NCBI RefSeq assembly: GCF_013342985.1
Contig: NZ_CP054490.1
Coordinates: forward strand, 62,001-126,000
Length of the DNA: 64,000 nt
Reading direction: 5' to 3'
Source of the DNA: Candidatus Ruthia endofausta
GTDB taxonomy: Bacteria > Pseudomonadota > Gammaproteobacteria > PS1 > Pseudothioglobaceae
Under the pieces are notes generated by a model, which saw nothing but the letters and a program-made list of their open reading frames with translations, was not told the origin of the DNA and searched no databases. The translations under genes were made by a program, and so were the position numbers. Positions 1 through 64,000 of this stretch are shown piece after piece (position 1 is the stretch's first letter; every line of letters begins with the position of its first letter).

Positions 1-120
1 CATGGCAAGATAAGCCATTAGCCCGCTAAATAATAAGGTTGCAGAAAGTAATTGGTATGTATTTTTTAAAACGCTATTAATGCTAATGCTACGCGTTTGA
101 GTGCTGACGTTTGTGTTCAT
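1..120 (-). CDS. Bax inhibitor-1 / YccA-family membrane protein, 5' end only
   Basis: Only the first 40 codons are present; the gene runs off the left edge. The translation begins MNTNVSTQTRS and continues VLKNTYQLLSATLLFSGLMA, which resembles the N-terminus of E. coli YccA (VLRNTYFLLSLTLAFS). YccA is an inner-membrane protein that modulates FtsH proteolysis. The first hydrophobic segment starts at about residue 23. A GGAG ribosome-binding site lies about 9 bases upstream of the ATG on the minus strand. The gene is divergent from murD with a 59-base shared upstream region. The family call rests on a short stretch. Confidence 0.6.
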   Translation of the reverse strand, partial: MNTNVSTQTRSISINSVLKNTYQLLSATLLFSGLMAYLAM

Positions 121-179
121 GATCCATGCTCCGTATTTAAAAGTGTAAAATACAATCATTTTACAGTGAAAATAAACAT

Positions 180-1484
180 ATGAAACTGGTTTTAGGCTTA
201 GGAAAAACAGGTTTTTCAATCGCTCGTTTTTTATCAGAACAAAGCATTGACTACAAAATTGCTGACAGTCGCACCAATCCACCTTTATTATCTAAATATT
301 CCAGTGCGTTTTTAAAATCACTCCCTACTCTCGGGGCTTGGACATTAGATTTATTAAAAAAAGTTGATGAAATTTTTATCTCTCCTGGTATTGCCCAAAA
401 CGAATCCATTGTTATTTGGGCAAAAGAGCAAAACATTCCCATTGTTAGTGATATAGAATTATTCTCAAGATTTGCAAAAGCACCTATTATTGGAATTACT
501 GGCTCTAATGGCAAGTCAACAGTCACACAACTATTGACACAAATGATTGCTAATGCAGGTATACAAGTTGCTATGGGCGGCAATATTGGTACGCCTGCAC
601 TGGATTGTTTAAGTGAAAAAACAGAATATTACGTATTAGAATTATCCAGTTATCAGTTAGATTACACCCATCATCTGAATTTAATAGTAGGCATTGTGCT
701 TAACATCACCCCTGACCATCTTGATCGATACCAAAATTTTAAACATTATATCAATTCTAAATTAAGCTTATATCAATACTGTCAACACTTAGTGATTAAT
801 TTAGACGAACCACTCACACCCACAAAAGAAAATGCCAAGCGCTTTAGTATTAACATACCCAAGCAAGCAGATGATTTTGGCACAGTCACTTGTCACGACA
901 TCTGCTATCTACTTAAAGGCGATGATGTACTAATGAGTATTAACGAAGCGCAATTGATTGGCGAACACAATACAAGAAACATACTTGCAGCCCTTGCCCT
1001 AGGCGACCAAATCAAACTGCCAATAACCTCCATGATACAAAGCATTAAAAACTTTAAAGGACTAGAGCACCGACTTGAGTGGGTGGTAAAGAAACAAAAC
1101 ATTGATTATTACAACGATTCAAAAGCCACCAATGCCCTGGCTACCATTACAGCACTGAACGCACTAATCGATAAATATGAAAATATTGTACTTATTGCAG
1201 GTGGTATCAAAAAGCAAGAAGACTATACTGTTTTATTTGAATTGATTGATAATAATATACCCAATGTTGTTTTAATCGGACAAAGTGCTAAAGAGTTAGG
1301 TAGCAACATCCACACTGCAAAAGTCACCTATGCTAACTCTATAGAAGCGGCGGTCAATATCGCCAACACCTTAATTGACAGTGGTGCAATTTTACTATCT
1401 CCAGCTTGTACCAGTTTTGATATGTTTGATAATTTTGAACAGCGTGGGCAGATGTTTAAGAATGCTGTTCTGGTAATATCGTAA
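180..1484 (+). CDS. murD: UDP-N-acetylmuramoyl-L-alanine:D-glutamate ligase
   Basis: Cytoplasmic Mur ligase that adds D-glutamate to UDP-MurNAc-L-Ala using ATP. At 434 residues it is of normal family length. The N-terminal nucleotide-sugar domain begins VLGLGKTGFSIARFL. The ATP-binding loop GITGSNGKSTVTQLL lies near residue 105, followed by LELSSYQLD and NITPDHLDRY. HRLEWV and NDSKATN mark the start of the C-terminal domain, and SPACTSFDMFDNFEQRG is the family's C-terminal motif. In many gammaproteobacteria murD sits in the dcw cluster next to ftsW. Here it stands alone, followed by non-coding DNA and a decayed efflux operon, while murC/murB/ddl lie about 9 kb away on the other strand. Confidence 0.95.
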   Translation: MKLVLGLGKTGFSIARFLSEQSIDYKIADSRTNPPLLSKYSSAFLKSLPTLGAWTLDLLKKVDEIFISPGIAQNESIVIWAKEQNIPIVSDIELFSRFAKAPIIGITGSNGKSTVTQLLTQMIANAGIQVAMGGNIGTPALDCLSEKTEYYVLELSSYQLDYTHHLNLIVGIVLNITPDHLDRYQNFKHYINSKLSLYQYCQHLVINLDEPLTPTKENAKRFSINIPKQADDFGTVTCHDICYLLKGDDVLMSINEAQLIGEHNTRNILAALALGDQIKLPITSMIQSIKNFKGLEHRLEWVVKKQNIDYYNDSKATNALATITALNALIDKYENIVLIAGGIKKQEDYTVLFELIDNNIPNVVLIGQSAKELGSNIHTAKVTYANSIEAAVNIANTLIDSGAILLSPACTSFDMFDNFEQRGQMFKNAVLVIS

Positions 1485-1785
1485 AGTTTATTAATACTTT
1501 CTAAAACTAGCCTACTTATCTTTTACAACTCCCCCCATTAATTAATAAAACCTTTTCTCTTTATAATAAATTAGTTTGTTTTGACTTTGCTTTGGTTTAG
1601 TTGTTTCAATAAATCATTGCTTTTACTTTATTTATTCTAACGTCTATAACGAGCTAAAGTATTTTTATCTTTAATTTTATTGATTGTTTTGATTTATGAG
1701 AAATTGGGCTGTAAGTCACTAAAACGCCATTAACAATAAAAAATAATCGGTTTTAAAATAAGTTATCCTCGTATAGTTATAATAT
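1485..1785. other. AT-rich intergenic stretch
   Basis: About 300 bases between murD and the decayed efflux operon. I see no open frame with recognisable content and no convincing terminator hairpin. A TATAAT hexamer at 1778-1783 could be the relic promoter of the former efflux operon, but it has no good -35 partner. Confidence 0.5.
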
Positions 1786-2563
1786 AAAAACGATAAACCT
1801 CTTGCGCTTATTATCAGTACTTTGTTATTGTTGTCCTGTTCGGATGATAATCAAGAAAGTACTTTTCAGCAGTTGTGTCGTATTCCTGGCATACTCCAAT
1901 CTGCTGAAAATGCAAAATTGAGTTTTGAAGTGAACGGTAAAGTTAAAAGCGTTTATGCTAACTTGGGTGATTAAGTTAAACGAGGTAATGCACTTGCAGA
2001 ATTAGATGAGCAAAGCTGTGCTTTAACTAGCAAGGCATCTGCTGGTCAATTGAAGCAAAATCAAGCCGAACTTGGAGAGGCTCAAAATAGTTTTAATCAA
2101 CAAGCTAAAAAAAGATAAAGAATACTCCATATTTTCCTCAGCTGAGCCAAAGTTATCACTACAGGGTTATGTGACAGAAATTAATACTCAAGCCTCTTCA
2201 GCTTTCGCTTTTCTAGTTACCAGAAAAATACACCTAAGTATTGTGTGCTGGTACGAGTGTTGAAGTGGATTTTACGCTCGAAAAGAACAGTCAGAACTTA
2301 TCAAGGTAACGTTGTATGTGTCCCACCTAGTGCTATTATTGCTGGCGATGGATGGGACACAAGATACTTATGTTTTTATCTTTGATAAAAACAAGCGCAT
2401 TGTCAAAGAAACGTACGACTAAAACTGCAAGTGCTATTAAGCATGAAATTATTATACCTTCTGGTTTAAAACCAGGGGAAATTATTGCCATTACTGGCAA
2501 TGCTCATTTGCACGATAATCAAAAAGTTAGACTCAAAGAAGTAACCACAAAAGAATACAATTA
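1786..2563 (+). pseudogene. RND efflux periplasmic adaptor (AcrA/MexA-like), decayed
   Basis: The translation starts with a lipoprotein-like signal (STLLLLLSCSDDNQES). It continues as LSFEVNGKVKSVYANLGD, a stop, VKRGNALAELDEQ and GQLKQNQAELGEAQ, which is the biotinyl-lipoyl and coiled-coil hairpin pattern of membrane fusion proteins. There is an in-frame TAA near 1972, further stops near 2115, and frame changes after that. The final fragment (2352-2564), containing IPSGLKPGEIIAITGNAHLHDNQKVRL, matches the C-terminal barrel region of these adaptors. At least three disruptions make this a pseudogene. It is the first gene of a decayed adaptor-pump-outer-membrane operon. Confidence 0.75.
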
Positions 2564-4245
2564 ATGAAAAATCTTACGCAAATTGTATTTGATTATCGGC
2601 GTATTTGTATTTATGATGTTGACCGTGTTATTAGTTTATGGTGCAATTAGTTACTTTTACTTTAGCAGCAAGAGAAGATCCAGAAATTACCATACGTGAA
2701 GCTTTGGTTATTACTCACTATTCAGGAATGAGTTCTGAAAGGGTTGAAAACTTGATCACCAAAAAGCTAGAAAAACACATTCGTAGTATTGCTGAAATTA
2801 AGGAGATCCGCTCCACTTCTTCTACTGGAAAATCTATTATTCATGTTGAAATACAAGATCGATACTTTGACTTAGCATCCATTTGGCAAACACTTCGTAA
2901 TAAAGTGTTACAAGCTCAAGCTGAGCTGCTTCAAGGCACCCATCCTTCGCAAGTTAATAATCAGTTTGGGGCCCCCCGGGCCATCATCATGTAGCATTCA
3001 TAGATAAAGAGTTTAATATGGTTGTTATGAATGATATGTCCAAGCATATTCGTAATGTCTTATACCAAGTTGAAGATATTAAAAAGTTTTCTCATTGAAT
3101 CTACTGGCAACTTTCCCAGTCTTGAAGATATTGAAAGCACTTTAATATCCATTCCTAATTCAGAAGATGCTGCTCCATTGTCAGATTTGGTGAGCGTATA
3201 CGGTGTTTCAGTAAGTGTATTACAAATGCTAATTATTGGCTAAGAATGTTGCGGGCGAATATACGCGTCCCATTTCATTAGTTATCTTAATCGCTTTATT
3301 ACTTTCTTGGATTTTAGCGTTGTGCATTACTCCAAAAAAAGCAAACAATCGAATTCAGATAACAATGAGAGGTCTAATAGCACTCAAATGATGAAGAAAA
3401 TCTATAACGGTTATGAGAGATTTTTTGCATTGAGTGTTACGCTACCGTGTTTTATTTCTTGGTATGATGCTGACTATGCTGGTTGATTCTGGTTATTTAA
3501 TGTCTTTCATTTCTCAAGAGTTTTTCCAAAATCGGATAGATCTCAAGTATTGCTTTACGTTCAATTGCCTTTAGATAGTTCAGCACGAAAACCGCTAAAC
3601 AAATGGAGGCAATTTTCCAGCATTTGGACAATAAGGTGTTATTTCCTCATGTCACTAGTTATATTGGCTATTCTGGCTAAGCGGGTCAAGGTTTGTATTA
3701 TCGCTAGACCCTTCTGACAATAAAGGGTTTATTGTGCTGAATGTCGATGAGTTGAGTAACGTCAAAAGAATTATTGTAGAAATAAACCAACAAAATGTTC
3801 GTTGTGCAGGGTGTAGGTTCTCTTGATATTGCAGAACCATTAGAATCTTATTTTAATGGCTTGCCTATTACAGAGTTCCGTTAAGAAGACAATATCATCT
3901 CTATTTTATTTCGAGCTGAAGAGGCTGAACGTTTTAACCATGACCGCCGAAAGAATTAAAGAAGTGGTGGATCATAACCTTCAAAAGATAGCTAAAACGT
4001 TACTCATTAACTATTGGCTAGAATACGATGGTGTTATAACTAACTTAATTACAGCACAAAAGGCACTTTCTTCTAATCTTCCTATGGTGCTTGATCTAAT
4101 TATTATTTTTCTGGTTGCACAGTTTAACTCGTATCTAAAACCACTTATTATTGTGTTGACGATTCCTTTAGCCTTGATTGGCGCTGTTATTGGCTTGTTA
4201 GTGAGTAGCTTCTTTTTTCGTATTAAATCTATTGGTAATTTATCA
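2563..4245 (+). pseudogene. RND efflux inner-membrane pump (AcrB-like), decayed and internally deleted
   Basis: Fragments in all three frames read in RND order. First comes an N-terminal segment (ISYFYFSSKRRSRNYHT shifted against REDPEITIREALVIT), then VENLITKKLEKHIRSIAEIKEI, IQDRYFDLASIWQTLRNKV, and a late transmembrane piece LVLDLIIIFLVAQFNSYLKP followed by IIVLTIPLALIGAVIGLLV. About 1.7 kb remains of the roughly 3.1 kb expected, so large deletions accompany many stops and frameshifts. The REDPEI motif and DLASIW suggest a drug/heavy-metal-type RND pump, but the substrate cannot be told. The downstream TolC-like remnant begins as this one ends. Confidence 0.75.
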
Positions 4246-4702
4246 TGAAAATCATACCTTTATTAGTTTTATTAATTTGTTCTTTCAGTTTAGCCATGGG
4301 CAATAAACTTTATTCTTTGAATGATGCGCTGTATGTAACTTATTCAAATAACCCAACCTCAGGCTGCACGTAGTCAACTTAGATTAACGTATGAAAAACT
4401 TAATCAAGCTTATGTGTCAGGAAGTTTGTCTTTAAATACTGCTAATATTAAGAGCTCTTCGGAAATTATTGTTAGAGAAACGCAAGTAGAAGCATCTAAG
4501 GTTGCTAAACAAGGTGTTTACATGGAGGCAAAGCAAGGTGAGCGAGCCCGTTCTTGACATGCTTGATGTAAATCAAGAATTATTAGATGCTCAAGTAGCA
4601 TTAACTATAGCACAAAAAAATGAAGTGGTTATTGTTTATCAATTAGCCAGCATTCTAGGATCGTTAATACTCAAAGCATTGAAGTTTCCAAACAACTATT
4701 AA
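4244..4702 (+). pseudogene. TolC-family outer-membrane efflux protein, decayed
   Basis: Begins MKIIPLLVLLICSFSLAMG, a clear signal peptide, then NKLYSLNDALYVTYSNNPT, typical of the TolC N-terminus. After a frame break and stop near 4370 it resumes RLTYEKLNQAYVSGSLS, then VLDMLDVNQELLDAQVALT and QLASILGS, which is the conserved C-terminal coiled-coil (LDVLDAQQELLDAQ type). Less than half the family length remains. It is the third member of the dead RND operon. Since TolC is also the outer-membrane channel for type I secretion, its loss bears on the giant secreted protein at 55.7-63.7 kb. Confidence 0.75.
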
Positions 4703-4753
4703 TAAGTGCATTTTTTTTGAAGTGAAGTATTTAGGCTGTTGTGAGTCTAAACT

Positions 4754-5686
4754 TTATTTAGATTTATCTTGTGGATTGATAAATGTGGTCGCCTTTGCAA
4801 GGTCTGATTTTTTTAAAAATAGGGCATTTTCTTCACCATTTAGCCAAGTACTTTGGCGTTTGCACAGTTGGCGGGTAGCAATGATGGCTTTTTCTATCAT
4901 TGCTGTTTTGCCTATTTCACCGTTTAAATATTGCCATGCTTGGCGGTAGCCGACACAGCGGATGACAGATAGATTTTCGTGGAAGTTTGGATTTTGTTTG
5001 AGGTGTTTGACTTCATCTAGAAAACCGTGTTTTATCATTGATAAAAAGCGTTGTTCAATTCTTGTGTGTAGCTCGTCTCGTTCGGGCATAAGGATAATTT
5101 TTTTAATAGAGTGGTTAATAATGGGTTTTTTGTTGCCTTGTAGTTCGCTGAGTGTTTTGCCACTTATATCAAATACTTCAAGTGCACGTGTGATTCTTTG
5201 TGCATCATTTGGGTGGATTCTGTTAGCGGCTTGAGGGTCGATTTTTTTAAGGTCTTGGTGTAGTGCAATTGTGCCTTTACTTTTAAGTAATTGGTTGAAT
5301 TTTTCTTTGAATTTTGGGTTTGATTCTGGCAATTTAGATAAGCCATATTCTAATGCGTGGAAATAGAATGATGTGCCACCTACCAAAATGGGCAATTCGT
5401 TATTGGCAAAAGCGGTTTTGATTTGTCTATTAGCATCGAGAGTGAAGTCAAAGACCGAGTATGAATCTTCCGGGTTGCAAATATCAATTAGGTGGTGAGG
5501 GTATTTCTTTAAAGTTGCTTTGTCTGGTTTGGCAGTACCAATATCCATGCCTTTGTAAATAAGGGCGGAATCAACGCTAATGAGCCGAGTTTTGAATTGT
5601 TGGCTTAATTGAATGGCTAAATCAGTTTTGCCTGAGGTGGTAGGACCCATTAAGAATATCACGGTTTTGTTGATTTGAATTGGCAT
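4754..5686 (-). CDS. miaA: tRNA dimethylallyltransferase
   Basis: Transfers a dimethylallyl group to N6 of A37 in tRNAs reading UNN codons. At 310 residues it is full length. The P-loop FLMGPTTSGKTDLAIQL is at residues 11-27, followed by LISVDSALIYKGMDIGTAKP, PHHLIDICNP, ILVGGTSFYF and DAQRITRALEV. The C-terminal end has RQLCKRQSTWL. The gene is divergent from the flavin reductase gene, with 80 bases between the start codons. It ends about 50 bases from the tail of the TolC remnant, in convergent orientation. Confidence 0.95.
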   Translation of the reverse strand: MPIQINKTVIFLMGPTTSGKTDLAIQLSQQFKTRLISVDSALIYKGMDIGTAKPDKATLKKYPHHLIDICNPEDSYSVFDFTLDANRQIKTAFANNELPILVGGTSFYFHALEYGLSKLPESNPKFKEKFNQLLKSKGTIALHQDLKKIDPQAANRIHPNDAQRITRALEVFDISGKTLSELQGNKKPIINHSIKKIILMPERDELHTRIEQRFLSMIKHGFLDEVKHLKQNPNFHENLSVIRCVGYRQAWQYLNGEIGKTAMIEKAIIATRQLCKRQSTWLNGEENALFLKKSDLAKATTFINPQDKSK

Positions 5687-5730
5687 AAAAAGCTTTTAAT
5701 TACTAGGTATTAATAGAACGCAACCTACAT

Positions 5731-5736
5731 TATAAT
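5731..5736 (+). promoter_or_regulatory. Candidate -10 element for the flavin reductase-bolA pair
   Basis: A consensus TATAAT hexamer lies 31 bases upstream of the ATG at 5767, in the miaA/reductase divergent gap. The -35 region at the right distance (TATTAA near 5708) is poor, so this is a weak prediction. Confidence 0.35.
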
Positions 5737-5766
5737 GTCAGCACAAAATTTATTAGACACAAACAC

Positions 5767-6780
5767 ATGTTTATAATTGAAAATCAAGTCAGCGGTAGAA
5801 TCTTCCAAACTGAGGGTAGGGATAATATTCTAAATGATGCATTGACTCATGGGTTAAATTTTCCTTATGGTTGTCAAAAAGGTTTTTGTGGCAAATGCAA
5901 GGCGACTATTATTGAGGGTGAAGTTGGTTATAAAGGTGAAATACCTTCTGGCATTACTCCAGAAGAAGTGGAAAAAGGCATGGCTTTATTGTGCCAATGT
6001 AGGGCTAAATCTGATGTTGCTTTGGTGGTGGCCGAGTTGGACGGCGTTGCAGATATTGAAGTGAGAACTTTGCCTTGTAAAGTACAAAGCATCAAGCATC
6101 TTAATCATGATGTGGCACAAGTGTTTTTAAAAATTCCCGATTCTGAATCGTTACAATATTTGGCAGGGCAGTATATTGATTTAATCCACCCTGATTTTGA
6201 GCCCCGTGCTTTTTCCATTGCCAATGCGCCTAGTAATACTAGCTTGATTGAGCTTCACGTGCGTTTAATTGAAGATGGTAAATTTACCAATTTTGTTTTT
6301 AATGAGTTGCAAGAGAAGGCACTGCTTAAAATTGAGGGACCAAAGGGGGTTTTTTATTTTAGAGAGAAAAGTGAAAAACCCATTATTTTAGTGGCAGGTG
6401 GCACGGGCTTTGGCCCTGTGAAAGCCATGGTTGAACATGCAATTGAAACTAAATCTAAGCAAACTATCCATATTTATTGGGGCGCAAGAGATGAAAAGGA
6501 TTTGTATACCGATTTGCCTAAGCAATGGGCTAAAAGCCATGAAAATATTAGTTTTATTCCTGTATTATCACAAGCAAATAGTGCCTGGAAAGGAAGAACA
6601 GGCTATGTACACGAAAGCGTATTGGTTGATTTTGAGTATTTAGTCGATTATGAAGTTTATGCTTGTGGTCCGCCAGCAATGGTTAAAGCCGTAGCAGATA
6701 CGTTTGTAAAGCGAGGTATGTTTAAAGAAGACTTCTTTTCTGATGCTTTTGAATTTGCCTTTGAAGGTGGTGCGTTATGA
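5767..6780 (+). CDS. Ferredoxin-type NAD(P)H:flavin oxidoreductase (CDP-6-deoxyglucoseen reductase-like)
   Basis: Soluble electron-transfer protein of 337 residues with three parts in order. The N-terminal plant-type 2Fe-2S domain has GCQKGFCGKCKATIIEG near residues 37-53 and a fourth ligand in LLCQCRAK. The FAD domain follows, with EPRAFSIANAP. The C-terminal NAD(P)-binding domain has VAGGTGFGPVKAM and YACGPPAMVKAV. The architecture matches the AscD/UbiB-like Fre family; the partner and pathway are not visible. It overlaps bolA by 4 bases (ATGA), so the two are translationally coupled. BolA proteins work with monothiol glutaredoxins and Fe-S clusters, which makes a redox or Fe-S link plausible. 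Confidence 0.8.
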   Translation: MFIIENQVSGRIFQTEGRDNILNDALTHGLNFPYGCQKGFCGKCKATIIEGEVGYKGEIPSGITPEEVEKGMALLCQCRAKSDVALVVAELDGVADIEVRTLPCKVQSIKHLNHDVAQVFLKIPDSESLQYLAGQYIDLIHPDFEPRAFSIANAPSNTSLIELHVRLIEDGKFTNFVFNELQEKALLKIEGPKGVFYFREKSEKPIILVAGGTGFGPVKAMVEHAIETKSKQTIHIYWGARDEKDLYTDLPKQWAKSHENISFIPVLSQANSAWKGRTGYVHESVLVDFEYLVDYEVYACGPPAMVKAVADTFVKRGMFKEDFFSDAFEFAFEGGAL

Positions 6781-7085
6781 ATAATATGCAACAACATTTG
6801 ACCGAACAGTTACAAACAGCATTAAGTCCAAGTCATCTTGAGGTTATTAATGAATCTCATAATCATTCTGGCCCTGCCAGTGAATCCCATTTTAAATTAA
6901 TTGTCGTGAGTGATTATTTTAATGATTTAAAATTGATTGAAAGGCATCGCTTTATTAACCAGTTATTTAAAGAAGAGATGAACCACATTCATGCATTGGC
7001 AATGCACACTTATACGCCTGATGAGTGGCAGATGAAAAATAGCGCGCCAGATTCGCCTAAATGTGCAGGTGCTTCAAAATCTTAA
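6777..7085 (+). CDS. bolA: BolA-family protein
   Basis: 102 residues resembling E. coli BolA along its length: LEVINESHNHSGP, SESHFKLIVVSDYF, RHRFINQLFKEEM, IHALAMHTYTPDEW, and a C-terminal tail ending in PKCAG. BolA proteins bind 2Fe-2S clusters together with glutaredoxins and, in E. coli, influence envelope gene expression. It overlaps the preceding reductase by 4 bases. The mltD remnant begins within its last codons. Confidence 0.9.
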   Translation: MNNMQQHLTEQLQTALSPSHLEVINESHNHSGPASESHFKLIVVSDYFNDLKLIERHRFINQLFKEEMNHIHALAMHTYTPDEWQMKNSAPDSPKCAGASKS

Positions 7086-8313
7086 AGTTTTTTAAACGGT
7101 TTTCATATCTTTCATTTTTGCTGTTTACTGCTTGTGAGGGTGCGATAGTTTCAACGATTGTTGTAAAAGTAACACCAAAACCAGTTCAAATTAGTACTAG
7201 CAATTTGTTGTTGAAAAAGACCTTTGGTGCTATATTGCTAATCGCTATACGTTAAGCGCATTTAGTCAAAAATAATTGTTTTGGCATATTGCCTGGTTTA
7301 AAAAAATCCTGATTACTTAACCCGTGTTACCAAACGTGCACAACCTTATTTGTATTTAATGAAAATAGAAGTAGAATGTGCTGGACTACCCATTAAAATC
7401 GCCTTGTTGCCCATTGTTGAATCGGCTTATTATCCATTTTCTTATTCGTATGGCGCAACTCATTAAGCATCCTGAAAGATACGGAGAAATAATCATAACA
7501 GTTAGTAATACATCTCAAGTGCAAACCATTAAGCTTGATTCGCAATTTGATTTGGCATTAATTTCTGAATGGACGCAGTTAGATTTAGAGCAATTGTATA
7601 CTTTAAATCCAGAGCTTAAACGTTGATAATGTCAAGTAAGGGAGATTATAATTTATTATTGCCGATTGATAAAATTGCAACCTTTAAGAAGAATTTAGCC
7701 AAACATCCTAAAGAAGCTAAAGTGAAATGGGTGCGTCATCAAATTAATCAAGGCGATGGAGTTTAAGCAAGATCGCCCATCAATTTAACATCACAATAAG
7801 TCAGATTAAGAGTGTGAACAATTTGCATGGCAATGTGGTTAAAGTAGGGTAGGTACTTGATTGTGCCAATTTCACAAAAAATACCCAGTATTATTCATTG
7901 CCAGAAGCGCAAAGAATGAATGCAAAAAAATAGATATTAAAGTCATTCATACTATTGTTAGTGGCGATAGTTTATGGCCTATCGCTAGGCAGTATAATAC
8001 TCATCTGGATAAAAACATCGTAAGGTGGAACCATATATTATTAAATCAAGCCACTTCAAGTGGGTAAAAAATTGGTATTATGGCAGTCTAATTCAACCAA
8101 ACCCAAAGACCCTATCAAAGTTAATCAACGTGGGTATAAATATTGATAGAAAGATTTACCTACTTACGTTAAAAGTGGCGATAATTTGTCAATCATTGCA
8201 CATAAATTTGGGGCGCATGTTAGTCAGGTTAGGAAATGGAAGCAATTGACAACTAAAAAACCACTACAGCCTAAACAAAAATTAACCATCGTTGTTAACT
8301 CTAATATGAAATA
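7073..8313 (+). pseudogene. mltD: Membrane-bound lytic murein transglycosylase D with LysM repeats, decayed
   Basis: The remnant starts with a lipoprotein-like leader (FSYLSFLLFTACEGA). Joining frames near 7310-7450 gives TRVTKRAQPYLYLMKIEVE and ALLPIVESAYYPFSYSYGA, the highly conserved MltD catalytic-domain entry. The rest of the catalytic domain is deleted. Three LysM-like units follow: IAHQFNITISQIKSVNNLHG near 7780, IHTIVSGDSLWPIARQYNT near 7950, and VKSGDNLSIIAHKFGAHVSQ near 8175. The last ends in KLTIVVNSNMK and a stop. Many stops and frameshifts rule out function. MltD is an outer-membrane enzyme that cleaves peptidoglycan glycan strands; the unrelated MltG is intact in this window. 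Confidence 0.85.
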
Positions 8314-8318
8314 AAAAT

Positions 8319-9011
8319 ATGAACGCACTACCGATTTATAAAATAATGCTAGCAAGTGTTGCTTTTTCACTCACGAATTGGAAAAAAATACTAGAAGTTT
8401 CTATTCTGCCAGTACTAATTTCTATTCCTTTTTTAGCAATTTTGCCTGATATACTCAGCATAATGAACAGTGTTTTTAGCAATAAGGAAGTTGCTGATAT
8501 TCAACTACCCGACAATATGATGATATATTTATTGTTGTTTTTTTATGGCTATCTAACGCTTTCAATCAATATGTATCGCTTGGTTATTTTGGGTCAGAAT
8601 AGCGTTTCTGGGATTGTGCCAGTGCTTAATTTTAATAAAATTATTCGCTTTGTTGCTCTAACGCTGTTTATTGGCTTGGTAACCATGGCGCCAGTGATTA
8701 TCAGCGGCATTGCTTTTTTGCAGTTAATTATGTATTTTTTGATAATTCCAATCACCTTGAATTTTATTAACATTGCTATTGATCAGCCTTCAAGATACAA
8801 ACGGAATTTGAATTTCATCTCTCAAGCTAACTTGTTCTTTTTACAGATTGTTTTGCCAGCATTAGCGGATATGATTTTTTCATTCCTTGTATCACTAACT
8901 GGACTTCCTGATATACTGGGGTGGGTAGTTAAAGCCATTGTGTTTTATTGGACATTGATTAGCTTGGCATTGTGCTACCAACTTATTGTTAAACAAAATG
9001 CTAAAGCTTAA
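8319..9011 (+). CDS. Integral membrane protein of unknown function
   Basis: 230 residues, with about six hydrophobic segments near residues 25-47, 68-91, 108-130, 132-155, 170-195 and 200-224. I do not recognise the family. Charged residues are confined to short loops, and no catalytic motif is visible. The gene is intact, unlike the mltD remnant just upstream, and its 3' end overlaps the 3' end of ftsQ by 11 bases in convergent orientation. It could be a small transporter-like or envelope-structure protein, but nothing in the sequence decides this. Confidence 0.7.
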   Translation: MNALPIYKIMLASVAFSLTNWKKILEVSILPVLISIPFLAILPDILSIMNSVFSNKEVADIQLPDNMMIYLLLFFYGYLTLSINMYRLVILGQNSVSGIVPVLNFNKIIRFVALTLFIGLVTMAPVIISGIAFLQLIMYFLIIPITLNFINIAIDQPSRYKRNLNFISQANLFFLQIVLPALADMIFSFLVSLTGLPDILGWVVKAIVFYWTLISLALCYQLIVKQNAKA

Positions 9012-9750
9012 GGCTAAATCCTTTAGCGTAGCGCATATCAAATGTAGCGCGATTGAGCTTAGCGTGTGCAATTGATTGTCTTAATTTTTTATAAACTTTA
9101 ACAAAGTTTTTGAGTCGTTTTTGCTGTTTTTGGTAGCCTAATACGACTTTAATATTAGGCTTAATAAAAAGAGTATCAATATTAGTTTTAAAGATGGATG
9201 TAATGACCATTGGCTTGATAATAGCTTGATAGATTTGGTAATCATCAAATAGGGTTTTTGCAATGTCTTTATTATGTGCTGAAGTGGCGATGATGGCGTC
9301 TGATTTGATGATTTTATCGGGTGTAAATAGTTCTCCTTTGGTGGAGATGTAACCTTGGCAGGTTTGTGTTTTGGCATCATTCGGGCAGTCTTTATTTTTC
9401 CAACGCATACTGATTTGTTGCGCACTGATTTTGATATTGATAAAATTCCAAAAAAGACGCTTTACTTCTGCCTCTGCTACCCACGGGTAGCGTTCTAATT
9501 CGTGTTTAATTTCGTGTAAATCCAGTTGATATGTCTCAGTAATTAAGGGGAGTATGTGTTGTTTTAATGTTTGCTGTGTGACTGGAGGGTCTTTATCAAT
9601 GTCCCAATTAATATCAACTTTTAAGAACTCATTCGGATGGATGTTTTGTACACCCCATGTAATAAGCCCTAATAAAACAATAATAGATAATAATTTAAAT
9701 ACAGCTTGATAAATAGACTTTTTGCGTCTATTACTACGCTTATATTTCAT
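9001..9750 (-). CDS. ftsQ: Cell division protein FtsQ
   Basis: Bitopic division protein of 249 residues. It has a basic cytoplasmic N-terminus (KYKRSNRRKKS), one transmembrane helix at about 17-37 (AVFKLLSIIVLLGLITWGV), and a periplasmic POTRA region with LELERYPWVAEAEVKRLF-like sequence (here HELERYPWVAEAEVKR, then NIKISAQQISMRWKN). It overlaps the end of ddl by 11 bases. In the standard dcw order ftsA and ftsZ follow. Here the block ends and a convergent membrane-protein gene overlaps its tail. Confidence 0.9.
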   Translation of the reverse strand: MKYKRSNRRKKSIYQAVFKLLSIIVLLGLITWGVQNIHPNEFLKVDINWDIDKDPPVTQQTLKQHILPLITETYQLDLHEIKHELERYPWVAEAEVKRLFWNFINIKISAQQISMRWKNKDCPNDAKTQTCQGYISTKGELFTPDKIIKSDAIIATSAHNKDIAKTLFDDYQIYQAIIKPMVITSIFKTNIDTLFIKPNIKVVLGYQKQQKRLKNFVKVYKKLRQSIAHAKLNRATFDMRYAKGFSLKL

Positions 9751-10621
9751 TAATAATTGCTATGACTAGTTGATCAAAGCTTATGCCCATTGCTTTTGCT
9801 GCCATGGGTACTAATGAGCGTGACGTCATGCCTGGAACGGTATTAATTTCTAATAAATAAGGTTTGTTATGTTGATTAATAATGAAATCCACCCGCCCCC
9901 ACCCTTTAGCATTAATAGCAAAAAATGCTTCAAATGCAATGGCTTGTAATGCTTGCTCTTGGGACGGACTCAAACCACAAGGACATAAGTATTGAGTTTT
10001 ATTTAAGTGGTATTTTGATTCAAAATCGTAAAAACCTTGGTCAGCCATAATTTTCACAACAGGTAAGGCTTTATTGCCCAAAATTGCTACTGTGTATTCA
10101 TCACCTTCAATCCATTGCTCAACTAAAGCATGTGGGTTGTATTGCCAAGCAAGCGTTAGTGCCTCATCTAATTGTGTCTGATTGTCAACTTTACTAATGC
10201 CAATACTAGAGCCTTCTAAAGTGGGCTTAACTGCCCAAGGCAGTGGAAAGTCAATAGGCTCAATGGATTGATTAATGCTTGCAACAATAGAGGGTGCAAG
10301 TGTGAGGTTATGCTGTTTCCAAATCATTTTAGTGCGTGCTTTATCCATGCCATTATGGCTGGCATTTGAGCCAGACCCTGTATAACGAATACCTCGGTTT
10401 TCTAGTTGTTTTTGAATATACCCGTCTTCACCACCACGACCATGCAAAACAATAAAGGCTTGATCAAACTCTTGTTGCCAAAGTTTTGATAAGTTATCCC
10501 CGTGCCAATCAAATTTAAAACAATCAATATTTTGGCTGATTAGCGCTTGGTAAACAGCCCCGCCACTTTTAAGAGAAACTACTCTCTCTGCTGAATTTCC
10601 ACCCACTAGCACTGCAATCAT
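9740..10621 (-). CDS. ddlB: D-alanine:D-alanine ligase
   Basis: ATP-grasp enzyme that makes the D-Ala-D-Ala dipeptide for peptidoglycan. At 293 residues it is slightly shorter than E. coli DdlB. Visible motifs are VLVGGNSAERVVSLKSG at the N-terminus, VLHGRGGEDGYIQ, YTGSGSNASHNGMDKARTK, WAVKPTLEGSSIGISKV, VEQWIEGDEYTVAIL, GWGRVDFI and YLLEINTVPGMTSRSLVP. It overlaps murB by 4 bases (ATGA) and ftsQ by 11, so murB-ddl-ftsQ are translationally coupled. Confidence 0.95.
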   Translation of the reverse strand: MIAVLVGGNSAERVVSLKSGGAVYQALISQNIDCFKFDWHGDNLSKLWQQEFDQAFIVLHGRGGEDGYIQKQLENRGIRYTGSGSNASHNGMDKARTKMIWKQHNLTLAPSIVASINQSIEPIDFPLPWAVKPTLEGSSIGISKVDNQTQLDEALTLAWQYNPHALVEQWIEGDEYTVAILGNKALPVVKIMADQGFYDFESKYHLNKTQYLCPCGLSPSQEQALQAIAFEAFFAINAKGWGRVDFIINQHNKPYLLEINTVPGMTSRSLVPMAAKAMGISFDQLVIAIINEI

Positions 10622-11451
10622 TTAATCACCACCTCTAATTCTAAATCAATATTAAAGGTTGATTTTACGACTTGTTGAATGTGGGTAATCAAATTTATAA
10701 TGTCAGCACTACTGGCTTTATTTTGGTTGATAATAAAATTAGCGTGTTTGTTTGACACGCAAGCACCACCTATACAAAAGCCTTTTAACTGGCTTTGCTC
10801 AATCAGTTTTGCTGCAAAATTATTTTTTGGATTTTTAAACACACTGCCGCAACTTGCCTTGCCAATTGGCTGATTTTGATTGCGCTTATCTAGTAATTGT
10901 TTGATATCTTGCTGAGGTTTTTTTTGGTTAAATTCCAATGTTGCATCAACAAAGTATTCATTAGCGTATTGAGCATGAAGGTATCGATACCCAATGTCAA
11001 AGTCATTTTTCGTGCGTTCAAATATAACACCCGATTGATTAATAGTAGTCACATTAATAACGTATTGCCAGAATTCAGACCCAAATGCACCTGCGTTCAT
11101 CATTAGTGCACCACCAACAGTACCTGGAATGGCGGATAAAAATTCACCACCGTATAAATTATTTGTATGGCATAATCGAGATAGTTTTGCCAGTGTTGTA
11201 CCTGCCTCAACCCAAAGCGTATTTTTTTCAATTTTTATTTGTTTTAGGTTGCTTAGTTTTATCACTACACCTTCAAATCCTTGATCACGTACAAGCAAAT
11301 TGCTGCCTAATCCTAAAAATAACAATGGTTTGGTATTGGTTTTGAGAGAGGTAGATAAATCAGTTAAATCGTTTGGAATAAAAAAATCTTGCGCCAACCC
11401 GCCTGTTCTAAATGAACAATGTAAACTCATGGGCTCATTGCGTAATAGCAA
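10618..11451 (-). CDS. murB: UDP-N-acetylenolpyruvoylglucosamine reductase
   Basis: FAD enzyme that reduces the enolpyruvyl group to give UDP-MurNAc. Its 277 residues fit the short (type II) MurB class. Motifs are SFRTGGLAQDFF, LFLGLGSNLLVRD for FAD binding, LSAIPGTVGGALMMNAGAFG, and GKASCGSVFKNP containing the catalytic serine. The C-terminal part is LKGFCIGGACVSNKHANFI. It lies 12 bases downstream of murC and overlaps ddl by 4 bases. Confidence 0.95.
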   Translation of the reverse strand: MLLRNEPMSLHCSFRTGGLAQDFFIPNDLTDLSTSLKTNTKPLLFLGLGSNLLVRDQGFEGVVIKLSNLKQIKIEKNTLWVEAGTTLAKLSRLCHTNNLYGGEFLSAIPGTVGGALMMNAGAFGSEFWQYVINVTTINQSGVIFERTKNDFDIGYRYLHAQYANEYFVDATLEFNQKKPQQDIKQLLDKRNQNQPIGKASCGSVFKNPKNNFAAKLIEQSQLKGFCIGGACVSNKHANFIINQNKASSADIINLITHIQQVVKSTFNIDLELEVVIK

Positions 11452-11463
11452 ATCAGTTATCCC

Positions 11464-12873
11464 TTAAGTGTAGTTGGATTTTAATAAATCAGGTAGAGTG
11501 TGGATATCGCCCGCACCCAAGGTGAGTAAAACATCGTTATGGTGAATAAGGTTGGGCAATACAGCTAAGATTTCTTCTGGCTCTTTTATCACCACTGGAT
11601 CTAAGCTGGAGTGCTTTCTAATTGCATCAGCCAAGGTTGAAGAATTAATATGGGCAATGGGTTTTTCTTGGACTGGATATATGTCTAGCAATATGAGGGC
11701 GTCGGCGCTACTGAGCGTAAGAGCAAAATCATCAAACAAATCACATGTACGAGAATAGCGGTGTGGTTGAAAAATAACAACCAAACGTCTATCTGAATAA
11801 GTATCTTTAAGAGATTCAAACACGGCACTAATTTCTTTCGGATGATGAGCATAATCATCAAACAAAGACACTTGGGCATTGTTGATATTTAATTTTCCAT
11901 GATGGTCAAGTCGCCTAGCAACACCAGAAAAATTAGCCAATGCTTTTTGAATAATGTTAATTTCAATATTAAGTTCACAGCAAATACCAATCGCTGCTAA
12001 TGTGTTAAGAATATTATGCCGACCAATTAGGTTTAGTTTAATGGGGAATGGTTTTGTACATTGATCATAAATAACATCAAAATGCATTTTCATATCAACT
12101 TGTTCTACATTAATGGCTTGAATATCAGCACCGTTCTTAAAACCATAAGTGATAATTGGACGATGAATATCATTCAATATTTCATTTACACCTTCATCAT
12201 CTATACACATAACACAAGTGCCATAAAATGGTAAATTAGCACTAAAACTGACAAAGGCATCCTTTAGGTTTTGGTAGTCATTGCCATAAGTTGCCATATG
12301 GTCATAATCAACGTTGGTGATAACGCTTAACATGGGTTGTAAGTGTAAGAATGAAGCATCAGATTCATCCGCCTCAGCAATTAAATAATCACTTTCACCT
12401 AGTTTGGCATTAATCCCGCTTGAATTTAATATCCCGCCAATAATATAGGTTGGGTCAAGTTCAGCCATGTTGAGCATGTGAATGATAATACTAGTAGTAG
12501 TAGTTTTGCCGTGAGTACCTGCAATTGCAATGCCAAATCTAAAGCGCATTAATTCTGCCAGCATCTCTGCGCGAGGTACAATTGGAATGTTAAGTTGATG
12601 CGCCTTGATTACTTCCGGATTGTTATCCTTAATCGCACTAGATACAACGATTACTTGTGCGTTTTTTATATTATTTTTATGATGTTTATGATAAATTTTA
12701 CAACCCATTTCCTCCAATCTATCAGTGATTTTGTTAGGGTTGATGTCTGATCCAGACACGTTATAACCAAGATTATGAAGCACTTCAGCAATACCACTCA
12801 TGCCTGAACCACCAATACCAACAAAATGAATATTATGCATTCTAGACTTAAACACCATACGCAAATCTTTCAT
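11464..12873 (-). CDS. murC: UDP-N-acetylmuramate:L-alanine ligase
   Basis: 469-residue Mur ligase that adds L-Ala to UDP-MurNAc. Motifs are HFVGIGGSGMSGIAEVL for the N-terminal nucleotide fold, AGTHGKTTTTSII for the ATP loop, LIAEADESDASFL, NVDYDHMATYG, ARRLDHHG, LFDDYAHHPKEI and FQPHRYSRT. Its start codon shares one base with the ispF stop codon (12873). The initiating ATG could also be the internal one giving MHNIHFVGIGG, so the N-terminal 11 residues are uncertain. Confidence 0.95.
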   Translation of the reverse strand: MKDLRMVFKSRMHNIHFVGIGGSGMSGIAEVLHNLGYNVSGSDINPNKITDRLEEMGCKIYHKHHKNNIKNAQVIVVSSAIKDNNPEVIKAHQLNIPIVPRAEMLAELMRFRFGIAIAGTHGKTTTTSIIIHMLNMAELDPTYIIGGILNSSGINAKLGESDYLIAEADESDASFLHLQPMLSVITNVDYDHMATYGNDYQNLKDAFVSFSANLPFYGTCVMCIDDEGVNEILNDIHRPIITYGFKNGADIQAINVEQVDMKMHFDVIYDQCTKPFPIKLNLIGRHNILNTLAAIGICCELNIEINIIQKALANFSGVARRLDHHGKLNINNAQVSLFDDYAHHPKEISAVFESLKDTYSDRRLVVIFQPHRYSRTCDLFDDFALTLSSADALILLDIYPVQEKPIAHINSSTLADAIRKHSSLDPVVIKEPEEILAVLPNLIHHNDVLLTLGAGDIHTLPDLLKSNYT

Positions 12874-13343
12874 TATTTTGTTACCGTAACAATACTAAAA
12901 ACTTGAATACTGCTACCTTTACCAAACTCAGTCAGTCCTTCGCCAGTGGTGGCGGTAATACCTACATCTTCGGGTGCAATATCCAGTAATTTAGAAATAC
13001 TAAATTTCATTTTTTCAATCATGGGTGAGATTTTAGGGTATAAACACTCAATTGCAATAGCAATATGTTGAATTTTCCAATGGTTTAAATCATGAAACGC
13101 TAACTTCAAATACTCAGCACTATCAACCACACCTTGTTTACATAAAGCATCTGCTTTAGTGCCCAATACGTTAACGCCAGTAATAGAAGAAATCGCATTC
13201 GTAATTGAATGAAAAACCACATCACCATCACTATTAGTATTAAGGCCTTTTGAATAATCAAATACAACACCCGATAAAACAAGTGGTTTGTTCGTATCAC
13301 AAAATGCGTGGGAGTCTTGTCCTAGTCCAGTTTTAATTTTCAT
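12873..13343 (-). CDS. ispF: Divergent 2-C-methyl-D-erythritol 2,4-cyclodiphosphate synthase-like protein
   Basis: 156 residues of the IspF fold. IspF cyclises the CDP-methylerythritol phosphate intermediate of the MEP isoprenoid pathway. The metal-binding D10 and H12 (GLGQDSHAF), H45 (SDGDVVFHSI) and the C-terminal TATTGEGLTEFGKG are present. The usual GDIGxxFPxxD segment after the second metal ligand is absent; the sequence there reads TGVNVLGTKADALCKQG. The protein may be a divergent active enzyme or an IspF-like paralogue. It is the first gene of the murC-murB-ddl-ftsQ block and overlaps murC by one base. The ATG at 13343 is the only sensible start. Confidence 0.8.
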   Translation of the reverse strand: MKIKTGLGQDSHAFCDTNKPLVLSGVVFDYSKGLNTNSDGDVVFHSITNAISSITGVNVLGTKADALCKQGVVDSAEYLKLAFHDLNHWKIQHIAIAIECLYPKISPMIEKMKFSISKLLDIAPEDVGITATTGEGLTEFGKGSSIQVFSIVTVTK

Positions 13344-13948
13344 TGCTAGATGAATATTTTTTTGTCAAAACTTTATTTTAATGTTTTATGGTTAAGATTT
13401 AATCTTTTAATTTATATAATCTACATTATCATCATCAATAAAGTTCATATTTAACATTTTTTAAAAAAAATCACTATAACACATCTCTGAGCTAAACGAC
13501 AACATCAAAGGCAATATTCTCGGTATAGAAGTTGAACTCACGCCTTCAATCAGTTTTGAAGATAGGATTATTCATCCTATTTAAATTAAAATTAACAAAA
13601 AAACGTGCGTGAGTTTTACTAGTGAATAGCGTGATGATTGAATTTTCTTTACGTTAGTTTTATGATTTTGATGTAATAAAAGCCATCAAAATTATCAGCA
13701 GGCAGTTGTTGCCTCCCTATTGTGGTGCTAACTCACATAGATGTATGGCTTTATCCAGCACTAAAGCTTGTGTGAACTGTTGAGATGAGATGTTTTATTT
13801 AATTGTTTGGAAACAATATCGTTCAGTTGATGATAAAAGCAAATTGTGCCAAAAACTAAAGATTTAATTAAGGACGGTTACTCTTCTGGATAGTTAAAAG
13901 CGCTGAGCGATTTTTTCTCAAGAACAACCGAACAAATCGCCTCTAGTG
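13344..13948. other. Long intergenic region with decayed coding traces
   Basis: About 600 bases without an intact gene. Apart from the possible rsmB tail near 13.65-13.76 kb, I cannot assign any part. Short open stretches, such as the one near 13490-13585 on the plus strand, have no recognisable similarity. Confidence 0.5.
13649..13760 (-). pseudogene. Possible C-terminal remnant of 16S rRNA m5C methyltransferase RsmB
   Basis: On the minus strand the frame reads STTIGRQQLPADNFDGFYYI and ends a few residues later at a stop. The run LP-x-D-N-x-DGFYY is like the conserved C-terminus of RsmB (LPG-E-x-x-DGFFYA). Upstream on the same strand the frames are broken and nothing else is recognisable. 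The piece is short, so this is a tentative call. Confidence 0.35.
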
Positions 13949-14668
13949 TTATTTCTCAATCGTTGCTTTGATTTTTTGTAATAAGATGGCAGGTGGCACA
14001 TAACCAGGCAAATGAGTGCCATCACTCAAGAAGATGGCAGGCGTGCCATTCACACCGAGTTGCTTAGAAATTGCCAATTGATCAGCCACTGGGTTATGAC
14101 AAGCTTTTGAGTTGGGCACAATGTTATTTTTCTTATAATCATCCATCGCTTTGAGTGGATCATCAGCGCACCAAATTTTTTCCATTTTTCCTTGCGCTGT
14201 TGGATGCAAGGATGCGAGTGGCGAAGCAAGGTGTTTAACGGTAATACCCAAATCATTCATCTGCTTCATGCCATAATGGAGTTTTTTACAAAATGGGCAG
14301 TCAACATCAGTAAATACATGAATGATGTATTTTTCATTTTTTGCTGGGTAAATAATTTTATCGTGATCATTAATTGTGTTAATTAAAGTTTGTTTAATCA
14401 ATTTAACCTTGCCACTCATTGGCATTAATTGTTTAGTGGTTAGATCAACAACATCGCCTTGGATTAAATAACGGCCATCTTCAGATATTAAAAGAGAATC
14501 AATGGGGTCATGAACAATTACCTCAAAAATACCATCAAACGGTGTTTTGACAATATCTTGTTTGCCAATTGTGCCAAAGAATGGATACAGACTATTGATG
14601 ATTGTATCTTTGTTTGCAAAAGCACTATTAACAAGTAAGATAATTGCGATAAATAGTAATTTAAACAT
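13949..14668 (-). CDS. dsbC: Thiol:disulfide interchange protein DsbC/DsbG-like
   Basis: Periplasmic disulfide isomerase of 239 residues from the chosen start. That start (14668) gives a clean signal peptide, MFKLLFIAIILLVNSAFA. A longer open frame reaches 14764, but it would overlap the divergent pepA start. The N-terminal dimerisation domain carries the family pattern (FDGIFEVIVHDPIDSLLISEDGRYLIQGDV in part). The thioredoxin domain has FTDVDCPFCKKLHYG and the cis-proline region GTPAIFLSDG. The active site is CPFC instead of the CGYC of E. coli DsbC. It is divergent from pepA, with 83 bases between the starts. Confidence 0.9.
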   Translation of the reverse strand: MFKLLFIAIILLVNSAFANKDTIINSLYPFFGTIGKQDIVKTPFDGIFEVIVHDPIDSLLISEDGRYLIQGDVVDLTTKQLMPMSGKVKLIKQTLINTINDHDKIIYPAKNEKYIIHVFTDVDCPFCKKLHYGMKQMNDLGITVKHLASPLASLHPTAQGKMEKIWCADDPLKAMDDYKKNNIVPNSKACHNPVADQLAISKQLGVNGTPAIFLSDGTHLPGYVPPAILLQKIKATIEK

Positions 14669-14751
14669 AATGAATAATTGGTTGAATAAATCAATTAATT
14701 TTACCTTTTTGGGTAGAATATGGGCATTATATTTTTGATGAGGTAAATGAG

Positions 14752-16182
14752 ATGGAATTTTCACTGATTAATGAAACAATTCAGAATTTTGAGGGCGATG
14801 GCGTGGTTGTATTTTCTAATGCTGATACGGTTTTTGATGATGAGAATGTTCAAAAATTAATTGAACTTAATCATTTTGAGTCTAAGTCTGGAAAGGTTTT
14901 ATTATTAAGTTTGGTTGCTGGTTTTAAATCCAAACAGATAATTGTTGCTGGGCTTGGTGATGCAGTTGTAAACGCTAAAGATTATGTTAAAGCGCTGAGT
15001 GCTGTGAGTGTTGTACTTGCTGAGATGAAGGCTAAAAATTTAATGATTCAGAATGTTGAAATTAAAGGTTTTGATGAATCGTGGGTACATGAAACAACTG
15101 CTAAGGTAATGCGTAATGCAACTTATGAAATTCAAAAAATAGGTGATGATAGTAAGTCAAGTAGTAGTATTGAGCACATTGCTGTTCAATCTAGTATAGA
15201 CAATACACAGGCCTTAATGCAAGGTCAGGCAATTGCTGATGGTATGTCTTTGACACGTCATCTAGGGGATTTACCATCCAATGTCTGTACACCTAGTTAT
15301 TTGGCAGATGCAGCCATGTCTTTGGCTAAGGAATTTAATCTTGAGTATGAAGTCCTGGAAGAGTCGGACATGGATAAACTTGGTATGGAGTCTCTATTGT
15401 CAGTTTCTAAAGGCTCAATCGAGCCGCCAAAACTCATTAGTTTAAGTTATCAAGGTAATGGCAATGAAAAGCCGATTGTACTAGTGGGTAAAGGCGTTAC
15501 TTTTGATAGTGGCGGTATCTCACTTAAACCTGGTGCAGGTATGGATGAGATGAAATATGATATGTGTGGCGCAGCTTGCGTATTAGGTGCAATGCGTGCT
15601 ATTGCGCAAATTAAGCCAAACATTAATTTAGTTGTTGTGGTGCCAAGTGTTGAGAATATGCCAGCGCATAATGCCTCTAAACCTGGTGATGTTGTTAAGT
15701 CTATGTCAGGACAAACGATTGAAATTTTGAACACAGATGCAGAAGGGCGTTTGATTTTGTGTGATGCACTTACTTATGTTAAGAGGTTTGACCCAAAAGT
15801 GGTGATTGATGTTGCCACACTTACGGGTGCAGTGATTATTGCATTAGGTAAGCACAATTCAGGGCTTATGAGTAATGACCAAGATTTGGCTGATGATATT
15901 ATCAACGCTTCTAAAACTGCGCTTGATGGCGTGTGGCAATTACCCATTGAAGATGAGTATGATGAATTGCTGAAATCAAATTTTGCTGATATGGCAAATA
16001 TTGGCGGGCGTGAAGCAGCTTCTATTACTGCCGGGTGTTTTTTATCTAGATTTACCCAAGATTATCGCTGGGCGCATTTGGACATTGCAGGTACGGCGTG
16101 GTTAAGTGGTGATAAAAAAGGCGCAACAGGACGACCGGTATCACTATTAACGCAATTTATTATGGATAAAGTCGGTGTTTAG
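14752..16182 (+). CDS. pepA: Cytosol (leucyl) aminopeptidase
   Basis: M17 metallopeptidase of 476 residues. It removes N-terminal amino acids and, in E. coli, also acts in Xer recombination. The C-terminal catalytic domain has VGKGVTFDSGGISLKPGAGM, YDMCGAACVLG, and the hallmark NTDAEGRLILCDAL with two metal ligands. ITAGCFLSRF and WAHLDIAGTAW are further family motifs. A GAGG ribosome-binding site sits about 8 bases before the ATG. The gene stands alone, followed by a decayed HTH gene on the opposite strand. Confidence 0.95.
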   Translation: MEFSLINETIQNFEGDGVVVFSNADTVFDDENVQKLIELNHFESKSGKVLLLSLVAGFKSKQIIVAGLGDAVVNAKDYVKALSAVSVVLAEMKAKNLMIQNVEIKGFDESWVHETTAKVMRNATYEIQKIGDDSKSSSSIEHIAVQSSIDNTQALMQGQAIADGMSLTRHLGDLPSNVCTPSYLADAAMSLAKEFNLEYEVLEESDMDKLGMESLLSVSKGSIEPPKLISLSYQGNGNEKPIVLVGKGVTFDSGGISLKPGAGMDEMKYDMCGAACVLGAMRAIAQIKPNINLVVVVPSVENMPAHNASKPGDVVKSMSGQTIEILNTDAEGRLILCDALTYVKRFDPKVVIDVATLTGAVIIALGKHNSGLMSNDQDLADDIINASKTALDGVWQLPIEDEYDELLKSNFADMANIGGREAASITAGCFLSRFTQDYRWAHLDIAGTAWLSGDKKGATGRPVSLLTQFIMDKVGV

Positions 16183-16194
16183 TACTTAAATTTT

Positions 16195-16470
16195 CACAAA
16201 TGGTTGCTTATTGCAAGTGCTTTTTTAGTGTATTTGCGTAAATATTTCTGGTTTTTGTTCAGAAATTCTGAGTAAGGATTTTGCGACCCCTGTTGGGTTT
16301 CTTTTTCCTCGCTCCTAATCTTGTATGGTACGAGAACGCTAACGCCGATTAAATTAGCAAAGTTAAATTGAGATAGATTTAGCTTTTTTCGAATAATATG
16401 CACAGGTGGCACTTCCTTAAACTCTCTAGTTTTAAGAGTCTTTTCCCTTGGCTGAAATCTTTAATTTCTT
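16195..16470 (-). pseudogene. HigA-like helix-turn-helix antitoxin, frameshifted
   Basis: Minus-strand frames read MPPVHIIRKKLNLSQFNFANL followed by IGVSV. After a frame change come SRTIQD, a TAG, ERGK and, after another shift, RNPTGVAKSLLRISEQKPEI. Joined, this is the XRE/HigA pattern IR-x-x-LNLSQ-x-x-FA-x-x-IGVS-x-RT-x-x-x-WE-x-G-x-RxPxGxAxxLL. The TAG stands where the conserved Trp (TGG) is expected. A further segment upstream (QGIKEIKDFSQGKRLLKLES) probably belongs to its N-terminus. No toxin gene is visible beside it. Confidence 0.6.
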
Positions 16471-16534
16471 TAATACCTTGTCTATTTTTACCTTTGTTAC
16501 TCAACCACCACTGCCAACGATTATTTTTTCTAAT

Positions 16535-17479
16535 TTAGTTTTGATGGTCAAGCCAAACATTAAGACCTTGGGCGCAAATTCCTAAATCACCCTTAAAGAG
16601 TTTGATTTGTTGTTGTTCATCAAGCGTTACACCTTGTTTACTAGCAAGTGTTAATAGATAATTAAGAAGAGCTTCTTTAATGGCTTTAACGCGATTAGGT
16701 TGTGTTTTTAAGGTGTTGGCAATATTAACAAATCCATTAATATGTTCAATGAGCATATTGGCTGAATCTTGGTCAAAATCAATGCGGTTAAAGTGTGTTA
16801 AATAAGCGTATTTTGGTTTAAGACTCATTAACTGATTGATGGTTTTTTTCCACACTCCTGGGTCAAACTGTATGGGAGTAGTGGGCGGGAAAATGAGCTT
16901 ACCTTGACTAATGTTAAATTCTCGATAACTCACACCGAGTGTATCACCAGAAAAAATGCCACGTGATTTTTCATCCCAAATACACACGTGGTGGCGTGCA
17001 TGTCCTGGTGTATCGATAAATCTTAATATTCGCTTGCCCAACGTTACTTCATCACTATCTTTGGCAATGATGATACGTTGTTTTGATATGGGGATTAAAT
17101 CGCCTAAAAATTGCTTAAAAAACAACTCGCCATAAACTTGCACAACGCCTGCGCATAATTTTGAAGGGTCAATTAAATGCTTGTAGCCATATTCGTGCAC
17201 ATAAACCATGGCATTAGGTAGATGCTTGATAAGTTCACCTGCACCACCTGCATGGTCTATATGAATGTGGGTTAATAGAATATAGTCGACACTTTCACGG
17301 CTAATATTTTTTGCATTTAGTGTAGCCAGTAGGGTTGGCACTGAAAGATGGCAGCCTGTATCAATAAAAGCAGCTTGTCCATTGTCTTCAATTAAATAGC
17401 TAGCCACAAAGTCTTTGCGTATGTGTTGTGTGTCAATGCAAGTGACATTAAAACCTAATTCATGATAAATGGGCTTCAT
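16535..17479 (-). CDS. Metallo-beta-lactamase fold hydrolase
   Basis: 314 residues. The metal-binding motif is LLTHIHIDHAGGAGEL (HxHxDH) near residues 70-85, with DTPGHARHHVCIW and IFSGDTLG giving the further metal ligands, and a C-terminal YLTHFNRID. The family includes glyoxalase II-like and other hydrolases; the substrate cannot be read from the sequence. A roughly 100-residue helical C-terminal extension follows the MBL core. It lies 88 bases downstream of the DUF302 gene, with a terminator hairpin in between, so it probably has its own promoter. Confidence 0.8.
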   Translation of the reverse strand: MKPIYHELGFNVTCIDTQHIRKDFVASYLIEDNGQAAFIDTGCHLSVPTLLATLNAKNISRESVDYILLTHIHIDHAGGAGELIKHLPNAMVYVHEYGYKHLIDPSKLCAGVVQVYGELFFKQFLGDLIPISKQRIIIAKDSDEVTLGKRILRFIDTPGHARHHVCIWDEKSRGIFSGDTLGVSYREFNISQGKLIFPPTTPIQFDPGVWKKTINQLMSLKPKYAYLTHFNRIDFDQDSANMLIEHINGFVNIANTLKTQPNRVKAIKEALLNYLLTLASKQGVTLDEQQQIKLFKGDLGICAQGLNVWLDHQN

Positions 17480-17518
17480 TTTTTATACCTTTAAGTAAAT
17501 TTAAGTTTTTTTCTGATA

Positions 17519-17545
17519 TAAAAAAACCGCCTAAAAGACGGTTCT
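17519..17545 (-). terminator. Rho-independent terminator after the DUF302 gene
   Basis: Read on the minus strand, ACCGTC pairs with GGCGGT (one G-T pair) around a five-base loop, followed by a run of seven T. It lies about 22 bases after the DUF302 stop and before the MBL gene start, so it closes the DUF1538-PII-CBS-DUF302 unit. Confidence 0.75.
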
Positions 17546-17567
17546 TTGAATATAGTGAGAGGTTTTT

Positions 17568-18221
17568 CTAAAAATCTCCCTCTGCACCGCCATTTTGAAT
17601 AGCATTCATGGTTTTTTGAACTGCCAGTGCTTTTTCAAGTAAGTAATCTGGTAGTGGGGCACCACCATAAATCATGGCATTCATGTCTAGTGTATAGAGC
17701 CATCTTTGTCCAGATTTGTCTTCAATAAGTGCGATACGACAAGGTAAATAAGCTGAAAATGCATCTGAGTGATCAACCATAATCATGGCTGTACGCGGTG
17801 AACAATATTGGTAAATTTTTAAGAAACGTTGTTTTTTAAAATCTGGATGACCTTTGGTGACGCCTTCTGAATTGGTTTGAATTTCAACCATTTCTGACAA
17901 TGGCAACATGCCAACAGAGCGAATACTTTCAGCAGTTGCGATACTTTCCATCGCCTCTTCTACATCCTCATTTAAAACGTCATCAGCTACTTTAACGCGC
18001 ACAACAGATGCCATGGTAATATCACCTGTATCCAATAAAGTATTTGCCATTGGCATATAGACTTTGGCCATAGACTCTGGGTGTAGTTTTGGTGAAATCA
18101 TTTCACTAATGATCTTTCCAGTCACACCATCGTATTTGATTTGTAGTGATACGGCATAATAAGTTGTAATAGCGCCGATGACAATTAACAACCATTTGAT
18201 TAGATTGACAATTCCACTCAT
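17568..18221 (-). CDS. DUF302-family membrane-anchored protein
   Basis: 217 residues. One N-terminal membrane helix at about 7-26 (LIKWLLIVIGAITTYYAVSL) is followed by a periplasmic domain. The C-terminal half carries DUF302 features: KIYQYCSPRTAMIMVDHS, AYLPCRIALIED and WLYTLDMNAMIYGG. DUF302 proteins have no firmly assigned biochemical role. They are frequent in sulfur-oxidising bacteria and occur near redox and sulfur genes. Two cysteines (in YQYC and LPCR) are candidates for a redox or binding site. It follows the CBS gene by 100 bases and precedes a terminator, so it may be the last gene of the same transcript. Confidence 0.75.
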   Translation of the reverse strand: MSGIVNLIKWLLIVIGAITTYYAVSLQIKYDGVTGKIISEMISPKLHPESMAKVYMPMANTLLDTGDITMASVVRVKVADDVLNEDVEEAMESIATAESIRSVGMLPLSEMVEIQTNSEGVTKGHPDFKKQRFLKIYQYCSPRTAMIMVDHSDAFSAYLPCRIALIEDKSGQRWLYTLDMNAMIYGGAPLPDYLLEKALAVQKTMNAIQNGGAEGDF

Positions 18222-18321
18222 TTCTCTTTCCTATTGTTAAGACTAAGATAATTCAGCATTCTAGCAGGTTGAAATAAAATAGTGAATATATCACTATATG
18301 TTAATTTGTTAATATTTTTTA

Positions 18322-18726
18322 CTATACAACCCGTAAACCATTAAAAACAATGCTGGTTAAGCTAACCATGCCAATAATTTTTTCATTATCCAAAACTGGA
18401 CAACGAGACAAACCAAAATTTGTTAATAGTCTTGCGCAATAGCGAATGTCCATATCAGGTCGAACTGAGATGACAGGTTTGTTCATAATTTCATATACAT
18501 TGACTCGGTCAAGGGCTCGGTCTTTGGCAATGACTTTAGAGGCAATGTCAGCAATCAGCACTACGCCGTATTCGTCATACTCATGAGATTTATCAACTAA
18601 AAGCATTTTAGTTTTTTTATGTTGCATGTCATTAAGTGCATTTTGCACGGTACACTTTGAATCAACAATATCGACCTGTGTCCACATAACATCTTTTACT
18701 AGGGTTGGTGTTGTATTATTCGTCAT
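18322..18726 (-). CDS. CBS-pair domain protein
   Basis: 134 residues, almost entirely two CBS motifs (about 10-68 and 75-130): VKDVMWTQVDIVDSKCTVQN and MNKPVISVRPDMDIRYCARL, ending in CPVLDNEKIIGMVSLTSIV. CBS pairs bind adenosine nucleotides and gate channels, transporters or enzymes. Its start overlaps the stop of the PII-like gene by one base, so the two are co-translated. Next to two DUF1538 membrane proteins, it is a good candidate for an energy-state sensor of that transporter-like pair. Confidence 0.85.
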   Translation of the reverse strand: MTNNTTPTLVKDVMWTQVDIVDSKCTVQNALNDMQHKKTKMLLVDKSHEYDEYGVVLIADIASKVIAKDRALDRVNVYEIMNKPVISVRPDMDIRYCARLLTNFGLSRCPVLDNEKIIGMVSLTSIVFNGLRVV

Positions 18727-19076
18727 TATATTTTCTCCTCTATGGTGTGTTCTAGTGCATGAATTTGATGCATGACGCCAACAGCATCCTCGACATCAAT
18801 TTGAAAAGCAATCCCTTCTTGTGGATTGGATTCAAAGTGGCCTGTATCAGCAATTGTTTCTAGTATATCTCTAGAAAAATGTTGTTCTACAAGTAGTAAT
18901 AAGACATCTCTAGGTGTTTCAATGTTGAGTCCTAAAAATGTTTTATTGTGCTTGAGACCCTCTCCTCGTGCTTGAGAGATAATGGTTGAACCTGTGGCGC
19001 CTTTTGCTCTAGCAGCCTCAAGTATTTTGTCAGTTTTGTCAGAATCAACAAAAGCGATAATTAGTTTAAAGTGCAT
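18726..19076 (-). CDS. PII-like (GlnB-fold) signalling protein
   Basis: 116 residues beginning MHFKLIIAFVDSDKTDKILE, then ARAKGATGSTIISQARGEG, the GlnB-like ferredoxin fold entry. The rest runs LLLLVEQHFSRDILETIADT and GIAFQIDVEDAVGV, matching the C-terminal half of PII proteins (EEIVDxI, GKIFV-type). The T-loop is short and lacks the uridylylated-Tyr context of canonical GlnB/GlnK, so it is a non-canonical PII-like protein. It starts 8 bases after DUF1538-B and overlaps the CBS gene by one base. PII-like proteins such as SbtB and AmtB-bound GlnK bind membrane transporters, which suggests the same here. Confidence 0.8.
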   Translation of the reverse strand: MHFKLIIAFVDSDKTDKILEAARAKGATGSTIISQARGEGLKHNKTFLGLNIETPRDVLLLLVEQHFSRDILETIADTGHFESNPQEGIAFQIDVEDAVGVMHQIHALEHTIEEKI

Positions 19077-19084
19077 AATCTCCC

Positions 19085-19825
19085 TTATTTTTTATCTTGT
19101 TTTAAAAATTTCATAATTTGTACGTAAGCCATCACGCTCATAATGGGAAATAGTGAGGCAAAGGCGATTAAACCAAAACCATCAATAAGTGCAGAGCGTC
19201 CATCAATTGTACTCGCAAGTCCAAGTCCAAGGGCTGCAACCAGTGGCACGGTTACGGTAGATGTGGTGACACCGCCAGAATCATAGGCAAGTGCAATAAT
19301 ATTTTTAGGTGCAAAATAGGTTTGTATCAGTACAACAGCGTAGCCAGTAATAATAAAGTAATGTAGTGGCAATCCAGCCACAATGCGAAAACTCCCTATG
19401 GCAATACCCACAGCCACACCAATGGCAACTGCAATTCGTAAAGGCCATACTTTGATAAAACCACCAGAGACTTGGTTGGCCTTAATGGCAACCGCTAATA
19501 AGGATGGCTCAGCAATGGTTGTGGCAAAACCAATGCTAGCTGCAAAAATATAAACCCAATAATAATCACCCCAGCCAAGTCTGTCACTGCCGATAAAATT
19601 ACTTGATGTAAGCTGGTTTGCCATTAATTTTCCTAGAGGGAATAGTGCTTTTTCTAAGCCAACAATAAATAAAGTGAGTCCAACCCACACCAAAATAAAC
19701 CCGATAATAATCTTCTTTAAATGTGGTATTTTTTGTCTAAGAATGATAATTTGAAAACCAAACAACACCACCGCAATAGGGGTTACATCCCAAAACATGC
19801 TAATAAGATTATCCACTAGGCTCAT
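19085..19825 (-). CDS. DUF1538 membrane protein, second copy
   Basis: 246 residues, strongly hydrophobic, with about seven membrane segments. It carries the DUF1538 signature [20 protein letters not shown] near residues 175-195, then [20 protein letters not shown], and an N-terminal repeat element [18 protein letters not shown]. Family function is unknown; polar residues inside membrane segments (YDSGG, TTS, E in IAEPS) look like those of ion or anion transporters. It overlaps the upstream copy by 4 bases (ATGA) and is about 40-45 per cent similar by eye. Many genomes carry the two halves as a single protein of about 500 residues. Confidence 0.8.
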
Positions 19826-20553
19826 AGCAATATACCAAATAACATCACCGCAATAATGGGCAATAGTGAGGCAATGGCAATCATGCCAAAGCCATCGGTT
19901 AACGGGTTTCTGCCACTAATTGAACTTGCTAAGCCAACGCCAAGTGCAGTGAGTAGCGGTACAGTAATAGTACTGGTAGTCACACCACCCGAGTCATAAG
20001 CGATGCCAATGATAAAGTCTGGCGCAAAAAAAGTCGTAACAATTACTAGGAGGTAACCACCAATAATTAAGTATTGTATTGGCCAACCTTTTAAAATTCT
20101 GAGCACGCCAATCACCACAGCTAGACCCACAGAGATACCCACAGTAAAGCGTAATATTTGCGCATAACTATTGAGTTCTGTTTGTGTATTGATAATGCCA
20201 CCCAGTTGAGCGACTTTAGCTGCTTCATTAACCACTGCTATAAGAGCAGGTTCTGCTACTGTGGTGCCAAATCCTAAGGCAAAGGCAAATAAAAGCAACC
20301 AAAAAATTGACCCTTTTTTGACAAAACTGTAAGCCAATATTTCACCAATAGGAAACAGCCCTAGTTTGAGTCCGTAGACGAATAAAGTTAAACCCAATAA
20401 AACAAACTCTGTTCCAATTATAATGTCCATTAAGTTGGGAATGCTTTGTTGAAGCACAACAATTTGGAAAAAAGCAATTACACCCATAATAGGGGCTAAA
20501 CCTTTAGCACTATCAATTAGATTGTTAATAAACTGTCGAGCAGTTTTTTTCAT
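19822..20553 (-). CDS. DUF1538 membrane protein, first copy
   Basis: 243 residues with the same architecture as its downstream partner. It has [18 protein letters not shown] in the first half and [20 protein letters not shown] plus [20 protein letters not shown] in the second. About seven hydrophobic segments are visible. It is the first gene of the five-gene minus-strand unit and diverges from pabC across a 116-base gap. An AAGG sequence precedes the ATG at spacing 5. A paired inner-membrane complex made of the two copies is an inference from the 4-base overlap and sequence likeness. Confidence 0.8.
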
Positions 20554-20632
20554 GAATACCTTGAGCTTGCGTTATTTTTTTTTGATGAGAATTATTGAGC
20601 TAAATGATGAAAATTTATTTTTTTATAAGTGA

Positions 20633-20661
20633 TTTCCATATCTCATATATTGAATTATAAT
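20633..20661 (+). promoter_or_regulatory. Candidate promoter for pabC
   Basis: TTTCCA (20633-20638), a 17-base spacer and a consensus TATAAT (20656-20661). The predicted transcription start would fall about 1-2 bases before the ATG at 20670, implying a leaderless or nearly leaderless pabC mRNA. No Shine-Dalgarno sequence is seen before that ATG. Confidence 0.45.
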
Positions 20662-20669
20662 GTTATCTT

Positions 20670-21497
20670 ATGAATAGCGCCTTATTAATTAACGGGAAAA
20701 AACAAACCAAACTCAATGCGCTTAATCGTCTTGTTCAATTTGGTGATGGTTTGTTTGAAACTTGTTTAATTGAAGATACTAGATTGTTATTTTGGTCCAA
20801 GCATTTTTCAAGGCTACAAAAAGGCTGTGATAAGTTAAAAATTCATCAAGTGAGTGAAGCTATTTGGCTTAAAGAAATTGCTAAAGCATTTGCCATTTCC
20901 AAATTAGACCGGGCGGTGGTTAAAATCATACTTTCTCGTGGTGAGAGTACAAGAGGCTATGGCTATGAGAAAAACATCAAGCCAACTCGTATTGTGGTTG
21001 TTTCTCCTATGCCTGATTTACCTTGGCAATATGAGTTGGATGTGTGTTCTAGTGGCTACGTAAGTAATCAATTATTGTCTGAGATTAAGCATTGTAATCG
21101 CTTGGAGCAAATTCTTGCAAGGTCAGAATTGCAAGCGCAAGAGTGTATTATGTTGGATGAAAATGCTCAGGTCATTTCAGTGACTCAAGGTAATATTTTT
21201 GCCATTCGCAAGCAAGTGATTCTCACGCCTAGTCTGACCAATTGTGGTATTGAAGGCACCCGAAGATTCGTGGTTTTTGATTTGGCACAAGCATTAGGTC
21301 TGCAACTTGAAACTTGTTCTTTGTCATTGACTGAACTACTTGAGGCAGATGAAGTATTTATTACCAATAGTGTGATGGGTATCAAGCCTGTGGCTAAAAT
21401 TAATCAGCAACTATTTAGCCATCATCAAGTCACAAATCGATTAATTAGCGCCTTTGTGTGCTCTAAAAATAACCACTCATCTATCAGTCTTGCTTAA
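20670..21497 (+). CDS. pabC: Aminodeoxychorismate lyase
   Basis: PLP fold-type IV enzyme that makes 4-aminobenzoate for folate. 275 residues, normal length. The N-terminal pattern is NRLVQFGDGLFETCLIED. The catalytic lysine falls in RAVVKIILSRGES, followed by RGYGYEKN, IKHCNRLEQILARSE and ITQGN-like VTQGNIFAI. The C-terminal EADEVFITNSVMGIKPV is a strong family match. It overlaps mltG, as pabC-yceG-tmk-holB is a conserved gammaproteobacterial order that is kept here. The enzyme could in principle be a branched-chain or D-amino acid aminotransferase relative, but the gene order favours PabC. Confidence 0.9.
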   Translation: MNSALLINGKKQTKLNALNRLVQFGDGLFETCLIEDTRLLFWSKHFSRLQKGCDKLKIHQVSEAIWLKEIAKAFAISKLDRAVVKIILSRGESTRGYGYEKNIKPTRIVVVSPMPDLPWQYELDVCSSGYVSNQLLSEIKHCNRLEQILARSELQAQECIMLDENAQVISVTQGNIFAIRKQVILTPSLTNCGIEGTRRFVVFDLAQALGLQLETCSLSLTELLEADEVFITNSVMGIKPVAKINQQLFSHHQVTNRLISAFVCSKNNHSSISLA

Positions 21498-22467
21498 ATC
21501 AAACCTCTTTTATTTTAAATTTATTTTTGTGTTTGTGGCGATTTTTTTGCTATTTTGGATATATTGGGCAAATGATATCAAGGTAAATAACTCAAGTGTG
21601 TACCAAATACCTCAAGGGGCTAGCCTTTATTCAACTGCAAATAATCTAGAGTATCTGGGTTATATTAACTCTAGTATTTTTATGCGGCTACTCGCCAAAT
21701 CGCTCAATCTTGAGTCAAAAATTAAATCAGGTTATTATGATATTAATGCGGATATGAGCGTGATTAATTTGTTGAATCATTTTACATCTGCAAAAGTGGC
21801 GACCAGAAGTATCACCTTAATTGAGGGTAATACTATTGATGACTATTATCAAAAGTTGGTTAATATGAAAGCGTTAAAATCTAGTAAAACTTTAACAGAA
21901 ATCATGATTGAAATTAAGCAAAACCATCCGTATGATGGCTATTTTTGGCCAGATACTTATCAAATTAATTATGGTAGTAGTGTGCTTAGTGTATTTAAAA
22001 GAGCTCATCAGATGATGCGTCAAAAACTTGAACTTGCTTGGCGTAATAGGGCTCACACTCTACCCTTGAAAAACGCTGAACAAGCGTTAGTGCTTGCCTC
22101 TTTAATTGAGAAAGAAACAGCTAATGCACAAGAAAAATCCAAAATTGCAGGCGTGTTCATTCGTCGCTTGCAAAAAGGTATGCGCTTGCAAACTGATCCA
22201 AGTGTGGTTTATGCGCTGGGTGAACATTATCAAGCACCACTCAAAAAACGAGATTTAGAATTTGACACTCCTTACAATACCTATAGAAATAAAGGCTTAC
22301 CACCAGGGCCAATCTCCTCAGTAGGTGCAGATTCGTTATATGCAGCTATGCATCCACACATGGGTAGTGCACTTTATTTTGTTGCTAAAAAGGACGGTAC
22401 TCATGCTTTTGCAAATACCTATCAGCAGCATAAAGACAATATCAACAAGTACCTAAAAAATCAATAA
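21490..22467 (+). CDS. mltG: Endolytic murein transglycosylase MltG (YceG-like)
   Basis: Inner-membrane enzyme that cuts nascent glycan strands and sets their length. The membrane helix (FKFIFVFVAIFLLFWIYWA) is near the N-terminus. A LysM-like region follows (YQIPQGASLYSTANNLEYLG), then ITLIEGNTIDDYY and WPDTYQINYG. The catalytic Glu is in ASLIEKETANAQEKSKIAG, followed by LQTDPSVVYALG and GLPPGPISSVGADSL. No ATG is available. The TTG at 21490 overlaps pabC by 8 bases and places the helix properly; a TTG at 21454 is also in frame. It is intact while mltD is decayed. Confidence 0.9.
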   Translation: MLKSNLFYFKFIFVFVAIFLLFWIYWANDIKVNNSSVYQIPQGASLYSTANNLEYLGYINSSIFMRLLAKSLNLESKIKSGYYDINADMSVINLLNHFTSAKVATRSITLIEGNTIDDYYQKLVNMKALKSSKTLTEIMIEIKQNHPYDGYFWPDTYQINYGSSVLSVFKRAHQMMRQKLELAWRNRAHTLPLKNAEQALVLASLIEKETANAQEKSKIAGVFIRRLQKGMRLQTDPSVVYALGEHYQAPLKKRDLEFDTPYNTYRNKGLPPGPISSVGADSLYAAMHPHMGSALYFVAKKDGTHAFANTYQQHKDNINKYLKNQ

Positions 22468-22489
22468 ATATCTATATAAAATATCTGAC

Positions 22490-24118
22490 ATGCAAAGAGG
22501 AAAATTTATCACCATTGATGGCGTTGAGGGTGCTGGGAAAAGTACACAAATTGATTTTATTTGTGACTATTTAGCCAAAAAAAACATCAATGTTATTTTA
22601 ACGCGTGAACCGGGTGGTACTGAGTTGGGTGAAAAAATTAGGACATTATTACTAAGCACTGACACCCAATCAATGCATGGTGATACTGAGTTATTATTAA
22701 TGTTTGCTGCTAGGAATGAGCATATTAGGACTAAAATTATGCCAACACTTGAGAAAGGTGATTGGGTATTAAGCGATCGTTTTACGGATGCTTCATACGC
22801 CTACCAAGGCGGCGGCAGGGGTTTGAGTATTGAACGTATTACTCAGTTGGAAAAATGGGTGTTGCAAGATTTTACCCCTGACGTGACTTTACTATTAGAT
22901 GTGCCAGTTGCACTAGGCATGTCACGGGTTGAATCTAGAAGTTGTAAGGACAGAATTGAACTTGAAACAAATGACTTTTTTAATCGTGTGAGAGATGGTT
23001 ATATTGAAAGGTCTAAGCAATTTCCTGAACGAATTAAGCTCATTGACGCTTCAAAAACACTTAAGCAGACAACCCAACAAATCAAAACCATTTTACAAAC
23101 ATTAGTGAATCTTCCTTGGCACGAAAATGCGTGGTCTAAACTACAAAAAATGATTGATCAAGATCGTCTGCCTCATGCATTATTGATTACGGGTGCTGAA
23201 AAAATTGGCAAATTTGAACTCATGCAACAATTAGTGGGCGTGTTGTTAAAAGATGACGTTATTATTAGAAAAGACAATATTAGAGAGGATTTGGATTACC
23301 CTGTATTAATCAGGCGTTCAAATTATCCTAATATGATTTATTGTCGCGCAGGAGAGATGGTTGAAAAAAGCAAAAACAGGTCTAAGGATATCCGTATTGA
23401 CCAAGTACGTGTTTTTTGTGATGCTTTGAATAAAACTGCTGATCAATTACAAATTGGGGTTGTTTTTTATGGCGACCAAATGAACATGAACGCCGCCAAT
23501 GGTTTGTTAAAAACCCTTGAAGAGCCTAAAAAGAATACGCTCATTATTATTTTAGCACACCATATTGAAAATTTGCCAGCCACGATTGTATCAAGATGTC
23601 AAAATATACACATTGCACCGGCGTATGGTCGGCAAACTTGCCAGTGGCTAATTGAGCATATTGGTAAAACTCAAAATGCAGATTTTGATATTCCGCAGTT
23701 ATTAGAAAATACACATGGTGTTCCATTTAAGGTGTTGTCTGAGCTGTCTGATGGCAGTTTTATCTATTATCAAAATTATCAAAACCAGTTGCTTAATATT
23801 GCCATTAATCCATTAATGGTGACACAGATTAAAAATTTTGAAGATGATGAGTTGGTGGTTTTAAATTGTTTACAAAATATTATTATTGAAGGAATTAGGT
23901 TAAAAACCATTCATCAAGAAGGTGCGCTGATTGAGCTTAATCAAGTCATCAAGGCAGTAAAATTTGAGTTTTTATTTAAACTACTTGATGATATTTATCA
24001 TGCTATTGAATTGTCAAAAACCACCGTTAATATTAAGTTATTATTGGATAATATTTTAATTGTATGGTCGCATATTATTCATTTAAAGCAATATCCACAA
24101 ATTACCCAAAACGCATAA
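22490..24118 (+). CDS. tmk-holB: Fused thymidylate kinase and DNA polymerase III delta' subunit
   Basis: A single 542-residue open frame. Residues 1-205 are dTMP kinase: the P-loop is TIDGVEGAGKSTQID, then LTREPGGTELGEKIR, SDRFTDASYAYQGGGRG and LLLDVP. Residues 206-542 are DNA polymerase III delta': LPWHENAWSKLQKMI, LPHALLITGAEKIGKFEL (degenerate P-loop), ANGLLKTLEEPKKNTLIII and LPATIVSRCQNIHI, the conserved SRC motif. The four zinc-binding cysteines usually found after the P-loop of delta' are absent. tmk and holB are neighbours in most gammaproteobacteria, so the fusion would need only loss of the tmk stop. No internal start with a strong ribosome-binding site was seen at the junction. Confidence 0.9.
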   Translation: MQRGKFITIDGVEGAGKSTQIDFICDYLAKKNINVILTREPGGTELGEKIRTLLLSTDTQSMHGDTELLLMFAARNEHIRTKIMPTLEKGDWVLSDRFTDASYAYQGGGRGLSIERITQLEKWVLQDFTPDVTLLLDVPVALGMSRVESRSCKDRIELETNDFFNRVRDGYIERSKQFPERIKLIDASKTLKQTTQQIKTILQTLVNLPWHENAWSKLQKMIDQDRLPHALLITGAEKIGKFELMQQLVGVLLKDDVIIRKDNIREDLDYPVLIRRSNYPNMIYCRAGEMVEKSKNRSKDIRIDQVRVFCDALNKTADQLQIGVVFYGDQMNMNAANGLLKTLEEPKKNTLIIILAHHIENLPATIVSRCQNIHIAPAYGRQTCQWLIEHIGKTQNADFDIPQLLENTHGVPFKVLSELSDGSFIYYQNYQNQLLNIAINPLMVTQIKNFEDDELVVLNCLQNIIIEGIRLKTIHQEGALIELNQVIKAVKFEFLFKLLDDIYHAIELSKTTVNIKLLLDNILIVWSHIIHLKQYPQITQNA

Positions 24119-24147
24119 GGCTCGTTTATTAACAAACAGGAGAAGAC

Positions 24148-25434
24148 ATGAACCAATCAGAAACTTTATTTGCACAAGCAAAAACTGTCATTTCTGGTGG
24201 GGTGAACTCACCAGTTAGAGCATTTAATGGTGTAGGTGGCAGCCCTATTTTTTTTACCCGTGGCGAGGGTGCTTATCTTTTTGATGTAGATGGTAAAAAG
24301 TATATTGACTATGTTGCCTCTTGGGGTCCAATGATTTTAGGTCATGCCAATCAAGCGGTTATTGACGCTGTTAAAACCGCCTTGGGAAACGGCCTTGGTT
24401 TTGGTGCGCCTACTCAAATTGAAACAATATTGGCAGAAAAAGTATGCGAGTTAATGCCTTCAATTGAGCTACTTCGTATGGTCAGTTCAGGCACAGAAGC
24501 AACCATGAGTGCCATTCGTTTGGCGCGCGGTCATACGAGCAGAGACAAAATTATCAAATTTGAAGGCTGTTATCATGGCCATTCTGACTCATTACTGGTT
24601 AAAGCAGGTTCTGGTGCTTTAACATTGGGCGTGCCCACCTCACCTGGCGTGCCTGAAGATTTTGCAAAGTACACACTGACTTTAGAATACAACAACATTG
24701 ACCAAATACGCGAAGTGCTAAGTGAAGTGGGCGCTGAAGTAGCTTGTGTTATTGTTGAACCTGTGGCAGGCAATATGAACTGCATTCCACCCATTGATGG
24801 TTTTTTGCAAGGATTGCGCGAATTGTGTGATGATCATGGGATTATTTTAATTTTTGATGAAGTAATGACAGGCTTTCGTGCCGCACTTGGTGGTGCACAA
24901 GCACTTTACAATGTAAGACCTGATTTAACAACATTGGGCAAGGTGATTGGTGGTGGCTTACCAGTGGGCGCATTTGGTGGCAAGCGTGACATTATGCAAT
25001 CGATTGCACCACTAGGATCTGTTTATCAAGCAGGAACGCTTTCGGGCAATCCAATATCAATGTCAGCAGGCTTGGCAATGTTAAATACATTATCAAAAGA
25101 TGAGGGTTTTTATACCACCTTAAATGCCAAAGTTCAGAAGCTAACAAAGGGTATTTTAGCCAAGGCCAAGGAAAACAATATCGGTATGATTACTACCGTT
25201 GTGGGCGGTATGTTTGGTCTGTTTTTTACCGACTCTCAATCAGTGACTAACTTTAAAGGGGCTTCACAATGTAATGTTGAATTGTTTAAAAAATTCTACC
25301 ACCTAATGTTGGCAGAGGGCGTGTATATGGCGCCTTCTGCTTATGAAGCAGATTTTGTTTCCAGTGCTCATAGCGATATAGATATTCAAAATACCATTGA
25401 TGCGGCTGGACGTGCATTTGCAAAGTTGGCATAA
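24148..25434 (+). CDS. hemL: Glutamate-1-semialdehyde 2,1-aminomutase
   Basis: PLP enzyme that makes 5-aminolevulinate from glutamate-1-semialdehyde in the C5 tetrapyrrole pathway. 428 residues, full length. Motifs are [100 protein letters not shown] with the PLP lysine, and [16 protein letters not shown]. An AGGAGA ribosome-binding site lies 8 bases before the ATG. It begins 29 bases after the tmk-holB fusion. Confidence 0.97.
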
Positions 25435-25440
25435 ATTCTT

Positions 25441-25806
25441 ATGAAGATTGATGTGGTTGAATCAGAGTTGACTAATGCCGCTAAGTTGCTGGATAATTTT
25501 AGCAACAATATCACTATTTTTGGCGTTGAAAGAATTAACCAAGAGCGTGATTCGGGCAAAAAAGCTTATCAGTTGAGTAAATTATTATCTGATAATAGGT
25601 TTAACATATTAACGGGCGCTGGTTCTGGCATTATGCAAGTTACAAATCAAGGCGCATTTTTTTTGCTGGACGTATCATTTTGCTTACCCATCATTACTTA
25701 CTTTAAAACGCTTGCACAGCAAAGCTATATTAGTTAGTAAGATTTAAATTTATTTTGTCTTGTTGATGAGATAGAGCAAATACTAGCTAGTATTAAGGAG
25801 GTTATA
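25441..25806 (+). pseudogene. LOG-family (TIGR00730) nucleotide phosphoribohydrolase, truncated
   Basis: The first 75 codons read NITIFGVERINQERDSGKKA, then QLSKLLSDNRFNILTGAGSGIMQ and NQGAF, the N-terminal half of LOG/YgdH-type proteins. After GAF the frame drifts into unrelated residues, the central PGGxGTxxE motif is missing, and the frame stops at 25737. A C-terminal-like piece (FCLVDEIEQILASIKEV) follows in another frame up to the HAD gene. An internal deletion plus a frameshift make this a remnant. Confidence 0.65.
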
Positions 25807-26460
25807 ATGGCGCTTGCAATTTTTGACTTAGACAAAACACTGATTAAAGGAGACAGTGATTTTCTTTGGGGGGTTTTTTTAAGTGAAATTGGCGCTGTTG
25901 ATGCAGATATTTATCAAAGCAAAAATCAGTATTTTTTTGATCAATACGCACTTGGAAAATTAGACATTAATGAGTATTTAGAATTCTGCCTAATGCCTTT
26001 GTCTCAATACTCTATGCAGACATTAAATCAATGGCATCAGCAGTTTATGAGCCAGAAGATTGAGCAAATCTTATTGCCCAAAGCTCAAGCAGTGGTTGAT
26101 ATGCATAAAGAAAAAGGTGATACTGTAATGGTGATTACTGCCACCAATCGCTTTGTTACTATGCCCATTGTGGCTAGATATGGGATTGAACATTTATTAG
26201 CCACTAATCCTGAAATTAAAGAAGGCCAATATACAGGTAAAGTTGAGGGCGAACCGTGCTTTCAATCTGGAAAAATTAATCATCTTAATAAATGGCTGAA
26301 AGAGACTGGCGAAAACATCAAAGACGCAAGTTTTTATTCAGATTCGTATAATGATTTACCCATGTTGGAATTGGTAGATTATCCAATTGTTGTTCATGGT
26401 GATGATAAACTAAATGCCCTTGCAATTGAGCGAGGCTGGAAGCGCTTGGACTGGGTATAA
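25807..26460 (+). CDS. HAD-IB family hydrolase (SerB-like phosphatase)
   Basis: 217 residues. HAD motif I is IFDLDKTLIKGDSDF near residues 5-19. Motif II is VMVITATNRFV, and the late motif is SFYSDSYNDLPMLELVD. The alpha-helical cap between them fits subfamily IB, which includes phosphoserine and related phosphatases. The pattern ATNRFVTMPIVARYGIEHLLATN is that of the widespread proteobacterial group often annotated as a histidinol-phosphatase-like HAD. Substrate is not decided here. The start is well supported by an AAGGAGG ribosome-binding site 7 bases upstream. Confidence 0.85.
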   Translation: MALAIFDLDKTLIKGDSDFLWGVFLSEIGAVDADIYQSKNQYFFDQYALGKLDINEYLEFCLMPLSQYSMQTLNQWHQQFMSQKIEQILLPKAQAVVDMHKEKGDTVMVITATNRFVTMPIVARYGIEHLLATNPEIKEGQYTGKVEGEPCFQSGKINHLNKWLKETGENIKDASFYSDSYNDLPMLELVDYPIVVHGDDKLNALAIERGWKRLDWV

Positions 26461-26483
26461 TGTTATTTTTTTGAAAGTGGTAT

Positions 26484-26510
26484 AAAAAACTTCCAAAGGG
26501 AGGTTTTTTA
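26484..26510 (+). terminator. Bidirectional rho-independent terminator
   Basis: AACTTCC (26488-26494) pairs with GGAGGTT (26499-26505), with one G-T pair and a four-base loop. It is flanked by a run of A on the left and T on the right, so it can end both the HAD gene (plus) and the DsrE2 gene (minus), which converge here. Confidence 0.8.
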
Positions 26511-26532
26511 TTGAATAGGTAATAATAGATTA

Positions 26533-27048
26533 TTACATATAAAGGTTATGGTTTGAGCCATCACATTCATTGAAATAAGTGGCTGCGCCTGCAAATTCAA
26601 CGCCATCAATGAAGTCCTCTTTAGTATAGCCAAATAAATCAACGGTCATTTCACAAGCGATAAATTTAACATCAAATTCCTGACACATAGAGCGTAACTC
26701 ATCAAGCGTTGCAACACCATTTTTCTTCATGGTTTTTTTCATTAAATAAGTAGCTAAGTATTCTGTGAATGGCAAAGACCAAAATATATTTGGAATTTTT
26801 GGACCAAAATCAATTTTTTGTAGCCATTCAGGACCAAAAGGCAATTTCATTGGCATGCCAGGATTTCCGAGAGGAGAAACACGTAATTTAGAGGTATCTT
26901 TTAATAAAAGATTAAGCCCGTAAAAGGTAAAGAAGATGGTAACTTCTTTATCCATTGCGACACCAGTAGAGGCGATAATGAAAGGCGGAAAGGCCCAATC
27001 AAAAGTTCCTTTGGTGGCAATGATGGTCATTTTTTTACTGTCTGACAT
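26533..27048 (-). CDS. dsrE2: DsrE/F-like (DsrE2) sulfur-carrier protein
   Basis: 171 residues: MTIIATKGTFDWAFPPFIIA at the N-terminus, MDKEVTIFFTFYGLNLLLKD in the centre, and the conserved cysteine in VKFIACEMTVDLFGYTKEDF. This matches the DsrE2 branch of the DsrE/F/H superfamily, membrane-associated sulfur carriers that work with rhodanese and TusA in sulfur-oxidising prokaryotes. It lies 33 bases downstream of tusA in the same direction. A rhodanese gene, usual in the rhd-tusA-dsrE2 cluster, is not found beside them. A bidirectional terminator ends the unit. Confidence 0.85.
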   Translation of the reverse strand: MSDSKKMTIIATKGTFDWAFPPFIIASTGVAMDKEVTIFFTFYGLNLLLKDTSKLRVSPLGNPGMPMKLPFGPEWLQKIDFGPKIPNIFWSLPFTEYLATYLMKKTMKKNGVATLDELRSMCQEFDVKFIACEMTVDLFGYTKEDFIDGVEFAGAATYFNECDGSNHNLYM

Positions 27049-27081
27049 AATGATTTTCCTATAAAATAATTAATACTTAAC

Positions 27082-27306
27082 TTAAACCTTTTCAATGGTG
27101 AAGATGTACTTGCCACTTTCTTCAACAGTGGATATAAGTTTGTTACCTGTTTGATTACAAAAAGCCTCAATGTCTTTTACTGAACCAGTATCAGTTGATA
27201 TTACGTCTAAGATTTTACCAGTATCCATTTTAGATAATGCTTTCTTAGTTTTTAAAATTGGTAATGGGCAGTTTAAGCCTGATGCATCTAAAGTTTCGTC
27301 AGCCAT
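27082..27306 (-). CDS. tusA: TusA-family sulfur transfer protein
   Basis: 74 residues with the signature GLNCPLPILKTKKALSKMD (CPxP, with the active cysteine at residue 13) and the C-terminal FCNQTGNKLISTVEESGKYI. TusA carries persulfide sulfur; in sulfur oxidisers it delivers sulfur toward DsrEFH/DsrC or heterodisulfide reductase-like systems. It is the first gene of the tusA-dsrE2 pair. A strong AGGAG ribosome-binding site precedes the ATG. Confidence 0.92.
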   Translation of the reverse strand: MADETLDASGLNCPLPILKTKKALSKMDTGKILDVISTDTGSVKDIEAFCNQTGNKLISTVEESGKYIFTIEKV

Positions 27307-27419
27307 TTTTGTGGACTCCTTATATTTTTTTAAAGTTTAAATAATAAACATATTAGAGATAACTAATAAGTTCGGCTATTTTAGTCGCCCATCGGTAAAG
27401 AGTCAAATATAATAAGTGC

Positions 27420-28138
27420 ATGATTAAACTTTTAGTAATGTGGATATTGATAGTTTTGCCTACGTTTGCATTAGAGGCGCCTGAGTTGACCCTATTCGAG
27501 TCGTTACAGGAGCAAAAATAAGGTAATAAATTTTTACAAATTATTTTGGGATAGCAGATTCTGTGGTGGCTGATATTGAAACCCAAGTTTATTTAAAAAA
27601 ATTAGGTTATGAATTGTCTGCTCATAGTGAAAACCCATCTGAGTATCTTGATTTTTTTATGCTGAATGATGATGATATTAATGCTTTTGCAGGTCCATAT
27701 GGTTATATTGGTATGTTGCTCAGTTCTGATTCTGGATCTGAGCTTGTAGGTGTTCTTTCTCATGAAATATCGCACGTTACTCAAAATCATCTAACTCGTT
27801 TTAGTGAGAAGACAGGAAAATTCTGGCTATACTATGCAGCTAATAATAAAATCACTAAGGGTATTAGTATATTAAAGCGTTATTTAAAACTTACAATATA
27901 GGTACTTATCATTCTCATAAGTTACTTTCATATTTATTATGTAAATGCTGATAAGTTAGATTGCGTACATATTCACAACGCCAAAGTATTGGTATTGCAA
28001 GGTAGGTTAAGCGAAGGTGTTACTTGTTATCAGTGAGCAGAATCTGTCACTCAGTCGCGAGACTTGTTTGATGTTTTAACAGTCAGAATTAATCGCTTAA
28101 AGTGGTTGACAGATTTGTACCAGAATTTACCTAATTAG
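27420..28138 (+). pseudogene. M48-family periplasmic protease (BepA/YfgC-like), decayed
   Basis: Starts with a signal peptide (MIKLLVMWILIVLPTFALEA) and a stop after 34 codons. It resumes in another frame as ADSVVADIETQVYLKKLGYE, then INAFAGPYGYIGMLLSSDS and VGVLSHEISHVTQNHLTRF, with the HExxH zinc motif. It breaks again near 27850. A C-terminal TPR-like tail, AKVLVLQGRLSEGVTCYQ, runs to a stop at 28136-28138 across further frame changes. BepA assists outer-membrane protein assembly and degrades stalled LptD. It is now non-functional, and its tail overlaps the 3' end of rpiA. Confidence 0.75.
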
Positions 28139-28797
28139 ATAGTTACGACTTTTACGCCATTAGACGTGCCTAATAATAAAACATCTGCGCCACGATTAGC
28201 AAAAAGCCCATTAGTCACTACCCCAGTAATGCTGTTTAATTCTACCTCCATTGCTTTGGGGTTGGTAATTTTCAAATCTTTAATATCAAGGATTAAGTTA
28301 CCATTATCAGTGATAAAGTTTTCTCTAACTTTAGGCGCTCCACCAATTCTTTGGGTGATTTGATGTTTGACATAGTTAGATGCCATTGGAATAACTTCAA
28401 CAGGTAGTGGAAAGCTGCCCAACATTGCCACTAACTTTGATTCATCAGCAATACAAATAAATTGATCAGCCACCACTGCTACAATTTTTTCGCGTGTGAG
28501 CGCACCGCCACCACCTTTGATAAGATTTAGATCGCCGTCTGATTCATCTGCACCATCAATATAAACTGAAATAGCTTCTACCTCATTAAGGTCAAATACT
28601 TTAATACCATGGCCTTCTAATCGCTGTGCAGTTGCTTTAGAACTTACAACAGTCCCTTTGATGTCGTTTTTCATTGTTGCCAATGCATCAATGAAAAAAT
28701 TAGCAGTAGAGCCAGTACCCACGCCTATAATGGTATTTTTTACTACGTACTTGAGTGCGGCTTGCGCAACAGCGAATTTCATCTCGTCTTGAGTCAT
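28135..28797 (-). CDS. rpiA: Ribose-5-phosphate isomerase A
   Basis: Interconverts ribose-5-phosphate and ribulose-5-phosphate (pentose phosphate and Calvin cycles). 220 residues from the ATG at 28797, matching the 219 of E. coli RpiA. An ATG four codons upstream is also in frame. Motifs are [59 protein letters not shown] (the acid and lysine residues of the active site), VEVIPMA and [13 protein letters not shown]. It is divergent from the decayed rdgB, with a small inverted repeat in between. Confidence 0.95.
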
Positions 28798-28810
28798 AAT
28801 GAGTTCCATG

Positions 28811-28829
28811 TAATCTAAATATTAGATTA
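28811..28829. repeat. Small inverted repeat between rpiA and the rdgB remnant
   Basis: TAATCTAA and TTAGATTA are perfect 8-base arms around a three-base spacer, in the short divergent gap just upstream of rpiA. It may be an operator, or simply AT-rich chance; nothing else supports a regulatory role. Confidence 0.3.
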
Positions 28830-28840
28830 AATTATACACG

Positions 28841-29368
28841 ATGAAAGAAATCATTCTTGCCAGCAATAATCAAGGTAAATTCAGAGAATTTAACGTCATG
28901 TTAAGCGGTATTTACCAAGTTGTATCTATGTAAGATATGCAGGTTGAAGAAGTGCCAGAAACAGGGCTAACCTTTGTTGAAAATGCACTGATTAAAGCAC
29001 GAAATACCAGTGAATAATCTGGATTACCAGTACTGGCTGATGACTCAGGTATTGTGATAGATGTACTGGGCGAGTCCTGGTATTTATTCTGCACGTTATG
29101 TGAATTGTCATGGGGATGATGAGGCGAATACTCAAAAAGTATTAACCGATATGAAGGACGTGCCAGAGGGTGAGAGAACTGAACGATTTTGGTGCGCGAT
29201 TGTTCTTGTTGAGTGTAAAAATGATCCAACACCCATTATTATTCAACGTGGTTGGGAAGGTGAAAAAATGGGTGATAATGGCTTTGATTATGACCCAATT
29301 TTTATTGGTATTTCTGGCAAATGCTCAGTCTAGTATTAGCGATGAGCCATCGCATTGCACATCTTATG
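28841..29368 (+). pseudogene. rdgB: XTP/dITP pyrophosphatase (RdgB/HAM1), decayed
   Basis: Begins MKEIILASNNQGKFREFNVM, the strictly conserved RdgB start, then a TAG after VVSM, DMQVEEVPETGLTFVENALI, a TAA after ARNTSE, and GLPVLADDSGIVIDVL. A frameshift follows, then PGIYSARYVNCHGDDEANTQ and NGFDYDPIFIG. A last shift leads to MSHRIAHL, which corresponds to the conserved SHRxxAL near the C-terminus. Two nonsense codons and at least two frameshifts rule out activity. RdgB removes deaminated purine nucleotides from the pool. Confidence 0.85.
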
Positions 29369-29564
29369 ATGCTGATGTTATGCAGACTATGCAACAGATA
29401 GCGTACACGCTCAGTGTGATTCAGTTTGTAGTGCTTGTGTGGCAATTCAAAACACTAGCTTAGTTCTACAACGCTTAACGTTTGTACTCACGCCTTATGT
29501 TTTTGTCAATATCAATTGTCACTCTTTGAGTAAGCCTATTATTAACCCTCCTCCCATTGCTTAA
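29365..29564 (+). pseudogene. Possible small exported Cys/His-rich protein of a copper operon (DUF2946-like), decayed
   Basis: Joined frames read SYDADVMQTMQ, then, after a shift, DSVHAQCDSVCSACVAIQNT and LVLQRLTFVLTPYVFVNINC, ending KPIINPPPIA and a stop. The CxxxCxxC cluster and the terminal PPxA-type end resemble small DUF2946-like proteins encoded with copper resistance genes. It lies directly upstream of the decayed cytochrome c and multicopper oxidase genes. Similarity is weak and the call is tentative. Confidence 0.35.
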
Positions 29565-29643
29565 TTCTTTTTTGGATGCACCACTCAGTGGTAATAAACT
29601 TATAATACCTATATTTTAATTTTAGAAAAGAAAAGAGAAAAAG

Positions 29644-30006
29644 ATGAAAATATTAATAATGTTATCAAGCGTGTTGTTTTTAAGCAGTTGTTTTGATAGT
29701 GGTGATGTGCAGGCAAAAACAACTTTTAATAAAAATTGTCTAGTGCGCCACGGGAAAGCAGGTGGTGGTCTTGTTAAAGATTGGAAAAAGAGGCAAGCTG
29801 ATGGCAATTTTCCAGCACCACCTGTGAATGGTACGGTGCATACTTGGCATCACCCCCACCCGTACAATTATTACGTACTATTAATAACGGTGGCGTATAA
29901 TTTGGTGGGTAAATGTTAGGGCTTAAAAACAAGCCCTACTTGATCATATTCATAGTCTGTGGTCTAAAGATATACAGCAAAATATGACGCAAGGTTTTCA
30001 AAATGA
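29644..30006 (+). pseudogene. c-type cytochrome with destroyed haem motif, decayed
   Basis: A lipoprotein-like leader (MKILIMLSSVLFLSSCFDSG) is followed by FNKNCLVRHGKAGGGLVKDW, in which the expected CxxCH reads CLVRH, so the second haem-binding cysteine is lost. FPAPPVNGTVHTWHHP follows, then a frameshift to LLRTINNGGV and a stop. The tail HIHSLWSKDIQQNM is readable in another frame. Its stop overlaps the multicopper oxidase ATG. The family is a small periplasmic cytochrome often encoded with copper oxidases. Confidence 0.75.
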
Positions 30007-31300
30007 TTAGAAAAAGGCGATTTCTTCAAGCTGGTTTGGCTTTGATGGCCTTGCCTAAGCAAATAGTTTTACCAAGTAGGCGGTTGTTTAAAAATCGTTT
30101 TCAAGTACCCATACTAGAAACAGGTAAAAGGATTGGCAAAGATGTGTGTTTTAATTTAAAGATCCAATCTGGATAAAGTGCTATTTTGCCCAATCAATTA
30201 ATCCCAACATTAGGCATTAATCAGTCTTTTTTAGGCGTGACTTTGAGAGGCAATAGAGGTGACCGAGTACACATTAAGGTTAAAAATAGCCTTGATAAAA
30301 CCACCATGCTACACTGGCATGGGATGAAGCTACCTGCCAAAGCAGATGGTGGGCCTCATCAGCCAATTCAACTGAGTGGTACTTGGCTAAGTGAGTTTAA
30401 TATTATTCAAGATGCAGCAACATTATGGTATCACTCTCATCAAATTCATCAAACAGGTAGGCAGGTTTGCCAAGGATTGGCAGGGATGTTTATTATTGAT
30501 GATGAATCCGCTAAAAACTTAAGTCCACCTATGGAATATGGTGGGGATGATTTTCCAGTCATTATTCAGAACAAGGACTTTAAGAAAAATGGTGTATTTG
30601 CCTATATTCGCTCCATGCCAGATAGAATGATGAGTAAGAAGGGATAAACTGTTTTGGTTAATGGTGTTATTAACTCTGTTTTAGAAGCAAAGAAATCATT
30701 ATTGCGCTTGCGCCTATTGAATGGCTCTAATGCTAGAACCTATCATTTGAGTTTTGATGATCATCGGACTTTTTATATCATTGGTAGTGATGGTGGTTTG
30801 TTAGAGCGCTCTAACAAAGTTAATTCACTTAGAATTAGTACCAGCAGAAAGAGTAGAAATTTTGCTTGATGTGGCAGATGGGAAAACGCCTACTTTGAAA
30901 CATAATGTCAATCAAACATCATCAGGTATGGGAATAGGCATGATGAGTAGAATGATGAATCGCGATAAAGACTTGACTATTTTCCAAATTGATGCTTTAA
31001 GTGCACAAACAAGTAACCGAAGCATTCCTAATCAACTAATAACGCATCAACTGATGCCCCCCAATGTTAATGAGCGTTTAATGACATTGCAAATGCGTAT
31101 ATGGGACCAATGATGATGTTTGGTGGTGATGTCTTTAGTATTAATGGCAAAACCATGGTTATGAATCGCATTGATTCATAACTTTTAAACTTTTACAAAT
31201 CATCTCACTATGCAAATGAGGTATTTTACCGTGCAGTCATGAATGGCGTTACAGCACATCATTAGCGGTTTGGGAATATGCCGCCTGTTGAAAGTATTAA
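30003..31300 (+). pseudogene. Multicopper oxidase (CopA/CueO-type), decayed
   Basis: Starts with a Tat-like leader (MIRKRRFLQAGLALMALPKQ). After an early TAA near 30174 it continues as GDRVHIKVKNSLDKTTMLHWHGMKL with the type 2/3 copper motif HWHG, then ATLWYHSHQIHQTGRQVCQG with HSH. There is a TAA near 30644, then VLVNGVINSVLEAKKSLLRL and RLLNGSNARTYHLSFDDHR. A shift near 30850 leads to EILLDVADGKTP, and to a Met-rich stretch (MGIGMMSRMMNRD) typical of copper-tolerance oxidases. The C-terminal copper sites are unreadable. Confidence 0.85.
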
Positions 31301-31417
31301 ACGCAAGGATGTTCTAAAATTATTAGTTATATTCGTTGTTTGCAAAGAGTGAACAAACTTTATTAATGTGTAAGGAGTAGATAAAAAGTTATGTTTAATT
31401 TATAGTATGGGGCTTGT

Positions 31418-31612
31418 ATGAGCGATAACAGCATTCATTTATCAATTTTAGGCATGCCTTGTGCTTGTGGATGTGTTGCCAGTGTTGAAAATGCCTTGAA
31501 TAAGCTTGATGGCGTTGATAAGGCCAGTGTTAATTTTTCTGACCATACTGCTAATACTGGTGGTTTTGGTTGTCAAAGAAATAATCAGATTTATTGTATA
31601 AGCATTAAGTAA
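31418..31612 (+). pseudogene. N-terminal heavy-metal-associated domain of a copper P-type ATPase, truncated
   Basis: Reads SIHLSILGMPCACGCVASVE, then ALNKLDGVDKASVNFSDHTA, an HMA domain as found at the start of CopA-type ATPases (GMTCAGCVASVE). The metal site here is CACGC, with one residue more than the usual CxxC spacing. The frame ends after 64 codons and no ATPase core follows, since argB starts 49 bases later. It is the last relic of the copper-handling island at 29.4-31.6 kb. A free-standing 64-residue copper chaperone is an alternative reading. Confidence 0.6.
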
Positions 31613-33406
<1,794 letters not shown>

Positions 33407-33410
<4 letters not shown>

Positions 33411-34045
33411 TTAAAGATAACTTAGTAAAAGTTCAAGCAAGGATTAACAGCGTCAATCACACTCAATCCGTTACTTTAATTGCAGTGAGTAAAACTAGAT
33501 CGACAGATGAGTTACAACAAGCCATTGATGCGGGTCAGCAACATTGTGCTGAAAACTATTTACAAGAAGCGTTGATAAAAATTAATCACTTAAAGGGTCA
33601 AAACTTAATTTGGCATTTTATTGGCCCTATTCAGTCAAATAAAACCTTAAAAATTGCCCAAAATTTTGACTGGGTACACAGTATAGAGCGATTTAAAATT
33701 GCCCAAAGACTCAACGATCAACGCCCAAAAAACTTACCTAAATTAAAGGTACTTCTTCAGATTAATATTGATAATGAGCCTAGCAAATCAGGCGTATTGG
33801 TTGAAGGAATTAATGAACTAATGACTCATTTTGAAAGCCTAAAAAATCTCACTTTAAGGGGCTTTATGTGTATACCTAATCCTTCTAACTCAACACAAAG
33901 TTTTGTAAGAATGGCAAACGTTATCAAGCAACATCCCAACTTGGATGTTTTATCGATGGGCATGAGTCATGATTTAGAATTAGCCATTGCTAGTGGTGCT
34001 ACTTTTGTACGTATTGGTACAGATATTTTTGGCAAGAGGATTTAA
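33407..34045 (+). CDS. yggS: YggS-family pyridoxal phosphate homeostasis protein
   Basis: 212-residue PLP-binding TIM-barrel protein. TLIAVSKTRSTDELQQAIDA holds the PLP lysine. HCAENYLQEAL, WHFIGPIQSNKTLKIAQNFDWVHS, LLQINIDNEPSKSGV, LRGFMCIP and SMGMSHDLELAIASGATFVRIGTDIFG are hallmark motifs. The start is a TTG overlapping the pyrK stop by 4 bases (TTGA). YggS binds PLP without a known catalytic reaction and buffers the PLP pool. Confidence 0.95.
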
Positions 34046-34436
34046 ATACAACCACTTTTACTTTTTTAGCTTGAATTTAAAAATTAAAGCAGCCTAAATA
34101 GAAAGCAAGGTAATAAACATTCAGTATAAAATTTATTTTATTTTTAATTATTTAAAGGAGGTCATGTTTATATTGAACAAGAGATTTTTATTAAGAGGGA
34201 GGGGAGGGTATTGGTAGCGATTATTCTCACAACAGGTTGTACTAACAGAGCAGAAAGTATTGTCGCATCTTTATATGTTCCATGAAAGATATACTGATGG
34301 TGGTTGTGCAGTTCTGACCACACAAATGTCAGATGCTAGAACTAATCTTGCTAAATATAAAGGTATGGTAGAAGCAATAGAAACAGCACAAATAAAAAAT
34401 GAATGTAAAGGTGCTTAATGCATCTGGTGATAATAA
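34046..34436. other. Intergenic region with a small decayed frame
   Basis: Mostly AT-rich. At 34163-34419 there are coding traces on the plus strand: an ILTTGCTNRAES segment that looks like a lipoprotein lipobox, then in another frame YTDGGCAVLTTQMSDARTNL and AKYKGMVEAIETAQIKNECK before a stop. This may be a decayed small lipoprotein, which I do not recognise. Confidence 0.4.
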
Positions 34437-35004
34437 ATGCTGATTAGTGGCATTAAATTATTATTTATTCTATTCAGAGCAACCGCCTTTCTTGGCGATT
34501 GCTCTATTTCTCATATACCTGAATTTAATACTTGGGAAACTAAGGATCAACTTTACAAGGTTAGTAAAAATTGGGGATGTTATTATTACCAGCAAAGATT
34601 GGAAAAAACCAATGTCATGGTTTGGGCATTCTGCAATTATGGTTAGTAAGTATAAAGTTGGAGAATACCTAGAGTTGTGTTATGGATATTACGAAACGGA
34701 TGTGATACTTTACCTTAGCAAGAAAAAAGAATTTACGGTGCTAAGATATAAAGCATTTAATGAGAAGTTTAAAACAGCTTTTTTAAAAAATTTACCCAAT
34801 ACTAAACACAAGCAATATAAGATAGTTGAAAAAACTGATGGCAGTGTATTTTATTGCTCACAGTATATTATTTGGTACTTATATTGGAAACTGTTAAAGA
34901 TTTAGGCTATGATTTAGATGTTGATAAGGATGGTGGTTACTTTTTTTACACCGTATGATTTATTAAATTCTAAATATTTTGATAAGGTATTGTTCACACC
35001 ATGA
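34437..35004 (+). pseudogene. YiiX/YebB-like permuted NlpC/P60 cysteine amidase, frameshifted
   Basis: The frame at 34447-34905 has a hydrophobic start, then LVKIGDVIITSKDWKKPMSW, FGHSAIMVS with the catalytic-type His, and VFYCSQYIIWYLYWK with the catalytic-type Cys (YCSQ). This His-then-Cys order is that of permuted papain-like amidases. The C-terminus continues only after two frame changes: ETVKDLGYDLDVDKDGGYFF, then, across a run of seven T, TPYDLLNSKYFDKV. The family ends in exactly such a DLDxxGGxxxTPxDLxNS motif. The stop overlaps the start of the asparaginase gene. Confidence 0.65.
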
Positions 35005-35486
35005 CAATTAAATTATTAATCACTGGCGGCACAATTGATAAGGTTTATAAGGAACTGACTGGTCAGTTAGTATTTAAACAAACTCATCTTGTTGATATGC
35101 TTAATCAATCTAGGTCAATGGTTGATACTTTGTCTGAAGTACTGTTCTTAAAAGACAGCTTGGATATGAGTGATGCTAATCGAGCATTGATTTTGCAAAA
35201 GTGTCAGGCAAGTGAGACAAACCGTATTTTAATTACTCATGGTACTGATACCATGGTTAAAACTGCAAAACTATTGGGTAAAGAAATTAATAACAAAACC
35301 ATTGTTTTATTTGGTGCTATGATGCCTTATTCTATCAAAAGCTCTGATGCCTTGTTTAATTTAGGCATGGCTTTAAGTGCGGTACAAACCAAAAAGTGCG
35401 GTGTTTATATTGCTATGAATGGGCAAGTGTTTGATTTTGACAAAGTAGAGAAAAACAAAGGACAGGGTATTTTTATATCCTCCTAG
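35001..35486 (+). CDS. Single-domain asparaginase-like protein
   Basis: 161 residues. KLLITGGTIDKVYKELTGQL near the N-terminus carries the nucleophile threonine context TGGTI. ILITHGTDTMVKTAKLL carries the second motif HGTDT, and IVLFGAMMPYSIKSSDALFN the third conserved stretch. Only the N-terminal asparaginase domain is present; canonical enzymes are about 330 residues with a C-terminal domain. A family of stand-alone domains of this length exists in marine gammaproteobacteria, so it need not be truncated. It overlaps the tail of the decayed amidase by 4 bases. Confidence 0.8.
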   Translation: MTIKLLITGGTIDKVYKELTGQLVFKQTHLVDMLNQSRSMVDTLSEVLFLKDSLDMSDANRALILQKCQASETNRILITHGTDTMVKTAKLLGKEINNKTIVLFGAMMPYSIKSSDALFNLGMALSAVQTKKCGVYIAMNGQVFDFDKVEKNKGQGIFISS

Positions 35487-35510
35487 CCCTTTGAATGGGA
35501 TCGACAGATT

Positions 35511-35929
35511 TTATTTTGTCATATGTTCAATGGCTGCTTTTAGTTCGTCATCTGAACAAGTTATACAGGTGCCTTTCGGTGGCATTGCACCTACTCCGAG
35601 ATTGCCACTTTGACTAAATCTTGCTATACCGCGTTTAATCCTTGGTGTCCAGTCAGTCTTAACACCAAACTTAGGTGCACCGGCAATACCAATACTATGG
35701 CAACTAGCGTATACAGAAGTACAAACCTCTTTGCCACTGCGAGGTTTTGTAGCAACTGCTACGGGTGCTTTGATGATGTTAACGTCAAATATCATTTTCT
35801 AAATATACTTGACCTAGTGGTCTAATTCTGCCTTCAAGTATTGAAGTGTCAACAGAGTTAACTTTAATTAAATGACTAAAAAAACGCATCAACGCCAATA
35901 ATAGCCGCTACTAAATTCTTAAAGTGCAT
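35511..35929 (-). pseudogene. Cytochrome c5-like protein, decayed
   Basis: On the minus strand, a signal-like start MHFKNLVAAIIGVDAFF ends at a stop. Another frame reads VDTSILEGRIRPLGQVYLEN, as in cytochrome c5 family N-terminal parts. The frame ending at 35511 reads PRSGKEVCTSVYASCHSIGI, then GAPKFGVKTDWTPRIKRGIA and GAMPPKGTCITCSDDELKAAI. The expected haem motif CASCH reads YASCH, and the usual TACKHAI-like region is altered. The C-terminal CxxC of cytochrome c5 is kept. Frame changes and the lost haem cysteine point to a pseudogene. Confidence 0.75.
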
Positions 35930-36051
35930 AGTATTTTTTCTTGTTTTTAATATAGCTTTGTGTCAATATCGATAGATGACTCGTTCGTAGAAATAAGTTA
36001 TAATTCCCAGAGGACAATATTATACTGCCAAGTCAGCAACAAGTATCAAAA

Positions 36052-38535
36052 ATGATTAAAAACACACGCTTAAGTGGTATTAAAGTATCAAAAATAAACA
36101 CTTGGGTTAGTGTTATTTTTGCGTTCATTATTGTATTAGTAGTGTTATTTTTTTTGACTTTTCTAATGTTACTAAAAGCACCGATTGAGACTCAATTATC
36201 AAGCTTAACTGGGCTTGATGTTCAGTTGTCTAAAATCACCTTCGATTTTGAAAATAAAGGTATTACTTTAAAAGTGCATGATATTTCCATTGCGTCTAGT
36301 GAGGCTCAGAAAATGGCCATGATTAAAAACTTATCTTGGCATATTAATCTGTTAAGTCTGTTTGATGATATTTATCATCCTAGCCAAATTTATATTGACA
36401 CCTTGGTGCTTTACTCTAATCCTGATGACCTTAGTATAGATGATATTAAAAATATGGCCTCACTTGACACGTTAGAGGCGTTATATTTTTTTGAATCCTT
36501 GCATATTAATAAAACAATTATTGAAGATACAGTTATTAAAGATACAGTTGAAATTGCACCATTGACGCTTAAAAGAAATGGGATGCAATTTTTATTAACA
36601 ATATCTAATCAGAATATTGGCATTAAACACCTTAACATTATGATTGCCTTCTCTGGCGCCAAGACTAATCAGAATGGTTTTTTAACGCTACCAATTATTT
36701 TGAGTGATGATGATTTTGAATTGTTATCAAGCCTTAAATTGTATAACCAGCAAGGTGATGATTTCATCCAATTTAGTGGCCTTGTTCAACGTATGAATGT
36801 GATCAATATTAGTGATTATTTACCTATAGCATTGACAGGTGATGCAACTCATCAATGGATTAAACATGCATTTCAATCAGGTGAATTGGATGATATCAAT
36901 ATCAATATCAAGAAAAATCTTTCAAAGCAACTGCCAGCAAAGATAAAATTTGATGCACACTTAAGTAATACTGAATTATTGTTTAATACTGATTGGCAAA
37001 GTCTTAAGAAATTAGATGCAAATATTGCTATTGATGGTAAAAAAATCACAGTTATGGTTAATCATGCTACGTTAAATGACATGCCTCTACAAGGTGTGAA
37101 AGTTCAAATGTTGGACATGGGCAAAGACAAGTTAGAGATTAACATCGTTAGTAAAATTAACACCCAAAGTGAAATATTAACTCAGTTTTTAAAAGATGCG
37201 CCATTGAATGATAATGTGAATGATGTGCTTGGGCAATTTAGTTTATCTGGCAAGGTTTCAGGCAATGTAGATTTGATTATACCACTGGATGAAACAGAGC
37301 CGGTATCGTATATTGATTTGAGCATCCAAGGCAACCGTTTGACAACATTGGATAGTGCAATTGTGGTTAAGAACTATAGTGCACAATTAGTATTGCATAA
37401 TAATCAAATTACCTCAAAGGGTGTAGGCAATATTCGAGGCGAATCATTTAATATTCGTATCAATTCTAATCATCAAGATAACACCTTAGATGCATTATTT
37501 GAAGTAGGACTGACCAACAGTAGTGATAATTTTGAGTTTTACTTGGCTAAATATTCGGATCAATCATGGCGGGCAAATCTTAAGTCCGATGCGTTAAAAA
37601 CTGATGTAAAAATTATACTAAATGAAGGTGCTTTACCCGAGGTGAGACTAATAAATCTTCAAATAACAGCATTAGACAAGATAAAAGGTAATTGGGGTAT
37701 TCAGGCAAAGGATTTCCCCAGTATGTATTTAAGTGTACAAGGCATGCAAGTGGGTGAAAGCAAGCTGCCTGATTTTAATACCACGCTTGAATCACAAGAC
37801 AAGGTGCTTAAGATCATTAATTTAGAATTTTTAGGCATAGGTGTGGATGGTCAAAATCTTAGTTTTGATGGTGCTTGGGTTGATGGTAGAACCATACTCA
37901 CTGCCAAAGCAAAAGGTAGTAAGTTGAGTGAATTTCTTGACAAATTAAACATCAAAGAGAAAGTTCGTGGTGGTCAATTTGAGTTTGACGTGCGTCTATT
38001 TTGCAATTGTGCGCCATGGAACATGAATTTTAAAGACACCAGTGGCTTGATTAAAATGAAAGTTAAAGAAGGTGTATTTACTGACAAAGACCCTAATATT
38101 GGTCGGATTCTATCATTGCTTAATATTAAATCTATTGCCAAGCGTTTAGAATTGAATGTCACTGATTTGATTAGCAAAGGGTTTGTTTATGATGCGATTG
38201 ATGCACAAGTTTCTATTCATAATTCTATGGCAATCATCAGCCATTTTAAACTTGACTCAAGCTCAAGCACGATTAGCTTAACAGGCTCAACTAATATCGT
38301 TAAACAAGAGTATCATTTAGAAGCAAAAGTATTACCCGCCATTAGTGATGCCGTGCCGATTGCTACCTATTTAGCTGGTGGCGGCTTGACAGGTTTAGGG
38401 GTTTGGCTGGCGGATAAAATGCTATTTAAAGGCAAGTTGATTAATGAGATTGTTGATGAAGTTGTTGGATTTAGATATAAAATAACAGGTTCATGGAATG
38501 AGCCCATTATTGAGAATATATCAACCGTATTATGA
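36052..38535 (+). CDS. yhdP: YhdP-like AsmA-superfamily envelope protein
   Basis: 827 residues with one N-terminal membrane helix (about 20-45, VIFAFIIVLVVLFFLTFLML). A long periplasmic beta-rich part follows, characteristic of the YhdP/TIGR02099 family, which bridges the envelope and moves phospholipids to the outer membrane in E. coli. Conserved spots are GDATHQWIKHAFQSGELDD, LGQFSLSGKVSGNV, and a C-terminal VPIATYLAGGGLTGLGVWLA followed by YKITGSWNEPIIE. It is much shorter than E. coli YhdP (about 1266 residues). It overlaps tldD by 4 bases, the usual partner downstream. Confidence 0.85.
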   Translation: MIKNTRLSGIKVSKINTWVSVIFAFIIVLVVLFFLTFLMLLKAPIETQLSSLTGLDVQLSKITFDFENKGITLKVHDISIASSEAQKMAMIKNLSWHINLLSLFDDIYHPSQIYIDTLVLYSNPDDLSIDDIKNMASLDTLEALYFFESLHINKTIIEDTVIKDTVEIAPLTLKRNGMQFLLTISNQNIGIKHLNIMIAFSGAKTNQNGFLTLPIILSDDDFELLSSLKLYNQQGDDFIQFSGLVQRMNVINISDYLPIALTGDATHQWIKHAFQSGELDDININIKKNLSKQLPAKIKFDAHLSNTELLFNTDWQSLKKLDANIAIDGKKITVMVNHATLNDMPLQGVKVQMLDMGKDKLEINIVSKINTQSEILTQFLKDAPLNDNVNDVLGQFSLSGKVSGNVDLIIPLDETEPVSYIDLSIQGNRLTTLDSAIVVKNYSAQLVLHNNQITSKGVGNIRGESFNIRINSNHQDNTLDALFEVGLTNSSDNFEFYLAKYSDQSWRANLKSDALKTDVKIILNEGALPEVRLINLQITALDKIKGNWGIQAKDFPSMYLSVQGMQVGESKLPDFNTTLESQDKVLKIINLEFLGIGVDGQNLSFDGAWVDGRTILTAKAKGSKLSEFLDKLNIKEKVRGGQFEFDVRLFCNCAPWNMNFKDTSGLIKMKVKEGVFTDKDPNIGRILSLLNIKSIAKRLELNVTDLISKGFVYDAIDAQVSIHNSMAIISHFKLDSSSSTISLTGSTNIVKQEYHLEAKVLPAISDAVPIATYLAGGGLTGLGVWLADKMLFKGKLINEIVDEVVGFRYKITGSWNEPIIENISTVL

Positions 38536-39956
38536 TTGAGCAACTACTAGATGATCATCATCTAAACCAAGAAAAAATAACCGCTTTATTGTCTTCTTTG
38601 GCAATTAAGGGTGCTGATTATGCAGATTTGTATTTTCAACATTCGGTAATCGAATCCTGGTTTTTAGAAGAAAATATTGTTAAATCTGGCACTTATCACA
38701 TTAGTCATGGCGTGGGTGCTAGAGCTGTGAGTTCTGACCAAACTAGCTTTGCTTATTCAGATGATTTAAACCTCAAAGCGATTGAAAAAGCTATTGGTTT
38801 TGCCAAGGGAATATCGACTCAAACTGGTATGGGAAAAATTCAGGCTTTTCAATCCATTCCACAAGTTGCTAGATATGGCGATTCAAATCCACTCAATAGT
38901 TTTTCTTCGCAAAAAAAAGTTGATTTTCTAAACAGAATTGATAAGCTTGCTAGAAAGGAGCCTAAAGTGAAGCAAGTCAGTGCTTCGATTTCTGGTGGGT
39001 TTAGCGAAGTGTTAATCGCTTCAACTGATGGCGTATTTGCAAAAGATTATCGTCCGATGGTACGTGTTAGTGTGAGTGTTATTGTTGAGCACAATGGTAG
39101 AACTGAATCCGCTTCAAGTGGTGGCGGTGGTCGGTATGATTATCGATATTTTATTGACCATGCTTTGGATGAAACTTATGTTAATGAAGCTATTAGACAG
39201 GCGTTAGTAGCGCTGGAGTCAAAAAACGCACCTGCTGGAAACATGCCAGTCATACTGGGTTCTGGCTGGCCAGGGGTATTACTACACGAGGCCATTGGCC
39301 ATGGTTTGGAGGGTGATTTTAATCGTAAAAAATCATCCATATTCACCAATAGAATTGGTGAGCAAGTGGCCAGTGATAAATGCATCATTGTTGATAATGG
39401 TACCTTGGAAAATAGGCGTGGCAGTTTGACAATTGATGATGAGGGCACGCCAACACAAAATACTTTGTTGATTGAAAATGGCATCTTAAAAGGCTATCTA
39501 TTTGACAAAATGAATGCCAAGTTAATGGATACGGTGTCAACAGGTAATGGCAGGCGCGAGTCTTATGCTCATATTCCCATGCCCAGAATGACTAACACTT
39601 ATATGCTAAACGGGCAGGATTCTTTAGAGGATATGATTGCTTCTGTTGATGATGGTATTTATGCGCTTAATTTTGATGGCGGCCAAGTTGACATTACTTC
39701 AGGTAAATTTGTTTTTAGTGCTAACGAGGCCTATCTTATTAAGAATGGAAAAATTATGCACCCCGTTAAAGGTGTAACACTAATAGGCTCTGGTGATGAG
39801 GTGTTAAAGAAAATATCCATGGTAGCCAATGATTTAAAACTTGATAATGGCGTTGGCGTGTGTGGTAAAGATGGTCAAAGTGTGCCCGTAGGTGTTGGTC
39901 AACCCAGTTTAAAAATAGACCAGTTAACCGTGGGCGGTACTGAGGTTAATGCGTAA
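38532..39956 (+). CDS. tldD: Metalloprotease TldD
   Basis: 474-residue U62-family metalloprotease subunit; with TldE it cleaves unfolded peptides and matures microcins. The zinc motif is VLLHEAIGHGLEGDFNRKK (HExxxH) near residue 255. MPRMTNTYMLNGQDSLEDMI and GGQVDITSGKFVFSANEAYLI are conserved in the family. Its TldE partner is not in the window. Normal length (E. coli 481). Confidence 0.95.
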   Translation: MIEQLLDDHHLNQEKITALLSSLAIKGADYADLYFQHSVIESWFLEENIVKSGTYHISHGVGARAVSSDQTSFAYSDDLNLKAIEKAIGFAKGISTQTGMGKIQAFQSIPQVARYGDSNPLNSFSSQKKVDFLNRIDKLARKEPKVKQVSASISGGFSEVLIASTDGVFAKDYRPMVRVSVSVIVEHNGRTESASSGGGGRYDYRYFIDHALDETYVNEAIRQALVALESKNAPAGNMPVILGSGWPGVLLHEAIGHGLEGDFNRKKSSIFTNRIGEQVASDKCIIVDNGTLENRRGSLTIDDEGTPTQNTLLIENGILKGYLFDKMNAKLMDTVSTGNGRRESYAHIPMPRMTNTYMLNGQDSLEDMIASVDDGIYALNFDGGQVDITSGKFVFSANEAYLIKNGKIMHPVKGVTLIGSGDEVLKKISMVANDLKLDNGVGVCGKDGQSVPVGVGQPSLKIDQLTVGGTEVNA

Positions 39957-40012
39957 TTGAACTTCTAAAAATGTATTTGTTGGTTATAGGTAAACTGATT
40001 GATTAAATTAGA

Positions 40013-40049
40013 TATAATGTTTAGAATTCTATTTTTTTGATTGGGAGGA
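40013..40049 (+). promoter_or_regulatory. Candidate -10 element and strong ribosome-binding site of the nuo operon
   Basis: A consensus TATAAT is at 40013-40018, with no good -35 partner. A strong GGGAGGA ribosome-binding site at 40043-40049 precedes the GTG start of nuoA by five bases. The strong site supports the GTG as the true start. Confidence 0.5.
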
Positions 40050-40054
40050 ATTAG

Positions 40055-40411
40055 GTGTTAGAAAACTATCTGCCTATCATTGTTTTTATTTTCTTGGGGC
40101 TTGCGTTTGGTGTTGGGCCGATGTTAATTGGTTATTTACTAGGGCCAAGCAAACCATATGAAGAAAAAAATACTCAATTTGAGTGCGGCTTTCCTGCCTT
40201 TGATGATTCGCGTATGTATTTCAATGTACGTTACTATCTAGTGGCTATTTTATTTATCTTGTTTGATTTAGAGGTTGCCTTTGTTTTTCCGTGGGCGGTA
40301 GTTCAGTCCCAACTTGGTTGGTTTGGCTTTATCGCGATCAGTATTTTCTTATTTTTATTGGTCGTGGGCTTTATTTTTGAGTGGAAAAACGGTGCACTTG
40401 AATGGGAATAG
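40055..40411 (+). CDS. nuoA: NADH:quinone oxidoreductase subunit A
   Basis: 118-residue membrane subunit with three helices. It begins at a GTG with a strong ribosome-binding site (VLENYLPIIVFIFLGLAFG). The loop TQFECGFPAFDDSRMYFNVR and the helix LVAILFILFDLEVAFVFPWA are diagnostic of NuoA/ND3; the cysteine in FECGF is the one exposed in the deactive state of complex I. First gene of the operon. Confidence 0.95.
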   Translation: MLENYLPIIVFIFLGLAFGVGPMLIGYLLGPSKPYEEKNTQFECGFPAFDDSRMYFNVRYYLVAILFILFDLEVAFVFPWAVVQSQLGWFGFIAISIFLFLLVVGFIFEWKNGALEWE

Positions 40412-40414
40412 CTA

Positions 40415-40894
40415 ATGGCAATTGAAGGCTTAATGAAACAAGGTTTTGTAACCACATCACTTGACAGTGTTATTAACTGGGCAAGAACAGGCTCACTTTG
40501 GCCGATGACTTTTGGCTTAGCATGTTGTGCGGTAGAGATGATGGAAGCAGGTTCTTCTCGTTATGATTTAGACCGTTTTGGTATTGTTTTTAGACCCACA
40601 CCACGCCAGTCAGATTTAATGATTGTTGCAGGCACACTCACCAACAAAATGGCACCAGCTTTACGCAAAGTTTATGACCAAATGCCTGAGCCAAGATGGG
40701 TTATTTCTATGGGTTCGTGTGCGAATGGTGGCGGTTATTATCATTATTCTTATGCAGTCGTTAGGGGTTGTGATCGTATTGTTCCCGTTGATGTTTATGT
40801 GCCAGGTTGTCCACCAACGGCAGAGGCATTGCTATACGGCATTATGCAACTGCAAGATAAAATTCGTCGTACTAACACCATTGCGAGAACTTAA
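40415..40894 (+). CDS. nuoB: NADH:quinone oxidoreductase subunit B
   Basis: 159 residues carrying the terminal 4Fe-4S cluster N2. The cysteine ligands are visible in [32 protein letters not shown] and [18 protein letters not shown]. It passes electrons to quinone at the interface with NuoD and NuoH. It overlaps nuoC by one base. Confidence 0.97.
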
Positions 40895-41508
40895 TGCAAG
40901 ATTTAAAAGCATCATTAATTGAGATTTTCGGCGAGTACCATTTGGTTGAAGCTTTTGGCGAGTTAACTTTAACAGTTGATTCTCAGGATATTATTAAAAC
41001 CTGTCTAAAATTAAGAGATTTTTTCTCTTTTGACACGTTAATAGATTTATGTGGCGTTGATTATTTAACTTATGGGCAATCAGATTGGAATGGCAATGCC
41101 AGCGCTTCTGGCTTTTCCAGAGGACGCAATCATCAAGGCTCAAAAGACAGACATGAGCAGCGTTTTGCTGTGGTGTATCACCTGTTATCCGTGAGTAAAA
41201 ACAAACGTATTAGAGTAAAATCATTTGTTGACGAGGCTGAACCTATTATCAAGTCAGTCACCGATATTTGGGTATCTGCTGATTGGTATGAGCGCGAGGC
41301 TTTTGATTTGATGGGTATTTTGTTTGAAAATCATACAGACTTACGCCGGATTTTGACTGATTATGGCTTTAAAGGTCACCCATTACGTAAAGATTTCCCA
41401 ATGATTGGTGAAGTTGAAATGCGTTATGATGAAGACTTAGGTCGAGTGGTTTATGAAAAGGTGAGTATTGAGTCAAATATTAACGTACCGAGGGTAATCA
41501 GGAAATAA
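40894..41508 (+). CDS. nuoC: NADH:quinone oxidoreductase subunit C
   Basis: 204-residue peripheral-arm subunit (30-kDa family). The signature is in [20 protein letters not shown], then [20 protein letters not shown]. nuoC and nuoD are separate genes here, not fused as in E. coli, which is the common arrangement outside enterobacteria. A short insertion rich in Ser/Arg/His (about residues 60-90) interrupts the N-terminal domain. Confidence 0.95.
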
Positions 41509-41509
41509 A

Positions 41510-42763
41510 ATGGCTGAAATTCGTAACTATACCCTTAATTTTGGTCCTCAACACCCTGCAGCGCATGGCGTGTTGCGCCTTATTTTAGAAATTGATGGCG
41601 AGGTGATTGAGCGCGCTGACCCGCATATTGGCTTATTACATCGTGGTACAGAAAAATTAGTAGAATCAAAGCCATATAATCAATCAATTGGTTATATGGA
41701 TAGGCTTGATTATGTTTCAATGATGTGCAACGAACACGCTTATGTCATGGCAATTGAAACCATGTTAGGAATCAAAGTGCCTGAACGTGCTCAGTACATC
41801 CGAGTAATGTTTGACGAAATTACCCGAATTCTTAATCATTTAATGTGGTTAGGTACGCACGGGCTTGATGTGGGTGCGATGAGTATTTTCTTATACGCAT
41901 TTCGTGAACGTGAAAAATTGATTGATTGTTATGAGGCGGTATCAGGCTCACGCATGCATGCGACCTATTATCGCCCAGGCGGTGTTTATCGAGATTTACC
42001 AGATAAAATGCCACAATATTTAGCATCAGGTTTTCGTACGGATAAAGAATTGAAAGTCATGAATAAAAATCGTCAAGGCTCATTGTTAGATTTTATTGCT
42101 GATTTTGTTAAAGAATTCCCTAAAAGTATTCAGCAATATGATGACTTATTAACGGACAATCGTATTTGGAAACAGCGTTTGGTAAACATTGGAATTGTTT
42201 CTGCTAGTCGCGCCAAGCAACTAGGGTTTACAGGTCCTATGCTTAGAGGCTCTGGTGTGGCGTGGGATTTGAGAAAAAACCAACCTTATGCAGTTTATGA
42301 CCAATTAGAGTTTGATATTCCAGTGGGCGTGACAGGTGATAGCTATGATCGTTACTTAGTACATATGGAAGAAATGCGTCAATCAAACCATATTATTAAA
42401 CAATGTGTTAAGTGGCTACAAAAAAATCCAGGTACAGTTATGAGTGATGATCACAAAGTATCACCCCCAAAACGCACTGATATGAAAGATGACATGGAGT
42501 CTTTAATTCATCACTTTAAATTATTTACCGAAGGCTATTGTTTGCCAGAAGGTGAAATTTATCGTGCTGTTGAACATCCTAAGGGCGAGTTTGGTGTGTA
42601 TTTGATTTCTGATGGTGCCAATAAGCCTTACAGAGTTAAAATTAGAGCACCTGGTTTTGCGCATTTAGCTGCTATGGATGAAATGGTAAGAGGGCATATG
42701 TTGTCAGATGTTGTGACCATTATTGGCACGCAAGATGTTGTATTTGGTGAGATAGACAGATGA
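41510..42763 (+). CDS. nuoD: NADH:quinone oxidoreductase subunit D
   Basis: 417-residue 49-kDa family subunit forming much of the quinone site. [51 protein letters not shown] and the C-terminal [20 protein letters not shown] and [12 protein letters not shown] are all diagnostic. It overlaps nuoE by 4 bases. Confidence 0.97.
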
Positions 42764-43233
42764 TTTCAATTGATGCAAAAAAACAAATTGATGTCTGGAT
42801 TGCAAAATATCCAAAAGACAGGCAAAGTTCCGCCGTTATGCAAGCCTTAAAAATTGTTCAAGCAGAAAATGAAAATAGATTGAGTTCTGATACCATTCAA
42901 GCAGTGGCTGATTATTTAGATATGCCAGGCATTGCCGCTCAAGAAGTGGCAACTTTTTATGAAAATTACAATCATAAAAAAGTCGGTAAACATGTGATTC
43001 GTTTTTGCCATAATATCTCATGTATGTTGAATGGTGCTGATGATTTAATTAAACATCTGGAAAATAAATTAGGCGTTAAAACGGGTGAAATAACTGCAGA
43101 TGGTCTGATTAGTGTTAAGAAAGTTGAGTGCTTGGGTGCTTGTGTGGGTGCGCCAATGTTTCAGATCAATGATGAATATTCTGAAAATCTTACCAGTGAT
43201 AAGATTGATCAAATTGTGGACAACCTCAAATGA
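42760..43233 (+). CDS. nuoE: NADH:quinone oxidoreductase subunit E
   Basis: 157-residue 24-kDa family subunit binding the 2Fe-2S cluster N1a. Ligands are in [15 protein letters not shown] and [17 protein letters not shown]. The N-terminal helical region ([20 protein letters not shown]) is typical. It overlaps both nuoD and nuoF by 4 bases. Confidence 0.96.
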
Positions 43234-44498
43234 ACGAAGTTTGCTTTAAAAATTTGACCAAAGACCAATGTTACTCGCTCAAGACTTATGAAGCTAGTGG
43301 TGGTTATTCAGTCTGGCGTAAAATCCTAAAAGGCGATCTAACACCTAAACACATTATTGATGAGCTTAAAGTCTCAGGTTTGCGTGGTCGTGGCGGTGCT
43401 GGGTTTCCCACTGGGCTTAAATGGAGTTTTATGCCACGTTATTCTGATGGACAAAAATACGTGGTTTGTAATTCAGACGAAGGCGAACCCGGCACTTGTA
43501 AAGATAGAGATATTTTAAGGTTTAACCCACATGCCGTGATTGAAGGCATGGCAATTGGTGGCTTTGTCATGAATGCCAGTGTTGGGTATAATTATATCCG
43601 CGGTGAATTTATGGAACCATTTTATCGCTTTGAAGATGCATTAAAGGAGGCTTATGAGGCAGGATTACTAGGTCAAAATATTAACAACAGTTCAGTTAAT
43701 TTTGATTTATACACACATCTAGGCGCAGGCGCTTATATTTGTGGCGAAGAAACCGCTTTGTTAGAATCTATTGAAGGTAAGAAAGGTCAGCCTAGATTTA
43801 AGCCGCCATTTCCTGCTAATGTAGGGTTGTTTGGCAAACCTACCACGATTAACAATACCGAGAGTTTTGCAAGTGTGCCTGAAATTCTAAGCCGTGGCGG
43901 GCAATGGTTTGCAGATATCGGCGTTGAAAATTCTGGCGGTTGTAAGTTATTTTCAGTCTCAGGTCATGTTAAAAGCCCAGCAAATTTTGAAGTGCCTATG
44001 GGCACACCTTTTAAAGATTTACTCAAGATGGCAGGTGGTATGCGTGACGGTGCTAAATTAAAAGCCGTGATTCCAGGCGGTTCATCAACCCCAATACTCA
44101 CCGCAGAAGTTGCCATGAGCATGACCATGGATTATGACGGTATTGAAAAAGTAGGCTCAATGCTTGGAGCAGGCTCAGTGATTATTATGGATGAGTCAAC
44201 TTGCATGGTAGAAGTGCTAACAAGGTTGGCACATTTTTATTATGATGAGTCTTGTGGACAATGCACCCCTTGTCGTGAGGGTACAGGTTGGCTATATCGC
44301 GTATTAGAACGCATTATTGATAGCAATGGCAAACAGGGCGATATTGACTTGTTGTTAGGTGTGCAAGATAAAATTATGGGCAACACCATTTGCGCACTGG
44401 GCGATGCTGCAGCAATGCCAGTGGAGAGTTTTTTACGCAATTTTAGACCAGAATTCGAATATTATATTAAGCATGGCAAATCAATGGTGAAGGGGTAA
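43230..44498 (+). CDS. nuoF: NADH:quinone oxidoreductase subunit F
   Basis: 422-residue 51-kDa family subunit that binds NADH and FMN and a 4Fe-4S cluster. [19 protein letters not shown] is the NADH/FMN glycine-rich loop, and [35 protein letters not shown] and [18 protein letters not shown] (three cluster cysteines) follow. The fourth cysteine is in [10 protein letters not shown]. It is two bases from the next gene. Confidence 0.97.
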
Positions 44499-44502
44499 TT
44501 TG

Positions 44503-46764
44503 ATGGCTGATATTGAAATTGAAATTGACGGCAAAGTAGTGAACGCCAAAGCAGGTGAAATGTTAATCACAGTCAGTGATAGAGAAGGCATTAGTGTGCC
44601 AAGATTTTGCTATCATAAAAAGTTGTCAGTAGCTGCTTCTTGTCGGATGTGTTTGGTGGATGTGGAAGGTGTACCCAAACCTCAACCTGCGTGTTCTACG
44701 CCTGTGAATGAGGGTATGAAAGTCCATACACAAAACGACAAAGCCAAAGCCAGCCAGAAAGCAGTGATGGAATTTTTACTCATTAACCACCCACTTGATT
44801 GCCCGATTTGCGACCAAGGTGGCGAGTGTGAGTTGCAAGATTTGGCTGTTGAATACGGCTCAGATGTTTCTCGTTTTTCAGAAGGCAAACGCATTGTGCC
44901 AGATAGTGATATTGGTGCACTGATTCAAACGGATATGACACGTTGTATTCATTGCACACGTTGCGTACGTTTTGGTTTAGAAATTGCTGGCATGATGGAG
45001 ATGGGTGGCACTGGACGAGGCGAGAATTTAAAGATTGAGCCATTTTTGAGAGAAGGTATTCAGTCTGAATTGTCAGGCAATATGATTGATGTTTGTCCAG
45101 TTGGCGCACTCACCTCTAAGCCATTTAGATATGAACTAAGGTCATGGCAAATGAATTCAATGCCTAGTATTGCAAGGCATGATTTGGTGGGTTCAAATCT
45201 GTTTGTACAAACTTACAAAGGTAAGGTTAAGCGGGTTGTGTCTGCTGATAATGATTGGGTTAATGAAACTTGGATTTCTGATCGTGATCGCTTCTCGTAT
45301 GAAGGTTTAACACATAAAAATAGATTGTTAGAACCTCAAATTAAAGTCCAAGGACAATGGAAGCAAGTGAGCTGGAAAGTGGCATTGGATTATGCTGTAA
45401 AAGGGCTTAATAGTCATGTTTTAAAGCATCAAAAAGCCAATCAATTAGGTGGTCTAGTATCAAGCACAGCGACCATGGAAGAGCTTTATTTATTGAAAAA
45501 AATCCTAACAGAAGTCGGTTGTGACAATATCGATCATCGTTTAAATGTTAAAAACTTAGACAACACCATTACACTTGATTCAAACATCAAATTGGATGCA
45601 TTGGAAATGATAGATTACGCACTCATTGTCGGTGCTAATATTCAATTAGAACAACCCATGATTAATCATCGTTTGCGCAAAGCCACAAAAAAAGGTGCTG
45701 ATATTGATGTATTGAATATAATGGCGTTTGATTTTAACTACCTGCTTAATACTGAAAATATTACCGCACCAAACAAAATAGTGCCTACGTTGGCAGGTGT
45801 GCTTAAGTCAATCATAACTAACAATGCCCAAGAATTGCCTGGCTATTTGGCAGCTGTTAAGGTTGATGAAGTGGCTAACAATATAGCCTTTAAGTTGTTA
45901 AATTCTAGCAGTTCAGTTATTATTTTAGGCGAGCATATTATTAATAATGAAGATGCTTCAGTCATTGCTAATTTAGTTACCCAAATTGCTCGAAATGTCA
46001 ATAGTAAAACGCTTAATTTGAGTATAACAGCAAACACTATAGCGGCTAATTTGGTTGGGTTTGTACCGCAAAATTCTGGCATGGATGTTAATACAATGCT
46101 TGTATCTGATATGCGCGGTTTTATTTTATTAGATATTTATCCGCAGTATGATTTTCATGATTTAGAAATAGCCGTTAAAGCCTTCACAAAAGATGATACT
46201 TTTGTCATTTCTTTAAATGGTTTTAAAGACGATATCGTCTCTGACTATTCAGATGTTATTTTGCCAATTGCCAGTGTTTATGAAACCTCAGGAACGCAAC
46301 TTAATATTAATAATGATATGCAATCTTATACAGCAGCAGTTAAAGCACCAAATGAAGTTAAACCTGCTTGGAAAGTCTTAAAAGTTATGGCTGATTTACT
46401 AGAACTGCCAGGTTTTCATTATGCAGATTCTACTCAGATTTTGGCTGAAATATCTCATCAACCATATGCAAAACATACTCATGATGAGCATATCAATCTC
46501 ACCAGTAAATATAATAGCATTAGCACAATTTGGCAAAGTTCACCTTACAGTATTGATGCTGTATTAAGACACAGTAGCGCATTGCAAAAAACTAAAATCG
46601 GGCAAATGAACAGTGCTTATATGAACCAAGCGAGTGCTGAAACATTAGGCTTATCAGCCGATGATAAATATTTAGGGGTGCCTGTGGTTATTACTAGTGC
46701 AGTGGCAGATGATTGTGTATTTATCAATGCCAATCAGGCAACCAACACTCAGGAACAAGCGTAA
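44503..46764 (+). CDS. nuoG: NADH:quinone oxidoreductase subunit G
   Basis: 753-residue 75-kDa family subunit with the chain of Fe-S clusters. N-terminal ligands are in [19 protein letters not shown] (2Fe-2S), then [18 protein letters not shown] and [17 protein letters not shown], with [13 protein letters not shown] after them. The remainder is a molybdopterin-oxidoreductase-like fold without cofactor motifs. The ATG at 44503 is preferred to the TTG one codon upstream. Its stop shares one base with the nuoH start. Confidence 0.96.
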
Positions 46765-47837
46765 TGGAGCTTTGGCAAGCTTTTGTGCAAATGCTGTATA
46801 CGCTTATTCCTTGGCTTGATGGCACAGTGGTTAATATTTTGATTATTTTGATTAAGGCAATTGCTTTGGTGATGCCACTAATGTTAGTGGTGGCTTATTT
46901 TACTTACGCTGAACGCAAAGTGATTGGCTATATGCAACTACGTATCGGTCCTAATCGTGTTGGTCCAAAAGGTTGGTTGCAACCCATTGCCGATGCTTTA
47001 AAGCTAATGACCAAGGAAATTATTTTTCCTACTAAGGCAAATATCTATCTATTTTTATTGGCACCTGTATTAGCAATCGCACCTGCCATTGCAGTATGGG
47101 CAGTTATCCCATTTGATGAAGGTATTTATGTCACCAATCTAGATATTAGTTTGTTGTATGTTTTAGCGATTGGCTCTATTGGGGTTTACGGTATTATTTT
47201 GGCAGGCTGGGCCTCCAATTCCAAATATCCACTATTGGGCGCACTTAGAAGTGCATCTTTGTTGGTCTCGTACGAAATTGTTATTGGTTTTGCACTGGCA
47301 ACAGTTGTGATGATTGCTGGCAGTGTTAACTTAAACACCATTGTTCAAGCGCAACAAGGCGGTATTGTTCATTGGTATTTTATTCCTTTGTTTCCCATGA
47401 TGGTTATCTTTTTTATCTCAGCCCTTGTGGAAACCAACCGTGCGCCTTTTGATGTTGTGGAAGGCGAGTCAGAAATTGTGGGCGGCACACATGTTGAATA
47501 TTCAGGTATGACGTTTGCAGTATTTTTCTTAGCAGAATATGCCAATATGATTTTAATGGCGGTACTTGCTGTAGTGATGTTCTTTGGTGGCTGGCATTCT
47601 CCTTTTGAGGCTATCCCTTATCTTGAAAGCGCATTTGCTTGGGTGCCAGGTATTATTTGGCTATTGGCAAAAACTACTTTCTTTATGTTTTTATATTTAT
47701 GGGTGCGTGCTACTTTTCCACGCTTTAGATATGATCAAATTATGCACTTGTCTTGGAAAGTGTTTTTACCAATCACCATTATTTGGATATTTGTTGTGGC
47801 GTTAATGACCCAATTACAATTAGGTCCGTGGTTTTAA
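46764..47837 (+). CDS. nuoH: NADH:quinone oxidoreductase subunit H
   Basis: 357-residue membrane subunit with about eight helices, forming the quinone channel. [59 protein letters not shown] and [20 protein letters not shown] are hallmark stretches. The ATG at 46764 overlaps the nuoG stop by one base. An upstream in-frame start at 46713 would intrude into nuoG and is not used. Confidence 0.96.
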
Positions 47838-47850
47838 GTGAGTATATCTT

Positions 47851-48342
47851 ATGATTAAAAAATTAAGTAAATTGGTTAAAGATTTCACCCTGAATGAATT
47901 ACGCACTGGATTGAAAATTACGGCAAAAGAGTTGGTTAACAAAAAAATTACCGTTCAATTCCCAGAAGAAAGAACCCCGATATCACCACGTTTTAGAGGC
48001 TTACATGCATTACGTCGCTACCCCAATGGTGAAGAACGCTGCATTGCTTGCAAATTGTGCGAGGCTGTTTGTCCTGCCAATGCTATTACCATTGAATCTG
48101 AAATGCGTGATGATGGCACGCGTCGCACTATTCAATATGACATTGATTTATTTAAGTGTATTTTTTGCGGATTTTGCGAAGAGGCCTGTCCCGTTGATGC
48201 GATTGTTGAGACACAAATTTTTGATTATGTCTTTGAGTCAAGGCAGGGCAGTATTATGACCAAGGAGTGCCTATTAGAAGTAGGCAGTCAAAATGAACAA
48301 GCCATTAACCAAGCTAGGTTTGAAGATGCTAAGTATAAATAA
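47851..48342 (+). CDS. nuoI: NADH:quinone oxidoreductase subunit I
   Basis: 163-residue TYKY-type subunit with two 4Fe-4S clusters: [20 protein letters not shown] and [20 protein letters not shown]. The [16 protein letters not shown] lead-in is family-specific. It links the NuoG chain to cluster N2 in NuoB. Confidence 0.97.
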
Positions 48343-48351
48343 AGGTAAATC

Positions 48352-48963
48352 ATGGAATCTGAACAAATAATATTCTACATTCTCTCATTTTGGTTTGTCG
48401 CTAGCTCTTTTTTGATGATTTTTTCACGCAATGCAGCAAAGGCGGTTTTATTTTTAGTACTGGCATTTTTTAGTGCTGCCAGTATTTGGATTTTACTTGA
48501 GGCTGAATTTTTAGCCATTACTTTGATTTTGGTTTATGTTGGCGCGGTCATGGTGTTATTTTTATTCGTGATTAAAATGCTTAATATCGACAAATCAACA
48601 CTCAGGGCAAAATTTACAGGCTATTTGCCGTTAGGGCTTATTGTTGCTGCTATTATTGTTGCTGAGATGAGTTTGGTACTAGGTGCCAATCAATTTGGGT
48701 TAGACGTGTTCAGTAGTCCAACTCGTCACGATGCAGATTATAGCAACATTACGGTATTGGCAATGCAACTTTACACCACCTATGTTTATCCATTTGAACT
48801 TGCCGCAGTGTTGTTATTAATTGCAATTATTGCCGCTATTACCTTGGTGTACAGAAACGACACAAGCCATAAAAAACAATCTATTTCTGAACAAGTAAAT
48901 GTTCAAGCCAAAGACAGGGTAAGGCTTGTTTCAATTACCTCGCCAAGTAAGGAGGATAAATAA
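48352..48963 (+). CDS. nuoJ: NADH:quinone oxidoreductase subunit J
   Basis: 203 residues with five membrane helices. AAKAVLFLVLAFFSAASIWI and LVYVGAVMVLFLFVIKMLNI are the conserved NuoJ/ND6 segments, including the pi-bulge helix. A hydrophilic C-terminal tail of about 35 residues follows the last helix. Confidence 0.94.
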   Translation: MESEQIIFYILSFWFVASSFLMIFSRNAAKAVLFLVLAFFSAASIWILLEAEFLAITLILVYVGAVMVLFLFVIKMLNIDKSTLRAKFTGYLPLGLIVAAIIVAEMSLVLGANQFGLDVFSSPTRHDADYSNITVLAMQLYTTYVYPFELAAVLLLIAIIAAITLVYRNDTSHKKQSISEQVNVQAKDRVRLVSITSPSKEDK

Positions 48964-49269
48964 ATGGTCAGTTTGAGTGATTATTTAATGCTAAGCAATG
49001 TTATTTTTTGCATTGGCTTGGTGGGTATTTTTGTTAATCGTACTAATATTATTACATTGTTGATGTGTGTAGAGTTGATTTTAGTTGCTGTTAATACTAA
49101 TTTTGTCGCCTTTTCACATTTTTTAGGCAATGAAGCAGGGCAAATTTTTGTTTTCTTTATTTTGACAGTAGCGGCAGCTGAGGTTGCCATTGGTTTGGCG
49201 ATCTTGACCTTATTATTTAGAAAGCGTGGCTCTATTAGTGTTGATGTTACTAATAGTTTAAAGGGATAG
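48964..49269 (+). CDS. nuoK: NADH:quinone oxidoreductase subunit K
   Basis: 101 residues, three helices: [40 protein letters not shown] with the conserved glutamate in the membrane, and [20 protein letters not shown] with the second. The ATG directly follows the nuoJ stop. In this operon nuoL does not follow immediately: about 510 bases of other genes lie between. Confidence 0.95.
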
Positions 49270-49271
49270 GT

Positions 49272-49561
49272 ATGCTAGTAGTATCGATGTTTTATGAAAT
49301 TATCATTCGCCTTTATTTTTACGATAAAGGTAAACATAGTGTTGCTCATATTGACACAGAATATGGCAAATTTGAGGCCAGTTTTGAGATTGAAACTAGG
49401 GAGGCTTTATAAGCGGTTCAATTCCCAATAAAAAGATAGAATTGGTTCAGATTTGGATGGAAATTTATCAAGAAGAATTAATAGCAGATTGGAATTTAGC
49501 ATTCAAAGATGACGACGTCTTAAAATTAAACCACTTAGATAAAAAATGGAACAAGTATTAA
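49272..49561 (+). pseudogene. DUF4160 protein, frameshifted, inside the nuo operon
   Basis: The first frame reads MLVVSMFYEIIIRLYFYDKG, then HSVAHIDTEYGKFEASFEIE before a TAA at 49410-49412. A different frame continues GGFISGSIPNKKIELVQIWM, then EIYQEELIADWNLAF, and stops at 49561. Together they cover a full DUF4160 protein (I-x-x-FYGIxIRMY, PHxHAxYGE, ELPxxxxxLVxxWxxxHxxELxxxW). One frameshift near 49396-49402 separates the halves. DUF4160 genes commonly precede DUF2442 genes in toxin-antitoxin-like pairs. The DUF2442 start codon lies inside its 3' end. Confidence 0.75.
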
Positions 49562-49776
49562 ACATAAAATCATTAGACAACTATTGTATTGAGATGCAAA
49601 TGCGAACCGTCAATGGTATTTTTGATGTAAAACCCTATTTGAATGGGTATACATTTAAAGAGCTTAAAAATAAAGGCTATTTTAGTACTGTGTACGCCAC
49701 TAAGTATGACATAGAATGGAAAAATGGACAAGACTTTAGCTCTGATACGATTATTTACGATATTAACAGTCAATAA
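49546..49776 (+). CDS. DUF2442 protein inside the nuo operon
   Basis: 76 residues, intact: LDNYCIEMQMRTVNGIFDVK, PYLNGYTFKELKNKGYFSTV and IEWKNGQDFSSDTIIYD. This matches DUF2442 (FDVxPYL, FxxLxDxxxFxxV, WPNGxDLxPDxLY). Such proteins are usually paired with DUF4160 and are thought to be part of small toxin-antitoxin-like modules, but their activity is not established. It overlaps the DUF4160 remnant by 16 bases and ends 3 bases before nuoL, so any nuoL transcript from the nuo promoter must pass through it. Confidence 0.8.
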   Translation: MEQVLNIKSLDNYCIEMQMRTVNGIFDVKPYLNGYTFKELKNKGYFSTVYATKYDIEWKNGQDFSSDTIIYDINSQ

Positions 49777-49779
49777 AGC

Positions 49780-51741
49780 ATGGAAAATATTTACTTAACA
49801 ATTGTACTTTCACCTTTAGTAGGCGCAATCCTTGCAGGGTTTTTTGGCACTATGCTTGGCAAAACAGCCACACACATGCTGACTATTTTAGGTGTGTTGA
49901 TTTCAACTGTATTGTCTTTGTATGTATTTAATTATCACGTTTTAGAGCAGGGCGAGATTTTTAATCAAAATCTCTACACTTGGATGCAAATTAATAATCT
50001 AAACGTCAGTGTTGGCTTTTTAATTGATAATTTAACGTCCGTGATGTTGGTGGTGGTCTCCTTTGTCTCGCTCATGGTGCATATTTATACCATTGGCTAT
50101 ATGCATGACGATGCGAGTTATACGAAATTTTTTAGTTATATTTCGCTGTTCACGTTCTCAATGTTTATGTTGGTGATGAGCAATAACTTTATGCAACTTT
50201 TCTTTGGTTGGGAAGCGGTTGGATTGGTTTCATACTTATTGATTGGTTTTTGGCACCACAAGGAAAGCGCAGTACAAGCAAACCTAAAAGCCTTTTTGGT
50301 TAATCGTGTGGGTGATTTTGGCTTTTTACTAGGTATTGGCTTGGTACTGGCGTTTAGTGGCTCATTAGATTACATGGAAGTATTTTTAAGTCTTGATAAG
50401 ACGATGAAGCAACAACTTTGGGGTTTAGATCTTATTACTATTATTTGTTTATTACTATTTGTCGGCGCAATGGGTAAATCTGCACAAGTGCCACTGCATG
50501 TTTGGCTGCCAGGCTCAATGGAAGGCCCAACACCGATTTCAGCTTTAATTCATGCTGCTACTATGGTAACCGCAGGTATTTTCATGGTATCACGCATGTC
50601 ACCCATGTTTGAGCTAAGTGACGTTGCACTAACAGTGGTGATGATAGTCGGTGCAATCACTGCTCTGTTTATGGGGCTGCTTGGCATTGTACAAAACGAC
50701 ATTAAAAAAGTGGTGGCTTACTCAACCTTGTCACAATTGGGTTATATGACGGTTGCGCTAGGTGTGAGTGCTTATTCGGTTGCCATTTTTCATCTGATGA
50801 CACATGCATTTTTTAAAGCATTATTATTTTTAGGCGCAGGTTCAGTCATTGTTGCTATGCACCATCAGCAAGACATTCGCAAGATGGGCGGATTGCGTAA
50901 AAAAATGCCAATTACTTATTGGACTGCACTAATTGGCACATTAGCCCTGATTGGCTTTCCAGGTTTTGCAGGTTTCTACTCAAAAGACATGATTATTGAG
51001 GCGGTGCACTTTTCATTATTACCATATGCAAGTTGGGTTTATATTGCGGTGGTAGTGGGCGTATTTATTACTGCCTTTTATTCATTAAGAATGTTTTTCT
51101 TGGTCTTTCATGGCGAGTCTAGGGTGGATGAACATACCGCTAAACACCTACATGAATCTGCATCTTCAATGACATTTCCGCTCATTGCTTTGGCCATTCC
51201 GTCCCTAGTGATTGGATATTTAACGATTGAGCCTATGTTGTTTAATGGCTGGTTAGATAACGCAATTACCATTGCCTCAAGCCACGCTTCTATGGCTGAG
51301 TTAAATCGCGAATTCCATGGCGCAGCCTCAATGATTCCCCATGCAATACAGACCTTGCCATTTTGGATGATGGTAAGTGGTATTGCCACTGCCTGGGTTT
51401 TTTCAATTTATAAAACACAATGGGCTGATTGGATACAAAAGAAATACCACCGTACCAACTACGTACTTGAATCCTTGTACGGTTTTGATCGTTTTAATGA
51501 TATTGTTTTTGTCAGTGGTGTTAAGAAATTAGGCAATCTTTTATATAAGGTGTCCGATATTGGTTTGATTGATCAGATACTGGTCAATGGCAGTGCAAAA
51601 TTTATTGGTTTTATTGGCAAGATTGTGCGTCCTATTCAAACAGGCTATGTTTATCATTACGCTTTTTTTATGATTTTTAGTTTATTAATTATTTTAACTT
51701 GGGCGCTGTTTGCAGGCGATAATCCATTACTTGAACTTTAA
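49780..51741 (+). CDS. nuoL: NADH:quinone oxidoreductase subunit L
   Basis: 653-residue antiporter-like proton-pumping subunit with about 16 helices. FFGWEAVGLVSYLLIGFWHH, LVNRVGDFGFLLGIGLVLAF, GAMGKSAQVPLHVWLPGSME, GPTPISALIHAATMVTAGIF and HLMTHAFFKALLFLGAGSVI are hallmark stretches holding the channel lysines and histidines. The C-terminal amphipathic lateral helix region is present. Confidence 0.97.
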   Translation: MENIYLTIVLSPLVGAILAGFFGTMLGKTATHMLTILGVLISTVLSLYVFNYHVLEQGEIFNQNLYTWMQINNLNVSVGFLIDNLTSVMLVVVSFVSLMVHIYTIGYMHDDASYTKFFSYISLFTFSMFMLVMSNNFMQLFFGWEAVGLVSYLLIGFWHHKESAVQANLKAFLVNRVGDFGFLLGIGLVLAFSGSLDYMEVFLSLDKTMKQQLWGLDLITIICLLLFVGAMGKSAQVPLHVWLPGSMEGPTPISALIHAATMVTAGIFMVSRMSPMFELSDVALTVVMIVGAITALFMGLLGIVQNDIKKVVAYSTLSQLGYMTVALGVSAYSVAIFHLMTHAFFKALLFLGAGSVIVAMHHQQDIRKMGGLRKKMPITYWTALIGTLALIGFPGFAGFYSKDMIIEAVHFSLLPYASWVYIAVVVGVFITAFYSLRMFFLVFHGESRVDEHTAKHLHESASSMTFPLIALAIPSLVIGYLTIEPMLFNGWLDNAITIASSHASMAELNREFHGAASMIPHAIQTLPFWMMVSGIATAWVFSIYKTQWADWIQKKYHRTNYVLESLYGFDRFNDIVFVSGVKKLGNLLYKVSDIGLIDQILVNGSAKFIGFIGKIVRPIQTGYVYHYAFFMIFSLLIILTWALFAGDNPLLEL

Positions 51742-51743
51742 TT

Positions 51744-53249
51744 ATGGAAAATTCATTACTTAGTTTGCTAATTTGGTTGCCGATTTTCTCTGGTGTACTG
51801 GTGATTTTTATTGGTAACAATCGCGCCAATACAGCCCGTTGGGTGAGTGTCATCATTTCAGTACTTGTTTTTATGATGTCACTAAGTCTTTATACAGGCT
51901 TTGACTCATCAACGCATTTAATGCAGTTTGTTGAAAAAGTCTCTTGGATATCACAATTTAACATTCATTACCATATTGGTATAGATGGCATTTCTATACC
52001 ATTGATTATCCTCACAACCTTCTCAACAATTTTAGTTATTGTTGCAGGCTGGGAAGTAATTACCAAAAGATGCGCCCATTATATGGCAGCTTTTTTGATG
52101 ATGGAAGGTTTGATTATTGGCGTGTTTTCCTCATTAGACGCCATTCTATTTTATGCATTCTGGGAAGCATCATTAATCCCCATGTTGTTGATTATTGGCA
52201 TTTGGGGTGGGGACAATCGCGTGTATGCTTCTATTAAGTTTTTCTTGTATACCTTTTTAGGTTCGGTATTTATGTTGGTGTCGCTCATCTATATGTATAA
52301 CAAAGGTGGCTCGTTCTCAATCCTTGATATGCACAATTTAGAATTAAGTCTTGCGGAGCAAAGCTATATTTTCTGGGCGTTTTTTATGGCATTTGCGGTT
52401 AAAGTACCCATGTTTCCCGTGCACACTTGGCTACCAGATGCACATGTACAAGCACCAACAGGTGGTTCTGTTATTCTAGCGGCAATCATGTTGAAAATGG
52501 GCGGCTATGGTTTTTTCCGTTTTTCACTTCCTATCACGCCCGACGCCTCATTAGAATTTTCAGAAATCATCATTGTATTATCCCTTATTGCCATTGTTTA
52601 TATTGGTTTTGTTGCACTGGTGCAACGTGACATGAAGAAACTCATCGCCTACTCCTCAATTTCACACATGGGTTTTGTAACATTGGGTGTATTCACCTTA
52701 TTTTTAGTCTACAAGTCAGGCGCAATAGAAGGCGCGTTATTGGGTCTTGAAGGCGCTATGGTACAAATGATTTCACATGGTTTTATCTCAGCCGCTATGT
52801 TCTTAGTGGTGGGTGTGTTGTATGATCGTTTACATTCAAGAGAGATATCAACTTATGGTGGTGTGATTAATTCTATGCCTAAATTCACGGGTTTTGCTGT
52901 GCTGTTTGCAATGGCCAATGCAGGCTTGCCAGGTACCTCAGGTTTTGTGGGAGAGTTTATGGTCATTTTAGGTGCCATTCAAGCAAATATCTGGTACGGC
53001 GTATTAGCGGCAAGCACGCTTATTGTAGGTGCGGCGTATACATTATGGATGGTAAAACGAGTGTTTTGGGGCGCTGTTACCAATCCTGCTGTGGCAACTC
53101 TAAAAGACATTAATGCTCGTGAATTTTCAATCCTTGCTATTTTGACAGTGGCAGTACTGGTCATGGGCCTGTATCCACAGCTACTGATTGAGCTGATACA
53201 TACCTCAATTGAGCATTTATTATATCAAGCCTTAACGTCTAAACTTTAA
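51744..53249 (+). CDS. nuoM: NADH:quinone oxidoreductase subunit M
   Basis: 501-residue antiporter-like subunit. YHIGIDGISIPLIILTTFST, FYAFWEASLIPMLLIIGIWG with the key glutamate, FFMAFAVKVPMFPVHTWLPD, AHVQAPTGGSVILAAIMLKM and KKLIAYSSISHMGFV are diagnostic. Two bases separate it from nuoL and three from nuoN. Confidence 0.97.
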   Translation: MENSLLSLLIWLPIFSGVLVIFIGNNRANTARWVSVIISVLVFMMSLSLYTGFDSSTHLMQFVEKVSWISQFNIHYHIGIDGISIPLIILTTFSTILVIVAGWEVITKRCAHYMAAFLMMEGLIIGVFSSLDAILFYAFWEASLIPMLLIIGIWGGDNRVYASIKFFLYTFLGSVFMLVSLIYMYNKGGSFSILDMHNLELSLAEQSYIFWAFFMAFAVKVPMFPVHTWLPDAHVQAPTGGSVILAAIMLKMGGYGFFRFSLPITPDASLEFSEIIIVLSLIAIVYIGFVALVQRDMKKLIAYSSISHMGFVTLGVFTLFLVYKSGAIEGALLGLEGAMVQMISHGFISAAMFLVVGVLYDRLHSREISTYGGVINSMPKFTGFAVLFAMANAGLPGTSGFVGEFMVILGAIQANIWYGVLAASTLIVGAAYTLWMVKRVFWGAVTNPAVATLKDINAREFSILAILTVAVLVMGLYPQLLIELIHTSIEHLLYQALTSKL

Positions 53250-53252
53250 CTT

Positions 53253-54707
53253 ATGAATAATATTATCGAATTTGACGCATCATCTTTGTGGATTGCTCTA
53301 CCAGAGATTTTTTTACTCAGTGCAATTGTGGTCATTTTATTGCTAGATTTATTTCTAGACAAGCGTTTTAAGCAAGTTACCTATTATTTAATTCAATTCA
53401 GTTTATTAGTCACTGGACTACTGGCATTTAATTTAATTAACCACCCCCAAACAATCATTTTTGATGACTCATTCGTGTTGGATAATATGGCATCCGTGTT
53501 TAAAGTATTTATGATGGGTGCTACCATGGTTGCCATGGTTTACTCGCGTCATTATTTAAGAGCGCACTCCCTTTTTAGGGGGGAGTATTTTGTTTTAGTC
53601 TTGTTGTCAGTACTAGGTATGATGGTAATGATATCGGGCTACAGTCTACTAACCTTATATCTAGGTTTAGAAATCTTATCTTTGTCACTGTATGCACTTA
53701 TTGCTATTGCACGTGAAAGGGCAGACGCCATTGAGGCAGCACTTAAATACTTCGTTCTAGGCGCAATTGCATCAGGTTTGTTATTATATGGCATGAGTAT
53801 GATTTATGGCATTAGTGGTAGTCTTAATATTAACGACATTGCTAGTTTTGTATCCAACGTCAATCTTGCCCCAAGAGAAACACTGATTATTAATTTTGGC
53901 TTAGTATTTTTGGTTATTGGTATTGCCTTTAAATTAGGCGCTGTGCCTTTTCATATGTGGGTGCCTGATGTCTATCAGGGCGCACCAACTTCAGTCACAT
54001 TATTTATCTCAACTGTGCCTAAAATCGCAGCAGTTGCTATGTTGCTGCGCATTTTGGTTGATGGCTTGGGCAGTATGCACGCTTATTGGTCAGATTTATT
54101 CATGGTGCTGTCTATTTTGTCCATTGCACTGGGCTCTGTTGTTGCGCTCATGCAAACCAACATCAAACGCATGTTGGCCTATTCAACCATTTCACATGTT
54201 GGTTTTATTATGCTTGGTTTTGTCACTGGGACGCTAACGGGTTATGGTGCAGCAACATTTTATATGTTGGTTTATGTACTGATGAGTTTGGCAGCGTTTG
54301 GCATGATTATCTTACTCAATAAACAAGGCTTTGAAGTTGATCAAATTTCTGACTTTAGGGGACTTAGTAAACACGCCCCATGGTTTGCACTGATGATGCT
54401 CATTATCATGCTGTCTATGGCAGGTGTTCCACCATTGGTTGGTTTTTATTCCAAATTTTTCATCCTTCAAGAAGTGATATCAGCAGGGTTTATAATGATT
54501 GCAGTTATTGCTGTTATCTTTGCTGTTATTAGCGCTTATTACTATTTACAAATTATTAAATCCATGTATTTTGATGAGACTGATAAAAACATAACCATCC
54601 AAGCGTCAATAGATATACAGTTAGTTTTGTCAATCAATGCTATCTTAATATTGGCAGTTGGCTTGTTCCCAGATTTTTGGATGAAATTAGCACTGTCATT
54701 ATTCTAA
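53253..54707 (+). CDS. nuoN: NADH:quinone oxidoreductase subunit N
   Basis: 484-residue antiporter-like subunit and last gene of the operon. LYLGLEILSLSLYALIAIAR, EAALKYFVLGAIASGLLLYG, AFKLGAVPFHMWVPDVYQGA, KRMLAYSTISHVGFIMLGF and MAGVPPLVGFYSKFFILQEV match the family. No clear terminator follows; the next gene starts about 150 bases on. Confidence 0.96.
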   Translation: MNNIIEFDASSLWIALPEIFLLSAIVVILLLDLFLDKRFKQVTYYLIQFSLLVTGLLAFNLINHPQTIIFDDSFVLDNMASVFKVFMMGATMVAMVYSRHYLRAHSLFRGEYFVLVLLSVLGMMVMISGYSLLTLYLGLEILSLSLYALIAIARERADAIEAALKYFVLGAIASGLLLYGMSMIYGISGSLNINDIASFVSNVNLAPRETLIINFGLVFLVIGIAFKLGAVPFHMWVPDVYQGAPTSVTLFISTVPKIAAVAMLLRILVDGLGSMHAYWSDLFMVLSILSIALGSVVALMQTNIKRMLAYSTISHVGFIMLGFVTGTLTGYGAATFYMLVYVLMSLAAFGMIILLNKQGFEVDQISDFRGLSKHAPWFALMMLIIMLSMAGVPPLVGFYSKFFILQEVISAGFIMIAVIAVIFAVISAYYYLQIIKSMYFDETDKNITIQASIDIQLVLSINAILILAVGLFPDFWMKLALSLF

Positions 54708-54897
54708 GCCAGTTCTTATTTTAAGATTTTAAGCAGTAAAAACCTCAATGCCTGACTAAGAATACCTGTTTAAATTTATACTTAACAAATCACCAATACA
54801 AAAAAGTTAAAAATAAACTTGCAGAAATAACTTTTGTTTATGTAATAACGAACTATGAAAAAAAATTATTAGAAATTTTCCCAAAACGATTGCTCCT

Positions 54898-55533
54898 ATG
54901 GTGAACATGGGGTTAGAGTTAGGCATCACGTATAAAGAGTTTAATGCTGCAATAAAGCAAATGTTTGTCGAGCAAGCCAATGGAATTGTTAAAAACAAGG
55001 GTGGTAAAGTAATGGATGCTGCTGTTAGTATTATTAGCGGGCTATCAAGAACTTACGTGACTCAACTAATTAACAACAAAACCAAAGCCAGTCGTGAATG
55101 GGTTAGCACTCCTGTAAGAATTCTTGTTACTTGGGTGGCACAAGACTTAGAGTCAGTCATTTCTTATTTTTCTGAAGATGACACGCCTGATATTGCCACA
55201 TTGGCCAAAGGCGTTACTTTAGATAAATTCATCAAAGTTATTTTAGATGAGTTGGTGCGCTTAAAGCAAGTCAGCGTAACTGATAATAAGGTGACATTCA
55301 TCCCTGTTAGTATTGATGAAAATCAAGCAACTGGTAAAGAAACTTTATTGCTTGATTTTACTGACAATCTTCAAGCACATGCATTGGCAGGTGTTGGCGA
55401 TTTAACAAACACATCCTATGTACCGTTTTTAGAACAAGCCGTCAAAGTTGATGGCATTCACAAGAACAGCGCTAAATATTTGTCTAAATTTAATGTTGAT
55501 ATTTGGAAAGAAGTTTATAAAGAAAATCATTGA
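54898..55533 (+). CDS. DUF6502-like protein with disrupted ends
   Basis: The central frame of 211 residues reads LELGITYKEFNAAIKQMFVE, then AAVSIISGLSRTYVTQLINN, an HTH-like N-terminal domain, and TPVRILVTWVAQDLESVISY, resembling the DUF6502 family of uncharacterised proteobacterial proteins. Both ends look broken. An ATG at 54855 followed by A8 is out of frame by one base; correcting it would prepend MKKIIRNFPKTIAP. At the 3' end, a shift at AAAGAAAATC near 55520 would replace YKENH by KKIIDEAWPISDKEGEKHKI, then TFGIYCYYE and a stop at 55609. It may be a recent pseudogene or rely on slippage. It lies just upstream of the giant adhesin gene. Confidence 0.55.
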   Translation: MVNMGLELGITYKEFNAAIKQMFVEQANGIVKNKGGKVMDAAVSIISGLSRTYVTQLINNKTKASREWVSTPVRILVTWVAQDLESVISYFSEDDTPDIATLAKGVTLDKFIKVILDELVRLKQVSVTDNKVTFIPVSIDENQATGKETLLLDFTDNLQAHALAGVGDLTNTSYVPFLEQAVKVDGIHKNSAKYLSKFNVDIWKEVYKENH

Positions 55534-55662
55534 TGAGGCGTGGCCTATTTCTGACAAAGAAGGTGAAAAACACAAAATAACCTTCGGTATTTATTGTTAT
55601 TACGAGTAAAACACCGAAAAACTTAAGTACAATAAAAAAAATAAGTAAAAAAATACAACAAT

Positions 55663-55676
55663 AGGAAAAGATAATA
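55663..55676 (+). promoter_or_regulatory. Ribosome-binding site facing an in-frame ATA, possible original start of the giant gene
   Basis: AGGAAAAG at 55663-55670 is followed at normal spacing by ATA AAA ACT AAC at 55674, in frame with the giant open frame. Replacing ATA by ATG would give the N-terminus MKTNSTKTTAQLKALQTQAQ. The first standard start codon in frame is a TTG at 55716, which lacks a comparable ribosome-binding site. Confidence 0.5.
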
Positions 55677-55715
55677 AAAACTAACAGCACAAAAACAACA
55701 GCACAATTAAAAGCA

Positions 55716-58700
55716 TTGCAAACTCAAGCACAAGTTCTTTCCCAAACGCTAAGTAAAGAAGTTGTTGTTGTCACCAAAGGTGAGCAACACATTAGGGTCG
55801 TGCCAAATCGTGCTTATGAGCTAAGCATCGAAGATGGCAAAGACTTTGACCTAATTGCTAAAAAAGTAGGCGATGATTTGGAAGTGTTGTTGCCTAATGA
55901 TACCACTGTTGTGTTTGATGGATATTTTGAAGTGTGTGCAAGTGATTTGTCTTGTTTAGTATCTTTACCAAGCGAAGGCGGTATTTATTATGTTGTTGAG
56001 GGTAATTTTGTCACGCTTGCTGATAGCTCTCAAATCATTCATTTTTATGGCGATGAATCTGCATTATCAGCCATCGCTACTTATCAATCTTCCTTGTTTT
56101 CTGAAAGTTTTAGCGAAGTTTATCTTATTGGTTTTTTTTCATCTTTAAGTATAGGTAGCGGTGAAATATTAGGTGGCTCAGCAGGTGTAGATGGCGGCGA
56201 CATTTCTTCTTTGGGAGATGTTGTCCTTCAGATAGTCGCTAGTGCAGGTGAGTTTATTGAAAATAATGGTGGACTTGTTAAATTATACAAATACAATCCT
56301 GCCACTGGCAAGTTAAACTTTTTCACGGACGTGGATCTGAACAATTCAGGCGCGCAAGATTTCTCTATTGGTAGTTATGAAGGTATTATTGTTGCCAAAT
56401 TAATTGATACTAATGGCGACAACGCTGATTTTAGAGACGAAGCAACAGGCGTGGATACCGACATATCTGCTATATTATTAGCAGTTATTGACACCTCTAA
56501 AGGTGGCAATATTGACGTTAGTATTACACCATTAACAACCATAGCTGCACTTAGAATGGATTTAACCACGTCTGGTGAATTACCTACAGGGGTAATGCTG
56601 GATGCATCCACTATTAATAACACCAATAAAGGCGTGGCTAAGGCCTTTGGTTTAGGCAATGATGCTGATGTAGTCACCACTAGAGTACAAACAGTAACAA
56701 CACAAGATGGCGAAACCTCTACTTCCAATGCCTATGGTAATGCTTTAGCAGCATTATCTGGTGTAGACTCAGAGAAAAACTCAGGTGATATGGCTGCAAC
56801 CATTACGCAGTTTGAAGAAGAATTAACAGGCACGGGCGCTGATTTAAAACTAACCAGAAATGGGCAAGAAGATTTGCTTGCTGGTGCCTCTAAAGCCGAA
56901 ACAAGCAATAGCAAGATTGATGTTGCTTCAGGATTAGCCGCCGCCATTAAAAGTACTGATGCTATTGACAGTTTTAGTGGCATCGAGATTATGTTAGGTT
57001 TTGAAGATACAGGCACTAGTGCAACAGATGATATTGTTCAGGCTATCGATGCTGATGATAACCCGACTGTTGGCACTGTTGCTACTGGAAATATAAGAAT
57101 TAATGTTGTTGGTGTTGGTTCAGATTGGTTTTATTCAACTAATGATGGTGTGGGTTGGACTCAAGGCGTTACAGATGCTGAGCTTGGTGTTGGCTTTAAT
57201 TTAGCTGAAAACGCAAATGCCTACAACAAAGAACACATTATGGTTCGACCTACTGGCAGCCTTTCTGGTAAAGATGGTACTGAAGTGATACTAGGTACTG
57301 GAACAATTCTTGTTGATGGAGAAGCGCCAAATGGAGCCACTTCAACAGCATTAAGTTCGTCTACTGCTTCAGTGATAGATGTAGCAATAGCAACCGGCAA
57401 TACTTGGCAGTATTCTACTGAAAATGGGGCCGATGGCACTTGGAAAGTAGGTGTAGGTACTAGCTTCTCTTTGGCTGCTAATGTCGTCCATGCAGCAAAT
57501 CAAATACAAGTTAAAGAAATAGATGCTGCAGGCAATGAGTCTACAATACTTAAAAATGCTGTAGAAATTACAGGGTCAAGTCTAGCATTAAACCTTAACA
57601 GTGATACAGGTAATGATATATTTGATGGTAAAACAAAAGATGCCACTATTAATGTAATTACTGGCTCTAACGTTACTTGGGAGTTCACAATTAATGGCGG
57701 CACAGATTGGAATCCAGGTGATACAGGCAATGGTAGTTTTGAATTATTAATTCCAGGACAAGAAACAGGTGATATTTTACAAAGCAATATCAAGGTTAAA
57801 GTAGCAGGTCAAGATGACTCAAATGCCGTAACTCTTTCTCACTACGATGTAGCATCAATAGATGTATCAACTCTTACTATCGATGCCACATTAACACTTG
57901 CATCTGATGGCGACACAGGCACTGCTGGTGATAAAATTACCGGTAATAAAGTAATTAATGTAACTGGCGGCGGCATTTGGGAGTACTCTACTGATAGTGG
58001 TGGAAATTGGAAAAAAGGCTCAGGCTCATCATTTGAACTATCAAGTCAATCTTATGTGCAAGGTCAAGTACAGGTTAAAAAAGTAGACGAGTATGATAAT
58101 GATTCTCAATCCACTCTATTAAATGCAATAACTATTGACTATATATCCCCTAGTGTCATCTTATTCACCTCAAGCACAGTTGGTGGTTCTCATGGTGTAG
58201 GTAGTAAGATTAATATCACTGCTACAGTGAGTGAAGAAATTACTTCAGGCGCAATCACAGTGACACTAAATACAGGCGAAACAGTAACTTTAATAGTGTC
58301 AGCAGATGACAAAACCCTTTTGACAGGAGACTACACAGTAAATACTAACGACGCCACGACAGACTTAAAAGTAGCCAGTTTTTCTATCAGTTCAATCATT
58401 GTTGACATTGCAGGCAATGAAATGACTGGCACGAGAGTGCCTGATAAAAATATCTCAGACAACATCGAAGCTAGCGATAGTGCCATTCTCATAGACGGCG
58501 TTGCACCAACTATTACTTCTTTTATTTCAACAACAGCAGACAATTCTTACAAAGCAGGCAGTGAAATTAACATTACTGCCACAGTAAGTGAGTCAATTAA
58601 AGCAGGCGGTAAAATTACAGTAACACTAAATTCAGGTGGCGCCGCAGTATTAACTATTGCTGCAGGCGGCGCTAGCTTAACAGGTACTTATACTATCGGC

Positions 58701-61700
58701 TCATCTGATAACACTGCAGACCTTAGCGTTGTTAGTTTTGTAATCGGAACGGAAGCAGACGCAGTAATTGATGTTACAGGCAATGCAATGACTAGTAACA
58801 CATTACCTTCTGGTAGTAACATTTCAGATATAAGCGCTATCGTTGTTGACACAACTGCACCAACAGCAACACTCAGTAGTAATATAGCGCCAGTAGTAAA
58901 CTTAATCATGACATTTGATGCAGACGTTACAAAGATTGACGGCAAAGAAATCAAGATTCATAAAGTTGGTGAGGCGACAGCTGTCCACACTACTATTATT
59001 GGCAATGATGTTACTGGAACTGTGAGCATTACTGACAACAGAGTAACAATTGATCCAATTGTTGATTTAGAGCCTAATACAGATTATTATGTAACAATAG
59101 AAACTGGCACTTTTAAAGACATAGCAGGTAATGAATATGCTGGTATTACTGACGCAGCAGATTGGGCATTCACCGCAGCCGCTTTAACAACATCTGCCAT
59201 ATGGTCTAATAGCTCAACTGATGTATCATCAAATGGTATTAATATTGCTGAATTTGGTGCTTTATCTATTAAAGGTATCTTGTCCAATATAGGTGATGCA
59301 GCTACTGGTGTTACTATAGATAGGATAGTTTTTAAAGCGGCAAGTGGAAGTGACAATGATATTACTTACTCTGGCGGTATGCCAACTCTAAGTGGTGATA
59401 CCAACGAAAGTACTTGGGAGTTAATGCACGCTAATATTCTTACTTTATCTTTAGTAGATGGAGAAACCTATACAATTGAGGTGAGTTTAACTGCAAGTGG
59501 TGGTATTACAGGTAGTGGTGGTAGTAGTACACAAGTTTTAATTGATCAAACAGCTCCGACAATACCAACTATTAATACAATAGCTAGAGATGATGTAATC
59601 AACTTTTCTGAGAAAAATTCAGCTATTACAGGCACAAGCGAAGCTAATAGCACTATAACACTATCTATCGGCGGCAACACTAGAATTGCTGCAGTTACAG
59701 GCATAACTTGGAGCTATACACTAACAGACGCAGACATCACTGCCATGGGTCAAGGTTCAGAAAGCATCACTGCTACAGCAACTGATATTAATAATATAGC
59801 CACTTCATCAGCTAAATCTATTACTGTTGCAACAGTAGCCCCAACCATTACTAGTGTGACAGATGACCATGATCAGTCTGGACAAGAAGTCACATCTGGG
59901 ATAGTAATTTACACCGTGACTTTCAGTCACGGTGTAAATTCGAGTTTCACCTCAAACGATGTCGTTTTAGTAGATAATTCAGGAGAGGTAATAGATACCA
60001 TGGATCGGGTCATAGGCATCCTTACTGAGCTCTCAGGGAGTTCTGGTACTCAATGGACTGTTTCAGTCACCCCGCCTTCTGGCTTTAACGCTATTGATGT
60101 TACTGCGGTACGTCTAAAAATAAAAAAAACAGGCTTGACAGATATCTATGGCAATGACCCTTTTGACATCAATCATACTCAAGATATTGCTGATGCCCAA
60201 AGTTTTGACACTCAGCCACCTTCTGACCCAATCCTCACCCTAAATACAGATACAGGTACAAGCGCTACTGATGGCATTACTAATAATGGCGTGATGGATG
60301 TTACTAATCTTGCTGTTGATCTTGCTTCATGGCAATATAGTATTGATGGTGGTGTGAACTGGGCAACTGTTTCAGACAGTGTTGTGACTAGCTTTACTTT
60401 AGCAGCGGGCACTTATGGTGTTAATCTTATTCGAGTTAGACAAACGGACAATGCAGGGCAAACCAGTAACATTACTAAATACATTACTGATATTACGGTT
60501 GATACTTCCATTGACACGCCAACGCTTGCTCCTGCAGATGGTGGCACAATGTCTAGCACAGACAGCTTTGTCTTAACCTTTGCAGAGAATATGAATGCAG
60601 TGATAGGTAAGAGCATTGTTATTAAATGCTTTAGTGATGACACTGTGATAGAAGCCATTACAGCAGATAGTGGCATACAAGTTAGTATTAATGCTGCAGG
60701 TGTGGTCACCATTAACCCAACCGATATTAAGTTAGTTGCAGGAACAAGTTACTATGTTGAAATAGATGCAGGTGCTTTTAAAGACACTGCAGGTAATGAA
60801 TCCACTGCCATTACTGGCAGCACTGCTTGGAATGTTACTGTGAATGAAATGGATGTTATCATTGCAGTTGCTACAGACAACAAGGTTAACGCGATAGAGA
60901 ATGCCACTGACATTACCATTGCAGTAACCATTAGTAGTACATCTGCTATCTTAGGTGCTTTATTGCTTGGTGACTTTAGTGTGACAGCGACTAAGGTTTC
61001 TGATAGTAGTAATGTAGTATTTACAGGCGCTACTTATGATAATGCAACAGGCATATGGACAGCCACCATCAGTGATGGTGGACTTATCAATGGGGATAGC
61101 TACACCATACAATCCGATGTCACAGGTAGTGTTCTTAACATAAACGCATCAAGCACACAAACAGTCAGGGTTGATACTGACGTACCAATCCTGAGCTTAA
61201 CAGGCAACATTGCAATAGACAATGTCATTAACATTGCTGAGTCTGCCAGTGGCTTTAGTATCACAGGCACTTCTACAGGCTTAGCAATAGGCAGAGAGAT
61301 GAGTATTGTACTTAACACTCAAACTTATACAACAACAGTGACAGACGTTAGTGGCAGTTGGGATGTTAACATTCCTTCAACAGACGCAAGCGCGCTAATG
61401 GAAGGTACAACTTATGCAGTCACTGTTAATGCCAGTGATGACTATGGCAACCCTGCCACACAACTATCACAAGATATCACTGTAGATAAGACAGCACCTG
61501 TTAGCACTGTGGTGATTGATGAAGTCATCACTGACTTGCCAACCATCACAGGACAGACTAGCGCCAGTATAGCTGTAGAGATTAAACTAGATACAGACAA
61601 TGACAATAGCTATGATGATGTCACTTATACAGTTACTAGTGATACCACTGGTAACTGGACGCTAGACTTAACCAGTGTTGCCTCACTTATTTCAGGCATT

Positions 61701-63710
61701 GCATCTACCTTTGCAAGTATTGATACTCAACTGGGTGTTCAAGTAAGCATCACCGATGCTGCGGGCAATATGACAACCAGAACAGGAATAGCAACCAAGC
61801 AAGACTCTTCTTACTCTATCTCTGACTCAAGAGTGATTGAAGGCATAACAGGGAGAAAGACCATGACTTTTATGGTGACTAGAGAGGGGGGGTTGTCAGC
61901 AGCAGGGACGGTTGATTATGCAGTAGACACGACATTAAGTTTGGCTAAGTCAGGTGGTACGGCTGATGGTATTGATGATGACTATTCAGTAGACGGAGAT
62001 GGGGATGTAAGTGGCACAGTTACTTTTGCAGCAGGTGAAAGTTTTAAAGAGATTACCTTTATAGTGAATGGTGATTACTATAAAGAAGTGAATCAGAACA
62101 TCATTGTTGATTTAACCAATCCAACAGAAGGTGCAATTTCTAAGGCAACGGGTATTGGTGAGATTAGTGAGGTGGATGTTTCAGCGATGAGCGGTGCGTT
62201 TAGTCTAAAAGATATAAATGCAGACTTAGCAAGTAATGCAATTAGGGTTAGACGTTCAAGTGATGATGCTGAGTTGGATATTGGATTTGATAAGTATGGT
62301 AATTTGGATACACAAGCATTGCTAAATTTTGTTGGCACAGGCACAGGAGACACAGGTTATGTCACGACTTGGTATGATCAGTCGGCTAGAGGGGGAAACC
62401 TAACACAAACTATTAATAGCAAACAAGGGGTGATTATAGATGATGGACAACTTGTTACCACATCAGATGGGGCAAGGACTATCAGCTTTAATCAAGGATT
62501 GAATGGCAGTAATAATGACTGGATGAGCATGTCCGGAACCGGGGGAAGTGCTACTAATATAGAGATGTATTTTACTTATCAGTACGCCGCTACTTCTAAT
62601 GGAACTCTGGTAAATATAGGAACTGCTGTAAGCACTGGTCGTATATCAGTACATTCTCCGTGGAGCACTGGAATAACTTATTGGGATGCCGGCTCGGCAG
62701 TCGGTGACGCTCGTTTATCTGCTGCTAACATCCAAACAGTAAATCAAGTGCAACAATTGGTGTTTACAGCGAACTATAATCATAGTGGTGCTGGAACCCT
62801 TACTCAAAATAAAGTAGATGCAAAACAAGCTATTTTTGTTGATGGGGAAGTTAAAGGGGCTGATGACAATCTATTGGATTCAGCTTTAGTTCTTGGTTTT
62901 ACTTGGTATCTTGCAACTTTTGGATATGGAGGTACAGGGTTTCAATCGGGGATGATTAGTGAATTTTTGTTCTATACCAATAATTCCAACACCACTGTAA
63001 CAGACCCAACAGCTTTCCTAGGTACCGCTGTCAACAACACCTTTACCTACGCAGGGGAGACTACATTAGCAAGCATTGATGGTAAAGTTGGTTATGACAC
63101 AGTGATTCTATCAGGCGCCTCAAGCAACTTAGACACAACCACAGTAGCGTTAAACTCTATTGAATTAATCCACATGCGAAATGGCGAAACTAACACACTC
63201 ACCATCAACAATACACAACTAGACACAAACGTTCCTGTCCTAAGTGTTCTGATGGACACCGGTGATAGTATTGTCTATGAAGGTACTATACTTAACTACA
63301 GTGCCACCCAAGAAGTTGTGAACTTTGGCACAACAGGCAATGACACCATTAATATGTCTTCCTTCAATGAAACAGTTTATGGCAGAGGCGGCAACGACAC
63401 CTTTGTCTATAAATCATGGAGTGATGCCGCAGCAAGCAGCAGTTCTGATAGCATTGCTGACTTTACCATTGGCGACACTGGTGCTGGCAATGACACTCTT
63501 AACCTTAAAGACTTACTCAGCAGTTATAATTCTACAAACTTAACTGACTTTATCAACTTAACTGAAAGTGGCGGTAACACGATCATTAATGTTGGTAAGA
63601 ATGGTGCTGTTGGTGGCGCATTTGCTGAAGATATTAGCATTACTTTAACAGGCGTGACTGGGGCTAATTTGCTTACCATGATTACTGATGGTAACTTGGT
63701 GCTTGAGTAG
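55716..63710 (+). CDS. Giant BapA/RTX-type surface adhesin with Ig-like repeats
   Basis: 2664 residues, intact. Parts in order: BapA-prefix-like N-terminus about 1-120 (EVVVVTKGEQHIRVVPNRAY, then DLEVLLPNDTTVVFDGYFE); a conserved adhesin domain about 145-405 (GAIIVAKL-like GIIVAKLIDTNGDNADFRDE, ITPLTTIAALR); an Ig-like repeat region about 420-2030 with paired modules SKINITATVSEEITSGAITV and SEINITATVSESIKAGGKIT, and Big_5-like modules ending YYVTIETGTFKDIAGNEYAG and YYVEIDAGAFKDTAGNESTA. A Calx-beta-like module follows at about 2033-2150, then a jelly-roll-like module about 2152-2435 (AIRVRRSSDDAELDIGFDKY, YVTTWYDQSARGG), and an RTX-like end about 2535-2664 (GNDTINMSSFNETVYGRGGN, SDSIADFTIGD) of the type I secretion target class. 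It is predicted to be exported by a type I system and anchored or released at the cell surface. No secretion genes lie nearby. The start (TTG, or ATA 14 codons upstream) is uncertain. Confidence 0.85.
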   Translation: MQTQAQVLSQTLSKEVVVVTKGEQHIRVVPNRAYELSIEDGKDFDLIAKKVGDDLEVLLPNDTTVVFDGYFEVCASDLSCLVSLPSEGGIYYVVEGNFVTLADSSQIIHFYGDESALSAIATYQSSLFSESFSEVYLIGFFSSLSIGSGEILGGSAGVDGGDISSLGDVVLQIVASAGEFIENNGGLVKLYKYNPATGKLNFFTDVDLNNSGAQDFSIGSYEGIIVAKLIDTNGDNADFRDEATGVDTDISAILLAVIDTSKGGNIDVSITPLTTIAALRMDLTTSGELPTGVMLDASTINNTNKGVAKAFGLGNDADVVTTRVQTVTTQDGETSTSNAYGNALAALSGVDSEKNSGDMAATITQFEEELTGTGADLKLTRNGQEDLLAGASKAETSNSKIDVASGLAAAIKSTDAIDSFSGIEIMLGFEDTGTSATDDIVQAIDADDNPTVGTVATGNIRINVVGVGSDWFYSTNDGVGWTQGVTDAELGVGFNLAENANAYNKEHIMVRPTGSLSGKDGTEVILGTGTILVDGEAPNGATSTALSSSTASVIDVAIATGNTWQYSTENGADGTWKVGVGTSFSLAANVVHAANQIQVKEIDAAGNESTILKNAVEITGSSLALNLNSDTGNDIFDGKTKDATINVITGSNVTWEFTINGGTDWNPGDTGNGSFELLIPGQETGDILQSNIKVKVAGQDDSNAVTLSHYDVASIDVSTLTIDATLTLASDGDTGTAGDKITGNKVINVTGGGIWEYSTDSGGNWKKGSGSSFELSSQSYVQGQVQVKKVDEYDNDSQSTLLNAITIDYISPSVILFTSSTVGGSHGVGSKINITATVSEEITSGAITVTLNTGETVTLIVSADDKTLLTGDYTVNTNDATTDLKVASFSISSIIVDIAGNEMTGTRVPDKNISDNIEASDSAILIDGVAPTITSFISTTADNSYKAGSEINITATVSESIKAGGKITVTLNSGGAAVLTIAAGGASLTGTYTIGSSDNTADLSVVSFVIGTEADAVIDVTGNAMTSNTLPSGSNISDISAIVVDTTAPTATLSSNIAPVVNLIMTFDADVTKIDGKEIKIHKVGEATAVHTTIIGNDVTGTVSITDNRVTIDPIVDLEPNTDYYVTIETGTFKDIAGNEYAGITDAADWAFTAAALTTSAIWSNSSTDVSSNGINIAEFGALSIKGILSNIGDAATGVTIDRIVFKAASGSDNDITYSGGMPTLSGDTNESTWELMHANILTLSLVDGETYTIEVSLTASGGITGSGGSSTQVLIDQTAPTIPTINTIARDDVINFSEKNSAITGTSEANSTITLSIGGNTRIAAVTGITWSYTLTDADITAMGQGSESITATATDINNIATSSAKSITVATVAPTITSVTDDHDQSGQEVTSGIVIYTVTFSHGVNSSFTSNDVVLVDNSGEVIDTMDRVIGILTELSGSSGTQWTVSVTPPSGFNAIDVTAVRLKIKKTGLTDIYGNDPFDINHTQDIADAQSFDTQPPSDPILTLNTDTGTSATDGITNNGVMDVTNLAVDLASWQYSIDGGVNWATVSDSVVTSFTLAAGTYGVNLIRVRQTDNAGQTSNITKYITDITVDTSIDTPTLAPADGGTMSSTDSFVLTFAENMNAVIGKSIVIKCFSDDTVIEAITADSGIQVSINAAGVVTINPTDIKLVAGTSYYVEIDAGAFKDTAGNESTAITGSTAWNVTVNEMDVIIAVATDNKVNAIENATDITIAVTISSTSAILGALLLGDFSVTATKVSDSSNVVFTGATYDNATGIWTATISDGGLINGDSYTIQSDVTGSVLNINASSTQTVRVDTDVPILSLTGNIAIDNVINIAESASGFSITGTSTGLAIGREMSIVLNTQTYTTTVTDVSGSWDVNIPSTDASALMEGTTYAVTVNASDDYGNPATQLSQDITVDKTAPVSTVVIDEVITDLPTITGQTSASIAVEIKLDTDNDNSYDDVTYTVTSDTTGNWTLDLTSVASLISGIASTFASIDTQLGVQVSITDAAGNMTTRTGIATKQDSSYSISDSRVIEGITGRKTMTFMVTREGGLSAAGTVDYAVDTTLSLAKSGGTADGIDDDYSVDGDGDVSGTVTFAAGESFKEITFIVNGDYYKEVNQNIIVDLTNPTEGAISKATGIGEISEVDVSAMSGAFSLKDINADLASNAIRVRRSSDDAELDIGFDKYGNLDTQALLNFVGTGTGDTGYVTTWYDQSARGGNLTQTINSKQGVIIDDGQLVTTSDGARTISFNQGLNGSNNDWMSMSGTGGSATNIEMYFTYQYAATSNGTLVNIGTAVSTGRISVHSPWSTGITYWDAGSAVGDARLSAANIQTVNQVQQLVFTANYNHSGAGTLTQNKVDAKQAIFVDGEVKGADDNLLDSALVLGFTWYLATFGYGGTGFQSGMISEFLFYTNNSNTTVTDPTAFLGTAVNNTFTYAGETTLASIDGKVGYDTVILSGASSNLDTTTVALNSIELIHMRNGETNTLTINNTQLDTNVPVLSVLMDTGDSIVYEGTILNYSATQEVVNFGTTGNDTINMSSFNETVYGRGGNDTFVYKSWSDAAASSSSDSIADFTIGDTGAGNDTLNLKDLLSSYNSTNLTDFINLTESGGNTIINVGKNGAVGGAFAEDISITLTGVTGANLLTMITDGNLVLE
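58141..58862 (+). repeat. Two tandem Ig-like modules within the adhesin
   Basis: Two consecutive coding units of about 360 bases each encode the same pattern: PS/PTI-x-x-F-x-S-T, then K/EINITATVSE-x-I, ITVTLN-x-G, LTG-x-YT, a hydrophobic VASFSIS/VVSFVIG strand, and DxxGNxMT ending in SDxxAIxxDG/T. They are diverged at the DNA level, so this is an old duplication and not a recent slippage product. Confidence 0.7.
59906..59940. repeat. Perfect 16-base inverted repeat inside the adhesin gene
   Basis: The arms at 59906-59921 and 59925-59940 are exact reverse complements (AATTTACACCGTGACT and AGTCACGGTGTAAATT) with a three-base TTC loop. The repeat is wholly within coding sequence (residues about 1397-1409, IYTVTFSHGVNS). 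No poly-T follows, so it is not a normal terminator. It would form a very stable hairpin in mRNA or single-stranded DNA. Confidence 0.9.
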
Positions 63711-63879
63711 TGTTATTTATTATTGATATTTGATAAATGACAGACCTATCTTTTGTAGTAACAGTGAAATATTGATAGTACCTAATTTTATTGTGAAAAT
63801 TTTATAATCATTGCTTATATTAGTGACTTGATACTGATGTGTTAAAATTCATAAAAGATATTTAAATATTGGAGGCTAC
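63711..63879. other. Intergenic region after the adhesin gene
   Basis: About 170 AT-rich bases. I see no hairpin-plus-T-run terminator for the adhesin gene and no clear promoter hexamers apart from general TA-rich sequence. Confidence 0.4.
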
Positions 63880-64000
63880 ATGTCAGTTGTATTTAAGCAA
63901 GTTATTGAGAATATTGGTGCACTTTCTTCAAGTGAAAAAGCGCTAATGGCTCATTGTTTAATCTCTTCATTAGAGTCAGAACAGGATAAAAATGTAGATG
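63880..64000 (+). CDS. Addiction-module component (putative antitoxin family TIGR02574), 5' end only
   Basis: The first 40 codons are present and the frame runs off the right edge. MSVVFKQVIENIGALSSSEK followed by ALMAHCLISSLESEQDKNVD matches the putative addiction-module component family (LSxxERAxLAxxLLxSLE-x-x-x-x-x-VD). A strong GGAGG ribosome-binding site lies 5 bases before the ATG. In this family the gene is usually followed by a RelE/ParE-type toxin, which would lie beyond the window. Confidence 0.75.
   Translation, partial: MSVVFKQVIENIGALSSSEKALMAHCLISSLESEQDKNVD

Follow-up and report, generated by a model that had tools for sequence, protein, structure and literature searches.

A single extra base in a stop/start overlap very likely joins the thymidylate kinase and DNA polymerase III delta' genes of Candidatus Ruthia endofausta in one frame

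In Escherichia coli K-12, the genes for thymidylate kinase (tmk) and the delta' subunit of DNA polymerase III (holB) are two separate genes, b1098 and b1099, which stand in the operon order pabC-mltG-tmk-holB and overlap by 4 bases; a strong Shine-Dalgarno-like site (-9.5 kcal/mol) belongs to E. coli holB. An overlapping pair coding for the same two proteins in the same order occurs in Pseudomonas putida, and this pair is described as predicted to be translationally coupled (PMC10653934). A cluster named 'Thymidylate kinase' is likewise classed under translational coupling in another study (PMC3711429), with stop and start close together in only 3% of its members, a share so low that this cluster probably does not represent the tmk-holB arrangement. 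No fusion of the two genes is described in the titles or abstract openings listed by literature searches on tmk and holB, which we do not take as a claim of absence from print.

We analysed the corresponding locus in a stretch of 64,000 nucleotides from the Candidatus Ruthia endofausta genome (the window) and compared it with relatives assigned by their genome records to Ca. Ruthia, Ca. Ruthturnera and Ca. Thioglobus, names that point to a clam symbiont. The proteins and the operon order are those of E. coli, whereas one extra base in the window merges the tmk and holB frames. The following features are referred to below.

20670 to 21497, plus strand: pabC-like gene, first in the conserved operon order, recognised from its position and its alignment with the corresponding site of relatives
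21454 to 22467, plus strand: mltG-like gene upstream of tmk, in the same order as in E. coli K-12
22490 to 24118, plus strand: fused tmk-holB frame, 542 amino acids plus stop, from the open reading frame, Pfam, NCBIfam and the family survey
22490 to 23104, plus strand: tmk half, a complete dTMP kinase (residues 1-205), from alignment to the Tmk of the relative G002, Pfam and NCBIfam
23105 to 23105, plus strand: extra G within the ancestral ATGA stop/start overlap, from comparison with family loci
23105 to 24118, plus strand: holB half including the stop codon, a complete delta' from residue 206, from alignment to G002 HolB and Pfam
24148 to 25434, plus strand: downstream gene with its own Shine-Dalgarno-like site, which we take from its sequence to be hemL-like

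The sequence-only reading of this DNA had proposed one open frame for both proteins with no stop at their natural boundary, and this is borne out. Indeed, the open reading frame listing and its translation give 542 codons from ATG to TAA with no internal stop, and Pfam recognises both halves: Thymidylate_kin (PF02223) over residues 9-198 (E 1.4e-48, 165.5 bits, profile positions 1-185 of 185) and DNA_pol3_delta2 (PF13177) over residues 211-377 (E 1.3e-27, 97.2 bits against a cut-off of 27). The NCBIfam dTMP kinase model TIGR00041 covers residues 1-198 with 181.1 bits, its cut-off being 83.25, and is matched along its whole length (1-196 of 196). By these profiles the tmk half is a full-length dTMP kinase, with predicted activity and a predicted homodimeric state; it carries the stretch GVEGAGKST, presumably a P-loop-like motif. 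Compared with known bacterial dTMP kinases (TIGR00041, PF02223; E. coli 4tmk), it differs in that its C-terminus continues into delta'. The delta' half resembles E. coli delta' (1a5t, 8val) in sequence and is full length against the relatives, and differs from it in carrying Tmk on its N-terminus. In a scan that covered the window protein only, the NCBIfam delta' models stayed below their cut-offs, the best being NF004310 over residues 208-529 (139.6 bits against 280) and TIGR00678 reaching 112.6 bits against 180.6. Alignment to G002 sets the boundary precisely: G002 Tmk residues 1-205 align to 22490-23104 (96%) and G002 HolB residues 1-337 to 23105-24115 (94%), so that Tmk passes into HolB at residues 205/206 without a linker.

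A search for a second tmk or holB at E<=0.001 returned the fused protein as the sole match in its own single contig of 1,188,809 bases, of which the window covers 62001-126000, and both functions therefore seem to depend on the fused frame. No PDB chain matched across both halves in its best stretch in a sequence search. Structure prediction of the fusion from an alignment of HolB rows only (A3) yielded a model too poor to draw on (mean pLDDT 44.3, pTM 0.32). Two other alignments were dropped: in A1, separate HolB rows had been placed over the Tmk half; in A2, the Tmk rows shared 21-22% identity with the window and every listed conserved column fell in the HolB half, which we read as a wrong register.

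The junction itself was compared across the family. Among 29 family loci examined, 2 do not contain tmk, and in all 27 that hold the junction the tmk stop lies in an ATGA whose A is the first base of holB; the same is true of the 11/11 other genomes of the genus. The usual sequence of the genus at this place is TTATGAA, and the window reads TTAGTGAA, with one extra G at 23105. Since the frames of tmk and holB differ by one position, a single added base is enough to merge them: the window protein continues from Leu205 through Val206 (GTG, formerly the stop and the HolB methionine) to Asn207. Relative to G002, no Tmk residue is lost and HolB is changed only in its start methionine. The comparison thus shows tmk and holB as ancestrally separate neighbours that share an ATGA overlap, and the tmk stop is lost through a one-base insertion, not a substitution. 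A tolerated loss of the stop, one of the possibilities raised from the sequence alone, comes close to this evidence as regards tolerance, given the ATGA intact in 11/11 genus genomes, and needs correction as regards the mode of the loss.

A search of 83 family genomes, own included, gave a match at E<=1e-60 in 79; among the matches listed, a single frame covering both genes was found in this genome only (1/83). A shared fusion, for which a survey of relatives had been proposed, was thus not recovered; the genes are separate in the other genomes of the genus and at all 27 family junctions, so that separate genes in relatives, which had been named as part of a possible refutation, are indeed the case. 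The remaining listed HolB rows of the family lie in open frames of at most 430 codons, except that of G096 (L078), whose HolB-HemL frame of 806 codons is false, a run of 100 N at 1901-2000 lying between holB and hemL. Beyond the family, 320 of 369 genomes drawn from the class matched at E<=1e-40, with matches listed to about E 4e-61, and 19 were inspected: in 12 a single match covered both genes, and in 7 the frames around tmk were long. No fusion was found in these 19/19 genomes, Tmk and HolB being in separate frames or parted by a stop. From the phylum, 4 of 398 genomes (own included) matched at E<=1e-66, and the 2 further spanning matches were both without fusion, with a stop or a frame change in between. 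The E-value limits of the class and phylum draws are strict, so that a diverged fusion could be missed there. MltG-Tmk frames seen in L071, L073, L076 and L085 were rejected as stop-free stretches of G+C-rich DNA with MltG in another frame.

An extra base present in a single genome could be an error of sequencing or assembly, or a minor variant within the host, the living symbiont having two overlapping genes. Coding frames were compared between this genome and G002 over 244 kb. A match was found for 191 of 219 G002 open reading frames of at least 100 codons. Of these, 181 keep their full length in a single frame (180,840 bp), against 1 with a broken frame and 9 that are partial, so other frame differences do exist. 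Among the partial ones, two lie at the borders of the compared region, one is a piece of a gene broken in G002 but complete in this genome, and one other has an aligned part without any gap. Small indels are present in the frame-broken frame and the remaining inspected partial ones, mostly frames of 100-165 codons that are maybe not all genes; this inspection covered the frame-broken case and six of the seven partial ones away from the edges, a frame of 2,548 codons being left out. In the reverse comparison, 6/192 frames of this genome are broken in G002, tmk-holB among them. A frame of 2,664 codons at 55716-63710, with a TTG start as listed, has this 2,548-codon frame as its G002 counterpart and matches it partially, in one stretch.

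Within the window, comparison with G002 gave only 7 non-triplet indels in 48,254 aligned positions inside frames of at least 100 codons, a set that takes in spurious frames. Three of the 7 lie where genes meet or end (19827, 23105 and 54706), two fall in the gene that is broken in G002, and the others form one compensating pair. Outside such frames, 8,762 aligned positions hold 96 indels, 83 of them non-triplet and 32 being single-base additions in the window. Changes of one base are thus frequent where the frame is irrelevant and rare where it matters, and the stop/start overlap is a place where the frame matters little. The site of the insertion leaves both proteins whole, as expected for a mutation filtered by selection, and the extra G lies outside any homopolymer. 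On these coding-frame statistics an error appears unlikely; taken with the within-host variant, we consider this explanation improbable, and the one-genome fusion very likely genuine. Seven other 4-base overlaps occur among the 18 close pairs of frames of at least 100 codons in the window, maybe not all of them genes. At another 4-base overlap, at 19822-19827 between two minus-strand genes, the window and G002 also differ by one base, and the overlap in G002 is 29 bases long.

Some further frame differences were observed around the locus. Near the end of pabC (about 21454-21500), the window and G002 are one base longer than G011, G010, G003 and G007; in G011 and G010 the pabC frame continues into that of mltG, a gene which in these two is shortened or partly deleted. 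Downstream, at 27420-28135 and 28841-29327, two genes of 440 and about 200 codons that several relatives have intact are divided between frames in the window. The 440-codon gene is also shortened, and both look like decaying genes.

When 24 starts selected by us in the window (mltG not included) were scored for pairing with the 16S tail, the holB start region gave the weakest pairing, and it is about as poor in 4/5 relatives. E. coli holB, with its strong site, thus differs from this lineage, which has none. The overlap together with the missing Shine-Dalgarno site leads us to infer that tmk and holB form a translationally coupled pair in the relatives, with re-initiation at holB. Programmed frameshifting was set aside, since the relatives' holB start overlaps the tmk stop, which would fit re-initiation. 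The poor pairing suggests that HolB was formerly produced by ribosomes re-initiating after tmk, and that most of it is now part of the fusion product. The DNA frame could nevertheless be fused with HolB still largely separate, through cleavage of the fusion or through the GTG at 23105: the former ATG has become a usable bacterial start in exactly the right place, and tmk and several other genes of the window also start without a Shine-Dalgarno site. However, this GTG has the weakest pairing of all the starts tested, and loss of the stop leaves no adjacent termination from which ribosomes could re-initiate. A largely separate HolB is, in our estimate, improbable.

The two halves were also compared for selection. 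Against six relatives, the window gives dN/dS values of 0.065-0.153 for tmk and 0.083-0.170 for holB; among the listed relatives themselves the values are 0.105-0.183 and 0.076-0.145, the highest holB value of the window (0.170, against G002) lying slightly above the range of the relatives. By these substitution ratios, purifying selection is shown on both halves. Since dN/dS averages the time before and after the insertion, and for the G002 comparison mostly the time before it, the values do not show selection on the fused state. Against G011, dS is 0.33 in tmk and 0.15 in holB (22490-24115), a contrast that may reflect recombination with a breakpoint near the junction.

These values bear on the idea, put forward from the sequence alone, that the fusion ties nucleotide supply physically to the replisome, and on the reading of it as an adaptation that couples the phosphorylation of dTMP with the clamp loader at the fork. 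The adjacency of tmk and holB in E. coli too, and a single event that leaves both proteins whole, would be compatible with an adaptation. Yet the fusion is confined to 1/83 family genomes and is absent from the class and phylum rows inspected for a spanning match or a long frame, it has no linker, and its dN/dS is near the values of the relatives. Moreover, the product of thymidylate kinase is dTDP, on which a further kinase must act to make it usable. We found no support for an evolved link and regard an adaptive one as very improbable; as far as can be told, the fusion is tolerated rather than selected.

The delta' half was also said to keep the SRC motif and to have lost the four cysteines of the zinc module. 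The motif is indeed retained (S368, R369 and C370) and is invariant in the eight rows of the HolB alignment A3. As for the cysteines, E. coli delta' has C50, C59, C62 and C65, which we take to be its zinc-binding residues, and their counterparts are absent from the window protein, as from its genus. The absence is correct, and what it was connected with has to be revised: the four cysteines are missing in 23/29 family loci, including 11/11 of the genus, and are kept as C-x4-C-x2-C-x2-C in 6 (L019, L020, L023, L026, L027 and L028). All four are carried by 17/18 class loci that gave a HolB row, these loci being picked for long or spanning frames and not at random; a nineteenth, L071, gave no HolB row. 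One locus of another family, L068, is also without the delta' zinc cysteines. DnaX of the same genome retains its own four, as C-x8-C-x2-C-x2-C. Since the cysteines are absent throughout the genus and from most family loci with an ordinary separate holB, their loss is older than the fusion; judged from this distribution, the two are independent and of different age. Being common to relatives with separate genes, the loss of the zinc cysteines lends no support to a link between nucleotide supply and the replisome.

Collectively, the explanation that we hold to be probable is a recent, tolerated fusion of coupled neighbours by a one-base insertion, without new function. Before the insertion, ribosomes ending tmk would have restarted at the overlapping ATG to make HolB, by translational coupling and with no Shine-Dalgarno site. 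A single extra G in the overlap would then have brought both genes into one frame at the cost of the tmk stop and the holB start methionine, so that ribosomes now presumably read on to yield one Tmk-delta' protein of 542 residues, whose two halves could fold and work independently. The overlap may be one of the few sites of the operon at which both proteins survive an indel of one base, so that the insertion could pass purifying selection and become fixed by drift. Ruthia and Vesicomyosocius are described as undergoing ongoing genome reduction and as being without recA and some repair genes (PMC3202245); fixation by drift would be in keeping with this.

On present evidence, the tmk-holB fusion offers no new mechanism by which replication would be controlled. 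Thymidylate kinase is a homodimer, and each kinase dimer would hence carry two delta' subunits; that the fused protein is the sole product and that such dimers link two clamp loaders, carry dTMP kinase to the fork and alter replication of the symbiont seems to us a distant prospect. If the fusion is the only product, the clamp loader tolerates a domain of 205 residues at the N-terminus of delta'. The locus illustrates cleanly how two probably coupled genes can be fused, with harm to neither, by a one-base indel in their stop/start overlap, and it identifies such overlaps as sites where gene fusion can readily begin.
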